Positions 1 to 64,000 of a stretch of DNA of 64,000 bases are shown here, one piece after another. Under the pieces are notes generated by a model that searched no databases, had not been told where the DNA came from, and saw only the letters and a list, made by a program, of their open reading frames with translations. How positions within the stretch are numbered: position 1 is the stretch's first letter; every line of letters starts with the position of its first letter. A program made the position numbers and the translations under genes. The stretch lies in the NCBI GenBank assembly GCA_902528175.1, contig CABZRN010000004.1, positions 1-64,000 of the forward strand. The letters are read 5' to 3'. Origin of the DNA: an uncultured Pelagibacteraceae bacterium. Lineage in GTDB: Bacteria > Pseudomonadota > Alphaproteobacteria > Pelagibacterales > Pelagibacteraceae.

Positions 1-321
1 AATTGGAGAAGAAGTATAAATTATACCCATATTTATAATTGTCGTAGTTTGACCTGCAATAAATGGGAAAGCTCCACAAACTCCACATCCCATGAAACCT
101 AAAAAAAATAATTTCTTATATTCTTTAAGTATAATTTTTTTTTTAGAAAAAATTGTGTAATTAAAAATTAAAAGAATTAAAAAAACTGTTAGCCATCTCC
201 AAAAAGCAAGGGATATTGGCGGTATGAATTCAACTCCACCTCTTGCAACTACAAGATTGCTTGCCATAAATATTGGTTGAATTACTAATAAAGAATAAGC
301 TAGAAGCTCTTTTTTATTCAC
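1..321 (-). CDS. EamA/DMT family transporter, N-terminal part (truncated by window edge, GTG start)
   Basis: Reverse-strand translation from GTG at 321: VNKKELLAYSLLVIQPIFMASNLVVARGGVEFIPPISLAFWRW..., typical DMT/EamA N-terminus; open to the window edge. Confidence 0.75.
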   Translation of the reverse strand, partial: MNKKELLAYSLLVIQPIFMASNLVVARGGVEFIPPISLAFWRWLTVFLILLIFNYTIFSKKKIILKEYKKLFFLGFMGCGVCGAFPFIAGQTTTIINMGIIYTSSPI

Positions 322-329
322 GAAAGGTA

Positions 330-506
330 TTATGATTTATCGAAAAAAGATTCGTATATCATCATCACTATCGCTATACCCATTAAGATGTACACTGGCA
401 AAACATCCAAAAACCCAATCATCATAGATCTTGTTAGTGTTGTTGCGAGACCAATTAAAAAAAATATTGCAAAACTCAGACCAATAATAACTGTGATTTT
501 ATTCAT
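330..506 (-). CDS. Small (58 aa) hydrophobic membrane protein, unknown function
   Basis: Hand translation MNKITVIIGLSFAIFFLIGLATTLTRSMMIGFLDVLPVYILMGIAIVMMIYESFFDKS*; ATG overlaps the amidase stop (AATGAATAA); not in ORF track. Confidence 0.55.
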   Translation of the reverse strand: MNKITVIIGLSFAIFFLIGLATTLTRSMMIGFLDVLPVYILMGIAIVMMIYESFFDKS

Positions 507-1836
507 TAAATTTTTTGCTCTCCTTTTCCAACCAGTTAGCTACACCTAAAAATCTGTTATCGTCATTTCTGTCGCCAACTAATTGAACACCTAATGGTAA
601 ATTATTTTCTCCCTGAAGTAAAGGTAGAGAAATTGCTGGTGTATGCATATACGACCATACCCTATTAAAATCTGCGCTACCTGTACTCTTTAAACCTTTA
701 TCAGCCACACCAGTGCTACATGGACTTAATACTCCATGATAATCTTCAAATACCTCTTTATAAGACTCATAACTTCTTTCCATAAAGTCAACAGCATCTA
801 AATATTCTTTAGCAGAATGCTTCATACCTTTTGAAATAGCTGATTGCATTTCCTTTGAAAGTTTTGATTTTGATTTTTTGTAATAAACTTGAAAATTATT
901 AGCTAAATCAGTTTCATGTATTAATCTGTGGTATTTGTCTATATCCTTAAAGTATGAAGGAGTATCAAATACTTCAATATTTTTTTTAAAAGATTTTATA
1001 AAATATTCAAATGCCTCTCTGGATTTTTTATCAACTTTCTTCCAGCTATCTGTCTTATAAAAAATAAACTTTGGATCAAACATTGGTCCTTTTTTACATT
1101 CGTCTAACATAAATTCTGAGGAGTAATGTATGGTCGCTTTATCGTAAGAATCTTTTTTAATTAACACTTTTGCAAGTAAAGCAACATCTTCTACAGTTCT
1201 TCCAAAAACTCCTATATGGTCAAGATTATACGAAGTTCTTAAAACTCCATTACGTGAAATTAATCCATAACTCGGTTTGTAACCAACGACACCGCAATAA
1301 GAAGCTGGCCTAATCACTGACCCACCTGTTTGAGAACCAATTGATAAAGGCGCCATATGTGAAGCTATAACAGCTGCCGACCCACTAGAAGATCCGCCTG
1401 GAGTTCTTGAATAATCGTGGGGATTTGTTGTTTTGGGTGGAGCAAGGTAAGCTAATTCAGAAGTATTTGTTTTTCCCATGATTAATGCTCCTGCTGATTT
1501 AAGTAAATCTACTATCTCTGCATTTTGTGATTCTGTTTTGCCTTTTCTTAAAACAGTTCCACACTCTGTGGGCATATCATAAGTTCCAATTATATCTTTT
1601 AGTGCTACCGGAATTCCGTGAAGAGGCCCTACGGGCTTACCCGATCTTCTGTGACTGTCTGCCTCTTCTGCTTTTTCAAGAAGTAGTTTTTTATCAAAAT
1701 GGGCCCAAGCTTTTACATCTTTTTCAAATTTATCGATTTGCTCAATGTATGATTTGCACAAATCAACAGAGTTTAGATCAGATTTTTTTATTTTTTCTGC
1801 TATTTCTGAGACAGATAATCGAAATATATTGGACAT
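499..1836 (-). CDS. Amidase (GatA/AtzF-like amidase signature family)
   Basis: GTNTSELA / TPGGSSSGSAAVIAS / IGSQTGGSVIRPASYCGVVGYKPSYG amidase signature. Confidence 0.9.
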   Translation of the reverse strand: MSNIFRLSVSEIAEKIKKSDLNSVDLCKSYIEQIDKFEKDVKAWAHFDKKLLLEKAEEADSHRRSGKPVGPLHGIPVALKDIIGTYDMPTECGTVLRKGKTESQNAEIVDLLKSAGALIMGKTNTSELAYLAPPKTTNPHDYSRTPGGSSSGSAAVIASHMAPLSIGSQTGGSVIRPASYCGVVGYKPSYGLISRNGVLRTSYNLDHIGVFGRTVEDVALLAKVLIKKDSYDKATIHYSSEFMLDECKKGPMFDPKFIFYKTDSWKKVDKKSREAFEYFIKSFKKNIEVFDTPSYFKDIDKYHRLIHETDLANNFQVYYKKSKSKLSKEMQSAISKGMKHSAKEYLDAVDFMERSYESYKEVFEDYHGVLSPCSTGVADKGLKSTGSADFNRVWSYMHTPAISLPLLQGENNLPLGVQLVGDRNDDNRFLGVANWLEKESKKFNE

Positions 1837-1842
1837 TAAAAT

Positions 1843-3204
1843 TTATTCTGCGAATAAAGCATCTGGCAACCATAATGCGATGCCAGGGAACATATACATT
1901 AAAACCATTGCAAATATTACTATTCCAAGAAAAGGCATTATCCCTCTGAAGATTTGCATTAATTCAACATTTCTACTTTGTACACCTTTTAAATAATAAG
2001 CTGACATTGCCATCGGTGGAGTTAGAAAAGACGTTTGTAAATTTAAAGCTATTAACATTGCAAAAAAATAAGGGTTTACACCAAAAAATTCTACTAACGG
2101 TAAAAATATTGGGACAAATATGATTAAAATTTCAGTCCACTCTAATGGCCAGCCAAGTAAAAATATTATGATTTGTGTGATTACTAAAAATTGCCAAGGT
2201 TGAATATCCATTGATTTAAAAAATTCTTCAAAAACTTCGTGGCCACCTAAATAAGAGAATACTGAGGCAAATGTCCAAGATCCAACAAACAACCACATAA
2301 TCATTGCGCTTGTTTTAGCTGTTAGGAATACAGATTCTTTAAAATTTTTCCATTTTAATGACTTATAAAAAAAAGATAAAACTAGAGCTCCAAAAGCTCC
2401 TACTGCAGCCGCCTCTGCTGGAGTAGCCAGTCCACCTAAAATTGTCCCTAAAACTAAAATTATTAATGAGAACAATGGAACAAAAGAAACTAGAACTTCT
2501 TTTAAAATAACAGATCTTGGTGGAATTTCTTCAGCTGCAGGCTTAGGTGCTAAAGATGGATTAAAATATGCTCTTATAATTACATATAAAATATAAAGAC
2601 CTGCTAACATCAGACCTGGAAATATGGCAGCAGCAAAAAGTCTTAGTGGAGATAATTGTGCTATTACTGCATAGACAATTAACATAATACTTGGAGGTAT
2701 TAAAATTCCTAAACATCCTCCTGAACATATAACTCCTGATGCAAATTTTTTATCATATCCTGCCCTTATCATTGCTGGCCAAGCTAAAAGGCCCATTAAA
2801 GTTACAACTGCACCAATTATTCCTGTTGCCGTAGAAAATAATGCACATGTTACAAGTGCTGCAACAGCCATTGAGGCTGGTAGTCTATGGGAAGCAAGTC
2901 TAATAGCAAAAAACAATTTTGCAACTATCCCAGCTCTTTCAACTAAGTATCCCATAAATAAAAATAAGGGGACTGCGGTTAAAACTGTATTATCCATAAT
3001 GGTATAAGTATTTTGGACCAATAAAGAAAATATCCGATTATCAAGCAGATGATCCATCCTAGTTGGGTCAAAATATGCGTAATATCCAAACCCAACACCC
3101 ATAGCTAATAGAGTGAATGCAATTGGGAAACCCAAAAGAACTGCAAATAAAAATAAGCTCATCATTAATATTGCAATTTCTGGATTTGTTAATTCAAATA
3201 ACAT
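1843..3204 (-). CDS. dctM: TRAP transporter large permease (DctM-like)
   Basis: Multi-TM protein with DctM-type sequence (GILIPPSIMLIVYAVIAQ, TPAEAAAVGAFGAL). Confidence 0.92.
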   Translation of the reverse strand: MLFELTNPEIAILMMSLFLFAVLLGFPIAFTLLAMGVGFGYYAYFDPTRMDHLLDNRIFSLLVQNTYTIMDNTVLTAVPLFLFMGYLVERAGIVAKLFFAIRLASHRLPASMAVAALVTCALFSTATGIIGAVVTLMGLLAWPAMIRAGYDKKFASGVICSGGCLGILIPPSIMLIVYAVIAQLSPLRLFAAAIFPGLMLAGLYILYVIIRAYFNPSLAPKPAAEEIPPRSVILKEVLVSFVPLFSLIILVLGTILGGLATPAEAAAVGAFGALVLSFFYKSLKWKNFKESVFLTAKTSAMIMWLFVGSWTFASVFSYLGGHEVFEEFFKSMDIQPWQFLVITQIIIFLLGWPLEWTEILIIFVPIFLPLVEFFGVNPYFFAMLIALNLQTSFLTPPMAMSAYYLKGVQSRNVELMQIFRGIMPFLGIVIFAMVLMYMFPGIALWLPDALFAE

Positions 3205-3781
3205 CGGCTTTTTCGTCCTTCTGAGATGTTCTCATTAATATTTTTTCAGTTTCTTCAGCACCTGCTGACATTCTCTCTGGCCAATGACCTGTTTTGATAC
3301 AAATGATTGCTCTGCAAACTTCACTAATTCCTTGGATCGTTAATAAAAGTCCTGACAAAGGTATTATAGATTTTGCCATATAAATTTGTATTTGCGCCGG
3401 ACTGTTCCAACTAGTTTCTTTAATTTTCCATGCTAACGCTGCATATTCGTATCCATAAAATACTAGAGCTAAAATTCCAGGAAAGAAAAAAATAAAATAT
3501 AAAATTAAATCAATCCAGCCCTGAACTCTTGTTGGAAATAACCTATAAATAACATCTCCTCTAACATGTGCCTCTGTTGACAAACAATATGCACCTGCCA
3601 TCATAAAAATTGCACCATACATTTGTAAACTAAAGTCAAAATTCCAAAGTGTAGGGCTATTAAAAGCGTAAGCCATTATTACTTCATAGCAAGTTCCACC
3701 CATAAGTATAACTATGCACCATGAGAAGGCTTTACCCATTGATGCGCTTAATGTGTCTGCAAATTTTATGAAAGATTTCAT
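3194..3781 (-). CDS. dctQ: TRAP transporter small permease (DctQ-like)
   Basis: 4-TM protein, overlaps dctM, DctQ-like 'LSTEAHVRGDVIYRLFPTRVQGWIDL'. Confidence 0.88.
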   Translation of the reverse strand: MKSFIKFADTLSASMGKAFSWCIVILMGGTCYEVIMAYAFNSPTLWNFDFSLQMYGAIFMMAGAYCLSTEAHVRGDVIYRLFPTRVQGWIDLILYFIFFFPGILALVFYGYEYAALAWKIKETSWNSPAQIQIYMAKSIIPLSGLLLTIQGISEVCRAIICIKTGHWPERMSAGAEETEKILMRTSQKDEKADVI

Positions 3782-3818
3782 AATATCACTTTACGTTAAA
3801 TTCTATCTATTAATCAAA

Positions 3819-3847
3819 CAAAAAAAAAGGGGGCCATTGGCCCCCTT
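3819..3847 (-). terminator. Rho-independent terminator/attenuator between dctP and dctQM
   Basis: AAGGGGGCC-ATT-GGCCCCCTT stem followed on the minus strand by a T-run (A-run on +). Confidence 0.85.
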
Positions 3848-3866
3848 AATAAAGATTATATATTGA

Positions 3867-5021
3867 TTATATTTTTACTTTACCAATTGGTCCAAACTCA
3901 TTTTCATAAGCTAACTTGTAATTCGGCTGATTCATCAGCAAGTATTTCATTACTCTCTTAGCGTATGCTTTTTGAGAATCGACAACTTTCTTAAAGAATG
4001 CATCTTTCTTGTTGAAATCACCGATAACTTTATCCCAACCTTTTAATTGTTGAGCTAAAATTTCATCTGAAGTTTGGTAAACATTCACTTTATGTTGATT
4101 CATTAATTTAGATAAATCGGCTGAGTATCTAACTAATGCTTTAAAGTAATTATCTGTATTTGCAGCAAAAGCAGCATTTTTCAATATTGCTTTATTTGCA
4201 GGTGACAGACCATTAAATGTTTTATTATTTATTGGTATCTCAAACATCTCTTGAGATTGGTGGAAACTTCCTAAGTGATAATGCTTAGAAACATCTTGCA
4301 TACCAAACTGAGAGTCCGAAGTCGGGTTGTTAAACTCAGCTGCTTCAATCAAACCAGTTTTCATAGCTGGTTGAATTTCACCACCAGGTAACTGTCTTAC
4401 AACCATTCCCATTGCAGTAAGAACGTTAGTAGCTAGACCAACTGTTCTGTACTTCATACCTTTAACGTCAGATACTTTTGTTACGTTCTTTTTAAACCAT
4501 CCAAAAGGTTGTGCTGGCATAGGCATATGGAATACACCTGTGTAATCGAAACCAACTTTTGCAAGTGTTTCTTCATACAGTTTTCTTCCGCCACCGTACT
4601 CCATCCATCCCATTACTTCTTGAGATGACATACCGTATGATGGTCCAGTACCAAATAATGATGCTGCTGGATTTTTACCATACCAATAAGCAGTTACCCA
4701 GTGTCCCATATCTACAGCACCTGAACTTACCGCTTGACCGATCTCACTAGTCTTCACAACTGCTCCGACTGGTTGAAGATCGATTTTTAAAGAACCGCCA
4801 GACATGTCGCTAACCATTTTGCAATAGTCTCCTGCCATTTCAAAAAAGATGTTAGCACCACTTGGCCATGCAGCTTGCATTTTTAGAGTTTGTGGAGCTC
4901 CGAATGCAATGTTTGGCATTGCTACTGCCGCTGTTGCTGCTGCACCAGTTGCTGCCGCTGCCTTAAAGAACTTACGTCTTGAAGGAATTTTCCCCTTCAA
5001 CGATTTTTTTTCTTTAATCAT
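3867..5021 (-). CDS. dctP: TRAP transporter substrate-binding protein (DctP family) with twin-arginine signal
   Basis: SRRKFFKAAAATGAAATAAVAMPNIAFGA Tat-like signal; DctP-type body (EIQPAMKTGLIEAAEFNNPTSD). Confidence 0.9.
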   Translation of the reverse strand: MIKEKKSLKGKIPSRRKFFKAAAATGAAATAAVAMPNIAFGAPQTLKMQAAWPSGANIFFEMAGDYCKMVSDMSGGSLKIDLQPVGAVVKTSEIGQAVSSGAVDMGHWVTAYWYGKNPAASLFGTGPSYGMSSQEVMGWMEYGGGRKLYEETLAKVGFDYTGVFHMPMPAQPFGWFKKNVTKVSDVKGMKYRTVGLATNVLTAMGMVVRQLPGGEIQPAMKTGLIEAAEFNNPTSDSQFGMQDVSKHYHLGSFHQSQEMFEIPINNKTFNGLSPANKAILKNAAFAANTDNYFKALVRYSADLSKLMNQHKVNVYQTSDEILAQQLKGWDKVIGDFNKKDAFFKKVVDSQKAYAKRVMKYLLMNQPNYKLAYENEFGPIGKVKI

Positions 5022-5139
5022 TTATTTCTCCTCTATTAGTTAATTAACTTGACATTATTAAAGCACAAAATGAACTTGGAGTCTTAGGTTAAAATTGTTC
5101 TAAACTTAATTATTTACAACTATTGGTAGTATAAATTTA

Positions 5140-6093
5140 TCAATTTACTTTATTTTTGCAGTTACCCGTTTTGAAATATTCCTCAATGTTATCAATAGCA
5201 AGATTAGCCATGGCTGTTCTAGTTTCTTTAGTGGCACTTCCAAGATGAGGCAGTATGAAAACACTTTTATGTTTAAGATATCCTGGGTTTAAATTGGGTT
5301 CATTTTTATAAACGTCTAAACCTGCTGCATAAACTTTTCTTCTATCTAATGCATCCAATAAAGCTTCATCATCTACTATATCTCCTCTAGCTACATTTGT
5401 TACTACTGCACCTTTTGGTAAATACTCCAAAGTTTCTTTATTTATAAGATTAATTGTTTCTTTTGAGGCTGGGCAACAGACAGATAATACATCTGAAACT
5501 TCCATTAAACTTTTTAGATTATCATGATAAGTAGCTCCTTGTTCTTTATCAGAGCTCAATTTAGATCTATTGTGATAATGTATTATCATACCAAGCGACT
5601 TTGCTATCTTAGCAATTTTTTGACCGATACGTCCCATCCCTAAAATACCTAACCTTGAGCCAGTTAATTGTTTACCAATCAAATAGTCAGCTGACCATTT
5701 CCAATTAGAATCTTTTGCTGCTTGAATGCCTTCACTTGCCCTTCTACAAGCACCGAGAATTAACAATATTCCTATTTCCGCTGTTGCATCTGTTAAGACA
5801 TCTGGTGTGTTTGTCACTGCTATATTTCTTTTTTTAGCAGCTACTAAATCAATATTACCAAATCCTACAGCAAAATTTGATAAAATTGTTATACTCTCTG
5901 GTAATTTATTGATAGTTGCCTCATCCATTTTATCAGTTAGTGATGTTAATATTCCATCACAACCTTGGCTTAGTTCCACCAATTTAGATTGAGAATAAAG
6001 TTCATCATTTAAGTTAAGTTTAGCCTCCCACAACTTTGTAGCTTTTTCCTCGTTTGATCTTAGAAGTTTTCTGGTTATTAAAATTTTTTTCAT
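5140..6093 (-). CDS. D-isomer-specific 2-hydroxyacid dehydrogenase (glyoxylate/hydroxypyruvate reductase-like)
   Basis: GRLGILGMGRIGQKIAKIAKSLGM NAD-binding motif; VVTNVARGDIVDDEALLDAL; NPGYLKHKSVFILPHLGSAT. Confidence 0.92.
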   Translation of the reverse strand: MKKILITRKLLRSNEEKATKLWEAKLNLNDELYSQSKLVELSQGCDGILTSLTDKMDEATINKLPESITILSNFAVGFGNIDLVAAKKRNIAVTNTPDVLTDATAEIGILLILGACRRASEGIQAAKDSNWKWSADYLIGKQLTGSRLGILGMGRIGQKIAKIAKSLGMIIHYHNRSKLSSDKEQGATYHDNLKSLMEVSDVLSVCCPASKETINLINKETLEYLPKGAVVTNVARGDIVDDEALLDALDRRKVYAAGLDVYKNEPNLNPGYLKHKSVFILPHLGSATKETRTAMANLAIDNIEEYFKTGNCKNKVN

Positions 6094-6101
6094 TCAACTT
6101 A

Positions 6102-7475
6102 TTAATTTAAGTCAAAAATCTTACCGGGATTCATTATATTGTTTGGATCAATAGTCCTTTTGATAGACTTCATAACAGGTAAGTTATCGCCATGTTCTTT
6201 AAGTAGGTAATCTTTTTTATGAAGCCCAACTCCATGTTCTCCAGTAATTGTGCCCTCTAATTCTAATGTTTTCTCTATAAGAATATCACTAAATTTTCGT
6301 ATTTTTTGATAGGTCTCTTTTTTTTCTGGGTCGTAAGGCAGTAAAACATGGAAATTACCATCGCCTAAATGGCCAACCATAGGGGCTCTTAAACCAAATT
6401 TTTTAGCTTCTGCATCAGCAAAGTTAACACACTCAGTTATTTTAGAAATTGGTAAACAAACATCAGTCGAATACACTCTGCCATTATTAATTTGCGCTTT
6501 AACAGAATAATAAACATCGTGTCTTGCCTTCCATAGTTTATTTCTATCTGTTAGATCTTTTGCCCATTTAAAAGAGCTTCCATTATTATTTTTGGATATT
6601 TCTTCAACAGTATCTATTGACTCTTTGTTCGATATTTCTGATCCGTGGAATTCAAAAAACAATGTCGGTGTAGCCTCTACATCTTTTAACTTAGAGTATT
6701 CTATACTGATTTCCATTTGATCTTTGTTAAGCATTTCAATTCTAGCAATTGGAATACCATACTGAATTACCTCCTGTGCGGTTTTAACTGCATCCTCTAA
6801 AGTTTTAAAATGACATACTGCGCTCATAATGCTTTCTGGAATTGGCGACAACCTAAGTTGTATTTCTGTTATAACTCCCAGAGTACCTTCAGAACCAATG
6901 AACAAATTTGTTAAATTATATCCAGCTGAAGTTTTTTTCGTTCTACTACCGGTTTTTATTATATCTCCATTTGGAAGAACAACTGTTAATCCAGTTATAA
7001 CTGTTTTCATAGTTCCATATTTTACTGCCATTGTTCCGGACGCAGAGGTAGATGCCATTCCACCTATTGCGGCATTTGCTCCGGGATCAATTGGAAAAAA
7101 TACTCCATCTTCTCGTAAATAATCATTTAGTTGTTCTCTAGTCACACATGCCTGAACTTTGCAATCAAAGTCTTCGACATTAACACTTAACACTTTGTTC
7201 ATCTTTTCAAGAGATATAGTAATCCCTTGATCATTGCCAACAACATTGCCCTCTAAAGAGGTTCCTGTTCCAAATGGAACAACAGGTATCTTGTGTTGAT
7301 TACATAATTTTAATATCTTGGAAACTTCTTCATTAGTCTCTGGAAATACCACGGCTTTAGATAAAATTGGATCATAAGTGTCTTCACCTCTCGCATAATT
7401 TAATCTTGTGGATTCTGACTCAGAGAATCTAGAATTTAGTATTTTTTTTAATTCGGACTGAAGTTCGCTATTCAT
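6102..7475 (-). CDS. FAD-binding oxidoreductase (GlcD / D-lactate dehydrogenase-like)
   Basis: VPFGTGTSLEGN PCMH-type FAD motif; TGEHGVGLHKKDYL C-terminal GlcD motif. Confidence 0.92.
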   Translation of the reverse strand: MNSELQSELKKILNSRFSESESTRLNYARGEDTYDPILSKAVVFPETNEEVSKILKLCNQHKIPVVPFGTGTSLEGNVVGNDQGITISLEKMNKVLSVNVEDFDCKVQACVTREQLNDYLREDGVFFPIDPGANAAIGGMASTSASGTMAVKYGTMKTVITGLTVVLPNGDIIKTGSRTKKTSAGYNLTNLFIGSEGTLGVITEIQLRLSPIPESIMSAVCHFKTLEDAVKTAQEVIQYGIPIARIEMLNKDQMEISIEYSKLKDVEATPTLFFEFHGSEISNKESIDTVEEISKNNNGSSFKWAKDLTDRNKLWKARHDVYYSVKAQINNGRVYSTDVCLPISKITECVNFADAEAKKFGLRAPMVGHLGDGNFHVLLPYDPEKKETYQKIRKFSDILIEKTLELEGTITGEHGVGLHKKDYLLKEHGDNLPVMKSIKRTIDPNNIMNPGKIFDLN

Positions 7476-7518
7476 ATATTTATGATACTATATAAATTTT
7501 ACAAAAAAAATACTTAAA

Positions 7519-8682
7519 TTATTTAAGCATTTTTTTTATATTTTCTAATGCCTGAGAAATATTATCTCTCGATGCGGCAAAACTAAATCTTACGTAATCT
7601 TGACAAGTTTGGCCAAATGCTGTTCCTGGCACGATTGCGACGCCTGCTTCGTGCATAGCTTTTTTGCAAAATTCTCTTCCATTCATTCCAGTCTCTTTAA
7701 CTTTTGGAAAGGCATAAAATGCGCCGCCAGGTAAACTACATTCAACACCTGGCAGATCATTTAGACCTTTGTGAATGAGATCTCTTCTTGCTGTAAATTT
7801 TTCCATCATTTCATGTATTGAGTCGTCTGGTCCATCTAATGCAGCAATACCAGCAAACTGAGCAGCAGCATTTACACAAGAAACGCTATTTATTAATAGT
7901 TTATTAACATGTTCAACTAAATTCTCTGGCCAAAAACTCCAACCTAATCTCCATCCAGTCATAGAATAGGCTTTGCTCCATCCCTCTAACACAATTAGTC
8001 TCTCTCTTAATTTAGGGTAATTAAAAAAAGTTGGCATCTCTTTGCCATCAAAAATTTGTCTACTATAAATCTCGTCACTCAAAATTGTAACATGTGGGTG
8101 TTGCTCCAAACCTTTAGCAAGTTTATCAATTTCAGATTTTTCAACAAAACTTCCAGTTGGGTTATTTGGATTGATCAAGATTAGTAATCTAGTTTTATCT
8201 GTAATTAAAGACAATATTTCCTCTGCATTAAACTTTAAGTCTTTATCTTTAGTAAGGTCGTACGGCACAGGAGTAGATCCTGTATAATTAATCATAGATT
8301 CATAGATAGGAAAAGCTGGTGTTGGATGGATTATTTCTACACCAGGTTCTCCAAAGCATTGGATCGCATAATGCATTGTTGGTTTACCACCTGGCATTAT
8401 GATAATTCTTTCAGGATCCACATCTTGATTGTAAAGAGTTTTTATTTTTCTTGAAACTGCTTGTCTGCATTCTAGAATTCCATTTGATAAAACATAACCG
8501 TGATGACCATCGTCTAAAGCTTTTTTTGCAGCGTCAACTACATGTTTTGGAGTTTTAAAATCAGGTTGACCTAATCCAAGATGTATCATTGGTTTTCCTG
8601 ATGCCTCTAATTTTTTTGCCTCCGCTAAAACTGAGAATGCAGTCTCAGTTCCTAATCTATCTAAACTTTTTGCTAGTTTCAT
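7519..8682 (-). CDS. PLP-dependent aminotransferase class I/II
   Basis: NPNNPTGSF, SDEIYSRQIF, GWSKAYSMTGWRLGW PLP-lysine motif. Confidence 0.92.
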   Translation of the reverse strand: MKLAKSLDRLGTETAFSVLAEAKKLEASGKPMIHLGLGQPDFKTPKHVVDAAKKALDDGHHGYVLSNGILECRQAVSRKIKTLYNQDVDPERIIIMPGGKPTMHYAIQCFGEPGVEIIHPTPAFPIYESMINYTGSTPVPYDLTKDKDLKFNAEEILSLITDKTRLLILINPNNPTGSFVEKSEIDKLAKGLEQHPHVTILSDEIYSRQIFDGKEMPTFFNYPKLRERLIVLEGWSKAYSMTGWRLGWSFWPENLVEHVNKLLINSVSCVNAAAQFAGIAALDGPDDSIHEMMEKFTARRDLIHKGLNDLPGVECSLPGGAFYAFPKVKETGMNGREFCKKAMHEAGVAIVPGTAFGQTCQDYVRFSFAASRDNISQALENIKKMLK

Positions 8683-9851
8683 AACATTTTATAATTATTG
8701 TTATTTCTATAAATTAATTTTGAACTATTCAACTCTTTTAAATTTTTGCAACCCATTAAAACCATATTTCTATTAATTTCGTCATGTATTGTCTTCAACA
8801 AATGCTCAACTCCTTGCTGACCACCTGCGGCTAAAGAAAACAAAAACATTTTACCAAAACTACAAGCTTTAGCTCCAGCGGCTATTGCTTTCAAAACATG
8901 AGAACCTCTTCTAACCCCGCCATCCAAAATAATTTCAAGTTTATCCCCAACAGCATCGGATATCGCTTTTATTTGATCAAATGGTGATCTTGAGCCATCT
9001 AGTTGTCGACCACCATGATTAGATATCATTATAGCTGAGCACCCAATATCAATCGCTCTTTTTGCATCCTCAACTGACATAACTCCTTTTAGAGCAAAAG
9101 GACCGTTCCATTTTTTTACACAATACTCTGCGTCTTTCCAACTCATAGCAGGATCATACTGCTCATTAATGTAGTCTATAACTGATTTAGCAATATTAGT
9201 TCCTTTGTCAGTTTTTGTTGCAACATTTGCTAATTTAAATTTTTCATGAGTTAAATAATTAAATACCCAAACAGGGTGCATAGCAAAACTTAAAAGGCTT
9301 TTTAAAGTTAATTTTGGTGGTGTAGTAAAACCTGTTCTGTGATCTCTTTCTCTGTTCCCCGCAACAAGAGTATCTACAGTTAGACACATTCCATCAAATC
9401 TTGACCTTCTACAACGATCAATCAAATCATTTGTTATCGATTGATCTTTATGAACATAAAGCTGAAATAATTTAGGACCACTGGATAAGTTAGAAATTTC
9501 CTCAATTGTATTGTTTGCCATTGTAGACATACTATAAAATGTTCCAAATTTATTAGCAGCTTTTGCGGAGGCTTTATCACCATCATGGTGATATAATCTT
9601 TGCATAGCACATGGGGATAAAAAAATTGGCATATCAATTTTTCTTCCAAAGATATTTGTAGATAAGTCTGGTTTACCTACACTAGCCAAAACATTTGGTA
9701 TTAGATCACAATCGTTAAAGGCCTCTGTATTTCTTTTAAGAGTCGTTTCATCATCTGAGCCACCATCAATATAATGGAAAATTGGAGAAGGTAATTTTTT
9801 TTTTGCTAATTTCTTGAAATCATCAAAATTATAACAGTCTTTAAGACTCAT
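8679..9851 (-). CDS. lldD: FMN-dependent alpha-hydroxy acid oxidase/dehydrogenase (paralog 1)
   Basis: FHYIDGGSDDE, LFQLYVHKD, MISNHGGRQLDGSRSPF, DGGVRRGSHVLKA FMN-oxidase motifs. Confidence 0.9.
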   Translation of the reverse strand: MSLKDCYNFDDFKKLAKKKLPSPIFHYIDGGSDDETTLKRNTEAFNDCDLIPNVLASVGKPDLSTNIFGRKIDMPIFLSPCAMQRLYHHDGDKASAKAANKFGTFYSMSTMANNTIEEISNLSSGPKLFQLYVHKDQSITNDLIDRCRRSRFDGMCLTVDTLVAGNRERDHRTGFTTPPKLTLKSLLSFAMHPVWVFNYLTHEKFKLANVATKTDKGTNIAKSVIDYINEQYDPAMSWKDAEYCVKKWNGPFALKGVMSVEDAKRAIDIGCSAIMISNHGGRQLDGSRSPFDQIKAISDAVGDKLEIILDGGVRRGSHVLKAIAAGAKACSFGKMFLFSLAAGGQQGVEHLLKTIHDEINRNMVLMGCKNLKELNSSKLIYRNNNNYKML

Positions 9852-9860
9852 AGAATTTTT

Positions 9861-11015
9861 TTAAGTATATCTAAATCTTAAATTATTTCTATTTAAGTCG
9901 CTAATCTTAGTACATCCCATTAATTTCATATCTCTTTCTAATTCAGCTTTGTATTGCCCCAATGCTCTCTCTACCCCTGCCTGTCCAGCTGCAGCTAAAG
10001 CATAGAGATACAATCTTCCACCAGCGCAAGCCTTTGCGCCTAGAGATAAAGCTTTGAGCATATGTGTTCCTCTCTGAAACCCACCTTCACAAATAACATC
10101 AATTTTGTCTCCTACAGCATCAACAATTTCTGCTAGTTGGTCAAAAGGTGACCTTGATCCATCAAGCTGTCTACCTCCATGATTAGAAACCATTATTCCA
10201 GTGCATCCAATATCAACTGCTTTTTTTGCATCTTCAACACTCATAATTCCTTTAAGGGCGAAATGACCCCCCCACTTAGAACATAACTTTTCAGCATCAT
10301 TCCAATTCATTGATTGATCCAACATTGTAGAAAAATAATTACCAATTGAAGAGTTGGTGCTCGTACCTTCTTTTACAAAATCTTGTAAATGCGGTAATTC
10401 AAATTTTCCTTTTGTAAGATAATTAATCCCCCACATCGGTTTAGTCGCAAAACTAAATAAACTTGATAGAGTAAGCTTAGGTGGTGATGTAAAACCTGTT
10501 CTTAAATCTCTTTCACGATTTCCACCTGTTATAGTATCAACAGTTAAAGCCATTACATCAAAATTAGCTGCTTTTGCTCTTTCCAAACAAGAGTCATTTA
10601 ATCCTCTGTCTTTGTGAAAATAGAATTGAAACATTTTTGGTGTGTCAATTAAAGAAGATATTTCCTCTACACTTACAGTAGCTAAAGCTGAAACACCAAA
10701 CATTGTATTAAATTTTTTAGCTGCTTTTCCTACTGCTCTTTCCCCATCATAATGAAACAATCTTTGTAAAGCAGTTGGGGAACAGTAAAAAGGTAAATCA
10801 ATTTTTTTCCCAAAAATTGTTGTAGATAAATCTACACTTTCAACACCTCTCAATACATTGGGTACAAGATCTACCTCATTAAATGCAGTTGTATTTCGAT
10901 TATATGTGACTTCATCATCCGCAGCACCATCAATGTAATGAAAAATTGGTGACGGCAATTTTTTTTTGGCTAAAATTCTAAAGTCACTAAAATTATGGCA
11001 ATTTTTCAAATTCAT
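9861..11015 (-). CDS. FMN-dependent alpha-hydroxy acid oxidase/dehydrogenase (paralog 2)
   Basis: FHYIDGAADDE, MFQFYFHKD, MVSNHGGRQLDGSRSPF; colinear with the adjacent paralog. Confidence 0.9.
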   Translation of the reverse strand: MNLKNCHNFSDFRILAKKKLPSPIFHYIDGAADDEVTYNRNTTAFNEVDLVPNVLRGVESVDLSTTIFGKKIDLPFYCSPTALQRLFHYDGERAVGKAAKKFNTMFGVSALATVSVEEISSLIDTPKMFQFYFHKDRGLNDSCLERAKAANFDVMALTVDTITGGNRERDLRTGFTSPPKLTLSSLFSFATKPMWGINYLTKGKFELPHLQDFVKEGTSTNSSIGNYFSTMLDQSMNWNDAEKLCSKWGGHFALKGIMSVEDAKKAVDIGCTGIMVSNHGGRQLDGSRSPFDQLAEIVDAVGDKIDVICEGGFQRGTHMLKALSLGAKACAGGRLYLYALAAAGQAGVERALGQYKAELERDMKLMGCTKISDLNRNNLRFRYT

Positions 11016-11024
11016 TATATTAAT

Positions 11025-11543
11025 TTAGAAGCTTTTAAAGAAATTAAACATATAACTATTTGCCCCAGGATTTTTTTCTCCTAAACTAGCATTAGATATA
11101 TGATTATATGAAAATCCAAATTCTGTACTCGGTGATAAATCAAGGGATAATTGAAGCTCGCTTTTAAATTCTACCAAATGGCCAAGATCTTTTCCATCTC
11201 CCTCATGATATAAACCTGGTGTAAAACTCGGTGTTAAATTTAATCTTCCAATATTATACTCAGCTTGAATTCCTGTATAAAGATATGAGGCTGAGTCAGC
11301 AGTTAACATAAAACCGGTAACAGGTTTAATTGTGCCAATTAAACTATCTCTGAAAAGATTATCATTTAAGTGTTGAATTCCAACAATCTGAGATTTTTTT
11401 CCATCGTCACTGAAATCAAACATTCCGGTATAAATATTATATTTATGACCAGTATCCATTTTTTGTTGTTCTTCAGCGTATAACTTTCCAGTAGTTATAA
11501 AAGTGCAAAAGATTAGTAATAAAATTTTAAAAAAATTTTTCAT
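11025..11543 (-). CDS. Outer-membrane beta-barrel, PagL-like lipid A 3-O-deacylase / acyloxyacyl hydrolase family
   Basis: Signal peptide and C-terminal FGFSYNHISNASLGEKNPGANSYMFNFFKSF resembling the PagL HxSNA...NPG motif, C-terminal F. Confidence 0.7.
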   Translation of the reverse strand: MKNFFKILLLIFCTFITTGKLYAEEQQKMDTGHKYNIYTGMFDFSDDGKKSQIVGIQHLNDNLFRDSLIGTIKPVTGFMLTADSASYLYTGIQAEYNIGRLNLTPSFTPGLYHEGDGKDLGHLVEFKSELQLSLDLSPSTEFGFSYNHISNASLGEKNPGANSYMFNFFKSF

Positions 11544-11955
11544 ATTTTTTACTCTTATATATTCTTAAATATATTATTGCACCACCTAATAAAAAAAACA
11601 ATATTGGTATAAACCACAATAAAAAGGTTTTTTTTGAATATCCAGGATCATAAACAATCCATTGACCATATTTTTTGACTAACATATTATAAATTTGGTC
11701 TTCTGAGTGACCACTGTCTATTTGATCTTTAATATAGATTCTCATACTTAATGCAAATTCAGAATTAGAATCGTATATAGACTGACCTTGACAAATCAGA
11801 CATCTTAAATTTTTTGCTATGTCATTTTCAAGTTTAGAATAAGGTTCTGTCTCGGAATAACAGTTTCCGAAAAAGTTAAAAAATAAAAATAAAAAGACCA
11901 TAAATCTTTTTTTAACCATTAATAATCTCCCTAATCTGTTTAACATCATCGTCAT
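11527..11955 (-). CDS. ccmH: Cytochrome c-type biogenesis protein CcmH (true start probably internal, MVKKRFM)
   Basis: LRCLICQGQSIYDSNSEFALSMR, haem-handling LRCxxC motif. Confidence 0.92.
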   Translation of the reverse strand: MTMMLNRLGRLLMVKKRFMVFLFLFFNFFGNCYSETEPYSKLENDIAKNLRCLICQGQSIYDSNSEFALSMRIYIKDQIDSGHSEDQIYNMLVKKYGQWIVYDPGYSKKTFLLWFIPILFFLLGGAIIYLRIYKSKKYEKFF

Positions 11956-12469
11956 TTATTGGTCCTATAATCTTTATTAAAATTTTTCTATTTTTGTTAA
12001 CCAGGAAAGTTTCTGGAACACCATAAGCACCTAGATTTATTGACTCTGTTCCATCTTTATCTACTAAATTATATTTAAATGGGTTTCCATAATCATTTAA
12101 AAATTTTATAGAATTTTTTTTTCTATCTTTATAATTTACACCAATAATTTGCAGTGAACTTATACTGCTTAAACTCTTAAGAAGATCATTTTCCTCTCTA
12201 CATGGTACACACCACGAAGCCCAAACGTTAACTAAGGAAAATTCCTTATTATCAATAACCTCACTTAATCGTATTTTATCAGATGAATATAATTCAGGTA
12301 AACTAAAATCTATTAGGTAACTTGTTTTCTTATTTTTAAAATCAGGAGAATATGTTTTATCCTTAATCAAAGCTTTATTAAAAACTAAAAAGGAAAAAAC
12401 AAAAAAAACTAATATTAAAAAACTATAAGTAATTTTTTTTTTTACTAAAAACCGCAAATGTACCTCCAA
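11912..12469 (-). CDS. ccmG: Thiol:disulfide interchange protein CcmG/DsbE
   Basis: LVNVWASWCVPCREE thioredoxin-like CxxC; position between ccmF and ccmH. Confidence 0.9.
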   Translation of the reverse strand: MEVHLRFLVKKKITYSFLILVFFVFSFLVFNKALIKDKTYSPDFKNKKTSYLIDFSLPELYSSDKIRLSEVIDNKEFSLVNVWASWCVPCREENDLLKSLSSISSLQIIGVNYKDRKKNSIKFLNDYGNPFKYNLVDKDGTESINLGAYGVPETFLVNKNRKILIKIIGPINDDDVKQIREIING

Positions 12470-14306
12470 AAATTATTATTAATGTAGATATCCAGATCCA
12501 GATCATGAATGGTTTATTCTGATATCTAACATTAAATAGTTGCTCATCCTTTATTAGATTTATTGTTATAAATCTATCTTTGAATAAAGTTGTTTTAATC
12601 GCTGCTTCACTTGTTGCAATAACTGGCTGGTTATAAACTCTGATCTCTGGATATAGTTTAATTATTTTATTATTTTGATTTTTTACCTCAAAAGTGCCAA
12701 CTATTGAAGAATAGTTTTTTTTTTCATTAGTTTTAACCTCTTCAAAAGTTATTTTTTCGTTTTTTGAGACAAAACTTTCTCCTACCTTAATATTCTTAAT
12801 AATTTCTGTAGAGCTAATACTATTAAATAATATTGATAACATTAACATAGCAAAACCCAAATGTGATAAGTTTTGGGCATGATTAGTATTATTCTTTAAA
12901 AAGTTAGTAATCGTTTTAATAGTTAAAAAGAATAATGAAAAAATTAAGATTATAATTAAAAAATCTTTTTGAGATAAAAAATATATAGTTATGATTGTTG
13001 CAGCTGAGGTAAATAAAAAATGGTAAATATGACTAATTTTAAACTTTAAGTTTGTTTTAATCCAACTCATACTTGGTCCGACAGCCATAAACAAAAAAAA
13101 TGGAATTAGGAAAGGTATTAAAAGTTTAGTATAAAATGGGGGTCCAACTGAAATTTTTTCTGATGTAATTACATCTAAAAATATTGGATATACAGTTCCT
13201 ATTAAAACTACGCTTAAAAAATAAATCATAAACCAGTTATTAACTAAGACTGAGGTTTCTTTACTTAGAAAAAAAATTTCTTTTTTATTTTCTAAATTTT
13301 TGTTTTCAAAGACTAAAAAAATTACAAAAGATATGAGAATTAAAACAAACAAAAAAATTAGGATATAAATTCCTCTAGATGGATCATTCGCAAAAGTGTG
13401 AACTGAGTTGAGAATTCCAGATCTAACTAAAAATGTTCCAGTAACACTTAACATAAAGGTCACTATACTTAATATAATTGACCAATTTTTAAAAATGTCT
13501 CTTTTTTCAAGAGTTGAAATACAATGTAAAAGGGCAGTTAAACTCAACCATGGCATCAAAGAAATATTTTCAACTGGATCCCAAAACCAAAAACCTCCCC
13601 ATCCTAATTCATAATACGCCCAGATCGAACCTAAAAGGATACCCCCTGTTAAAAATGTCCAAGATATTAAAACCCATTTTTTTAAATTTTTTGCCCAAAG
13701 GTTATTTACATACCCAGTTACCATTGCGGCTAAAGCAGAGGCAAATATTATTGATGTACCAACATATCCAACATATAAAATTGGTGGATGTATTGCTAGC
13801 GCAGGATCTTGAAGTATTGGATTTAATCCAAGTCCTTCGGATGGTACAGGAAAAAGAATATCAAATGGGTTAGAAGTTTTTAGAACAAATATAAAAAAAC
13901 CAATAACAATTATTTGATGAAATATTACGGTATAAAGTCTAAAATTTTTTGGCTCATCTTTAGAGCTGAAGAAAAAAAATAATATAAAACTTGTCAGCAC
14001 TAATAACCATAGTAATAAGCTTCCTTCATGATTGCCCCATAAACCTGTTATTTTATAAAATAAAGGTTTTGTTGAATGAGAATTATTATAAACAGTTTCA
14101 TTACTAAAATCGGATATTATAAAAGTGTATAACAAAATAAAAAAACCTATCACAACAAAAAAAAATTGAAGGGTTAGAAACTTATAAATTTTTTTTTCTA
14201 AATTTAATAAATTTTTTTTAATATTAAGAACTGTACATAAGAAAACAGCAAAAGAAAATATAAGTCCTAGTAATAAAGAGAGAAAACCTGCATTAGATAA
14301 TATCAT
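12423..14306 (-). CDS. ccmF: Haem lyase CcmF
   Basis: [22 protein letters not shown]-type motif; [14 protein letters not shown]; multi-TM. Confidence 0.95.
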
Positions 14307-14722
14307 TTTTGTTCCAGACTTTCTTTAACCTCAGGGGGCATATAATTTTCATCATGTTTTGCTAAAATTTTATCAGCAATAAATAAGTTTTTATCTTCTA
14401 AAAATCCCTCTGCTACTACTCCCTTTTCTTCTTGAAATAAATTTGGTACAGTTCCTGCATAAATAACATTAATTTCACTTTTAAAATCCGTGATTACAAA
14501 TAAAATTTTTTCATTATCTAGTGTTATAGAATTTTTTTTAACCATCCCTCCTACTCTAATTTTTTTAATTATATTCTCCGAGGATTGCTTGATTTCAGTT
14601 GGTGATTTAAAATATACAACATCATCCTCTAATAGTTTTAGAATAATATAAATACTTAAAATAATTGTGGTTAGAACAGATATTATAAATATAATTCTTA
14701 ATCTAACTTTTTTACCATACAT
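14303..14722 (-). CDS. ccmE: Cytochrome c maturation protein CcmE
   Basis: RVGGMV...[21 protein letters not shown]...[13 protein letters not shown] haem-binding HxxxY motif. Confidence 0.95.
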
Positions 14723-14731
14723 TAATCTAAA

Positions 14732-14962
14732 TTAGATTTTGTGAGCAACTGATCTTACAAATGTTCTATTTGTTGATTGTTTGTGAGCTAAAATAACTTG
14801 GTCTGAATTTAAGGATTCATACTTTCTTGCAAATTTAGCTTTTTCTTTAATAAATTGCTTACATGTTACTATATATAAAATCAGGAAATTGAATAGTGTG
14901 AACGCGAATGCTGACCAAACATAAAGTCCGTATCCATTCATAATAAATAAATCTAAATTCAT
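14732..14962 (-). CDS. ccmD: Haem exporter protein CcmD
   Basis: Short single-TM ORF (GYGLYVWSAFAFTLFNFLILY) between ccmC and ccmE. Confidence 0.8.
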   Translation of the reverse strand: MNLDLFIMNGYGLYVWSAFAFTLFNFLILYIVTCKQFIKEKAKFARKYESLNSDQVILAHKQSTNRTFVRSVAHKI

Positions 14963-15702
14963 ATTCTGTTTAAACCTTTATTCTTAACTTTTATCAACTC
15001 TACATTATATTTCATCAAAAAAATTAACACAGAAAATAGTGCAAATGCCGCAGTCATCAAAAATAAAGGTATTAACATAGATGAATGTATTGTGCTTTCT
15101 GATAAAACATTTATCGATGAAGGTTGATGTAAAGTTGCCCACCAATCTACAGAATATTTGATAATTGGAACGTTAATCGCACCTATAATTGAAATATATG
15201 ATGAGATTTTAACTGCTTTGTTCTTTTCAAAAAGTTTCCACGATAATAAGTATAAAAAATAAAATAAAAATAATACCAACATAGAAGTTATTCTAGGATC
15301 CCAAGCCCACCAAGTACCCCATGTTGGCTTGCCCCAAATTGAGCCTGTAACCAAGGCTATTAAGTTAAAAATAAATCCTGATGGAGCTAAACTTTTTGAT
15401 ATTAGTACAAAGTTTTTATTTTTAAAAATTATAACTCCAAGAGATAAAAAAGCTATCATAGAAAAAATCCCAAGGGAAATCCAAGCTGACGGAACATGCA
15501 CATACATAATTCGTACAGAGTCACTTTGTAGATAATCTTGAGGAGACAATATTAACGCCTCAAATAGACCTACTGACAGAAAAATTATAAATAATATAAA
15601 TATTAAATTTCTAAATTTAGATGAAATTAATATTTTTTTAGTTTTCTCGGTAATTATAGATAACATTTTTTTATTTATATAACGTGAAAATAAACTGATC
15701 AA
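14959..15702 (-). CDS. ccmC: Haem exporter protein CcmC (ORF track starts at TTG 15702; ATG at 15666 is an alternative start)
   Basis: MYVHVPSAWISLG...WGTWWAWDPRITSMLVLFLFY WWD motif. Confidence 0.93.
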   Translation of the reverse strand: MISLFSRYINKKMLSIITEKTKKILISSKFRNLIFILFIIFLSVGLFEALILSPQDYLQSDSVRIMYVHVPSAWISLGIFSMIAFLSLGVIIFKNKNFVLISKSLAPSGFIFNLIALVTGSIWGKPTWGTWWAWDPRITSMLVLFLFYFLYLLSWKLFEKNKAVKISSYISIIGAINVPIIKYSVDWWATLHQPSSINVLSESTIHSSMLIPLFLMTAAFALFSVLIFLMKYNVELIKVKNKGLNRI

Positions 15703-15754
15703 GAATGTTGAGGGAGATAATTGAAGGGAAACGTTAACACCCTTGATCAGTTTA
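15691..15754 (-). other. Imperfect 19-bp inverted repeat / hairpin in the ccm operon leader
   Basis: Arms 15691-15709 (taaactgatcaagaatgtt) and 15736-15754 (aacacccttgatcagttta), 26-nt loop; only mismatches become two G-U pairs in minus-strand RNA. Confidence 0.75.
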
Positions 15755-15814
15755 ATTACTTATAGAATAATCATTTGTCTAAGTTTTGAGAGAAATGTGT
15801 TGAAAAAATGACTA

Positions 15815-16135
15815 TTAATTTGAGGGCTTAAAGTAAGTTGAGCCTTTTTTTCCTGAGAAGATCTCATTGATTAAAGGATGTTTAATTGGCTCACCTGATT
15901 CGTCTTTAATGAGGTTCTGTTCTGATACATAGGCCTCATAAGTAATATCATCATTTTCAGCAAGTAAATGGTAAAAAGGTTGATCTTTTCTAGGTCTTAC
16001 ATTTTTTGGTATAGACTCGTACCATTCCTCAGAATTATTAAATTCAAAATCGACGTCATAAATAACGCCTCTGAAATCAAAATGTTTATGTTTGACAACG
16101 TCGCCTATTGAGAATTTCGCTTTTTGAATAGTCAC
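15815..16135 (-). CDS. hspQ: HspQ / hemimethylated-DNA-binding (YccV-like) protein
   Basis: FSIGDVVKHKHFDFRGVIYDVDFEF...PFYHLLAEND...AYVSEQNL. Confidence 0.9.
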   Translation of the reverse strand: MTIQKAKFSIGDVVKHKHFDFRGVIYDVDFEFNNSEEWYESIPKNVRPRKDQPFYHLLAENDDITYEAYVSEQNLIKDESGEPIKHPLINEIFSGKKGSTYFKPSN

Positions 16136-16206
16136 TATTTAAATATGTGTATTCTTAAAAAAAAATCAATAAAAAAAATATTAAATTTGTACATATCTGG
16201 TAAGAT

Positions 16207-16764
16207 GTGCCTGTGAATAAGTCTTTAATAAAATTCATTACTGATTTCGGGCCCTTAGTAATATTTTTTAGTTTTTATTATAATAGTGGAAAAAATCTGC
16301 AAGTAGCTATACCACCTTTGATTATTGCGACAATAATCTCTGTGTTTATAGTTTGGATATTAGAAAAAAAGATACCTTTTGTCCCTCTTTTAGGTGGTAC
16401 GTTAATAACATTTTTTGGTGGTCTCACAATTTATTTCAAAAACCCCATCTTTATATATATGAAGCCTACAATAATAAATATAATATTTGCTCTTGCTCTG
16501 TACTTTGGAAAATATTTTACTAAAGAACCTATTTTAAAAAAAATTTTAGGTAAAACCATGCCGTTAAACGATGAGGGATGGGAAAAACTTAATAGTAGGT
16601 GGATGTTTTTTTTCATTTTTTTAGCAATATTAAATGAGGTTGTCTGGAGAACACAATCAGAAGAATTTTGGGTAAACTTTAAAGTATGGGGCATGTTACC
16701 AATTACAATAACATTTACAGCATTTCAAATACCTTTAATAAATAAATATAAATTAAATGAATAA
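16207..16764 (+). CDS. yciB: YciB/IspZ inner-membrane septation protein A (GTG start)
   Basis: FITDFGPLVIFFSFYY...; LNEVVWRTQSEEFWVNFKVWG. Confidence 0.9.
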   Translation: MPVNKSLIKFITDFGPLVIFFSFYYNSGKNLQVAIPPLIIATIISVFIVWILEKKIPFVPLLGGTLITFFGGLTIYFKNPIFIYMKPTIINIIFALALYFGKYFTKEPILKKILGKTMPLNDEGWEKLNSRWMFFFIFLAILNEVVWRTQSEEFWVNFKVWGMLPITITFTAFQIPLINKYKLNE

Positions 16765-17095
16765 AGATTTAAAACTTGTAATCAATAATTCTTTCAAAAA
16801 AAAAGAAAATAAACTTTTTTTTGAAAAAAAAGAGTTAAAAAATATTTTGGATTTATACGCTAAAATGGTTTCTAAGGGATCTTGGAAAGATTATGGTCTT
16901 CACATTTCCTCTAAGAGAGTAAGTTTTAGCGTGTTTAAGAATGCTGCTGAAAATGCTGTTTACAATATTAGCAAAAACTTCAGGCCTTCTAATAAAAATC
17001 TTAAATATTTAATTACAGATAATAGAAACCGAATAATAAAAAATTCTGATAACCTGGAAAAATTATTAAAAGATATAGATTGGAAAAAAATTTAG
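16757..17095 (+). CDS. DUF2794-like protein
   Basis: ELKNILDLYAKMVSKGSWKDYGLHISSKRVSFSVFKNAAENAVYNI, similar to alphaproteobacterial DUF2794. Confidence 0.75.
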   Translation: MNKDLKLVINNSFKKKENKLFFEKKELKNILDLYAKMVSKGSWKDYGLHISSKRVSFSVFKNAAENAVYNISKNFRPSNKNLKYLITDNRNRIIKNSDNLEKLLKDIDWKKI

Positions 17096-17096
17096 T

Positions 17097-17852
17097 TTAT
17101 CTTCTTTGACCAAAAAGTCTTAATAACATTATAAACAGATTAATGAAATCAAGATAGAGCGTTAAAGCTCCCATTATTGCTTTTTTGCCAGAAATTTCAA
17201 TTGTATCACTTGCCGAATACATATTCTTAATTTTCTGAGTGTCATAAGCGGTCAAACCTACAAATATTAAAACACCTAATATTGATACAACAAAATACAT
17301 CATCGCAGATTTTAAAAATATATTAACTAACGAAGCGATAATTATTCCAATTAGACCCATCATTAAAAAAGAACCTAATTTTGTTAAATCCCTTTTAGTT
17401 GTATATCCGTAAATACTCATTGCACCAAATGTTGCTGAGGTGATGAAAAATACTCTTGCAACACTTACTCCAGTATAAACTAAAAGTATCCAAGACAAAG
17501 ATAGTCCCATTAATGAAGCAAATATCCAAAATACGGTTTGTGCCTTAGCTGAACTCATTTTGTTAATTCCAAAGCTCATATAAAAAACAATACCTAATGG
17601 AGCTAACATAATTAACCATTTCAAACCTGAATTAAATATAGCATTTCCAAAACTTGTAAGACCTGTGATCATACCAGCACTGTCTGTAACTACAGACATC
17701 TTAAATGATAAAAGTGAGATTATGCCAGTCAAAAGAACTCCAGTTGCCATGTAGTTATAGACCTTCAACATGTAAGATCTTAAACCTGCGTTCCAAACTA
17801 CGTTTTTTTTGACACTTGTTGCTTCAAATATGTTTTGTCTGTTAAAATCCAT
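17097..17852 (-). CDS. Bax inhibitor-1/YccA family membrane protein
   Basis: 7-TM; LTAYDTQKIKNMY, ALTLYLDFINLFIMLLRLFGQRR C-terminus. Confidence 0.93.
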   Translation of the reverse strand: MDFNRQNIFEATSVKKNVVWNAGLRSYMLKVYNYMATGVLLTGIISLLSFKMSVVTDSAGMITGLTSFGNAIFNSGLKWLIMLAPLGIVFYMSFGINKMSSAKAQTVFWIFASLMGLSLSWILLVYTGVSVARVFFITSATFGAMSIYGYTTKRDLTKLGSFLMMGLIGIIIASLVNIFLKSAMMYFVVSILGVLIFVGLTAYDTQKIKNMYSASDTIEISGKKAIMGALTLYLDFINLFIMLLRLFGQRR

Positions 17853-17920
17853 TGTTATAATATAATTATTTTAAACTTATATTCAATGGTCAAAACTGGC
17901 TGGGATTATAAGAAAAATTT

Positions 17921-18958
17921 ATGAATTTTAAAAAACTAGGTAATACAGATATAGATGTTAGTACAATTTGTCTCGGTACTATGACATGGGGGGAGCAAAA
18001 TTCGGAAAAAGATGCATTCGAACAGATGGATTACGCTTTTGAAAAGAGTGTAAATTTTTGGGACACTGCTGAAATATACGCGATACCGCCTAAAGAAAGT
18101 ACCTACGGGAAAACAGAGGAAATAATCGGTAATTGGTTTACAAAAACAAAAAAAAGAAACAAGGTAGTGCTTGCAACTAAAGTATCTGGTCCTGGACCAG
18201 GTTGGATTAGAGGTGGTGGAAACCAATATGACGAAAAAAATTTAAATGAAGCTGTTGATAATAGTCTTAAAAGACTAAAAACTGATTATATCGACTTATA
18301 TCAATTACATTGGCCTGAAAGAAAAACAAATTTTTTTGGAAGACTAGGTTATGAACATAAAGATGATAATAACTGGAATAAATTTGAAGATATTCTCAAC
18401 GCTTTAGATAAAATAATTAAAACTGGTAAAATTAGATATATAGGCCTTTCAAATGAAACAGCTTGGGGATTGTCAAAATTTTTGGAAATTTCAAAGTTAA
18501 ATAAACTTCCTCGAATGATGTCTGTTCAAAATCCTTATAGTCTATTGAATAGATCTTATGAAGTAGGATTAGCAGAAATTTCAGTAAGGGAAAGAAGTGG
18601 TCTTTTAGCTTATTCACCCCTTGCGTTTGGTTATTTAACTGGAAAATATAGAAATGGAGAATTGCCAAAAAATTCTAGGATGCATTTGTTTGGAGACAAG
18701 TTTTCAAGGTATAAAACTGAAAATGGCCAATTAGCCATTGAAAAATACTTTCATATTTCAAAAAAGTACAATTTGGATTTATCTCAAATGAGTTTAAAAT
18801 TCTGCGAACTTCAGCCGTTCATAACAAGTGTAATAATCGGCGCAACAACAATGGAGCAGTTGAAAACTGATATAGAAAGTGTAAATATAAATCTTAACAA
18901 CGAGATAATTGATGAAATTAATGAAGTACAAAAACTGCATCCAAATCCATGTCCATAA
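17921..18958 (+). CDS. Aldo/keto reductase (Tas-like)
   Basis: LGTMTWG, NFWDTAEIYAIPP, YIDLYQLHWPER, SVIIGATTMEQL. Confidence 0.92.
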   Translation: MNFKKLGNTDIDVSTICLGTMTWGEQNSEKDAFEQMDYAFEKSVNFWDTAEIYAIPPKESTYGKTEEIIGNWFTKTKKRNKVVLATKVSGPGPGWIRGGGNQYDEKNLNEAVDNSLKRLKTDYIDLYQLHWPERKTNFFGRLGYEHKDDNNWNKFEDILNALDKIIKTGKIRYIGLSNETAWGLSKFLEISKLNKLPRMMSVQNPYSLLNRSYEVGLAEISVRERSGLLAYSPLAFGYLTGKYRNGELPKNSRMHLFGDKFSRYKTENGQLAIEKYFHISKKYNLDLSQMSLKFCELQPFITSVIIGATTMEQLKTDIESVNINLNNEIIDEINEVQKLHPNPCP

Positions 18959-19455
18959 TTAAAAAAACAATTTTTATATTAATTCTTATTCTTAGTTTTA
19001 CTTCATTGAATGCACAAGAAATAAAAAAAATTGGTAAATTTAAGGATTGGGAAACAATAGTTGTGACAGATGAAACTTCAAAATTATGTTTTGCTCAGTC
19101 CAAGCCAGTTTTGCAGTCCCCGAAAAATAATGTAAGAGAAGCAAGACTTTTTATAAGTTTTAGACCTTCTGAAAAAATTTCTGACGAGGTAAGTATTACT
19201 TCAGGGTACGAGTACAATGTGCAAAATGCAATACTAGCTAAATCAGGAAAAAATAAAATCAAGTTCGATATATCCAAAGATAATTTTGCTTGGATTACTA
19301 ACAATAAAATTGAAAAAAAAATGATAAGTGTAATGAAAAAAGGATCACGAATTATGATCACAGGTTACAACAAATCTGGTTCTCAAACAATTGATCACTA
19401 CTCTCTAATGGGTTTTACAAAAGCATACAATAGCGCAAAAAAAAATTGTAGCTAA
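18949..19455 (+). CDS. Invasion-associated locus B (IalB)-like secreted protein
   Basis: Signal peptide, FKDWETIVVTDETSKLCFAQSKP ... IalB-like layout. Confidence 0.7.
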   Translation: MSIIKKTIFILILILSFTSLNAQEIKKIGKFKDWETIVVTDETSKLCFAQSKPVLQSPKNNVREARLFISFRPSEKISDEVSITSGYEYNVQNAILAKSGKNKIKFDISKDNFAWITNNKIEKKMISVMKKGSRIMITGYNKSGSQTIDHYSLMGFTKAYNSAKKNCS

Positions 19456-19476
19456 TGAATACCAAATAACAACCTA

Positions 19477-20652
19477 ATGAAAAAGATAGTCTTAGCTTAC
19501 TCTGGTGGTTTAGATACATCTATTATTCTTAAATGGTTACAAGAAAACTATAAAGCTGAGGTGATTGCTTATACAGCTGATATTGGCCAAGAAATGGATA
19601 AAAAAAAGATTATTAAAAACGCAAAAAAATTAGGTGTTAAAAAAATAATAATTAAAAATCTTAAAAATATTTTTGTAAAAGATTACGTATTTCCAATGAT
19701 TAGAGGTCATGCGATTTACGAGGGAGTTTATTTGCTTGGTACATCTATTGCCAGACCATTAATTGCAAAAGATCAAATTCAAGTTGCAAAGAAATTCAAA
19801 GCATTTGCTGTTTCACATGGTGCGACGGGAAAAGGAAATGATCAAGTAAGATTTGAATTAGGATATCATTATTTTGGTCCAAAAATAAAAGTTATAGCTC
19901 CATGGAGAGTTTGGAAGTTAAAATCAAGAACTGATTTAATGAAATATGCAAAAAAACATAAAATTTCAATACCAAAGGACAAAAAAGGAGCACCACCTTT
20001 TTCAATAGATGACAACCTATTTCATACATCAACTGAAGGTAAAGTTTTAGAAAATCCAAAAAATTTGGCTCCTGAATTTATATTTCAAAGAACAACTTCG
20101 CCTGAAAAAGCACCTAATAAACCTACTTACGTTACAATTGGATTTAAAAACGGTGATCCAATTATTGTTAATGGTAAGAAATTAACTCCAGAAAAACTGT
20201 TAGAAAAATTAAACCAACTCGGAGGAAAAAATGGAATTGGAAGAGTTGATCTAGTTGAAAATAGATTTATCGGAATTAAATCAAGAGGAGTTTATGAAAC
20301 TCCTGGAGGAACATTACTTTTAATCGCTCATAGAGCAATGGAGTCTGTAACACTAGATAAAGAAACTATGCATAAAAAAGACTCGATAATGCCAAGATAT
20401 GCAGAATTAATTTATAATGGTTATTGGTTTTCAAAAGAAAGATACAAATTACAAAAAATTGTGGATTTAAAAAGAAACAAGGTAAATGGAAGTATTAAGC
20501 TTAAACTTTACAAAGGAAATGTTACAATTCAATCGAGATTGACAAAAAGTAGTGCTTATTCAATGAAAAAAGTTTCTTTTGAAGAAAATAAAACTTTTAA
20601 TAAATCCAATGTTGAAAGATTTATTAATTTCCACAAAAAAAGATTAAAATAA
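19477..20652 (+). CDS. argG: Argininosuccinate synthase
   Basis: KIVLAYSGGLDTSIILKWLQE; SHGATGKGNDQVRFELG. Confidence 0.97.
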   Translation: MKKIVLAYSGGLDTSIILKWLQENYKAEVIAYTADIGQEMDKKKIIKNAKKLGVKKIIIKNLKNIFVKDYVFPMIRGHAIYEGVYLLGTSIARPLIAKDQIQVAKKFKAFAVSHGATGKGNDQVRFELGYHYFGPKIKVIAPWRVWKLKSRTDLMKYAKKHKISIPKDKKGAPPFSIDDNLFHTSTEGKVLENPKNLAPEFIFQRTTSPEKAPNKPTYVTIGFKNGDPIIVNGKKLTPEKLLEKLNQLGGKNGIGRVDLVENRFIGIKSRGVYETPGGTLLLIAHRAMESVTLDKETMHKKDSIMPRYAELIYNGYWFSKERYKLQKIVDLKRNKVNGSIKLKLYKGNVTIQSRLTKSSAYSMKKVSFEENKTFNKSNVERFINFHKKRLK

Positions 20653-20658
20653 AGAATT

Positions 20659-21801
20659 ATGAATTTTGAAGCCTCAAGAGCGAAAGCTGTAGATAAATTA
20701 AATCAATTTGTTGAAAAAAATCTTTCTGATTATTCAAAGCTGAGAAATATTGATTTTGGTCCTGATAAACGAGATAATGTTTCGTGTTTATCACCTTATG
20801 TTACACATGGTGTTCTTAATGAAATTGAAATTATAAAAAAATCACTAGAAAAGTTTTCATTTTCAAAAAATGAAAAGTTTATACAGGAAGTACTTTGGAG
20901 AACGTACTGGAAAGGATGGTTAGAGTTAAGACCTAATGTCTGGAATGACTATTTAATTGATTTAAGAAATATTAAAGAAAAATATAAAGATGACCAAGAT
21001 TATCAAAATGCATTAGAGGGTAAAACAAATATTGATTGTTTTAATGAATGGGTTAATGAGTTAAAAAATAATAACTATCTTCACAATCACACTAGAATGT
21101 GGTTTGCCAGTATATGGATTTTTACACTTGATTTACCTTGGCAACTGGGTGCTGAATTTTTTATGCAACACCTTTTTGATGGGGATGCTGCATCAAATAC
21201 TCTTGGATGGAGATGGGTTGCAGGTGTTCAAACACAAGGAAAACATTATCTAGCAAGTGAATGGAATATTAAAAAATTCACAAATAATAGATTTAAAAAT
21301 ATTAAATTAAATGAAAATGCTCCTCCAAAAATTTCTGAAAGAACTTATTCAATAATAAAACAAGATTTTAAAAATTCTGAAAATATTGAACCAGTTAATT
21401 TATTAATTTTTGATAATAATCTTTCTTTCGAATTCACAGACTTTAAAAATAGTAAATTTAAAAAAATATATTTAGTCTCTAACAAAAATGAAAACAGATC
21501 AATCAGCCTCAATGAAAAAGTATCAAAATTTAAGTACCTTCTATTTGAAGATCAAGAAAAAAGATTAAAAGAGCAATCTATTGATTGCGAAATAATTGAT
21601 ATAAGCCAAATTAAAAAAATTGACGAAAAAAACATCGGATTGTATCCAAATGTTGGAGAAAACCTAGATTATCTAAATTTAAATAATTTAAAAATAAATT
21701 TTTTATATAGAAAACTTGATCAATATTCTTGGCAATACTGTAATAAAGGTTTTTTTAATTTTAAAAAATATATTCCCAAAATTATTTCAAACTTTACTTA
21801 A
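20659..21801 (+). CDS. Photolyase/cryptochrome-like protein: FAD-binding domain at the N-terminus, possible Rossmann-like C-terminal region
   Basis: LSPYVTHGVL, EVLWRTYWKGWL, LHNHTRMWFAS, FDGDAASNTLGWRWVAG photolyase FAD-domain motifs start within the first ~60 residues. Confidence 0.85.
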   Translation: MNFEASRAKAVDKLNQFVEKNLSDYSKLRNIDFGPDKRDNVSCLSPYVTHGVLNEIEIIKKSLEKFSFSKNEKFIQEVLWRTYWKGWLELRPNVWNDYLIDLRNIKEKYKDDQDYQNALEGKTNIDCFNEWVNELKNNNYLHNHTRMWFASIWIFTLDLPWQLGAEFFMQHLFDGDAASNTLGWRWVAGVQTQGKHYLASEWNIKKFTNNRFKNIKLNENAPPKISERTYSIIKQDFKNSENIEPVNLLIFDNNLSFEFTDFKNSKFKKIYLVSNKNENRSISLNEKVSKFKYLLFEDQEKRLKEQSIDCEIIDISQIKKIDEKNIGLYPNVGENLDYLNLNNLKINFLYRKLDQYSWQYCNKGFFNFKKYIPKIISNFT

Positions 21802-21813
21802 TGTTGTTAAGTT

Positions 21814-22503
21814 TTATCTTGCAAGTTTTATAAAGATGTCACCCATACCAGCATCTAGTTCCTCTAGAGGTGTATTATTTCTTAATTCACAGTACCGACC
21901 AGTAATTTGATGATTTTTGACTAAATCAATATCATCATTTTTACATGTTCTTCCGTTATGTAATAATCCTATAACTATTCTATTATTTAGATTAAACACT
22001 TGATCGATATTGATTTTTTTACCATCACAAAAATATTCTTTATTTACTCTATTTGGAAAATCATTTTTGTTGCAAGGGTTTTTAATTGTTATAACGTAGA
22101 ATTCTCTCAAGCCATCTATAAATTTATATTTCATTTTTTGAACTTCTGAATACTTCATTACATCACAAGAACATGGAACGCAGCATCTATAATAATTACC
22201 ACAGATTTTATTATTTGATTTACTCTCTTTAACAAATAAAAACTCCGAGTCACTATCAGGATCAATTAATGATCCAGATACAGCGCAAAATAACTTATTA
22301 TACTCGAGGAAATCCTTATATGTATTTTCTTTGTCTATGATATATTTAAAAAATTTAGGTCCAGCAGCATTTCTATTTTTATCTGGAAATATTCTAGACC
22401 AATCAGTTATTAGCTCTTTGTGATAATTTTTTTCTTCAGCATTTACCTCAATTTGAAATAAAATTGTCAATAATAGTAAGCATTTAACTAAAATTTTTTT
22501 CAT
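21814..22503 (-). CDS. Cysteine-rich secreted protein, unknown function
   Basis: Signal peptide ([22 protein letters not shown]); mature region has 10 Cys including CGNYYRCCVPCSCDVMKY. Confidence 0.7.
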   Translation of the reverse strand: MKKILVKCLLLLTILFQIEVNAEEKNYHKELITDWSRIFPDKNRNAAGPKFFKYIIDKENTYKDFLEYNKLFCAVSGSLIDPDSDSEFLFVKESKSNNKICGNYYRCCVPCSCDVMKYSEVQKMKYKFIDGLREFYVITIKNPCNKNDFPNRVNKEYFCDGKKINIDQVFNLNNRIVIGLLHNGRTCKNDDIDLVKNHQITGRYCELRNNTPLEELDAGMGDIFIKLAR

Positions 22504-23945
22504 TTTTGTTTTATAGTAATTGTTTGATTAATTTTTATTTTATCCATAAAATCTTTTTTACCATTTGTCCATTTAACTTCTATTCTAAAATCCTTTTCAT
22601 TTTTTCTAATTCCATAATGTGCCACAGGTTCCATTTGGCATAAATAACCGGATCCGGCATCTATTGTTTTTGAATGCTTTCTTTGATTAGATATTAAAGT
22701 TACAGTAGCTCCCCTAGCAGGAGCTCCAAATTTATTGATGGGCTTGATCCTTAAATATTTATTATTTTCTTCTACTTTTGCTTTATACAATGTCAAAGGT
22801 TGTGCTTTACTTTCGCCGTGAGAGACTAATAATTCTAAAATACCATCATTATCAATATCAGCTACAGCTGCTCCAGTGCCAAATCCTTGAGTCTCAAGCG
22901 CAGTTTTTAATTTTATTTCCTCAAATTTTCCATTTTCATTTATTTTAAATAATTTGTTTGGTTCTGCGATATTGTTCATAAAAACTTCATCAAAACCGTC
23001 GTTGTCAAAATCAGCGGAGATAATTGTTCTTATTCTAGATGGTCTATCAAAAGCTTTGTTTCCTATGTCCTTGAATTCGTTGTTTTCTAAAACGTATGCT
23101 CTATGATATCCATTCCAATTACCATTCAAAATATCTAATCTTCCTCTATAATAGATATCAGATAATGCAGTTCCCCTTCCATTCTGTATTACATCATCAA
23201 CTCTGTAATCAAAAGCAACATCCTCAAATTTACCGTCATTATTTTTTAAAAGAAAGTTAGCGCCTCTTTCATTTGCTGCAAATATGTCAGCTCTATCTGT
23301 TAATATATGTCCTGATACTACTGCTCTTCCACCAGTAACTTTATCCAAATTTAAGGTTTTTGCTTTATCTGTTATTGTGTTATTTTCAATTTCATAGAAT
23401 CTAGTTGGTCCTCCATAATTAGCTACATAAATACCGTATTCACCATCGCCCTTTCTATCAACGCAAACTACAGATCTACCTGCTGTTAAGTTTAAATTTT
23501 CTATATTTTTTTTTAACTCAAATAAGTCAAAATAATTATTGTTACTTTTATCGATTAGTCTATCAGAGTATTTTTTTGTTCCACTATAGGTATCTGTATT
23601 TAAAAAATAAATTTCCTCAAAACCATCTTTATCTATATCACAAGCTGCAACACCAATAGTTTTTCTATCTCGATCTAAAAAAACGTCTTCTTGGATTATG
23701 TTTTTTAATTTTCCATCAATGTAACCTAAAGCTAAGTTTGGATAACCAAAACCTGTGACTATAAACTCATTATTTCCATCTGCATTAATATCCGTAACCG
23801 AAACCCCATAACTAAGCCTGCTTTCATTAATCGTTATAATATTTGAAATATCTTTAAAAAATTCTGCACTAGAACTGTTAATTGGTAATATTAAAGAAAA
23901 AATAATTAAAAATTTATATAAATAATTTACCTTTTTGATGAACAT
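22500..23945 (-). CDS. FG-GAP/VCBS-repeat secreted protein with ASPIC/UnbV-like C-terminus
   Basis: [40 protein letters not shown] repeats; [12 protein letters not shown]...[24 protein letters not shown]/UnbV-like. Confidence 0.88.
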
Positions 23946-24055
23946 CTTTTAGAGCAATATTTAACTTTTTCCCAGTTCAGCTTCCATTTTTTTCTCCATT
24001 TAAAGGGTCTTTCACAAACTGGGCATAACTTAGTTGGTAGGTTTTGTTTTTTCAT
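23927..24055 (-). CDS. DUF2256-like small zinc-binding protein (42 aa), missed by ORF track
   Basis: Hand translation [42 protein letters not shown]; CxxC...W-x-x-x-W...YCSxRC pattern; overlaps both neighbours. Confidence 0.85.
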
Positions 24056-24401
24056 TAAGTTGGTGTTTGTTTTTTAAAAATAAAAAATAAGCTACAAATT
24101 CATAAGCGTAATGAAATAAGATAAACAAAGGTTTAAAACTCAAAATTTTTGCTAAAAAATTATATTTTGGTATTTTTGACCAGATAATTATAAATGCTTT
24201 AGCTCCTCCAACAACTTGTCCATTGTCAATCACATGCAATCTCCTTAGAAGTTCTTCCTTAGATTTTGATGTTAAGTCAACTGCCTGTTGATTGTTAGTA
24301 ATATCAACCCATTCTAAACTCTCATCAGAATTTTTTTTGTAGTGATCAATTTCTAGTTTACAAATATTACAAGAGTTATTAAAAAAAACTTTAACTGGCA
24401 T
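24030..24401 (-). CDS. DCC-family thiol-disulfide oxidoreductase (DUF393)
   Basis: [19 protein letters not shown] Cxx[15 protein letters not shown]. Confidence 0.85.
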
Positions 24402-25884
24402 TAGTATTTTCCTTTATAAATTTATCTGCTGCAGCTAGTATAACTTTTTTTCTTTGCGCATTCATCTTGTCATATATTCTTACCATCATTGATAATCTTG
24501 GATTTTTTAAAAAAAAGGATCTATTCTTATTTATAAATCTCCAGTAAAGACCATCCATAATATTGCACCATTCACCTTTTTTAAAATCCATCATTTTAAG
24601 AAAATAACTTGATCCACAAATGTAAGGTTTGGTAGCAAAAATTCCTCCATCACTAAATAATCCCATTCCATAAACGTTTGGAGACATTACCCAATCAGAT
24701 GAATCAACGAACATTTCCATAAACCATTTGTAAACATATATCGGTTTAATTTCACAGAGATTCATAATGTTTGATAAAATCATTAATCTCTCTATGTGAT
24801 GTGACCAACCATGATCATTGGCATTTTTTATCGCGTAGTCTAAAGGTGGAAGTCCTGTGTTCCCTTGGTACCAAGTAGGTTTCATTTTACGATTATGTTT
24901 AAAAAAATTACCAGTTTCTAATCTGTTATAAAAATTTTGATAAATTCCTCTCATAAATTCTCGCCAGCCAATTACTTGCCTTATATAACCCTCTAAAGAA
25001 TTTATTCTAATCTTTTTCCTTTTATGACTATCTAAAATTTTCTCTATAATTATTTCTGGAGTTATTAAACCCAAATTTATGTATGGACTAAGAGCACTAT
25101 GGAATAATATATTATTATTTTGATCAACAGCGTCCTCATAATCTCCAAATAAATTAGATTTTTCTTTTATAAAAAAATCTAGTAATTTTAGAACTTCTTT
25201 ATATTCAGTCGCAAACCAAAAATTTTCTGTTGAACCAGGGTGTGTTGCAAATTTTTTTTCTATAATGCTTTTCAGTTTTTTTGTGTGAACTGTTTGATTG
25301 ATTTTAGGAAATGAGGGAACTTTAGTTCCTTTTGGCAGTTTCTTTCTATTATCTTCATCAAAGCTCCATTTACCACCAACAGGATCTTCGCCATTCATTA
25401 AGATGTTCATTTTTCTTCTCGTTTCTTTATAAAAAACTGCCATGAATGGTTTTTTTGATTTAGATAAATATTTTTTAAAATCATCTCTAGTATTAAGAAA
25501 CATCGGAGATGTAATTATATTGAGCTTTATTTTATTTTTCTTTGAAAAATCTATAATTTTTTTTTCAAATGGTTTGTCTTCAATTTCAAAAGACGAAATT
25601 TCATTGATTTTATTTTTTTTTAAAATTTTTTTTATTTTTAAAAGATAATCATCTTTAAAAACTGAGTCCTCAATTTTAGAATAAGTAATTTTAAAGCTAT
25701 TTTTTTTTAAATTTTCATAAAATGATCTCATTGATGAAAGAAATAAAAGGATTTTAAGTTTGTGATGTTTTTCATAGGTGCATAAACCGTTATCTTCTGC
25801 CATAAAAAAAAGATGGTCTTTTTTGAAGCGGTTTAGGTATTTTAATGGAAATAATTGATTTCCAAGTATAATAAACAATTTCAT
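24391..25884 (-). CDS. Cryptochrome/photolyase-related protein, FeS-BCP / prokaryotic (6-4) photolyase-like family
   Basis: IGWREFMRGIYQ; WSHHIERLMILSNIMNL; WVMSPNVYGMGLFSDGGIFATKPYICGSSYF. Confidence 0.88.
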   Translation of the reverse strand: MKLFIILGNQLFPLKYLNRFKKDHLFFMAEDNGLCTYEKHHKLKILLFLSSMRSFYENLKKNSFKITYSKIEDSVFKDDYLLKIKKILKKNKINEISSFEIEDKPFEKKIIDFSKKNKIKLNIITSPMFLNTRDDFKKYLSKSKKPFMAVFYKETRRKMNILMNGEDPVGGKWSFDEDNRKKLPKGTKVPSFPKINQTVHTKKLKSIIEKKFATHPGSTENFWFATEYKEVLKLLDFFIKEKSNLFGDYEDAVDQNNNILFHSALSPYINLGLITPEIIIEKILDSHKRKKIRINSLEGYIRQVIGWREFMRGIYQNFYNRLETGNFFKHNRKMKPTWYQGNTGLPPLDYAIKNANDHGWSHHIERLMILSNIMNLCEIKPIYVYKWFMEMFVDSSDWVMSPNVYGMGLFSDGGIFATKPYICGSSYFLKMMDFKKGEWCNIMDGLYWRFINKNRSFFLKNPRLSMMVRIYDKMNAQRKKVILAAADKFIKENTNAS

Positions 25885-25912
25885 AATTTATTTATAAATA
25901 CTATTATACGAT

Positions 25913-26629
25913 ATGTCAGGAAAATATTTAATTTTTGGTGCGACAGGTTCTATCGGTTCAAACTTAGCCAAATTAATGGTTGGCAAAAATCATGATGTTC
26001 AACTCATAGGTCGGGATGAAAACAGTCTAAATGCATTATCATCTGAGCTCAACTGTAAATACAGTATCGTTGATGTTTTAGACGAACAATCTGTTAAAAA
26101 TTTAAAAAATGAATTTGAGGGACAGGAAATTGCTGGTATTGCATATTGTGTTGGCTCTATTGATCTTAAACCTGTTCGAGCAGTTAAAAAAGATGATTTT
26201 ATGAAATGTTTTGATTTAAATTTTTTTCCAATAGTTGAGACTATTAAAAACTTTCAGGACAATTTAAAAAAAAATAAGGGCTCTATAGTTATGTTTTCAA
26301 CAGTCGCTGTTCAAAGAGGATTTACGAATCATAGTATAATTGCATCAGTGAAAGGTGCTATCGAAGGACTAACAGTATCTTTAGCAGCTGAGTTTGCGCC
26401 TAATATTAGAGTTAATTGTATTGCTCCCAGTTTAACAAAATCGAAAATAGCTGATCCAATATTAAAAAATAAATTAATTGCAGAGGGCGTAGCTAAAGCT
26501 CACCCAATGAAAAGAGTAGGTGAAGGGAAAGATGCTGCTGCAATGGCGCAATTTTTATTATCTGAGGATAGCTCGTGGATAACTGGTCAGATAATAGGTG
26601 TAGACGGTGGAAGGTCTAAGTTATCATAA
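25913..26629 (+). CDS. SDR family oxidoreductase
   Basis: IFGATGSIGSNLAK; SIVMFSTVAVQRGF; SIIASVKGAIEGLT; ITGQIIGVDGGRS. Confidence 0.92.
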   Translation: MSGKYLIFGATGSIGSNLAKLMVGKNHDVQLIGRDENSLNALSSELNCKYSIVDVLDEQSVKNLKNEFEGQEIAGIAYCVGSIDLKPVRAVKKDDFMKCFDLNFFPIVETIKNFQDNLKKNKGSIVMFSTVAVQRGFTNHSIIASVKGAIEGLTVSLAAEFAPNIRVNCIAPSLTKSKIADPILKNKLIAEGVAKAHPMKRVGEGKDAAAMAQFLLSEDSSWITGQIIGVDGGRSKLS

Positions 26630-26676
26630 TATATTTTAATTTTTTCTTATTAGTGTAATGTTATTCATTAACAAAC

Positions 26677-28353
26677 TTGGTCGTGAATAAAATTTCTACA
26701 GAAGAATTATTTAAAATTGCTTATGATCATTTGCAAAATAAAAATTACTCTAAATCGATTGAACTATTTAATAAGATCCTAGCTCATTTTCCAGAAAATT
26801 TATCTGTTTTAAGAAATTTATTGCACGCGTATGCTTTTTCTGGAGACCTTCACAACGCAGAAAATACGATCAAAAAAGTTTTAAAATTAAATGAGAAAGA
26901 GCCTTATATTTATCAATTTTACGCGTCAATTTTGAAAAACCAGGACAAAATTGATGAGATGATTAATATAATTGAGGAAGGTTTAAATAAAAATTTAATG
27001 AATTCCAAATGGAAATATCAAAAAGAATTATTGTTTCCTATAGTTGTAAAAGACAACGATGAAATTGATAAATTTAGATTAAAAATAAACAACTGTTATG
27101 ATCAAATTTTACAAAATAGCGAACAACTAGATTATGATAATGATCAGATTATTCAAACCCCTCACTATGAATCATCTTATAATCAACATGATAATCTTAA
27201 ACTTAATATCAAAAGCGTAAAGGCTTTAAGAAAAATTTATAAAGAATTAAATGAAAATTGTGTTGTTGAAAAAAAAGAAAATGAAAAAATAAAAATAGGT
27301 TTTATATCAGAATTTTTTACTGATCATACAATTGGTAAATTATTTAAGAATATTATTTTTAGTCTAGACCAGTCAAAGTTTAATATTTTTATACTTCATT
27401 CTAAAAAAACAAAGATCAGCAAACTATTTAATGAATTTATTGAAAAAGAAAAAAACGGTTTTCTGAAAAATATTAGACTTCCAGAAAAATTAGGTGAGAA
27501 AATTAATTTTTTTAAAAAGGAAAAATTTAATATTCTATTTTATCCGGATATTGGTATGTCAGTTGAGATGTATTATTTATCTCTAATCAGACTTGCCAAA
27601 CATCAAATAATGTCATGGGGTCATCCTGAAACAACAGGTAGTGAAAGTATAGATTTTTTTTTATGTTCTAAAAGTTTAATTACGGATGAAACTTCAAAAA
27701 GCTACTCTGAAAAACTATTATTGATGGATCACCTGCCAATGATTTATGAAGCACCAAAAATTAAACGTAAGATAAATGATAATGAATTATCTAAAAATAA
27801 TATTTACTCCTGTCCACAAACAATGTTTAAGTTTCATCCTGACTTTGACAATATTTTAGCTGAAATACTTAAAAAAGACAAAAAAGGTATTTTGTATCTA
27901 ATCAAAGATAACAACAAAATTTATTTTAACAAATTAATTGATCGTTTTAAAAAAATTAAATACTTTGATCTATCAAGAGTTATTTTTCTTGAACCACTTA
28001 GTAGAGATGATTACATAAATCACTTAGGAACATCCTCTGTATTATTAGATCCGCTATATTTTGGTGCAGGTAACTCATTTCACGAATCCATGGTATATGG
28101 AACACCAACAGTTACAATGCCAACTAACTATATAAAATCTAGAATCGTTAGTGCTGCTTATATACAGATGGAAATTGAGAAACCACCGATAGTTAAAGAT
28201 AAAAATGAGTATATAGAATTAGCTATCGATATTGCAAATAGTGGGAATTTATCAGAAATAAAAAAATACTATCAAAAGAAAGCTATGGAAAAACTATTCA
28301 ATACTACGAGAGCAGGTGTGGAATTTAATCAAATACTTCTTGGTTTAGAGTAA
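26677..28353 (+). CDS. TPR protein with O-GlcNAc transferase/SPINDLY-like C-terminal domain (TTG or downstream start)
   Basis: TPR N-terminus; IKIGFISEFFTDHTIGKL; HQIMSWGHPETTGSESIDFFLCS; LLDPLYFGAGNSFHESMVYGTPTVTMP. Confidence 0.82.
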   Translation: MVVNKISTEELFKIAYDHLQNKNYSKSIELFNKILAHFPENLSVLRNLLHAYAFSGDLHNAENTIKKVLKLNEKEPYIYQFYASILKNQDKIDEMINIIEEGLNKNLMNSKWKYQKELLFPIVVKDNDEIDKFRLKINNCYDQILQNSEQLDYDNDQIIQTPHYESSYNQHDNLKLNIKSVKALRKIYKELNENCVVEKKENEKIKIGFISEFFTDHTIGKLFKNIIFSLDQSKFNIFILHSKKTKISKLFNEFIEKEKNGFLKNIRLPEKLGEKINFFKKEKFNILFYPDIGMSVEMYYLSLIRLAKHQIMSWGHPETTGSESIDFFLCSKSLITDETSKSYSEKLLLMDHLPMIYEAPKIKRKINDNELSKNNIYSCPQTMFKFHPDFDNILAEILKKDKKGILYLIKDNNKIYFNKLIDRFKKIKYFDLSRVIFLEPLSRDDYINHLGTSSVLLDPLYFGAGNSFHESMVYGTPTVTMPTNYIKSRIVSAAYIQMEIEKPPIVKDKNEYIELAIDIANSGNLSEIKKYYQKKAMEKLFNTTRAGVEFNQILLGLE

Positions 28354-29190
28354 TGATCTTTTAAAACATTCTATTGTATTTTTTAGTAAACAGGCGATAG
28401 TCATTGGTCCAACTCCACCTGGAACTGGCGTAATTGCTTTAACATGTTTTGAAACCTCTTCAAAATCAACATCACCAACAATTCCCTCTTCAGTTTTATT
28501 AATACCAACATCAATTACTATAGACCCTTTTTTAACCCAGTCACCTTTCACAAGTTTTGGAATTCCAACTGCAACTACTAAAATATCTGCTTTTAGACAT
28601 TCTTCTTTTAAATTTTTTGTTTTTGAATGAGCAATCGTCACTGTACAATTTTCCTTTAGTAAAAGTTGAGTCATTGGTTTTCCATTTAAATTAGATCTAC
28701 CTAAAACAACTGCTTTTTTTCCATTTAAATTTGGCTCTATTTCTTTAATCAACAAATGACATCCTAGTGGAGTACAAGGAACTGAGCTTTCATAACCAGA
28801 CGATAAATTTCCTACATTGTTAGGATGAAAACCGTCTACATCTTTGTTTGGATCGATTGCGTCGATAATTTTTTTGTTATTAATGTGTTTTGGAAGTGGT
28901 AACTGAACCAAAATACCAGAAACATTTTCGTCCTTATTAAGTTCAATAATCTTTTCTAAAACAGTTTTTTCATCTACTGTATCAGGATACTTAACAATTT
29001 CTGATTTAAGACCTATTTCTACTGCCGATTTTTCTTTATTATGCACATAAATTTTGCTTGGAGCATATTCACCTATAAGTATTACAGTTAAGCCTGGAAC
29101 TCTATTAAATTTTTTTTTTAGATTGTCTACTTCTTTCTTTAAACTCAATCTTAGATCTGCAGCAGTTTTTTTTCCGTCTATTATAATCAT
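28345..29190 (-). CDS. folD: Methylenetetrahydrofolate dehydrogenase/cyclohydrolase FolD
   Basis: GILVQLPLPKHIN, PNKDVDGFHPNNVG, VLGRSNLNGKPM, TPVPGGVGPMTIACL. Confidence 0.97.
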   Translation of the reverse strand: MIIIDGKKTAADLRLSLKKEVDNLKKKFNRVPGLTVILIGEYAPSKIYVHNKEKSAVEIGLKSEIVKYPDTVDEKTVLEKIIELNKDENVSGILVQLPLPKHINNKKIIDAIDPNKDVDGFHPNNVGNLSSGYESSVPCTPLGCHLLIKEIEPNLNGKKAVVLGRSNLNGKPMTQLLLKENCTVTIAHSKTKNLKEECLKADILVVAVGIPKLVKGDWVKKGSIVIDVGINKTEEGIVGDVDFEEVSKHVKAITPVPGGVGPMTIACLLKNTIECFKRSLL

Positions 29191-29196
29191 TGTAAA

Positions 29197-29487
29197 TTAA
29201 AAAATTAATGGTGCTATATAAAGTTTCATACACATTTCTATAAACCATATCAATAAAAGAAGGATTACCGGGGATATATCGATAGCACCTAGATTAGGTA
29301 AAAAACCTCTAATCTTTCTCAAAAAAGGCTCTGTTAGTCTGTATGTAAAATCCAAAACTAAATAAACAAATCGATTTGTAGTATTTAAAACATTAAAAGC
29401 AACTAACCAGCTAATGATAACGTTAGCTATAACAATATAAGAATATAATTTTAAAATTTGTAATGACAAGTAAAATAGAGCTATCAT
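29197..29487 (-). CDS. YggT family protein
   Basis: Two hydrophobic segments; YRLTEPFLRKIRGFLPNLGAIDISPVILLLLIW. Confidence 0.88.
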   Translation of the reverse strand: MIALFYLSLQILKLYSYIVIANVIISWLVAFNVLNTTNRFVYLVLDFTYRLTEPFLRKIRGFLPNLGAIDISPVILLLLIWFIEMCMKLYIAPLIF

Positions 29488-30569
29488 TTTTTTTCGACAT
29501 AGATAGATTGACTTGGAAAAGCAAAGGAAGCTTTGTTATTTTCAACTATCTGCTTTATTTCAATGGCTAATTTTTCTTTAACTTTTAGCCATTCATTCCA
29601 ACTATTAGTTTTGGTGAAGCATCTTACATACATATCTATCGAGCTATCTGAAAATTTATCTACTCTAACTGCTAGCCCTACTTTTTTATCGTAGTCATCG
29701 TTTCCCGTAATATGTTTTTCGATTTGATCTCTTATATTTTTTAACTGATCAACCGTTGTGTCATATTGTAAGGTAATAATCCAACTTATGAGCCAATTAG
29801 TTGTTTGACTTACATTAATAACAGCATTTTCTGCAAACTGAAAATTAGGAATTATAGCTAATGATTTATCAAATTTTCTTATAGTTGTTGATCTAAATCC
29901 TATTTTTTCAACAATTCCTTCAATTGTGCCCTCTACTAATATCCAATCACCCATTTTAAATCTTTTTTCCACAAGGACTAAAATCCCGGATATTAAATTT
30001 TTAAATAAGTCTTGGGCTCCAAGTGCAACAGCTACTCCAAAAAGACCTAATCCAGCAATAATTGGTCCAATCTTTATTCCCCATAATTCAAGAACAGCGG
30101 CAGCACCTAATATAAAAATTAAAATTTTTAATGATTTAATTATCCATCCTATTAATTCCCGTGTAAGAATTTTATCTAATCCACTTAAAATATACGAAAT
30201 TGGCTCAATTATTTGATGAATAATCCAAAATAATAAAATCGTTATTAAAGTTCTGTTAATAGTGTCTACAAAAGACCTGGTATCCTCAGCAAACGTCATA
30301 TAATAACTTGCGAAGAAAAAACCCAAAACTATAGGTAAAAAACGTGCTGGTCCTACCATAGATTTTACAAAAGTATCATCTAATTTGTTGGTTGTTCTTT
30401 TTGAGATGAGCTCTAATTTTTTTATTATTAATTTACTAATCAATCCTCTGAAAATTAAAAATATTAAAAAAATTCCTAATCCAATTAGTATCTGACCAAT
30501 ATCGATTCCTAAAATTCCTTTATCCCAAACGGAAAGAAATAAATTTTTTAAATTAATAAAAACTTCCAT
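29484..30569 (-). CDS. MscS family mechanosensitive ion channel
   Basis: GLFGVAVALGAQDLFKNLISGILVLVEKRFKMGDWI MscS motif. Confidence 0.93.
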   Translation of the reverse strand: MEVFINLKNLFLSVWDKGILGIDIGQILIGLGIFLIFLIFRGLISKLIIKKLELISKRTTNKLDDTFVKSMVGPARFLPIVLGFFFASYYMTFAEDTRSFVDTINRTLITILLFWIIHQIIEPISYILSGLDKILTRELIGWIIKSLKILIFILGAAAVLELWGIKIGPIIAGLGLFGVAVALGAQDLFKNLISGILVLVEKRFKMGDWILVEGTIEGIVEKIGFRSTTIRKFDKSLAIIPNFQFAENAVINVSQTTNWLISWIITLQYDTTVDQLKNIRDQIEKHITGNDDYDKKVGLAVRVDKFSDSSIDMYVRCFTKTNSWNEWLKVKEKLAIEIKQIVENNKASFAFPSQSIYVEKK

Positions 30570-30572
30570 ATT

Positions 30573-31271
30573 TTAAATTTTATATAATAAAAATTCCTCT
30601 TCGCCAGGATTAAATAAAAATATTTTTTTCCATTTTATCACATTTAAGACTGATGAAGTTTTTTCACCAATACACATTAAGTTAGTATTCATCCAGTAGT
30701 CAACCAATTCATATTTTTTAATTAAGTTTAGAAAGCTTTTTGCGCTATTTTCAGAATAAACATACACTAAATTTGGCATATCTTTCTTTAAAGAGTCTAA
30801 AAATGATATATCTAAATTTTTGTTATGTTTGACAGTATAGTTTATCAATCTCTCAACAATGTATCCTTCAAAAATTAGCTCTTTGTCTAAAGGAAATGAT
30901 ACAATATCACCACTTACATAAAGTATCTTGTTATCTTTTTTTGATAAATTTTGTTGTATAAGTTCTTTCAAATTTCTAACATTACCATCAGCTGCAAATA
31001 TATTTTGGAAACCATTAGACCTTGCAGTTTTTTCTGTATATGACCCAACACAAAAACATAAAATATTTTTATTAATATTTTTTAAATTTAAAAATTTAAT
31101 TGCGTTAGAACTGGTGAAAATAATTGCATTATAATTATAAATTTTTATGTCATTATAATCTAATTTATTAATTTCTAATAAAGGTAAGTTTGAAACTTTA
31201 AACCCGTTAGATTTAAATTTTTGTATTAAATCTTTTGAATCTTCTAATTGACGAGTTAATAAAATATGCAT
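30573..31271 (-). CDS. hemD: Uroporphyrinogen-III synthase
   Basis: MHILLTRQLEDS; AIIFTSSNAIKFL; downstream of hemC. Confidence 0.85.
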   Translation of the reverse strand: MHILLTRQLEDSKDLIQKFKSNGFKVSNLPLLEINKLDYNDIKIYNYNAIIFTSSNAIKFLNLKNINKNILCFCVGSYTEKTARSNGFQNIFAADGNVRNLKELIQQNLSKKDNKILYVSGDIVSFPLDKELIFEGYIVERLINYTVKHNKNLDISFLDSLKKDMPNLVYVYSENSAKSFLNLIKKYELVDYWMNTNLMCIGEKTSSVLNVIKWKKIFLFNPGEEEFLLYKI

Positions 31272-31272
31272 T

Positions 31273-32184
31273 TCAATTTTTATATTTGCCCTTAGATGTT
31301 TTTTTTAAATAATTTCCGACAATCGAACCAATTTCTAAAGATTTTCCAACTTTATCAGAATGTTCATAAAAATATCTAAATTTTCCATCAACAGAAAATA
31401 GCTCAGATATTAAAAATAATTTTTTTTTCTTAATATATGAATAAATACCAACTGCTGTACTACAGTCTCCTTTTAAAATTTTTAAAACTTTTCTCTCTGT
31501 CTTTGCTCTTATTGCAGTATTTTTGTGATTAATTTTTCCCAAAAGTTTATTAATTTTATTATCATTTTTTCTAGATTGTAGAGAAATTATACCCTGTCCT
31601 GCTGCTGGGATGATCTTGTTGCAATCAAATTCTTGTGTAATTAAACTAGTCATCTTCAAGGTATTTAAACCTGCCTTGGCTAAAACAATTGCATCATATT
31701 TCTTTTCGTAAATTTTTTTTATTCTACTATCAATATTTCCTCTTATAAGTTTAAACTTTAAATCAGGCCTCATCATTTTTAATTGATATTCTCTTCTAAA
31801 AGAAGACGTGCCAATGATGGAATTTTTTTTTAACTTTTCGAAAGATAAATTGTTTTTACTTATAAGTACTTCTCTTGGAGAATTTCTTTTAAGAAATGTT
31901 TTTATGATTAAGCCTGGTGTTTCTTTATATGGAATATCTTTTAATGAGTGAACAGCTATATCAATTTTTTTTGTAATCAATTCTTTTTCAATATTCTTCA
32001 CAAATTCTCCTTTGCCACCAATATCGGAAGTCCTGCAGTTTAAAATTTTATCTCCCTTTGTAACAATTTTTTTTAACTCAATTTTTCCATTATAAAATTT
32101 TTTAATTTTTCTAATAGCAAGTTCTGCGTATTTGACAGCTAATTTACTTCTTCTAGCTCCTATAATAATTTTTTTTTTATTCAT
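31273..32184 (-). CDS. hemC: Hydroxymethylbilane synthase
   Basis: IGARRSKLA; AVHSLKDIPY; GTSSFRREYQ; RGNIDSRIKK; AAGQGIISLQ. Confidence 0.97.
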   Translation of the reverse strand: MNKKKIIIGARRSKLAVKYAELAIRKIKKFYNGKIELKKIVTKGDKILNCRTSDIGGKGEFVKNIEKELITKKIDIAVHSLKDIPYKETPGLIIKTFLKRNSPREVLISKNNLSFEKLKKNSIIGTSSFRREYQLKMMRPDLKFKLIRGNIDSRIKKIYEKKYDAIVLAKAGLNTLKMTSLITQEFDCNKIIPAAGQGIISLQSRKNDNKINKLLGKINHKNTAIRAKTERKVLKILKGDCSTAVGIYSYIKKKKLFLISELFSVDGKFRYFYEHSDKVGKSLEIGSIVGNYLKKTSKGKYKN

Positions 32185-32219
32185 AATATTTAATTTTACC
32201 TATATTAATTAGATTATTT

Positions 32220-33287
32220 ATGAAAAAAAAAATACTTATAATGGGCATAGAAACAAGCTGTGATGAGACAGCTGTTTCAATAATCCAGGATAATGGAACA
32301 AAACCACCAAAAATTTTGGCTAATATTGTATCAAGCCAGGAAGAGGTTCATAAGAAATTTGGTGGTGTAGTGCCCGAGTTGGCAGCAAGAAGTCATTTAG
32401 AAAAAATCGAAATGATTACAAAAAAGGCTCTAAAAAAAAGCAGAGTAAAATTAAATAATATAGACGCAATATCGGCTACAGCAGGCCCTGGTTTAATAGT
32501 ATGTTTGTCTGTCGGTTTTAATTTTGCAAAATCATTGTCATTAGCTTTAAAAAAACCATTAATCGCTGTAAATCATTTAGAAGGTCATGCATTAAGTCCT
32601 ATGTTTAGGAGTAATATAAAATTTCCTTATTTACTTTTGCTTATTTCAGGCGGACATACTCAGTATCTAGTTGTGAAAGGTTTAGGGAGATATAAGAGAA
32701 TAGGTACTACAATTGATGATGCTTTAGGTGAAGCATTTGACAAGACTGCGAAGATATTAGGATTTGGATTTCCCGGTGGACCAAAAATCGAACAGTATGC
32801 AAAAAAAGGAAATCAAAGAAGGTATGTTCTCCCAAAACCAATTATCAATAGAGGGGGTTGTAATCTTTCTTTCGCAGGGCTTAAAACTGCAGTTTTTAGA
32901 TCATCCAAAATAATTAAAAATAAACAAGATAAATATGATTTAGCGGCATCGTTTCAAAAAACAATTTCAGATATTATTTACAAAAAAACAAAAGTAGCCA
33001 TTAATGAGTTTAAAAAAAGTTTTAAGGGAAATAAATTAATAGTTGCAGGAGGAGTAGCTGCAAATAAAGAAATAAGAAAGACGATAAGTGGAATTTGTTT
33101 AGAAGAAAAATTTACAGCTATTTTCCCAGAAATAAATCTATGTAGCGATAATGCTGCTATGATTGCAATTGTTGGGTTAAAAAAATTTAAAAAAAAAGAA
33201 TTTAACAAACTAGATTTTTCTGTAAATCCTAGATGGCAATTAGATAAAAATGCTAAATTTCTCAAGGGAGCGGGTGTTCAATTATAA
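32220..33287 (+). CDS. tsaD: tRNA N6-adenosine threonylcarbamoyltransferase TsaD
   Basis: MGIETSCDETAVSI; GGVVPELAARSHLE; VNHLEGHALSP; LISGGHTQ. Confidence 0.97.
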   Translation: MKKKILIMGIETSCDETAVSIIQDNGTKPPKILANIVSSQEEVHKKFGGVVPELAARSHLEKIEMITKKALKKSRVKLNNIDAISATAGPGLIVCLSVGFNFAKSLSLALKKPLIAVNHLEGHALSPMFRSNIKFPYLLLLISGGHTQYLVVKGLGRYKRIGTTIDDALGEAFDKTAKILGFGFPGGPKIEQYAKKGNQRRYVLPKPIINRGGCNLSFAGLKTAVFRSSKIIKNKQDKYDLAASFQKTISDIIYKKTKVAINEFKKSFKGNKLIVAGGVAANKEIRKTISGICLEEKFTAIFPEINLCSDNAAMIAIVGLKKFKKKEFNKLDFSVNPRWQLDKNAKFLKGAGVQL

Positions 33288-35258
33288 GTAAATATCTTCT
33301 GGATCTTTTTCATTAATATATTTTTCAAATACAATACGGTATGCCTTTTCAAGGTTATGAGTGAAAGATTTATTATCAAATAAGGGATTGTTATCTTTAG
33401 AAGCAATTAGCTTATTTTTTAATTCATTGAGATATTCTTTATTTTTTGCAATATAAATAGCTTTATCAACATATTCTTTTTCGTTTTTGGCAATAAGTTC
33501 ATTTAAACCAGTTGTTTTTAAAAGACTAGAGGCAACTCTACTTTGGAAAGAGTCTCCTTCCAAAGTTAATATTGGTAACCCTGCCCAAATACAGTCACTG
33601 CAGGATGTATGAGCATTATAAGGAAAGGTATCAAGAAATAAGTCTGCATATTTTATTCTCTGAAGATGCTCACTTATTGGAACTTTATTACAAAAAATTA
33701 TTCTTTCAGGATCTATATTTTTATTTTCGAACTCCTTTTTTAAATTTTTTTCTGCATAGTTATTACTAGACATCAACCACATAACACTTTTTGGTATCTG
33801 ATTTAATATTTCTGACCATAATTTAACAATATTAGGCAAAATTTTTTTATTCGTGTTGAAGCAACAAAATATAAAATCTTCCACTGGTAAATTTAAATTT
33901 TGTTTTGTAAAAATTTTTTCTGAAAGAATTCTATTTTTTTCACTAGGCTGGTAAGAATTTGGGAGATAAATAATTTTTTCGGAAAAGAACTTTTTATTTT
34001 TTTCAGGTATTACAATTTTATCAGCTATTATATAATCTATTTTGTTTGACGCTGTGGTTCCAGGATACCCTAAAAAGTTTATTTGAATTGGTGCTAATTT
34101 GTTAAGAAAAATTCCAAATCTGCTTTCATGTCCACCTGTATGAGCCATTAGGTCTATCGCAATATGGATTTTGAGTTTTTTAGATAGCGATAATATTTCT
34201 TTATCTGATAACTTTGATACATCATAAAATTTGGTAAAAGTTTTCTTTATCCTTAAATAAAACTTATCATTTTCTTTATGTTTATTACTTAAGTAAAAAC
34301 CATATATTTCATATTTAGATTTGTCGTGAGTCTCTAACATTTCAGCTATTAAATGACCGATTGGATGGTCTCTGAAATCAGCAGAAAAATATCCAATATT
34401 TATTTTTGAATTTTTTTCAAAACTTTGTGGCTTACATTGATTAACATTTACATCATATTGTTTGTTCCATATTTTGGTGGCTTTATTAAGAAGTTCAGAA
34501 GAGTCAAATAACGTTGAAACTAACAGAGGATCAGCTATTTCTTTTTCCTCATTAATTTTATTTTTTAAATCATCAAGGTCTCTTTCTAATCCATCCCAAC
34601 TACAATTTTTTAATTTATCGTTAACAACATTCCCTAAAACAAATGGAAATTCTGGATCAATCATTAATATAGTTTTATAAGTATTTATCGACTGATAATT
34701 CATTCCTAACTCTGAAAGGATTTGTGCTTTTTTATAATAAAGATCAGTTTCCTTAGGATGATAAGGAATTACTTTTTCCAAAAAAATTAAATATTCTTCT
34801 TTCGCATTCATTTTTGATAAAATTTTAAGTTTATTTTTTATAGTTGGTAAATGACCAGGTTTTAAATCAAGAGCTTTATTCAACTTTACTAATGACTCTT
34901 CATACATACCTTTTTCAAAAAAAATTTCGCTGAGCGTATAGTAGGTTTCAAAAAAGTTAGGTTTTAGTTTTAATGCCTTATTTAGATATTTTATGGCTTC
35001 ATCAAATTTTTTAATTTTTGATAGTGCATTACCAAGATTATTTAGACCATCAACAAATTTTGGTTCAATTATTATTGCCTTCTCCCATTGATCTATGGCT
35101 TTTTCATAATTATTTAGATTAAAAAATACAAAGCCGTAAATGTGTAAAAACTCCACATTCTTATCGAAATGTTTTTTTATGTCATCGCATTTTATTTTGG
35201 CCTCTTTGAATTTGCTAACTTTTATTAAGTTTAATATTTCAGTAATTTTATCTCTCAT
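33282..35258 (-). CDS. TPR protein with O-GlcNAc transferase/SPINDLY-like domain
   Basis: TPR repeats; INIGYFSADFRDHPIGHL; IDLMAHTGGHES; LAPIQINFLGYPGTTASNKIDYIIADKIV; DTFPYNAHTSCSDCIWAGLPILTLEG. Confidence 0.92.
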   Translation of the reverse strand: MRDKITEILNLIKVSKFKEAKIKCDDIKKHFDKNVEFLHIYGFVFFNLNNYEKAIDQWEKAIIIEPKFVDGLNNLGNALSKIKKFDEAIKYLNKALKLKPNFFETYYTLSEIFFEKGMYEESLVKLNKALDLKPGHLPTIKNKLKILSKMNAKEEYLIFLEKVIPYHPKETDLYYKKAQILSELGMNYQSINTYKTILMIDPEFPFVLGNVVNDKLKNCSWDGLERDLDDLKNKINEEKEIADPLLVSTLFDSSELLNKATKIWNKQYDVNVNQCKPQSFEKNSKINIGYFSADFRDHPIGHLIAEMLETHDKSKYEIYGFYLSNKHKENDKFYLRIKKTFTKFYDVSKLSDKEILSLSKKLKIHIAIDLMAHTGGHESRFGIFLNKLAPIQINFLGYPGTTASNKIDYIIADKIVIPEKNKKFFSEKIIYLPNSYQPSEKNRILSEKIFTKQNLNLPVEDFIFCCFNTNKKILPNIVKLWSEILNQIPKSVMWLMSSNNYAEKNLKKEFENKNIDPERIIFCNKVPISEHLQRIKYADLFLDTFPYNAHTSCSDCIWAGLPILTLEGDSFQSRVASSLLKTTGLNELIAKNEKEYVDKAIYIAKNKEYLNELKNKLIASKDNNPLFDNKSFTHNLEKAYRIVFEKYINEKDPEDIYL

Positions 35259-35304
35259 ATTTTTTCATTTTAAGGTAAATTTGAATAAAAAAAAACTATT
35301 CAAA

Positions 35305-35757
35305 ATGAATTACTGGTTAATCAAATCAGAACCTGACGTATGGTCTATTGATCAACAAATTAAAGCTGGAGCTAAAGGTGCGATTTGGGATGGAGTAAGA
35401 AATCATCAAGCAGCTAAAAATTTAAGAAATATGAAAACTGGTGATCTTTGTTTTTTTTATCATTCTAACATAGGCAAAGAAATTGTCGGTATTGTAAAAG
35501 TTGTAAAGGAAGCCTTTATCGATCCAACGGATAAAATGAAAAAATTTGTTGCAGTGAGAGTTGAGATCGAAAAAAAATTTAAAAATCCAGTGAGTTTAGA
35601 AAATATAAAGAAAATTGATCATCTAAATCAATTACCCCTTGTAAAACAAAGCAGATTATCAGTAATGCCTATTGACTCTAAAAGCTGGAAGATTTTAAAT
35701 AATATGAGTAATATAAAAACAAACTATGACAAAAAAATCAAAAAAAAGAAAAACTAA
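35305..35757 (+). CDS. EVE domain protein
   Basis: [57 protein letters not shown] track start at 35140 is upstream of the canonical EVE start. Confidence 0.93.
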
Positions 35758-37792
35758 GCGAAAAGCAAAGAAAAAATATAGATCTAAATCTATATCTAGA
35801 AAAATTAAAGGATATAAAAAAAAAGTAAAGAAATTAAAAACGAAAGATAACAAATCATCAGAAAAAATTTATAAAGTTAAGTCTGAATGGTTAAACAAGG
35901 CTTTAGTTAGTAAAACTGCCTACGAAAAAAAGTATAGTCATTCTATTAAAGATAACGACGGATTTTGGAGAAAAGAAGGAAAAAGAGTTACATGGATTAA
36001 GCCATACACCAAAATTAAAGATGTAAAATACAGTAGTTCGGATGTAAACATCAAATGGTTTTACGATGGCACTCTAAATGCATCAGCTAATTGCATAGAT
36101 AGACATTTAAAAAATAACAAAGATAAAACTGCAATTATGTGGGTTGGAGATGATCCAAAAGCACAAAAGAAAATTTCATATAAACAATTACATAACGAAG
36201 TGTGTAAAATTGCAAATGGCTTAAAAGAAATTGGAGTTCAAAAGGGCGATAGAGTTACTATTTATTTAACGATGATACCAGAGCTAGCTTATACCATGTT
36301 AGCTTGTGCTAGAATTGGTGCAATCCATTCAATAATTTTTGGTGGATTCTCACCTGACAGCATTGCTGGGCGTATAAATGATTGTGAGTCTGATTACGTG
36401 GTTACAGCTGACGAAGGAATTAGGGGTGGAAAAACAATACCTTTAAAATCAATTACGGATGAAGCTTTGATGAGTTGTCCCAATGTAAAAAAATGTGTTG
36501 TGATTAAACGAACAGGTAATGATGTGAGTTGGGACAGTAGTCGAGATGTTTGGTATCATGATATTACTAAAAATGTTTCCACGTACTGCGAGCCAGAGGA
36601 AATGAATGCTGAAGATCCTCTTTTCATTTTATATACGTCTGGATCTACAGGAAAACCAAAGGGAGTTCTACATACAACAGGGGGTTATCTAGTTTATGCA
36701 TCGATGACACATCAATACATTTTTAATTATAAGCCAAAAGATATTTATTGGTGCACAGCGGATATTGGCTGGGTAACAGGTCATAGTTACATAATATATG
36801 GACCACTCGCTAATGGTGCTACAACATTAATGTTTGAGGGTATACCAACTTATCCTGACTCTTCAAGATGGTGGCAGATTGTTGATAAATATAAGGTTAA
36901 TATATTTTACACAGCGCCAACCGCTATAAGAGCCTTGATGAGAGAAGGGGATAAACCTGTCAAAAAAACTTCAAGAAAAACACTTAAATTACTTGGTACG
37001 GTTGGTGAACCGATAAATCCAGAGGCATGGGAATGGTATTATAAAACTGTTGGTGACTCTAGATGCCCTATAGTTGACACATGGTGGCAAACAGAAACTG
37101 GAGGAATTTTAATAAGTCCACAAACTGGTGCAATAGATCTTAAACCAGGGTCTGCTACAAAACCTTTCTATGGAATTAAACCTGTAATAGTCGATAAAAA
37201 CGGAAAAGTATTAAAAGGAGAAGCTCAAGGAAGATTGTGTATCGCTCAATCATGGCCTGGGCAGATGAGGACAGTTTACGGAGATCATAATAGATTTATC
37301 GAGACATATTTTTCACAATTTGATGGAAAGTATTTTACTGGAGATGGATGCAGAAGAGATAAAGATGGATATTATTGGATAACAGGTAGAGTTGATGATG
37401 TAATAATTGTATCTGGTCATAATCTAGGCACAGCTGAAATTGAAAGTGCATTCGTTGCACATCCAAAAGTAGCTGAGGCTGCAGTAGTTGGGTATCCTCA
37501 TGATATAAAAGGTAACGGTCTTTATTGCTACGTAACTCTTAATGTAGGTGAAAAAGCGGATGGTGATTTAGAGAGAGAATTAAAGTTATGGGTTAGAAAA
37601 CAAATCGGTCCAATTGCAACACCTGATTTAATACATTTTTCTCCTGGATTACCAAAAACCAGATCTGGAAAAATAATGAGAAGAATTTTAAGGAAGATTG
37701 CGGCAAACGAACATGATCAACTTGGTGATACAACAACTTTAGCTGACCCAAGTGTTGTACAAAGTTTAGTTGATGAGAGAAAAAATGTTTAA
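35726..37792 (+). CDS. acs: Acetyl-CoA synthetase with an N-terminal Lys/Arg-rich extension
   Basis: [47 protein letters not shown]. Confidence 0.96.
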
Positions 37793-38415
37793 AACTTTAT
37801 AAGTTTTATAAATTCATCTTTAATATTATCCCACTTAAGTATCATAGAGTTCAAAACAATTTTTCTGTCTAAAGTCTTTAATTCCTCTGCTATGGGAGCC
37901 CATTTATAAAGAGCTAGTGCACTAGGATTAAACGGAAGTGAGTTATAATACTTTTTCCAATCAATTTTTTCATATCTTTCAAAAAAAGTTTTTTTTCCGT
38001 GGGTTGCTATGTCTTCTGGCATACCATTCTTAATTTCTTCATCAATAATTGTTTCGTAAATTCTTTTGGATTTTTCAAAATCATTAAGATTAAAATTGTT
38101 ATGAATATATGAAAATGTGAAGAAAGTTAAATCTTGTAAAGAGATTATATAGATGTTCCATTTTGCTAAATTAATTGAATCAATAAAAACATCATTATCA
38201 AAATGTAAAACATATTTGGTGCCCATTCTTGTTTTTAAATAATTGTACAAAGTTACTTGGGTAACCCAAGCAGATTTTTTTTGGATAAATTGTTCGAGAT
38301 CCAAAAAATTTTTAATTTTTTTTTTAGGCAAAATTCCCTTGAACATTGCCAATAGATAGACCTTGAAATCCTCTAATTTTATATCTTTGAGATTGAATCT
38401 ATATTTTAGAGCCAT
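37789..38415 (-). CDS. Hypothetical protein
   Basis: Complete 208-aa ORF convergent with acs; no family recognised. Confidence 0.6.
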
Positions 38416-38533
38416 ATGTATACTAAAAGTTGTAATATATTATAAAATAACAAAAAATACGAGAATTTTAGGGGTTCCAATATTTTTCATAATGAGTAAT
38501 CTTTCGTTTTTTAACCTATAGGGAGGGAAAAAA

Positions 38534-38797
38534 ATGTCAAAACAAGCACAACATTGGGAAAAGACTAGAGGCCTGCTTTTTGTAACGCTAGCTATCTGGT
38601 TCGTTTTCTCTATTGGCATCTTCCTCTTCGGTGCCGAAATGGAAGCATCATCTATAAGACCTTTTGGATATCCATTGTCATATTATATGACATGTCAAGG
38701 TTCTCTTGGAATTTTCGTAATACTAATTTTTTGGTTTGCGGGAAGACAAGAAAAGATTGATGAAGAGTTCGGCTTTTCTGAAAGAGAGGATGACTAA
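38534..38797 (+). CDS. DUF4212 small subunit of sodium/substrate symporter
   Basis: HWEKTRGLLFVTLAIWFVFSIGIFLFGAEM...PFGYPLSYYMTCQGSLGIFVILIFWFA; good Shine-Dalgarno (GGGAGGGAA). Confidence 0.9.
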   Translation: MSKQAQHWEKTRGLLFVTLAIWFVFSIGIFLFGAEMEASSIRPFGYPLSYYMTCQGSLGIFVILIFWFAGRQEKIDEEFGFSEREDD

Positions 38798-40617
38798 TGT
38801 TTAAGGGTAATTTTATAAACAATCTCCCCAAGATTTATGGAACATACACCGGTGGTTTCATAGTTTTCATAATCTTGATGGCGATTGGAGAACAAGCTGG
38901 AATGTCTGCAAAAGTAATTGGTATTTGCTTTGTAGCATTTACAGTTTTAATTTATGCACTAATTGGTTACCTATCTCGTACAATTCAAGTTGATGCATAC
39001 TATCTAGCTGGAAGACAAGTTCCAACAGTGTTCAACGGTATGGCTACAGCAGCAGACTGGATGTCTGGTGCTTCATTCGTTGCGATGGCTGGAGGAATTT
39101 ACTTCAAAGGCTATGGTTATATGGCGCTACTTGTTGGTTGGACGGGTGGATACGTACTAGTTGCTTCGCTACTTGCACCATATTTAAGAAAATTTGGTTG
39201 CTACACAGTTCCAGATTTCATCGGAACTAGATATGGCGGAAACTTAGCTAGACTATCTGCGGTAATAGTCTTAACAGTTGCATCATTCACTTATGTGACA
39301 GCGCAGATTAATGCTACAGGAACAATTGCATCAGTTGCACTTGATATTCCTTTTAACATTGCTGTTTACGTAGGATTAGCAAGTATATTGATGTGTTCAA
39401 TGCTTGGTGGAATGAGAGCGGTTACATGGACACAAGTAGCACAATACATTGTATTGATTATAGCTTACTTGATACCTGTATTCTGGATCAGTAACAAAAT
39501 GGGTGCTGGAGTATTTCCACACTTAATGTTAGCAGATGAAGTCGCAAGAATTGCTGAGTTAGAAGCTCAGTTTGGTCTTGGCGAAATCAAAAATTCTGCA
39601 GCTGATTTAAAACAGGTTCCTAAAGGCTTAGCAGGTATAACTAAAGCGCACTCTGAAGTTAACACTACACCTTGGAAATTTATTTCATTAGCGGTTTGTA
39701 TGATGGCTGGAACAGCTTCATTACCACACGTTATGATGAGATATTTTACTACTCCAAGTGTAAAAGCTGCTAGAAGATCAGTAGGTTGGTCACTATTCTT
39801 TATATTCCTACTTTATTCATCAGCTCCAATGTTAGCTACATTATCTAAACTATCGTTAATGGATCCAAACTTAGCAACAGGAATTATTGGTAAGTCAATT
39901 TCTGAAGTTCAAGCAATTGACTGGTATCAAAACTGGAACCAAGCAAACTTAATGTTTGTAAGCGACTTTAACGGAAATGGAACGCTCGAATTAAACGAGT
40001 TCTTCATGGGTGGTAAAGCCGTTGTATTGGCAACTCCAGAGATAGCAGGATTACCATATGTAATTTCTGGTCTAGTTGCTGCTGGAGGTATGGCTGCTGC
40101 CATGTCAACAGCTGACGGATTAGTGTTAGCGATATCTAATGCATTATCTCACGACATTTACTACAAGATGATTAACCCCAAAGCGGAAACAGCTAAAAGA
40201 TTGTTAATCGCAAGGGTATTACTTGTATTAATTGGTTTCGCTGGAGCAACAATTGCAGCTCTTGAAATTCAAGGTATCTTAGGTTCGGTTATCTGGGCTT
40301 TTGACTTTGCGATGTCAGGATTATTCTTCCCACTTGTACTAGGAGTATGGTGGAAGAGAGCAAATGCTCAGGGAGCGGTAGCGGGAATGCTAGGAGGATT
40401 AGCCGCTGGTACAGCATACTTAATTGCTGTAAGAAGTGGTTACCCTGGTTTCTTAGATATTACTCAGTTAACATTTGGTATAGTTGGATCAGTAGTAAGC
40501 TTAGTACTTATGGTCGTAGTCAGCTTGGCAACTAAAGCGCCAGACGCAGCTACTCAAAAAATGGTAGACGAAGTTCGTGTACCAAGTGGTAAAGCGATAC
40601 TAGGAAGACAACACTAA
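38797..40617 (+). CDS. Sodium:solute symporter (VC_2705/ActP-like) with an EF-hand-like loop
   Basis: YYLAGRQVPTVFNGMATAADWMSGASFVAMAGGIY; MAAAMSTADGLVLAISNALSHD. Confidence 0.93.
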   Translation: MFKGNFINNLPKIYGTYTGGFIVFIILMAIGEQAGMSAKVIGICFVAFTVLIYALIGYLSRTIQVDAYYLAGRQVPTVFNGMATAADWMSGASFVAMAGGIYFKGYGYMALLVGWTGGYVLVASLLAPYLRKFGCYTVPDFIGTRYGGNLARLSAVIVLTVASFTYVTAQINATGTIASVALDIPFNIAVYVGLASILMCSMLGGMRAVTWTQVAQYIVLIIAYLIPVFWISNKMGAGVFPHLMLADEVARIAELEAQFGLGEIKNSAADLKQVPKGLAGITKAHSEVNTTPWKFISLAVCMMAGTASLPHVMMRYFTTPSVKAARRSVGWSLFFIFLLYSSAPMLATLSKLSLMDPNLATGIIGKSISEVQAIDWYQNWNQANLMFVSDFNGNGTLELNEFFMGGKAVVLATPEIAGLPYVISGLVAAGGMAAAMSTADGLVLAISNALSHDIYYKMINPKAETAKRLLIARVLLVLIGFAGATIAALEIQGILGSVIWAFDFAMSGLFFPLVLGVWWKRANAQGAVAGMLGGLAAGTAYLIAVRSGYPGFLDITQLTFGIVGSVVSLVLMVVVSLATKAPDAATQKMVDEVRVPSGKAILGRQH

Positions 40618-40628
40618 TTACTTAATTT

Positions 40629-40665
40629 TTAAGGGGCGAGAATTTATCGCCCCTTAACTTTTTTT
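40629..40665 (+). terminator. Rho-independent terminator after the symporter
   Basis: TTAAGGGGCGA-GAATTTA-TCGCCCCTTAA followed by CTTTTTTT. Confidence 0.9.
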
Positions 40666-40672
40666 CTCAGAC

Positions 40673-41023
40673 ATGTACGCAAATTTTCACCCAATGATTT
40701 ACCTAATTGACTACGTCATGGGTATGATCATGTGGACCTTAATTGGTAGAGTTGCAATGAACATATTTCAAAGGGAAGACTCTAGTTTCTTCTTTATGAA
40801 AGTTTTTGTTAAATTAACTGATCCTTTTATAACAATGTTTAGATTTATAACCCCATCCTTCATCATAAAACCTTTGGTTCCTTTATATGTTGCCTGGTTT
40901 TTCTATATGTTCAGATTTTATCTAATGCCTTACTTAATGGGTTATTCGGTAATGGGTATGCTTTCTTTTCCATTGGAAAGTGAAATTGCGTCTCAAATTT
41001 ATCAAATATTTGGTAAAAAATAA
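40673..41023 (+). CDS. YggT-like small membrane protein
   Basis: Hydrophobic, 'FFMKVFVKLTDPFITMFRFITPSFI' resembling YggT. Confidence 0.65.
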   Translation: MYANFHPMIYLIDYVMGMIMWTLIGRVAMNIFQREDSSFFFMKVFVKLTDPFITMFRFITPSFIIKPLVPLYVAWFFYMFRFYLMPYLMGYSVMGMLSFPLESEIASQIYQIFGKK

Positions 41024-41065
41024 TTCAAAAAAAAAACAAAAATTGATACTAGTAAATAAGTATCA

Positions 41066-41725
41066 ATGAAAAAAATAAAAATATCACCATCAATTTTATC
41101 TGCAGATTTTAGTCAGCTTGGACAGGAAATTAAAAATTTAGAGAATAGCGGGGCCGATATGATTCACGTAGATGTTATGGATGGTCACTTTGTACCAAAT
41201 CTAACTATAGGTCCTCCTGTTATAAAAGCTTTAAGGAAATATACCAATATTCCATTTGATGTTCATCTGATGATCAATCCTGTGCACAAGTATATAAAAG
41301 ATTATGCAGAAAGTGGTGCCGATATAATTACAATACATCCAGAGGCAACCACTTCATTGCAAGAGTCTATTGAAGAGATAAAAAAATATAAAAAAAAAGT
41401 AGGCTTATCTTTAAATCCAGACACAAAAATTGAAGTAATAGAAAAGTTTCTAGATCAAATTGATTTAGTTTTAGTAATGAGTGTTTTTCCAGGATTTGGA
41501 GGTCAAAAATTTATAAAAGATGTTCTAAAAAAAATTGAAAGATTAAGTGAAATTAAAGATATGAATAGTTTTAAATTTGATATTGAAGTTGATGGTGGAA
41601 TAAATTTCTCAAATTTTAGAGAAGTTCTTGAGGCTGGGGCAAATGTTTTGGTCTCGGGTACAACAATTTTTAAAGAAAATAATGGAGATATAAAAAAAAA
41701 TATAAATTTTTTAAAAACTATTTAG
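41066..41725 (+). CDS. rpe: Ribulose-phosphate 3-epimerase
   Basis: ISPSILSADFSQLGQEI; HVDVMDGHFVPNLTIGPPV; DVHLMI; MSVFPGFGGQKF. Confidence 0.97.
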   Translation: MKKIKISPSILSADFSQLGQEIKNLENSGADMIHVDVMDGHFVPNLTIGPPVIKALRKYTNIPFDVHLMINPVHKYIKDYAESGADIITIHPEATTSLQESIEEIKKYKKKVGLSLNPDTKIEVIEKFLDQIDLVLVMSVFPGFGGQKFIKDVLKKIERLSEIKDMNSFKFDIEVDGGINFSNFREVLEAGANVLVSGTTIFKENNGDIKKNINFLKTI

Positions 41726-41732
41726 ACATTGT

Positions 41733-43358
41733 ATGGGATACAAAGAAAATTCTATAACTAATCCTTTTTTATATGTTACAAAACAAATAAAAAAATTTTA
41801 TTTAAACTCAGGTATTTATAATAAAAGAATTTCAAAGGTTTTTGATGGTGGTTTCGAATATGTTCCACACCTTAAAATATTTGATTGTATTGTAAAAGTT
41901 AAAGATAGAAGAAATAAAATTGAAGATTACAATATAGAAAATATTTGGGAAAACCAGAATTTTTCAGAAAAAGATTTTAAAAAACTTCATAGTTTTTTTT
42001 GGCTATTTACTATTGATTTAAAATCATCCAAAAAGATTACCAGATCTGTAATCTCTAGTTGGACAAATTTTAATCAAAACTACAGTTTTAAAAGTTGGGA
42101 GCTAGACACGCTTTCAAAAAGAATTATTTCTTGGATAGCAAATAGCAACAGTTTCTATCACGAAGGTGATGAAAATTTTAAAATAAATTTTACGAAAATC
42201 TTGAAGAAACAATTAAATCATTTAACAAATGAAATAGAAAATACAGAATTTGTTAACGACAAAATGATTGGCTGTTCTGCAATTATTATGGGGGGTTTAT
42301 GTTTTAAACATCAATTGTATTATTTAAATATTGGATTTCAATTATTAAAAAAGATAATTAGTACGATTTTTGACAATGATGGTTTCCCAAAATCCAGAAA
42401 TCCGAGGCAGTTAATTTTTTATTTAAAGCATTTTGTTTTTATAAGAGAACTATTGAAAGACTCTAATACTGAAATACCAGAATATTTAAATGAAATTATA
42501 TTTTATCTTGGCCAATCCTTCAATTTTTATTTTGAAGAGGGCGATTGTGTATTTTTATTTAATGGCAACCATAATTTAGATATTAATGATTTAAAAAAAT
42601 ATCTTAAAGATCACGGTTATAAATTTAAAAATAAATTAAATAGTTTGGGTGGTTATTCAATAATTAGCAATAAAAAGGATAAAATTATAGTAGATTTTGG
42701 ACCAACACCAGAAAAGAGATATTCTGCTGACTACCAATCTGGTGCCTTATCCTTTGAAATTTTTCATGAAAAAGAAAAATTGATTACTAATTGTGGTTAT
42801 TTTCAAAATTATAATCATAAATTAAATATTTTGTCTAAATCAACAGCTGCACATTCTACACTTTCAATTGATGATAGATCCTCGTGTAAATTTAAAAAAG
42901 ACAAATTAGGTTACTTTGCTGTAGAAAACACTATGAAAGTATCAAACAAAAAAGTTTATCAAGATGATGAAATGTGGGAAATACAAGGGGTCCACGATGG
43001 TTATTTAAAAGAATACGGTATTTTACATAAAAGAAATATTAAATTTTTTCCTAAAGAATTTAAGTATGTTGGTGAAGATATAATTACTTGTAAAAAAAAT
43101 TTTCGTAGAGTTGGTTTCGATATAAGGTTTCACTTAGAGCCAGAAACTAACGCAATAAAGACACAGGATAAACGGTCTATTTTATTACAACTTAAAAAAA
43201 CTGGTTGGAAATTCATTTGTAATCACAAAAATTTTGGTATCGAAACAGGATTATATTTTGGGAAAAAAGATTCTTATAGTGAAAATAAAAATATTTATGT
43301 AAATGGAGATATTACAAAAGAAGAAGAAATAATCAAATGGGAAATTAAGAGAATATGA
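41733..43358 (+). CDS. Heparinase II/III family protein
   Basis: GNHNLDIND; VDFGPTPEKRYSADYQSGALSFEIFHEKEKLITNCG; STAAHSTLSIDDRSS; between rpe and purH. Confidence 0.88.
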   Translation: MGYKENSITNPFLYVTKQIKKFYLNSGIYNKRISKVFDGGFEYVPHLKIFDCIVKVKDRRNKIEDYNIENIWENQNFSEKDFKKLHSFFWLFTIDLKSSKKITRSVISSWTNFNQNYSFKSWELDTLSKRIISWIANSNSFYHEGDENFKINFTKILKKQLNHLTNEIENTEFVNDKMIGCSAIIMGGLCFKHQLYYLNIGFQLLKKIISTIFDNDGFPKSRNPRQLIFYLKHFVFIRELLKDSNTEIPEYLNEIIFYLGQSFNFYFEEGDCVFLFNGNHNLDINDLKKYLKDHGYKFKNKLNSLGGYSIISNKKDKIIVDFGPTPEKRYSADYQSGALSFEIFHEKEKLITNCGYFQNYNHKLNILSKSTAAHSTLSIDDRSSCKFKKDKLGYFAVENTMKVSNKKVYQDDEMWEIQGVHDGYLKEYGILHKRNIKFFPKEFKYVGEDIITCKKNFRRVGFDIRFHLEPETNAIKTQDKRSILLQLKKTGWKFICNHKNFGIETGLYFGKKDSYSENKNIYVNGDITKEEEIIKWEIKRI

Positions 43359-44893
43359 ACAGAAAAATTAAAAGAGCTCTTATATCAGTTTCTGATAAGA
43401 CTCAACTTATTAAGATCTTGCCGACTTTAAAAAAATTGAAAATTGAAATTTTAAGTTCTGGAGGTACTTACAAATATATTAAAAGATGTGGATTTCAATG
43501 CATTGAAGTAAGTGATTTTACAAACTCTAAGGAAATTCTAGATGGAAGAGTAAAAACTCTTCATCCAAAAATTCATTCTGGAATACTATTTAAAAGAGAT
43601 AATAAAAAACATCTAAACCAAATGAAAGTTCGAAAATTTAAAAATATAGATCTTGTGATAGTTAATTTTTACCCTTTTGAAAAAGCAGTTCTTGAAAATA
43701 AAAATGAAAATAAAATTATTGAAAATATTGATATAGGTGGTCCAGCACTTGTTAGATCAGCAGCAAAAAACTTCGGTGATGTAGTTGTAATAACATCAAA
43801 TTGTCAATTTGAAAATTTAATTCACGAGATGAATATCAATAAAGGTGCTACATCCTTAAAATTCAGAAAGAAATTATCACAAGAGGCTTTTAATGAAACT
43901 GCTTATTACGAGTCTAATATTTCAAAATATTTTAATAAGATTGTCGATAACAAATTCCCAAAAAAAATAACTATCAATGGAACATTAGTTAGCAAATTAA
44001 GATATGGAGAAAATCCACATCAATTAGGAGCATTTTATTCTAGAGATAATTTTAATGAGTTAGAAAAATTAAATGGTAAAAAATTAAGTTACAATAATTA
44101 TAACGATATTTATTATGGACTTGACATTATAAATAGCCTACCAAAAGATATTGGTACTATTATAATTAAGCACGCTAATCCATCTGGTGTATCAATTAAT
44201 AAAAAACAATTATTGAGCTTTAAACAAGCATTTAATTGTGATCCTATTAGTGCTTTTGGTGGGGTTATAATTTGTAATTATAAAATTAATTGTGAAACTG
44301 CTAAAGAAATAAATAAAAAATTTTTTGAGGTTATAGTTGCAAAAGATTTTAATCATAAAGCTTTGTCAATTTTGAAGAAAAAAAAAAACTTAAGAATTAT
44401 TAGGAATAATCAAAAATATGACACTAACGAAATTATTGTTAACTCACTTTCTAAAAACTTAATTTTACAAAATTCTGATAATGAAAATTTAAATAAAAAA
44501 AACTTTAAAGTAGTATCAAAAAAGAAACCTAATAAAAAAATGTTACATGATCTTATTTTTGCTTTTAATATATGTAGATTTGTAAAATCAAATGCTATTG
44601 TGTTAACAAATGATTGTTCGACAGTAGGTATTGGTTCAGGTCAACCTAGCAGATTAGATAGTTGTGAAATTGCGGTGGACAAATTTCGCAAGTTTAATCA
44701 TAAATCAGAAAATCTTGTAGCAGCCTCAGACGCTTTTTTTCCTTTTGTTGATGGAATAGAATTACTTGTTCAGTCTGGAGTGAAGGCAATTATTCAACCT
44801 TATGGATCTATAAGAGATAAAGAAGTTATAAAGTTTGCTAACAATACAAATACTGTGTTAGTTTTTTCAAAAACCAGACACTTTAGACATTAA
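43355..44893 (+). CDS. purH: Bifunctional AICAR formyltransferase/IMP cyclohydrolase
   Basis: ALISVSDKTQLI; DGRVKTLHPKIHSGIL; NIDIGGPALVRSAAKN; LRYGENPHQ. Confidence 0.97.
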   Translation: MNRKIKRALISVSDKTQLIKILPTLKKLKIEILSSGGTYKYIKRCGFQCIEVSDFTNSKEILDGRVKTLHPKIHSGILFKRDNKKHLNQMKVRKFKNIDLVIVNFYPFEKAVLENKNENKIIENIDIGGPALVRSAAKNFGDVVVITSNCQFENLIHEMNINKGATSLKFRKKLSQEAFNETAYYESNISKYFNKIVDNKFPKKITINGTLVSKLRYGENPHQLGAFYSRDNFNELEKLNGKKLSYNNYNDIYYGLDIINSLPKDIGTIIIKHANPSGVSINKKQLLSFKQAFNCDPISAFGGVIICNYKINCETAKEINKKFFEVIVAKDFNHKALSILKKKKNLRIIRNNQKYDTNEIIVNSLSKNLILQNSDNENLNKKNFKVVSKKKPNKKMLHDLIFAFNICRFVKSNAIVLTNDCSTVGIGSGQPSRLDSCEIAVDKFRKFNHKSENLVAASDAFFPFVDGIELLVQSGVKAIIQPYGSIRDKEVIKFANNTNTVLVFSKTRHFRH

Positions 44894-45228
44894 ATAATTT
44901 TATCAATTTTAGCAGCTAGAATAAAATCACTCTCTGCAAGGCCGTTTATGGCATGAGTAAATATTTTTATTCTTGCATATCCCCAACCAAACCATATATC
45001 CGGATGATGTCCCTCTCTTTCGGCAATCTCGCCAACTTTATTTACAAAATTTTGAGCATTTACAAAATTTTCAAAATTGAATTCTTTTAATAAATAAAAA
45101 TTTTCATTTTCATTTTTTTTTACCTCCCATCCATCAACTCTTTTTAAATATTTATGAATTTCACTTAAATTAAAAGATGGGATTCCCCCCTCACACGGTA
45201 CACATTTTTTTTTTGATAAATCTTCCAT
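44890..45228 (-). CDS. 4a-hydroxytetrahydrobiopterin dehydratase (PCD/PhhB)
   Basis: EREGHHPDIWFGWGYARIKIFTHAINGLAESDF PCD signature. Confidence 0.93.
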   Translation of the reverse strand: MEDLSKKKCVPCEGGIPSFNLSEIHKYLKRVDGWEVKKNENENFYLLKEFNFENFVNAQNFVNKVGEIAEREGHHPDIWFGWGYARIKIFTHAINGLAESDFILAAKIDKII

Positions 45229-45235
45229 ATATTTT

Positions 45236-45310
45236 TGGAGCGGGCAATGGGACTTGAACCCACGACCTTCTCGTTGGCAACGAGACGCTCTACCACTGAG
45301 CTACGCCCGC
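45236..45310 (-). tRNA. tRNA-Gly (anticodon GCC), CCA encoded
   Basis: Minus strand GCGGGCG-TAGCTCAGTGGTAGAGC-..TCTCG-TTGCCAA-CGAGA..-GTGGGTTCAAGTCCCAT-TGCCCGC-T-CCA cloverleaf. Confidence 0.96.
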
Positions 45311-45368
45311 TTATAAATTTATTTTTAAAAATAAAGGCTTTTCATAAATTAAGCAATAGACTTTTTTA

Positions 45369-46811
45369 TTAAAAATTATCAAAATATTCTTTGTAAGGTA
45401 AAAACTTGGCACTTTCATATTTAAAAATTTTTTCTCTTATTTGTATATTGCTTGCTGTAGTACATATTAGGTCTTTTCTTTCATAGTATTTTAAAACTTT
45501 TTCTGACCAATTTAATTTACAAAAAGACATTATTTCTTTTGAAATATCCTTTGGAAATTCTGTAAGCCTTTTTAATTCAACATTTAATATGTTTTTACTA
45601 TAATTTTTCTCTAGATTATTCAGTTTATAATTATAAATAGAGATATATTTTTTAATATCTTCAACTTTGTGAGACCAGGGTAAATTATTTAAACACTGTT
45701 GGTAAATAGCAACAAGATTGTGAAAGCTATCTCTTTTGCAATTAATAATTTTTGCTTGAGGAAAAATTTCTAATAAAATCTCAGCAAAAAAGAAATTTGT
45801 CATAGTCCTATCAATAAATTTAAATTTATTAGATTGGATAGATAACTGTTTTTTATAACTTTCGATTATTTCTTTTCTCAAAAAACTAATATCTAAAGTG
45901 ATAGAGTCTTCACTCTCGAGTATTTTTTTCTTTAATTGCGATTTTTGTAAAGTCTTTTGCAAAATAAAATTTTCACCTGCATTACAAATTTTTTCCTTAC
46001 CAGATGTAATTATTGTTTCTACGAGAGTTGTTCCTGATCTTGGAATTCCAAAAATAAAGATTGGCTCAATATCAGTTAATTCAATTTTATTATTGTTGTT
46101 ATCACTAAACAAAAAACTTTTGTTTGTCATTTTTGGAACTGTTTCTAACCAATAGTTAACAGCATCTTTATTAATTCTATCTGAATTAAAAAATATTTCG
46201 TGACCTTTGGATAATTCTTTTATTTCTAAGCTTATTTCCTTTTTTTTTCTATAATAATTAGCTAGAATAAAATGGCCGTAAGCTGTATTTTTATTTTTTA
46301 AATTTTGACTGTTTTTTAATTCGTTAGCAATTTTTTTAATTATCTCATCATTAATAAAGTTTTTATCGAGTCTTTGTAGATTAAAATAAGCTGCATAATT
46401 TTTATTATCAATTTTGATAACTTTATGATAGTGCTTTCTAGCAAGTTCTAATTCACCTTTATCTTCATAAAGTGATGCTAAATTAAAATAAGCTGGAGCA
46501 AAGTTTTCATCACAAGAAATCGATTTAATATAAAATTTTTCAGCTTCTTCATAATTTTTTTCTGACCTATTTAGTTCTCCTAAAGAATTTAGAGCAAATA
46601 AATTTGCTTTATCTAAATTTAGAATTTTACTCAAAAATAACTTTGCATTTTTATAATCATTTTTTTTAATATGAATTTGAGATATTAGTTTAAAGGTGTT
46701 TAAATTTTTTCTTTTTATACAAAGCAGAAAGTCTAAAGAATTATCTAATTGATTTTTCCTAAATTGCTTTAAACCTTTAGAATATAAAATTTCATCACTA
46801 TAATTAGTCAT
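45369..46811 (-). CDS. TPR-sulfotransferase protein
   Basis: TPR N-terminus (AYFNLASLYEDKGELELARKHYHKVI) and FIFGIPRSGTTLVETII sulfotransferase PAPS motif. Confidence 0.9.
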   Translation of the reverse strand: MTNYSDEILYSKGLKQFRKNQLDNSLDFLLCIKRKNLNTFKLISQIHIKKNDYKNAKLFLSKILNLDKANLFALNSLGELNRSEKNYEEAEKFYIKSISCDENFAPAYFNLASLYEDKGELELARKHYHKVIKIDNKNYAAYFNLQRLDKNFINDEIIKKIANELKNSQNLKNKNTAYGHFILANYYRKKKEISLEIKELSKGHEIFFNSDRINKDAVNYWLETVPKMTNKSFLFSDNNNNKIELTDIEPIFIFGIPRSGTTLVETIITSGKEKICNAGENFILQKTLQKSQLKKKILESEDSITLDISFLRKEIIESYKKQLSIQSNKFKFIDRTMTNFFFAEILLEIFPQAKIINCKRDSFHNLVAIYQQCLNNLPWSHKVEDIKKYISIYNYKLNNLEKNYSKNILNVELKRLTEFPKDISKEIMSFCKLNWSEKVLKYYERKDLICTTASNIQIREKIFKYESAKFLPYKEYFDNF

Positions 46812-46917
46812 AAATTAAGATAGTATTTAATAATTAACACACTTTTTTAATATAATTACAATAATGCAACAATATGAACATAGATATTTTTAGAAATATT
46901 TGTTAATTTTTTAGAAA

Positions 46918-47562
46918 ATGAACAAAGTTAATGATTTGCCTGATACACTCTCAGTATTTCCACTTTCAAATTTTATATTTTTTCCAAATACCTCTGCCCC
47001 ACTAAATATTTTTGAGCCAAGATATATTCAAATGATTGATGAAAGTGTAAAATCAAACAGAATGATTGGTATGATTCAACCAAAGGGAAAATCAAATTCA
47101 CAAAAGCCTGAGCTTTTTAAAGTTGGTTGCTTAGGTAAAATATCTAGTTTTAATGAAACTGAAGATGGTAGATACGTTATAGTTTTAAAAGGTATAACTA
47201 GATTTAATAAACTTGAAGAAATAGATAACGGAAAACTTTTTAGAGAATTTAAGATAAACTATAAAGGATTTGAAAATGACATTATCAACAAAGAACAAGA
47301 TATAAATTTTTCTGACCTAAATATTATTTTTAATAATCTTAAGAGTATTTTTGAAAAACAGGGTTACTTAATTAATTGGAATGAACTTGAAAAACAAAGT
47401 TTAGATCAAACTATAAATACACTTTCAATGGCTTCCCCATTTTCAAAAGAGGAAAAACAAATGCTATTAGAGGCTAAAGATTTAGATTTTAGAAAAAAGA
47501 AACTAGAGCAAATAATCAAGCTTTACGCTTCAGATAACTTTAGCAATAAGACATTGCAATAA
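46918..47562 (+). CDS. Stand-alone LON substrate-binding (N-terminal) domain protein
   Basis: LSVFPLSNFIFFPNTSAPLNIFEPRYIQMIDES. Confidence 0.9.
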   Translation: MNKVNDLPDTLSVFPLSNFIFFPNTSAPLNIFEPRYIQMIDESVKSNRMIGMIQPKGKSNSQKPELFKVGCLGKISSFNETEDGRYVIVLKGITRFNKLEEIDNGKLFREFKINYKGFENDIINKEQDINFSDLNIIFNNLKSIFEKQGYLINWNELEKQSLDQTINTLSMASPFSKEEKQMLLEAKDLDFRKKKLEQIIKLYASDNFSNKTLQ

Positions 47563-48678
47563 CTAAAACGTAAACCCTTTGTCAGCAAAACTTTGTATTT
47601 TTTTTTTAATTAGTATATTTCTATTAATAAATTTAAAAACATTATCAACGGATTTCATATTATATTTGTTAATTACTTTAAAAAATTCGTGTATAAAGTC
47701 TACTCCTAATGCAAAAACAAAATTTGAATTTTTTCTTTTATGTTCGAACTTTTCTAAAACAGTTTCTAGATTTAATCCAAGATCTAAGTTCTCTTTGATT
47801 AATTTACTTAAAATTTTAGCATCCCTCAAAGTCATATTAAATCCTTGTCCTGCTAGAGGATGAATCTTATGTAGTGCATCTCCAAATGATAATATGTTTT
47901 TATGAAAATAATTTCGCGAAAGAGACAAATTAATTGGGAATTGCTGAAACTTACTAATGTTTTTTATTTTGTAATAATTGTTATAGTGTTCAATTAATTT
48001 TACTACTTTATCTTTATTTTTTATAAGATCTTTACTAAATACAGAAAAAACAATTGAAGTTTGTGATTTTGAAATAGGCAAAAAAGCTAACGGCCCAAAC
48101 TTTGTAAAGTGCTGTATGGCAACCTTATTTTTTACACTATCATGATCTATAATTGAGGTGAAAGCTATACTATCGTAACTTTTTTTAATATTCTTAGTAA
48201 AATATTTTTTAAATACAGAATTGTTTGTATCAGCAATAATAATTAACTCATATTTTTTTTTGATCAGATCTAAAAAAGGCTTTTGGCCACTTTTTTTTTT
48301 AATTCTAATGAGTTTATTTTTCCTTAGTGAGGCCTCTAATGACTTATAAAAATTGTTATAAGACGTCATGAAAAAACTACCTTTTTTAGAATTAAAATTT
48401 AAAAAATTTTTAAAACTTTCCCCATTGTACAGATTAATCTTCTTTATTTCCCAACAATCCTTTTTATTTAATATTTTTTGACTGTGCAAAAATTCAATGC
48501 TATCATTAGACAATCCAATTGTCCTAGAGTTAGTGTTGGACAAATTCTTTGATTTTTTATTATCGTATTCGTACAAATCTACGTTAATACCTTTGTTAAT
48601 AAAAATTTTTGATAATACTAATGTTGTTAAATTTTTTCCTATTAAACAGATAGTCATAATTTTTTTTAATTTTAACAA
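47563..48678 (-). CDS. FAD-dependent ubiquinone-biosynthesis hydroxylase (UbiH/COQ6 family)
   Basis: ICLIGKNLTTLVLSKIF N-terminus; SFGDALHKIHPLAGQGFNMTLRDAKIL. Confidence 0.87.
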   Translation of the reverse strand: MLKLKKIMTICLIGKNLTTLVLSKIFINKGINVDLYEYDNKKSKNLSNTNSRTIGLSNDSIEFLHSQKILNKKDCWEIKKINLYNGESFKNFLNFNSKKGSFFMTSYNNFYKSLEASLRKNKLIRIKKKSGQKPFLDLIKKKYELIIIADTNNSVFKKYFTKNIKKSYDSIAFTSIIDHDSVKNKVAIQHFTKFGPLAFLPISKSQTSIVFSVFSKDLIKNKDKVVKLIEHYNNYYKIKNISKFQQFPINLSLSRNYFHKNILSFGDALHKIHPLAGQGFNMTLRDAKILSKLIKENLDLGLNLETVLEKFEHKRKNSNFVFALGVDFIHEFFKVINKYNMKSVDNVFKFINRNILIKKKIQSFADKGFTF

Positions 48679-48717
48679 TAAATATTAAATGATACAAAGT
48701 GGTAAATTTGATTCTTT

Positions 48718-50787
48718 ATGGATATAAAAAAAAGTATTGAAAAAGCTAGAGATTTTGCTCTAAAGAGGTTAATTGAATTAATAAGTTTCCTAATTCTATT
48801 ACTTTCATTGCTTATATTAACAGCTTTAATTAGTTATAGTCCGGATGATCCAAATTTTATTTATTCAGAAAATCAAGAAATAAATAATATTTTAGGTATA
48901 AATGGAAGTATTGGTGCAGACTTTTTATTACAATCAATTGGTCTAACATCATATTTTTTACCTATAACTTTTATTTTTTTATCAATAACAATATTTTATA
49001 ATAAAAACTTAATAAAAATCCTTAATAGTTTATTTTACATAGTCTGTTATTCAATTGTTGGATCTATTTTCCTGACGCAGTTTTATAAGGAAGCATTTTT
49101 TTTAATAATAAATGGAAATGGAGGTTTTATAGGAAGCTATTTTTATGAAAAAATATTTATTAATATTGCTAATATAAATGTCAAAATATCATATTATACC
49201 CAACTATCACTATTTACAATATCCTTTCTAATGAGCATTAATTTTAGATTAATTTGGTTGTTATCTTTCAAAAAAATTTTTAAAAAAAAAAAAATAATTG
49301 TTCCAATTGAAAATGCAAAATTCGAGGAAAAAATTCCTGTAGAAATAGACAACATTCAAGAGACATTTTCTTTTGATAAGAAAGGTGAAAAAAAAGATAA
49401 TTATAAAAAATTTTTTAATTTACCAAAACTTGACTTACTAACGCAAACAAAAGTAAAAAGTAAAAAAGGTAATTTGAGAAGTGACATAAATGAGGAGTTT
49501 CTTGAGAAGATTCTTCTAGACTTCGGAGTAGAAGGTAAAATTAAAAAAATTAGTCCAGGACCAGTTGTTACTTTAAATGAGTTTGAGCCCGCAGCAGGTG
49601 TAAAAGTTTCAAAGATTGTAAATTTATCTGATGATATAGCAAGAAACACAAGTTCAGAGTCTGCTAGAATTTCGGTTATTCCAGGTTCTAGTTCGATTGG
49701 TATTGAATTACCAAATCTAGAAAGGGATAACGTTTTGTTAAGAGAAATATTAAGTAGCTCAAAGTTTAATAACAATGATTTGATTTTACCAATAGCACTT
49801 GGAAAGAGTATTTCTGGCCAACCCATAATTGGTGACTTATCAACAATGCCTCACTTATTAATTGCAGGCACAACAGGTTCTGGTAAGTCTGTTTGTATAA
49901 ACACTATACTTCTATCCCTTTTATACAGACACAAACCAAATTTATGTAAATTTATATTAATCGATCCTAAAATGCTTGAACTTTCCACTTATGAAGGGAT
50001 ACCACATCTTTTGTGTCCAGTGATCACTAAAGCAAAAAAGGCTGCAACTGTTTTGGGTTGGGTGGTTAAAGAAATGGAAAATAGGTATAAATTAATGACA
50101 AAAGTTGGAGTTAGAAATATTGGAGGATATAATTCTAAACACAAACTTCCTATGCCATATATTGTTGTCATCGTTGATGAAATGTCAGATTTAATGTTAG
50201 TCGCAGGTAAAGAGATTGAAAACTACATTCAAAAGTTATCTCAAATGGCTAGAGCGGCAGGAATACATATAATTATGGCTACTCAGAGACCTAGTGTTGA
50301 CGTCATAACTGGTACTATCAAAGCAAATTTTCCAACAAGAGTTTCATTTCAAGTCTCCTCAAAAATAGATAGTAGAACAATACTGGGAGAACAAGGTGCT
50401 GAACAACTTTTAGGAAAGGGTGATATGTTATACATGTCTTCAGCAAACAGAATAACTAGAATTCACGCACCATTTGTTTCTGAAAATGAAATTGAAAAGA
50501 TAAATAATTTTTTAAGATCTCAAGGTGAACCAGAATACGTTGATGAAATATTGAAACTATCAGATAAAGACGACAAAAGTTCAACTGAAAGTGAAAGTAG
50601 TGAACAATTAGACGAGTTATATGCAACCGCTATAGATATTGTAAAATCAGAAGGAAAAGCGTCAACATCATTTCTTCAACGTAAACTTCAAATTGGTTAC
50701 AACAGAGCGGCTAGAATTATCGATATGATGGAGGAAAAAGGAATAGTAAGCAAAGCAAATCATGTTGGCAAAAGAGAAGTTCTTTAA
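48718..50787 (+). CDS. ftsK: DNA translocase FtsK
   Basis: 4-TM N-terminus; HLLIAGTTGSGKSVCIN Walker A; gamma-like C-terminus SFLQRKLQIGYNRAARIIDMMEEKGIV. Confidence 0.96.
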   Translation: MDIKKSIEKARDFALKRLIELISFLILLLSLLILTALISYSPDDPNFIYSENQEINNILGINGSIGADFLLQSIGLTSYFLPITFIFLSITIFYNKNLIKILNSLFYIVCYSIVGSIFLTQFYKEAFFLIINGNGGFIGSYFYEKIFINIANINVKISYYTQLSLFTISFLMSINFRLIWLLSFKKIFKKKKIIVPIENAKFEEKIPVEIDNIQETFSFDKKGEKKDNYKKFFNLPKLDLLTQTKVKSKKGNLRSDINEEFLEKILLDFGVEGKIKKISPGPVVTLNEFEPAAGVKVSKIVNLSDDIARNTSSESARISVIPGSSSIGIELPNLERDNVLLREILSSSKFNNNDLILPIALGKSISGQPIIGDLSTMPHLLIAGTTGSGKSVCINTILLSLLYRHKPNLCKFILIDPKMLELSTYEGIPHLLCPVITKAKKAATVLGWVVKEMENRYKLMTKVGVRNIGGYNSKHKLPMPYIVVIVDEMSDLMLVAGKEIENYIQKLSQMARAAGIHIIMATQRPSVDVITGTIKANFPTRVSFQVSSKIDSRTILGEQGAEQLLGKGDMLYMSSANRITRIHAPFVSENEIEKINNFLRSQGEPEYVDEILKLSDKDDKSSTESESSEQLDELYATAIDIVKSEGKASTSFLQRKLQIGYNRAARIIDMMEEKGIVSKANHVGKREVL

Positions 50788-51338
50788 TGAAACTTTTCAT
50801 ATTATTTTTTTTTCTTTTTTCTATAATAATCTCGAAGGCTAATTCTGATGTAACAGAAAGAGTGGTAAGCACATTAGAAAAATCAAATAATTACAATTTT
50901 AAATTTACTCAAAATATTAACGGAAAACTAGAAACAGGAAATTGTGTTTTGAAATTTAATAGAAAGATAAATTGTAGATATGACAATTCTAACAAAATTA
51001 TTGTTTCTGATGGTAAAAATTTAATTATCAAAAATAATAACTCGGAAAATTTAAATTTTTACAAATTAGAAAATACATCATTTTATAAAGTCTTAGATAA
51101 AAATTTTTTGATTGAACAACTTAAAATCAAAAATATTAAGAAGGAAAATGATAGTTTGTTTATTAATCTAAACTATCAAAATATCGATATAAAAGTTTTT
51201 TTTGATAAAGAAAAATTATACCTAAAAGGTTGGCAAACTACGGATATTTATAATAATTCTGTATATACCAAAATATACATTCAAGAGATAAATAAAGTTA
51301 TTGACGAAAATTTGTTTAATATTAATGAATACAATTAA
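50787..51338 (+). CDS. lolA: Outer-membrane lipoprotein carrier LolA-like
   Basis: Signal peptide; NNYNFKFTQNINGKLETGNCVLKFNRKINCRYDN; follows ftsK. Confidence 0.82.
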   Translation: MKLFILFFFLFSIIISKANSDVTERVVSTLEKSNNYNFKFTQNINGKLETGNCVLKFNRKINCRYDNSNKIIVSDGKNLIIKNNNSENLNFYKLENTSFYKVLDKNFLIEQLKIKNIKKENDSLFINLNYQNIDIKVFFDKEKLYLKGWQTTDIYNNSVYTKIYIQEINKVIDENLFNINEYN

Positions 51339-51844
51339 CTTTCTAGTATATTGATATTCTCCTTTTTAAACACAGTCATTCCTCTCGCTATATAATTTTT
51401 TAAAGCATTAGGATGATCTAAAGTGCATGTGTGTAGCCAAACTCTTCTGATGTTTTTCTCAAAAGACTTTTTTATTGCCACGCTTAAAGCGTAACCACCA
51501 ATTCCTTTTCCAATATATTCCTCTAACAATCCAAAATAAGAAATTTCGGTTTCTTGCAATTCAGGGTTATATAATAATTCAAAAAAGCCTGCTAATTCTT
51601 CAGTCTCACAGATAATATAAGTCTCCAAGTTTTTATTTGAAATGTAATTTATCCATTTTTCATCTGACCAACTAAGTCTGTCTATCCATCTATGTTTTTT
51701 TCCAACTTGTTTATAAAAAAATTTGTTCAATTGAAAATCAGGTCTAATTTTTTTTACTAAATATTTGCTTTTATTTGTTGGATTAGTTTTAAGATTTTTT
51801 AAGTCTTTTAATTCTAGAAAATTTCTTTGCACAGGAATCATCAT
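51335..51844 (-). CDS. GNAT family N-acetyltransferase
   Basis: LLEEYIGKGIGGYALSVAIKKSF...VWLHTCTLDHPNALKNYIARGM. Confidence 0.9.
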   Translation of the reverse strand: MMIPVQRNFLELKDLKNLKTNPTNKSKYLVKKIRPDFQLNKFFYKQVGKKHRWIDRLSWSDEKWINYISNKNLETYIICETEELAGFFELLYNPELQETEISYFGLLEEYIGKGIGGYALSVAIKKSFEKNIRRVWLHTCTLDHPNALKNYIARGMTVFKKENINILES

Positions 51845-52206
51845 TCCACCATTTTACCAACTTTTTCACCACCAAAAAGATGAAAATGTAAGTGAGGTAC
51901 TTCTTGTCCACCGTTTTCACTTATATTTGCCAAAGCTCGATAGCCTTTTCCCGTATCGGATGAAATTTGCAATTTTTTTGCAACTAAATTTATCCCTTTT
52001 ATCAACCCTGAAATCTCTTTTTCAGAGGCTTTAGATGCAAAATCATCTAGATCAATATATTTACCTTTTGGTATTACCAACGCATGAATTTTTTTTTGAG
52101 GATTAATATCATAAAAAGATAAGACATGTTCATCTTCATAAATTTTTTTACAGGGTATTTCACCTCTTAAAATTTTTGCAAATATATTATTATCATCGTA
52201 AATCAT
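51841..52206 (-). CDS. HIT family (HinT-like) protein
   Basis: IFAKILRGEIPCKKIYED; GQEVPHLHFHLFGG HIT motif. Confidence 0.95.
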   Translation of the reverse strand: MIYDDNNIFAKILRGEIPCKKIYEDEHVLSFYDINPQKKIHALVIPKGKYIDLDDFASKASEKEISGLIKGINLVAKKLQISSDTGKGYRALANISENGGQEVPHLHFHLFGGEKVGKMVE

Positions 52207-52547
52207 TCTATTATTTCAAGTTCGTTAATAATACTTACAATTTTCTTACCAACTAATACTGCATCTACCCTGGCGCACTCATAGTAAGCAAACGAAGTTT
52301 CCTCTGCAATTTGCTTCATTTCTAAACATTTAGATTTGTTTTTAGTGTACAAATGTTCTTTTAATTCAGGTGGGTCTCCTAGATACATCATTAATCCTAT
52401 AACCTCTCCTTCTCTCTCAACTCCTGCGCTTTCCTCAAGTATAGCTACCCTATCTCCTACACCAATTTCAAATTCTGTGAATGCAACATATCCTTTATAA
52501 ATAACAAACCCTAAAATAGTAAAAAATATAATTTTTGCTATTCTCAT
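52203..52547 (-). CDS. Hypothetical membrane-anchored small protein
   Basis: Complete 114-aa ORF overlapping HIT gene; N-terminal TM. Confidence 0.7.
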   Translation of the reverse strand: MRIAKIIFFTILGFVIYKGYVAFTEFEIGVGDRVAILEESAGVEREGEVIGLMMYLGDPPELKEHLYTKNKSKCLEMKQIAEETSFAYYECARVDAVLVGKKIVSIINELEIIE

Positions 52548-52552
52548 AGTTG

Positions 52553-52825
52553 CTATTTCTTTCTACTTTTTAGTTCGGACATTACGTCTTCAATTTTGAT
52601 GTCATTAGACTCTAAATATATAATTAAATGGTATAAAACATCTGCGGCCTCGTGAATTTTATTGCTATTTTTAGCTACAGCTTCAACAAGTTCATTGATC
52701 TCTTCTAAAACTTTTTCTTTACTTAAATTTTTGTCTTTTAATAATTTATTTGTATATGAATCTTGAATTGGATTTTTTTTTCTTATTCTTGCGAGATTAA
52801 TTAGGTCCTCTAAGACATTAAGCAT
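52553..52825 (-). CDS. hisE: Phosphoribosyl-ATP pyrophosphatase HisE
   Basis: MazG-like helical fold, EAADVLYHLIIYLESNDI; next to hisF. Confidence 0.92.
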   Translation of the reverse strand: MLNVLEDLINLARIRKKNPIQDSYTNKLLKDKNLSKEKVLEEINELVEAVAKNSNKIHEAADVLYHLIIYLESNDIKIEDVMSELKSRKK

Positions 52826-52826
52826 T

Positions 52827-53582
52827 TTAAATTCTAACAGGAATCCCTTTTGAATCCAAATATTCCTTTGCTTCTTTTATAGAGTGTTTTCCATAATGAA
52901 ATATTGAGGCTGCGAGAACAGCGCTTGCTCTTCCTGATTTAATTCCCTCTAACAAATGATTAAGATTGCCAACTCCTCCAGAGGCAATCACTGGTATATT
53001 TACCTTGGATGATATTTTAGACATTAATTCAATATCATAACCAACTTGGGTCCCATCTCTGTCCATAGAGGTGACTAGTAATTCTCCAGCACCACACTCT
53101 TCCATTTTTTTTGCATATTCTATGGCATCTATGCCAGTGCTATTTCTTCCACCATGTGTGAATATTTCCCATTTTTTTCCATTCTGTTTTGCATCTATTG
53201 CAACTACAATGCATTGTGAACCAAATTTTTTTGAACTTTTCATAACTAATTTAGCGTCCTGAACAGCCGCAGTATTTATTGAAACTTTATCAGCACCACA
53301 ATTAAGTAGTTTATTAATATCTTCTATACTTCTTATTCCACCACCAACAGTTAAAGGAACAAAACATTTCTTGGAGGTTTTTTCCACTACTTCATATATT
53401 GTGTCTCTATTTTCGTTTGAAGCAGTAATATCAAGAAAGCAAATTTCATCTGCTCCACCATCACTATAGATTTTTGCTTGTTCGACTGGATCACCTGCAT
53501 CCTTTAAATTGACAAAATTAATACCTTTTACAACACGTCCATTCTTTACATCTAAACAAGGTATAATTCGATTTTTAAGCAT
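52827..53582 (-). CDS. hisF: Imidazole glycerol phosphate synthase subunit HisF
   Basis: [29 protein letters not shown]. Confidence 0.98.
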
Positions 53583-54291
53583 CTTCTTTAACTAACTCCT
53601 CCAGTTTAATATCACCATCATAAATAGCTTTACCAACTATTATACCTTCAATATTTTTCAAACTCTTCGCTTTTTTAACATCGTTAATTGATGAAACACC
53701 ACCAGAGATTATCACCGGACTATTTGAAATATTTGCAACTTTTGATGTTTCATCAAAATTTGGGCTTTCTTTGGTTCCATCTCTATTTATGTCTGTAAAA
53801 ATTAGTCTACTGACACCATAATTATTTATCTCTTTTAAAAATTCTAATGTTGACATATTTGAGCTTTCTTTCCATCCAGATACTGAGAGTTTCCCATCCT
53901 TTGCGTCTAAACCAAGAGCAATCTTTCCAGGAAATTTTAAGCAGGCATCCTTTAAAAAATTTTTGTCTTTAATAGCGGCACTTCCAAGAATAATTTTTTC
54001 CACACCTACATCTAGATATTTTTGAACACTTTCGAAATTTCTAATACCTCCACCTATCTCTACTTTGAGATTAGACTTTTTCACAATCTCTTGAATAATG
54101 TCAATATTGACCGTCCTACCTGTTAAAGCCCCATCCAAATCAACAATATGTAAGTTTTTAAATCCATGATCTTTGTAGCTGCTAGCCTGATCTACTGGAG
54201 AGTTCTCGTATACTGTTTTATTGTCAAAATCACCTTTAACTAAGCGCACACATTTTTTATCTTTAATATCTATGGCTGGAAAAATTTTCAT
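53575..54291 (-). CDS. hisA: HisA isomerase
   Basis: [43 protein letters not shown]. Confidence 0.97.
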
Positions 54292-54917
54292 GTTTTTTTA
54301 CAAATAAAGATGTCTTGTTCAATTTCCCATAAAAAATTATTTTCTTTACACCAATCAACTAAAGTATTTTTATTAGGATAATTTTGAAAATTACCTTGAA
54401 AAAGTCTTATATCGTCTATTAAAACCACTATTTTTTCAAAATTTGCTAAATACTTTTTAATTATTTCTAACTCATTTAGAATTGGTGTTGCTGTATTTTC
54501 GTTACCAAAAGTTTCTGTATTTTTTAAGTGATCCTGACATAAGTGTGCATCTAAATAAATACAAACATTTTTAAAATTTAAATTTTTTGAAATTACTTTA
54601 TCAAGAAGATCTTCACTTTTACCATTTAAGATCTCAACATTTTTAAAGTTTTTAAGTATATTATTTGAGGTTTCAAACAAATTTTTATCTGCCTCAATAG
54701 AAATTGTTTTTTTTGATATTTTTGACAATAATTTGGTAGTTTCTCCATAATAAGTACCAGTCTCAATCCATAAACTGTCCTTCAAATTATTATTCATTAA
54801 AATTTGATGCTTTATAGCATCAGGCGAAGGTGGTGAGAAATTTCTGGCTCTCCAGTTTTTAAAAGATTTTCTATTTTTAAGAGACCAGATAAAATATTTT
54901 ATGCTTCTAAATTTCAT
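54288..54917 (-). CDS. Class I SAM-dependent methyltransferase-like protein within his operon
   Basis: DSLWIETGTYYGETTKLLSKISKKTISIEADKNLF motif I/II-like. Confidence 0.65.
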   Translation of the reverse strand: MKFRSIKYFIWSLKNRKSFKNWRARNFSPPSPDAIKHQILMNNNLKDSLWIETGTYYGETTKLLSKISKKTISIEADKNLFETSNNILKNFKNVEILNGKSEDLLDKVISKNLNFKNVCIYLDAHLCQDHLKNTETFGNENTATPILNELEIIKKYLANFEKIVVLIDDIRLFQGNFQNYPNKNTLVDWCKENNFLWEIEQDIFICKKT

Positions 54918-55544
54918 TTACAAGTTTATAAAATTGTCGATAATTTTTAATCCAATCTTATCACTCTTTTCTGGGTGAAATTGTGTTCCGAAAATATTAT
55001 CTTTCTCTACAGCGCAAACATGATTTGACGAATAGTTAGTTGTTGCTGAAACAATATTTTTATCGTTGGGCACAAATTCGTAACTATGCACAAAATACAT
55101 ATGTGATTTATCTTTTATATCTTTAAAAATTCTACTGTCCTTCAAAATATTAATTTCATTCCAACCTATATGGGGTAATTTGTATTTTCCATTTTGATTA
55201 TCTATTTTTGTAACCTTTCCAGAAATCCAACCAAGTCCTTTTGTTTCGACTTCCTCATATCCAGTATCAGCAAACATTTGTAAACCAACACAAATTCCTA
55301 ATAATGGTTTTTTGTTGTTGATCGCAAATTCATTTAAAGTTTCAACTAGACCATTAATACCTTTTAAAGCATCAGTGCAGCTTTTGAATGAACCCTGGCC
55401 TGGTAATACAACTTTATCACTTGATTTTATTTTATTAATGTCTGATGTGATCTCAATTTTTACTTTATCCTTAGCTACTTCTTTAAATGAGTTTATGACA
55501 GAACTTATGTTCCCAGATTTGTAATCAACAATTGCTACGTTCAT
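54918..55544 (-). CDS. hisH: Imidazole glycerol phosphate synthase subunit HisH
   Basis: LPGQGSF; GICVGLQMFADTGYE; FGTQFHPEKS. Confidence 0.97.
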   Translation of the reverse strand: MNVAIVDYKSGNISSVINSFKEVAKDKVKIEITSDINKIKSSDKVVLPGQGSFKSCTDALKGINGLVETLNEFAINNKKPLLGICVGLQMFADTGYEEVETKGLGWISGKVTKIDNQNGKYKLPHIGWNEINILKDSRIFKDIKDKSHMYFVHSYEFVPNDKNIVSATTNYSSNHVCAVEKDNIFGTQFHPEKSDKIGLKIIDNFINL

Positions 55545-55550
55545 TAATTC

Positions 55551-56141
55551 TTATAAAGAACCTTTAGTCGATGGTATTACGTTCTTGTTTCGTGGGTCAA
55601 TTTCAAGCGCACTTCTTAAAGATCTTGCTAAGCCTTTAAAACAAGACTCCACTTTGTGGTGACTATTGTCACCGTATAAATTTTCTATGTGTAATGTTAT
55701 ACCTGCTGCTTGTGAAAATGCTTGAAACCACTCTTTAAATAATTCAGTATCCATTTCACCAAGCTTTTCTACCTTTAAATCTACTTTCCAAATTAAGTAA
55801 GGTCTATTAGAAACATCTAAAGCAACTCTTGTAAGGGTTTCATCCATTGGTATCATTGCATGTGCGTACCTCTTAATGCCTACAAATTTTTTTGATGCTT
55901 TTTTTAAACATTCACCAATTGCAATACCTGTATCTTCTGTTGTGTGATGAAGATCAATATGTGTGTCTCCTTTTGCTTTTACTTTTAAATCAATTGAGGA
56001 GTGCTTAGATAACTGTTCTAACATGTGGTCTAAAAAACCAATGCCTGTTTCTATTTTGAACTTCCCCTTACCATCGATGTTTATAGCTACATCGATCTTG
56101 GTTTCTTTGGTTTTTCTACTTATCTCTGCTTTTCGCTTCAT
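55551..56141 (-). CDS. hisB: Imidazoleglycerol-phosphate dehydratase HisB
   Basis: [48 protein letters not shown]. Confidence 0.97.
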
Positions 56142-56196
56142 ATTTAGAAAGATATATATGCATTATCTGCCGATATCAATAACAGTTAATTTAACA

Positions 56197-56225
56197 CTTG
56201 AACATTTAAAATTAATATCCATTTA
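56197..56225 (+). promoter_or_regulatory. Putative heat-shock sigma (RpoH)-type promoter of hslVU
   Basis: CTTGAA (56197-56202) - 16 nt - CCATTT (56219-56224), upstream of hslV ATG at 56232. Confidence 0.4.
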
Positions 56226-56231
56226 ACTGAA

Positions 56232-56747
56232 ATGACAACAATAGTACTAATAAGAAAACATAATGACGTAGTTGTGGCAAGTGATGGTCAAGTAAGTATG
56301 GGAAATACAGTGATCAAAAGTAATGCTAATAAAGTTCGTAAGATTGAGAAAAGAAATGTGATCGCTGGTTTTGCTGGGTCAACAGCTGATGCATTAACTT
56401 TATTTGAAAGATTAGAAGCTAAACTTGAAAAACACGCAGGAAATTTAACAAGAGCTGCTGTTGAATTAGCTAAGGATTGGAGAACAGACAAATACTTAAG
56501 AAGATTGGAAGCGCTTATGGCGATTGGTGATAAAGAAAAAAGTTTTATTATTTCAGGCACAGGTGACGTACTAGAGCCTGAAGGGGATGTTATAGGAATT
56601 GGTTCAGGTGGGAATTATGCATTAGCTGCGGCAAAAGTATTAATGGATACAGAATTGAAAGCTGAAGAAGTTGCGAAAAAGGCGATACAGGTTGCAGCTG
56701 ATATCTGTGTGTTTACAAATCACAATATAAAAGTTGAAAAAATTTAA
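56232..56747 (+). CDS. hslV: HslV protease subunit
   Basis: [38 protein letters not shown]. Confidence 0.98.
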
Positions 56748-58111
56748 TGGAAAAGTCTAACATAAAAACATTCCCAAAAAAAACAGAGAAAAAAAATGAA
56801 AACCATATTGACTCGTTATCACCAAGAGAAATTGTTTCTGAGTTAGATAGATACGTTGTTGGTCAAAATAAAGCTAAAAGAGCTGTTGCTATTGCATTAA
56901 GAAATAGATGGAGAAGACAAGCTTTAACGGGAGATATGAGAGATGAAGTGCTCCCTAAAAATATATTAATGATTGGACCAACAGGAGTTGGTAAGACGGA
57001 AATATCTAGAAGACTATCAAAATTAGCTGAGGCACCTTTTGTAAAAGTTGAAGCTACAAGATTTACTGAAGTTGGATACGTTGGACGAGACGTTGAACAA
57101 ATTATCAGAGACTTACTTGAAATAGCTATTGCAATGGAAAAGGTTAAAAAAAGAAAAGAAGTGCACGCGAAGGCTCAAAAATTAGCTGAGGAGAGAGTAT
57201 TGGATGCTTTAGTCGGAAATAAAGCATCTGTAGCTACTAGAGAGAGCTTTAGAAAAAGATTAAGAAACGGAGACCTAGACGATAACGAAATAGAAATTGC
57301 AACTAACGAGTCTAGCAACATGCCCAGTTTTGAAATACCGGGGATGCCAGGTGCCAATATTGGAATGATAAATATTGGTGACATGCTAGGTAAATCAATG
57401 GGCGGTAAAACAAAAAAGAAAAAAATGACAGTTAAAGAATCTCACGATATTTTACTTAATGAAGAAGCAGACAAATTAATTGAGCAAGATAAAATAATAA
57501 AATCTGCAAAAAATGTTACCGAAAACAATGGTATAGTTTTCTTAGATGAAATAGACAAAATTTCAGGTAGAACCGACAGAGTTGGCGGAGATGTTTCAAG
57601 AGAAGGTGTTCAAAGAGACCTACTTCCATTAATCGAGGGTACTACAGTTAGCACAAAATACGGACCTGTTAAAACTGATCATATTTTGTTCGTTGCATCT
57701 GGAGCATTTCAATTGGCTAAACCATCAGACTTATTACCTGAACTTCAAGGTAGGTTGCCAATTAGAGTAGAATTAGATGCGCTAACAAGTGAAGATTTCA
57801 AAAGAATTTTGAAAGAACCAGATAATAGTTTAATCAAACAATACAAAGCATTGCTTAAAACTGAAAATGTCGACCTAGAATTTTCTGAAGACGGCATCGA
57901 AACCATTGCTAATCTTGCAACTGAGGTTAATTCATCTGTAGAAAATATTGGCGCAAGAAGACTTCATACAATAATCGAGAGAATACTTGACGAAATTAGT
58001 TTCACAGCAACAGACAGATCTGGAGAAAAAATTATAATAGACTCTAAATACGTTAATGAAAATCTTGGACAGTTGGTAAAAGATAACGATTTGTCTAAAT
58101 TTATTCTTTAA
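56747..58111 (+). CDS. hslU: HslU ATPase subunit
   Basis: [48 protein letters not shown]. Confidence 0.98.
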
Positions 58112-58514
58112 CTTTAAGAAATAGAGTAAAGTATCCTAAATTTTTATTATCTACGTTATCCTCAATTTTTTTGATAAACCTCATTAACTCAGAATTAAAT
58201 TTAATAAACTCAGGAACCGAATATTTTAGAATACTCAAATCTTTTGATTGATAAGGATTTTGTTCAACTCTAGATCTTAGTCCCTTTCCAGTAATTATGT
58301 TTAGTTTTTCAATTTTTTTTTCGTAGCAATTTATTATGAATTTTTCAATTCTTCTATTTGCTTGGTCTAGAGAAAAACCATGAAGATCTATCGTCGACTC
58401 TTTTTTTTTATACTTGGGCTCTTTATAAATTGTATCTTTATTGTAAAGCTTATCTTTCCCTTCAACAAAGTCTTTCCAAGTTTTTAAATCTTTTTTAGAT
58501 AACTTTTTATTCAA
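58101..58514 (-). CDS. Smr/MutS2 domain protein
   Basis: [20 protein letters not shown]...[11 protein letters not shown]. Confidence 0.92.
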
Positions 58515-59102
58515 TTAAATATTTGTTTCAATCAATGCCCAATTTGGATCATTTGATTTCACATTTTTAGAAAATTTCCAAGTATCGTAAACTTTTTTAA
58601 CTTTTTCTGGATCACCGGCTATTATTTTAGAATTTTTATCTTTAACACATGAAATGATTTCACTCACAAAGTCTACAGTAACTTCAAGGAAATTTCCGTT
58701 CCTTTCGTGATTTTTAATCTCAGCTGAATTTATTCCTATAAAAGTTGTTTCAGAAATATTACCTTGTTTTTCTCTTTCTTTAACTGCTGTCTCAAATTGA
58801 TTGAAAACATTTTTTTCTAGAAGATTTTTAATACTCTTTAAGTTGCCCTTTGAAAAATCAGTTATAATATTCTCATACGCAATTTTTGCACCTGATAAAA
58901 ATTCCGTTTTAGCTTTATCATCAAAGACATCAAAATTTGTTTTTTTGACTGTATTAACATTAGGGAATTCGTGAGGGAAGCTTTGTGTTATATCCTCCTC
59001 AAAACCAGATTTCTTGCCCAATATACCTCTTAGTCTCAAAAAGATAAAACCTGCAATCATGGCCAAAAGTATAATATCTATGTATTCAAAGCTATTACTC
59101 AT
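58515..59102 (-). CDS. Tim44-like/TimA domain protein
   Basis: N-terminal TM and GAKIAYENIITDFSKGNLKSIKNLLEKNVFNQF; DTWKFSKNVKSNDPNWALIET Tim44-like C-terminus. Confidence 0.9.
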   Translation of the reverse strand: MSNSFEYIDIILLAMIAGFIFLRLRGILGKKSGFEEDITQSFPHEFPNVNTVKKTNFDVFDDKAKTEFLSGAKIAYENIITDFSKGNLKSIKNLLEKNVFNQFETAVKEREKQGNISETTFIGINSAEIKNHERNGNFLEVTVDFVSEIISCVKDKNSKIIAGDPEKVKKVYDTWKFSKNVKSNDPNWALIETNI

Positions 59103-59160
59103 ATTAATATAATATTTACTCTATTGCTTAATTTCAACTAGCAAATTAGATTAATGACAA

Positions 59161-59565
59161 ATGAACACACTTTTATTAATTATTTTATTAGTTCCTCTTA
59201 TTGAAATATACCTTTTTATACAAATTGGTGGCCAAATAGGAGCTTTTAACACAATTCTTATAATTCTTCTAACTGCAGTAATTGGTATATATTTTGTAAG
59301 ATTACAAGGTTTAAACACTTTGAGATCAGGTGTTACCCAATTTTATAGAAACCGAATACCTATTTATGAAATGATGTCTGGAGCTGCTTTAGCTGTGGCA
59401 GCCTTACTCTTAATTATACCTGGATTTGCAACAGACGTTCTTGGTTTTCTATTAATTCTTCCATTTACCAGAAATTTAATTTTTAAATATTTAGGTAAAA
59501 AATATACAAAAGGAAGAGTTAAAGATGATTTGATAGAAGGCGAATATGAGGATAAGGATAAATAA
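59161..59565 (+). CDS. fxsA: FxsA family membrane protein
   Basis: LLVPLIEIYLFIQIGGQIGAFNTILIILLTAVIG; ALLLIIPGFATDVLGFLLILP. Confidence 0.93.
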   Translation: MNTLLLIILLVPLIEIYLFIQIGGQIGAFNTILIILLTAVIGIYFVRLQGLNTLRSGVTQFYRNRIPIYEMMSGAALAVAALLLIIPGFATDVLGFLLILPFTRNLIFKYLGKKYTKGRVKDDLIEGEYEDKDK

Positions 59566-59987
59566 TGGAAAAAAATTATAGAATTCTTGGAGAATTTATT
59601 AAAGATATTTCGGCTAAAACAAAAGATGTTGAAACTTATATATACACTAAAGAAAATATCTCAAAATTTAAATTATTTATTGATATCAGTACTAAGCCTC
59701 TTAAAAATAAGATGGCTGAAGTTTCAATAACAACAAAATTTAAAGAAGCTGACGATAATCAGAAAAATAGTTATTTTGAAATGATATATGCGGTAATTGT
59801 AAAAATTGATGAAGACGTAAACACCAAAGAAGTTCTAGAGCCTATATTTTTAAAAAGAATACCTACAGAAGTTTATCCTAAAATTGAAAAAATTTTTTTA
59901 GACTTACTCAACCATTCAGGTTATCCAAACGTTAAATTTGAGAGCAAAGTAGACTTCAACGAGCTATATAAGAAAAGAGAAAATTAA
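59565..59987 (+). CDS. secB: SecB-like export chaperone
   Basis: RILGEFIKDISAKTKD; 140-aa acidic protein beside fxsA/Tim44-like genes. Confidence 0.8.
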   Translation: MEKNYRILGEFIKDISAKTKDVETYIYTKENISKFKLFIDISTKPLKNKMAEVSITTKFKEADDNQKNSYFEMIYAVIVKIDEDVNTKEVLEPIFLKRIPTEVYPKIEKIFLDLLNHSGYPNVKFESKVDFNELYKKREN

Positions 59988-60643
59988 ACATTTTTTTTGA
60001 AAGATTTTTTCATAAAACTTTTATAATTTTCTATTTCGTTTTGTGATGGTTCAACTATTTTTTTACAATAATCTATTTTTTTAGAATTATTTATATTAAG
60101 GTGCTCTTCTGACTGAAAATTTAATTTAGGTTCCTTTTGGTCAGTCAGATTTATGTAAACTTTAGATAAAAGCTCACAGTCAATTAATGCTGTATGTAAT
60201 TTTCTTCTAGAATTATCGATCCTGAACCTTTTACATAAAGCATCTAAACTTATTGAAGATCCAGGGTATTTTTCTCTAGCTATATCAAGTGTATCGATAA
60301 CATTTTCTTTAGATATAGTTGGTTTGCCTATTAATTTAAGTTCATTATTAATGTGTGATATATCAAATTCTGCGTTATGTATTATTAATTTTTTATTCTG
60401 GATAAATTGTAGAAAATCATCAGCAACGTCTGAAAACTTTTTTTTATCAGATAGAAATTCATCAGTATAACCATGAACTTTTATAGCATCTTCAGATACT
60501 TTTCTTTGTGGGTTTAAATAAGAATGGAAAGTTTTATTAGTAGGTATTTGATTTCTTAATTCAATGCAGCCAATTTCAACAATGCGGTGACCTTTAGCGA
60601 CTGATAAACCTGTCGTCTCTGTATCAAGTACTACTTCTATCAT
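59984..60643 (-). CDS. dnaQ: DNA polymerase III epsilon subunit
   Basis: VLDTETTGLSVAKGHRIVEIGCIEL; IIHNAEFDISHIN; HTALIDCELLSKVY. Confidence 0.96.
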   Translation of the reverse strand: MIEVVLDTETTGLSVAKGHRIVEIGCIELRNQIPTNKTFHSYLNPQRKVSEDAIKVHGYTDEFLSDKKKFSDVADDFLQFIQNKKLIIHNAEFDISHINNELKLIGKPTISKENVIDTLDIAREKYPGSSISLDALCKRFRIDNSRRKLHTALIDCELLSKVYINLTDQKEPKLNFQSEEHLNINNSKKIDYCKKIVEPSQNEIENYKSFMKKSFKKNV

Positions 60644-61211
60644 TTAATATTTTTGTTTTAAGTATTTTAACTTTTCTTTTCATAATAGCATTATTAAAAT
60701 TATTCACCAAAACATAGTTTGATCTATCTTTTTTTTGTTTTGATGTAAGTTGTGATTTTCTTAAAATATTTAGTAGTTTTCTATTGAAATTTTTTCTCTT
60801 TTTCAATCTTGAATTGACGTCTTTTTTTTTAGTTTTAAGGAATATTATAACATCATTTTTTTTATACATTTTATTCTCTAAATATAGCGGTATGTCTAAA
60901 ACAACAATTTTCTTTTTCCTGTTTTTTTTTAGAAACATTCTGAGTTTTTTTCTAATAAAGGGATGAACTATAAAACCAATAGTTTTTAAACTAGAAAATT
61001 TATTTTTGATTGTGTTTGATAACTCAATTTTTTTAATAGGAAAAGTTTTTATAAATTGAGGAAATTTTTTTTTCAATTTTATAAAACACTGTTTATTATT
61101 TCTGTATAACTTTTTAACTTCTGTATCTGCAAAGAAACAAGGTGCTTTGAAGAATTTAGAGATGTGTGTTTTGCCCGATCCAATATCTCCTACTAAACTT
61201 ATTTTGATCAT
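60624..61211 (-). CDS. coaE: Dephospho-CoA kinase
   Basis: ISLVGDIGSGKTHISKFF; VVLDIPLYLEN. Confidence 0.88.
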   Translation of the reverse strand: MIKISLVGDIGSGKTHISKFFKAPCFFADTEVKKLYRNNKQCFIKLKKKFPQFIKTFPIKKIELSNTIKNKFSSLKTIGFIVHPFIRKKLRMFLKKNRKKKIVVLDIPLYLENKMYKKNDVIIFLKTKKKDVNSRLKKRKNFNRKLLNILRKSQLTSKQKKDRSNYVLVNNFNNAIMKRKVKILKTKILNDRSST

Positions 61212-61990
61212 TCCAATATCTTTAAGGCTTCTTCGTCAATTTTAGGTATTACATTGTTCCATATAGAAAATGATTGATTGGCCTGATAAACAAACATGAG
61301 TTTACCGTTTTCAATTTTGTTACCATTTTCTCTAGCTTTTTTTAAAAATTGGGTTTCTTTTGGATTATATATTACATCATAGAAAACTTTATCTTTTGTA
61401 TTAAAATCTAAATCTAAACTTTCTCCTTTTAGACCAACGCTTGTGGCATTTATAGCTATATCAAAATCAGGTATTTTTTTCCATTTTATCACTTCAATTT
61501 CATTAAATTTTTTTTTAATATTTTCAGCCTTCTCCATAGTTCTGTTTGATAAAAATATTTTTTTACATCCCATGCTTAATAAAGAATAAATAATTGAAGG
61601 AACAACCCCACCTGCTCCCAGTATTAAAATTGATTTATGTAAGACATTAATTTTGGAGTGTCTTAGTCCTAATTCAAACCCGGCTACATCCGTATTGTGA
61701 CCAATTATATCATTTCCACTTTTATAAATAGTATTAACGGAATCAGTTGTTTCAACCTCTAAACTAAGTTTATCTAAATATTTTATAACCTTATTTTTGA
61801 AAGGAACTGTTACATTTATTCCATGTATCTCCTCATTTCTCAATTTGTTGATAAAATTTTTCAATTCTAACTCTTCTAATTTAATTTTATCATACACCGC
61901 ATTAATATTATTCTTTTTAATCCAATAATTATGTAACTCAGGAGAAAGAGAGTGGCTTATAGGGTTACCAATTACAAAAAATTTTTTCAT
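61208..61990 (-). CDS. aroE: Shikimate dehydrogenase
   Basis: VIGNPISHSLSPELHN; GINVTVPFKN; ILGAGGVVPSIIYSL. Confidence 0.97.
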   Translation of the reverse strand: MKKFFVIGNPISHSLSPELHNYWIKKNNINAVYDKIKLEELELKNFINKLRNEEIHGINVTVPFKNKVIKYLDKLSLEVETTDSVNTIYKSGNDIIGHNTDVAGFELGLRHSKINVLHKSILILGAGGVVPSIIYSLLSMGCKKIFLSNRTMEKAENIKKKFNEIEVIKWKKIPDFDIAINATSVGLKGESLDLDFNTKDKVFYDVIYNPKETQFLKKARENGNKIENGKLMFVYQANQSFSIWNNVIPKIDEEALKILE

Positions 61991-62571
61991 TTAATCTCCT
62001 GTAAATAGCTTTTGATTTTAGCAATTGGTAGTCCCATTATGGTATTTTTGTCTCCCTTTATTTCGTTAAACAATTTTTTTCCCTCACCTTCTATTTGATA
62101 GACATTGTATGCATAAAGAGTTTTATCAGATATTTTTGACAAATAATTTTTTAACTCACTGTCATTAAAATCTTTCATAATTAATTCCGCTTTATCAGTG
62201 TAATTCCATATCATATTGCCTTTTTTAGAAATACAAACTGAACTAATTAAGAAATGACTTTTACCACTCATTTTTTTCAAAATATTAAAGGCTTCTTCTC
62301 GTGATTTAGGTTTTGAGATAATCTGGCCATCTAAATCTATTAAGCTGTCTGCGCCTAAAACTAGTTCATCTGGGTTTTTATTGCTTATTTTGTTTGCTTT
62401 TAATTCTGCAAGGTTTTTAGATACTATTTCTGGTGTTGCGCCCTCTTTTAAAAGTGACTCCTTAATAACATCTTCATCAACTTTGGATGGTTCAACATTA
62501 CAAGAAATGCCATTCTCCAATAAGATTTTTTTTCTAACCTCGCTTTTTGAAGCTAATATTATTTTATTCAT
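61987..62571 (-). CDS. maf: Maf-like nucleotide pyrophosphatase
   Basis: IILASKSEVRKKILLENGI; LVLGADSLIDLDGQIISKP. Confidence 0.93.
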   Translation of the reverse strand: MNKIILASKSEVRKKILLENGISCNVEPSKVDEDVIKESLLKEGATPEIVSKNLAELKANKISNKNPDELVLGADSLIDLDGQIISKPKSREEAFNILKKMSGKSHFLISSVCISKKGNMIWNYTDKAELIMKDFNDSELKNYLSKISDKTLYAYNVYQIEGEGKKLFNEIKGDKNTIMGLPIAKIKSYLQEIK

Positions 62572-63388
62572 TATGATTAAATATGTCGTGAATTTTTAGT
62601 ATCGAGGCCGCAGTTTCTTCTACTGATTTTCTTGTAACATCTATTGTTGGCCAATTGTATTTTTGAAAAAGCTTTTTTGATAATTCTATTTCATTTTTAA
62701 TTTTTTCAAAATCAATGTAATTTTTGTTTTCATTCTCTTTTATAGATTGCATCCTGTTTTTTCTTAAGTCTACCAATCTATCGGGTTCTGCTGTTAAGCC
62801 TACAACACAAGTCAAATTTGGCTTTTCTTTTAAAAATTTTGGAACTGACTGTTCGTTAATTAATGGTATGTTGGAAATTTTCATACCCTTATTAGCTAAA
62901 TAAATTGAAGTAGGTGTTTTACTTGTTCTACTAACTCCCAATAAAATGATGTCAGATTTACCTATATCATCTAATGAGTTTCCATCGTCATGGTTCATAG
63001 TAAATTGAATAGCTTCAATTTTCTTATAATAATCTTCGTTCATAACATGTTGTCCACTTGGAATATGGTTCGCTTCTTGATTTAATAATTTTGAGAATGT
63101 TAAAATAAGATCTCCTAATACACCAAAACAAGGAATTTTTTTTTTGTTACATTCAGTTGATAAAAATTGAGCAAGTTTATTATCTACTATTGTATACAAA
63201 AAAATAGAATTCTTATTTTTAACGGAATTCTCTATGATTTTTAGAATTTGGTTTTCGGTTCGTGTGAAAGAGAAATAATGCGTTTTATAGTTGAAGTTTT
63301 TGAATTGGGCTTTAATAGCTAAGAATATTCTTTCCAGTGTCTCGCCAGTTGAATCTGAAATTAAATAAATTTCGTATGTATTACTCAT
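62564..63388 (-). CDS. ppsR: Pyruvate, phosphate dikinase regulatory protein (PPSR/DUF299)
   Basis: YLISDSTGETLERIFLAIKAQF; DIILLGVSRTSKTPTSIYLANKGMKISNIPL. Confidence 0.96.
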   Translation of the reverse strand: MSNTYEIYLISDSTGETLERIFLAIKAQFKNFNYKTHYFSFTRTENQILKIIENSVKNKNSIFLYTIVDNKLAQFLSTECNKKKIPCFGVLGDLILTFSKLLNQEANHIPSGQHVMNEDYYKKIEAIQFTMNHDDGNSLDDIGKSDIILLGVSRTSKTPTSIYLANKGMKISNIPLINEQSVPKFLKEKPNLTCVVGLTAEPDRLVDLRKNRMQSIKENENKNYIDFEKIKNEIELSKKLFQKYNWPTIDVTRKSVEETAASILKIHDIFNHNE

Positions 63389-63671
63389 GTATAATTAATA
63401 AAGAATTTTGTATTAATATTAACTTATAAACAAACTTACAAATTATAACGTCCAAAATCAAAAAAAAGCTTTTTAATAACATTTTAAAACATGTTTATAA
63501 CCAATATACCGTTTTTTGAATAAAATTATGTTATTTGTGATCATTCTTATTTTTTAAGATTAATTAAACAAATTAATTGTGAAAAAAATGTTATAAAAGT
63601 GTTAGAAAATAGTAATATTCAATATTAACATCCCTAATACAAATAATATAAATATTACTTATTCTATTATT
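63389..63671. other. Candidate chromosomal replication origin (oriC) between ppsR and hemE
   Basis: 283-bp very AT-rich non-coding gap between divergent ppsR and hemE; two inverted TTATAAACA 9-mers (63424-63432 +, 63492-63500 -); inverted repeat ATTAATT-AAACA-AATTAAT (63559-63577). Confidence 0.65.
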
Positions 63672-64000
63672 ATGACTGTTTTGTTGGACTGTATAAATAA
63701 AAGATCTAATACCAATTGTATATGGTTAATGAGGCAAGCTGGTAGATATTTACCAGAATTCAGAAAAATAAGATCAGAAAATTTAGATTTTATAAAATTA
63801 TGTCTTAATGAAAACTTATCATCCGAGATCACTGTACAACCGTTAAGAAGATTTGAAATAGACGCAGCAATAATATTTTCTGATATTTTATTAGTTCCCT
63901 ATGCCTTAGGACAAACAGTTAGCTTCAGGAAAAATTTTGGACCGATATTAGGTAATCTTGACTTAAATAAAATAGTTTTAACAAATGAAACAGAATTCGT
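63672..64000 (+). CDS. hemE: Uroporphyrinogen decarboxylase, N-terminal part (truncated by window edge)
   Basis: Translation [44 protein letters not shown]...[21 protein letters not shown]. Confidence 0.97.

Follow-up and report, generated by a model that had tools for sequence, protein, structure and literature searches.

The 283-bp spacer between the divergent genes ppsR and hemE (positions 63389-63671) is very probably the single chromosomal replication origin (oriC) of a SAR11 bacterium, retained at the position of the ancestral hemE/COG1806 origin of alphaproteobacteria. The initial annotation had placed a replication origin between these genes, and that proposal is supported by nucleotide skew in a complete congener, by the conserved length of the gap and by sites in the DnaA-box frame at fixed positions within it. 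The evidence is where the spacer lies, its conservation and its enrichment in boxes, its persistence where flanking genes are lost, and skew and gene polarity. Taken alone, the sequence of the window is modestly indicative; the case is carried by its relatives.

The spacer and its setting

The window, i.e., the whole stretch of DNA analysed, opens an 86-kb contig (C4), of which it covers the first 64 kb; the genome (G000) is 62% complete. Among public sequences, those nearest to it come from uncultured Pelagibacteraceae, the SAR11 group. Gene order is hslVU-...-dnaQ-coaE-aroE-maf-ppsR, then the gap, then hemE-hemH-...-rho-mnmE-mnmG-rsmG-parA-parB. The spacer and its two neighbours are as follows:

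62564-63388, minus strand: ppsR (COG1806, DUF299), flanking gene; PF03618, E=1.9e-88; above the NF003742 cut-off
63389-63671, no strand: predicted chromosomal replication origin (the whole spacer); length kept, retained after flank loss, at the skew breakpoint of the congener G012
63672-64000 in the window, running on to C4:64676, plus strand: hemE, flanking gene; PF01208, E=1.6e-87; above the TIGR01464 cut-off

Profile matches and an open reading frame scan bear out the earlier description of ppsR and hemE as divergent genes around the longest non-coding gap: no other stretch of the window without an open reading frame of at least 60 aa is as long. The gap had also been described as very AT-rich, and it is, at 84% AT compared with 65-75% AT in 4-kb bins across the window. 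Alphaproteobacterial origins of the hemE/COG1806 type are recognized by a spacer of 200-1000 bp bounded by the two genes, by an AT content above that of the genome, by a box density above that of the rest of the genome and by a shift in GC skew; canonical DnaA boxes and sites for CtrA and IHF, taken up below, are further marks of the type. The gap has the first two properties; the box cluster and the skew shift are seen in G012, with coarse agreement on skew from a second genome, G068.

Retention of the spacer after loss of a neighbouring gene

Spacer length is 261-289 bp at all 76 relative loci that have both genes, while over the same loci the identity of ppsR falls to about 65% and that of hemE to about 53%. 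Lineages that lack ppsR or hemE beside the gap provide a natural experiment. In the sister family f2, a Pfam search found ppsR absent from three genomes, and a protein search of 24 genomes gave no match to it. The f2 spacer sits instead between hemE and maf, and measures 273-280 bp in the four loci examined (L196-L199). In the genus g5 (L275-L276), hemE is displaced more than 500 kb from ppsR and the hem genes lie elsewhere; the spacer, of 353 bp and with three copies of TTATAAACA, is found between ppsR and rho. Hence, the spacer and not the adjoining genes is the conserved entity, and a divergent promoter would hardly be expected to survive both changes of flank.

DnaA-box-like sites

A motif search used 78 distinct spacers of the genus, trying all patterns of the form 4-N2-3 against the expectation of a second-order Markov model. 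The most enriched pattern was TTATNNACA, with 238 occurrences compared with 32 expected, a ratio that is not a probability since the spacers are phylogenetically related. TTATNNACA is the DnaA-box frame with an altered centre, mostly TTAT(T/A)AACA; the two central letters are TA at 81 sites, AA at 63, TC at 28, CA at 24 and CC at 2. With each strand counted, TTATNMACA occurs 2.77 times per genus spacer compared with 0.19 times expected from dinucleotide shuffles, and the gap is the sole place in G012 (1.34 Mb) with three TTATNMACA in 270 bp. The canonical box TTATNCACA is absent from the window's gap and present in 37 of the 78 genus gaps.

Alignment of the gap across relatives, a check suggested in the initial annotation, showed that its length is held and that sites in the DnaA-box frame recur at fixed positions. 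Conservation per column peaks at five box sites and at 63634-63649, and the middle of the gap (63506-63577) is variable. In window coordinates, the sites are:

63424-63432, plus strand: TTATAAACA, DnaA-box-like, in close relatives only (11/72)
63473-63481, plus strand: conserved box site 1, TTAATAACA here, TTATNNACA in 40/72 relatives; conservation peak
63492-63500, minus strand: conserved box site 2, TTATAAACA here, TTATNNACA in 39/72; conservation peak
63578-63586, minus strand: conserved box site 3, TTTTTCACA here, fitting TTWTNCACA as in 37/72; conservation peak
63600-63608, minus strand: conserved box site 4, degenerate here (TTTCTAACA), TTATNNACA in 20/72; conservation peak
63622-63630, plus strand: conserved box site 5, hemE-proximal, ATATTAACA here, TTAT(T)(A/C)ACA in 47/72; conservation peak

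Site 5 is the strongest conservation peak of the gap interior. Several of the conserved sites are degenerate in the window strain, which counts against the origin reading: among the five, only 63492 is an exact TTATNNACA, the site at 63578 fits TTWTNCACA, and the other three are off by at least one base.

Every motif listed in the initial annotation lies where it had been placed, and the motifs differ in weight. The two inverted TTATAAACA sites, read as DnaA-box-like, are both present (63424-63432 on the plus strand and, as the reverse complement, 63492-63500); two copies in the gap have p=0.0015, and two or more TTATNMACA have p=0.013, both in dinucleotide shuffles. The site at 63492 is broadly conserved, whereas that at 63424 is confined to the few close relatives listed above. 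The gap contains no perfect TTATCCACA box, as had been remarked, and this also counts against the origin reading. Two further candidates are present as described and were dropped as signals, since they are at chance level. These are the direct repeat AATATTAAC (63415-63423 and 63621-63629) and the ATTAATT/AATTAAT inverted repeat; an exact 9-mer direct repeat of some kind arises in 95% of shuffles of the gap, and a 7-bp inverted repeat within 20 bp of some kind arises in 91%.

Chromosome-scale evidence

Skew was computed on the complete congener G012 (1,343,202 bp); the window's own genome is 62% complete and its assembly lacks dnaA. Cumulative GC skew in G012 is lowest over a broad plateau at 1.23-1.29 Mb and highest at 0.616 Mb. 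A GC-skew minimum elsewhere on the chromosome had been named as evidence that would speak against an origin here; in G012, the minimum includes the homologous spacer, at about 1,262 kb. T/A skew at fourfold sites was fitted gene by gene on a 10-kb grid, with the two gene strands kept apart; the breakpoint is at 1,260 kb, and the corresponding G/C fit is broad. In G068, which is sampled at about 58%, the cumulative minimum is at 620 kb, the best G/C fit at 600 kb and the spacer at 605 kb. The GC statistics for this genome thus favour 600-620 kb, while its T/A fit is level across 600-690 kb and peaks at dnaA; this half-sampled genome agrees only coarsely with the gap as the origin.

About 62% of G012 genes are leading, i.e., transcribed away from the spacer, and 16S rRNA is likewise codirectional. 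A single parS with at most one mismatch occurs genome-wide in G012, 7 kb from the gap, and the predicted ParABS system of this genome is minimal. The window's own contig has a near-perfect parS, CGTTTCACGTGAAACA, inside rsmG/gidB at C4:71396 (L002:9396), next to parA and parB, both of which are Pfam matches. The parA, parB and parS elements therefore lie within tens of kb of the gap, as in a ParABS-linked origin.

At fourfold sites in G012, G and T are less frequent on the leading than on the lagging strand, against the usual polarity; that GC skew over the whole genome is nevertheless normal is due to gene orientation. Given this reversal, origin and terminus are told apart by gene orientation, rRNA, parS and boxes, all of which agree.

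One of four KOPS-like words tried, AGTAGGG, flips polarity at 586-649 kb in G012, where the antipode of the gap is at 590 kb. As a separate observation, 36 of its 41 sites are oriented away from the origin, in the direction of about 0.59-0.65 Mb, making AGTAGGG a candidate KOPS-like guide word for FtsK in SAR11. A search for a dif site with an E. coli-like consensus gave no convincing match.

A presumed unwinding region

Beyond site 5, towards hemE, lies a further conserved element:

63634-63648, plus strand: DnaA-trio-like run CTA-ATA-CAA-ATA-ATA, imperfect here; conservation peak; architecture as in PMC8287927

The layout sought was that of a BUS, with a DnaA box 0-16 bp from at least three NTN trinucleotides and facing the run. 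In the window, the box ATATTAACA is followed by 3 bp and then by CTA-ATA, a break at CAA, and ATA-ATA. The block reads CTACTAATACTA in several relatives, and a box followed by a trinucleotide run is clear in L065, L069, L196 and L197. Within the genus, the trio score is weak (4.65 compared with 3.77 in shuffles), and in 60 of 78 spacers the highest-scoring run sits 30-62 nt from the end next to hemE. Two f2 spacers have, at their very end beside hemE, a box-like stretch, CACAGG(C/T)ACAA and CTACTACTACTA; this is the textbook form of a layout of box, spacer and DnaA-trio known from Bacillus and many other bacteria (PMC8287927). Each of the two genomes has a single copy of the element CACAGG(C/T)ACAACTACTACTACTA. 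The string is absent from the other 22 of the 24 f2 genomes searched, so the textbook form is not general. From their sequence and arrangement, site 5 and the trio-like run are presumed to be the unwinding site.

This arrangement suggests a mechanism, in which DnaA binding, box affinity, the point of unwinding and the function of ParB are all predicted. DnaA would bind the five conserved sites in the DnaA-box frame (TTATNNACA, mostly TTATTAACA or TTATAAACA), which are in inverted and direct orientation, with an affinity probably below that for TTATCCACA. From the hemE-proximal, hemE-facing box at 63622, DnaA would polymerize onto the trinucleotide AT-rich stretch from 63634 onwards and melt it, allowing the helicase to load. 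Segregation of the new origins would then fall to ParB and parS, 7-8 kb away.

Alternative explanations

One alternative is that the gap is simply an extended promoter region between the divergent ppsR and hemE, its boxes serving as promoter or operator motifs. Divergent genes need two promoters, and an invariant CATGTATAA block adjoins ppsR; there may well be promoters in the gap as well as the origin. As the whole explanation this is very improbable, because the spacer keeps its size and boxes both where it lies between hemE and maf, ppsR being absent, and where it lies between ppsR and rho, with hemE in another place, the conserved blocks match TTATNNACA sites and not promoter spacing, and the gap coincides with a chromosome-wide skew breakpoint. 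A small RNA or riboswitch in the spacer would also be non-coding and length-conserved, and could explain the constant length, but the conservation consists of short 9-mers in both orientations around the variable middle, and the window has no Rfam match except one tRNA. We regard this as the least probable of the alternatives.

Alternatively, the true origin could be near dnaA, about 63 kb off and within the same broad GC-skew minimum. In many bacteria, oriC is beside dnaA, and the peak of the T/A fit for G068 falls there. In the fully sampled G012, however, the T/A skew fit is 11.7 log units worse at dnaA (1,199 kb), where there is no cluster of at least three TTATNMACA in 270 bp. Moreover, parABS adjoins the gap, and the alphaproteobacterial precedent is the hemE/COG1806 spacer (PMC1914354). 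An origin on the dnaA side is still less probable than a promoter region.

DnaA and its regulators

The initial annotation had suggested that the DnaA recognition sequence may have diverged. The DNA sites bear this out, with the central CC replaced, in most cases by TA or AA; for the protein the suggestion is unproven. The base-reading residues of DnaA, as listed in PMC5043019, are R399, P423 and R432-D433-H434-T435, and in a comparison of G012 DnaA with structure 1J1V all are identical to those of E. coli. Positions beside them differ, with GG before RDHTT changed to SN and one lysine lost. Deviations from TTATNCACA lower the affinity of DnaA (PMC5043019). Either weak boxes make up most of the origin or other residues have shifted the specificity, and the sequences are compatible with both. 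We tentatively suggest that the origin has shifted to boxes without the conserved central C (TTAT(T/A)AACA), such that DnaA reads a new site or almost all boxes are weak, their filling set by DnaA level or ATP state. If true, a weak-box origin would give unusually graded control of initiation in a slow-growing oligotroph.

GcrA is present in members of the order, and in five members no response regulator exceeded the NCBIfam cut-off for the CtrA equivalog. CtrA sites (TTAA-N7-TTAA) are not enriched, with one in the window and a genus mean of 0.45 compared with 0.27 in shuffles; such sites are dispensable in Ehrlichia ruminantium too (PMC1914354). IHF sites (WATCAN5WTR) are not enriched either (none in the window; genus mean 0.28 compared with 0.36 in shuffles), and each genome has three genes of the HU/IHF family. 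The lack of enrichment in both motifs is a further point against the origin reading. W-box and GANTC motifs are not enriched in the genus spacers. GANTC, the CcrM site, is nearly missing from them, at 0.05 per spacer compared with 0.16 expected, and SAR11 has a CcrM homologue (PMC3973325).

Comparison with known origins

The Caulobacter origin, known from experiment, and that of Rickettsia, defined in silico and partly tested, are both flanked by hemE and COG1806, and this arrangement is the inferred ancestral state in alphaproteobacteria (PMC1914354); SAR11 would therefore keep an ancestral origin. Cori of Caulobacter crescentus shares with SAR11 the hemE and COG1806 flanks, an AT-rich spacer with DnaA boxes, and parABS in the same downstream cluster. 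Unlike Cori, the SAR11 gap is shorter, has no TTATCCACA or TGATCCACA in the window, lacks W-boxes and is not enriched in CtrA or IHF sites, with GcrA present and no CtrA equivalog above cut-off. The Rickettsia prowazekii origin likewise has hemE and COG1806 flanks in an AT-rich reduced genome and was defined in silico. For Rickettsia, the motifs used in scoring were TTATNCACA and those of CtrA and IHF (PMC1914354), whereas the dominant box in SAR11 is TTAT(T/A)AACA. In Wolbachia, Ehrlichia and Anaplasma (COG1253-hemE), as in the hemE|maf arrangement of the SAR11 sister family, one flank has been replaced and the spacer is still beside hemE; there COG1253 was inserted, while in SAR11 relatives ppsR was lost (f2) or hemE displaced (g5).

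The Bacillus subtilis BUS resembles the SAR11 arrangement in having a box that faces a trinucleotide CTA run, with the textbook form in two sister-family gaps, but in the window strain the trios are imperfect and the nearest box is ATATTAACA. For the low-affinity DnaA sites of E. coli (I-sites and tau-sites) and Caulobacter (W-boxes), as for the SAR11 boxes, deviation from TTATNCACA implies weaker binding of DnaA. Low-affinity sites usually accompany strong boxes, whereas the SAR11 sites appear to be nearly all of the low-affinity kind.

SAR11 are among Earth's most abundant bacteria, and metagenomic estimates of their growth lean on a coverage origin and terminus that are usually fitted, not known. 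Published coverage gradients for SAR11 show a single origin and a single terminus (PMC9589681). Our literature search found no sequence-level account of a SAR11 origin; predictions of the Ori-Finder or DoriC type could exist. The new elements here are the box consensus, the map of conserved sites and the retention of the spacer after loss of either neighbour. A base-resolved origin with conserved sites provides a fixed anchor for peak-to-trough methods and a cargo for replicating plasmids in SAR11. It also makes it possible to test directly whether DnaA boxes can do without the central C when the base-reading residues of DnaA stay the same.

The hem block beside the gap

The hem block to the right of the gap (L002:1672-4601; C4:63672-66601) appears to be a swapped allele. 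Compared with close relatives, ppsR is about 96%, the gap about 93% (nucleotide) and rho about 98% identical, and hemE and hemH are about 75% and 79% identical. Between hemG and rho, opposite to hemG, lies a gene for a 138-aa membrane-like protein (L002:4185-4601) that matches no Pfam or NCBIfam family. The window genome has a flavodoxin-type HemG (above the NF008316 cut-off) where the relative L033 has HemJ (above the TIGR00701 cut-off). Another relative, L035, has the same HemG version with a different hemE, and it alone, among 16 close relatives compared, has the 138-aa protein.
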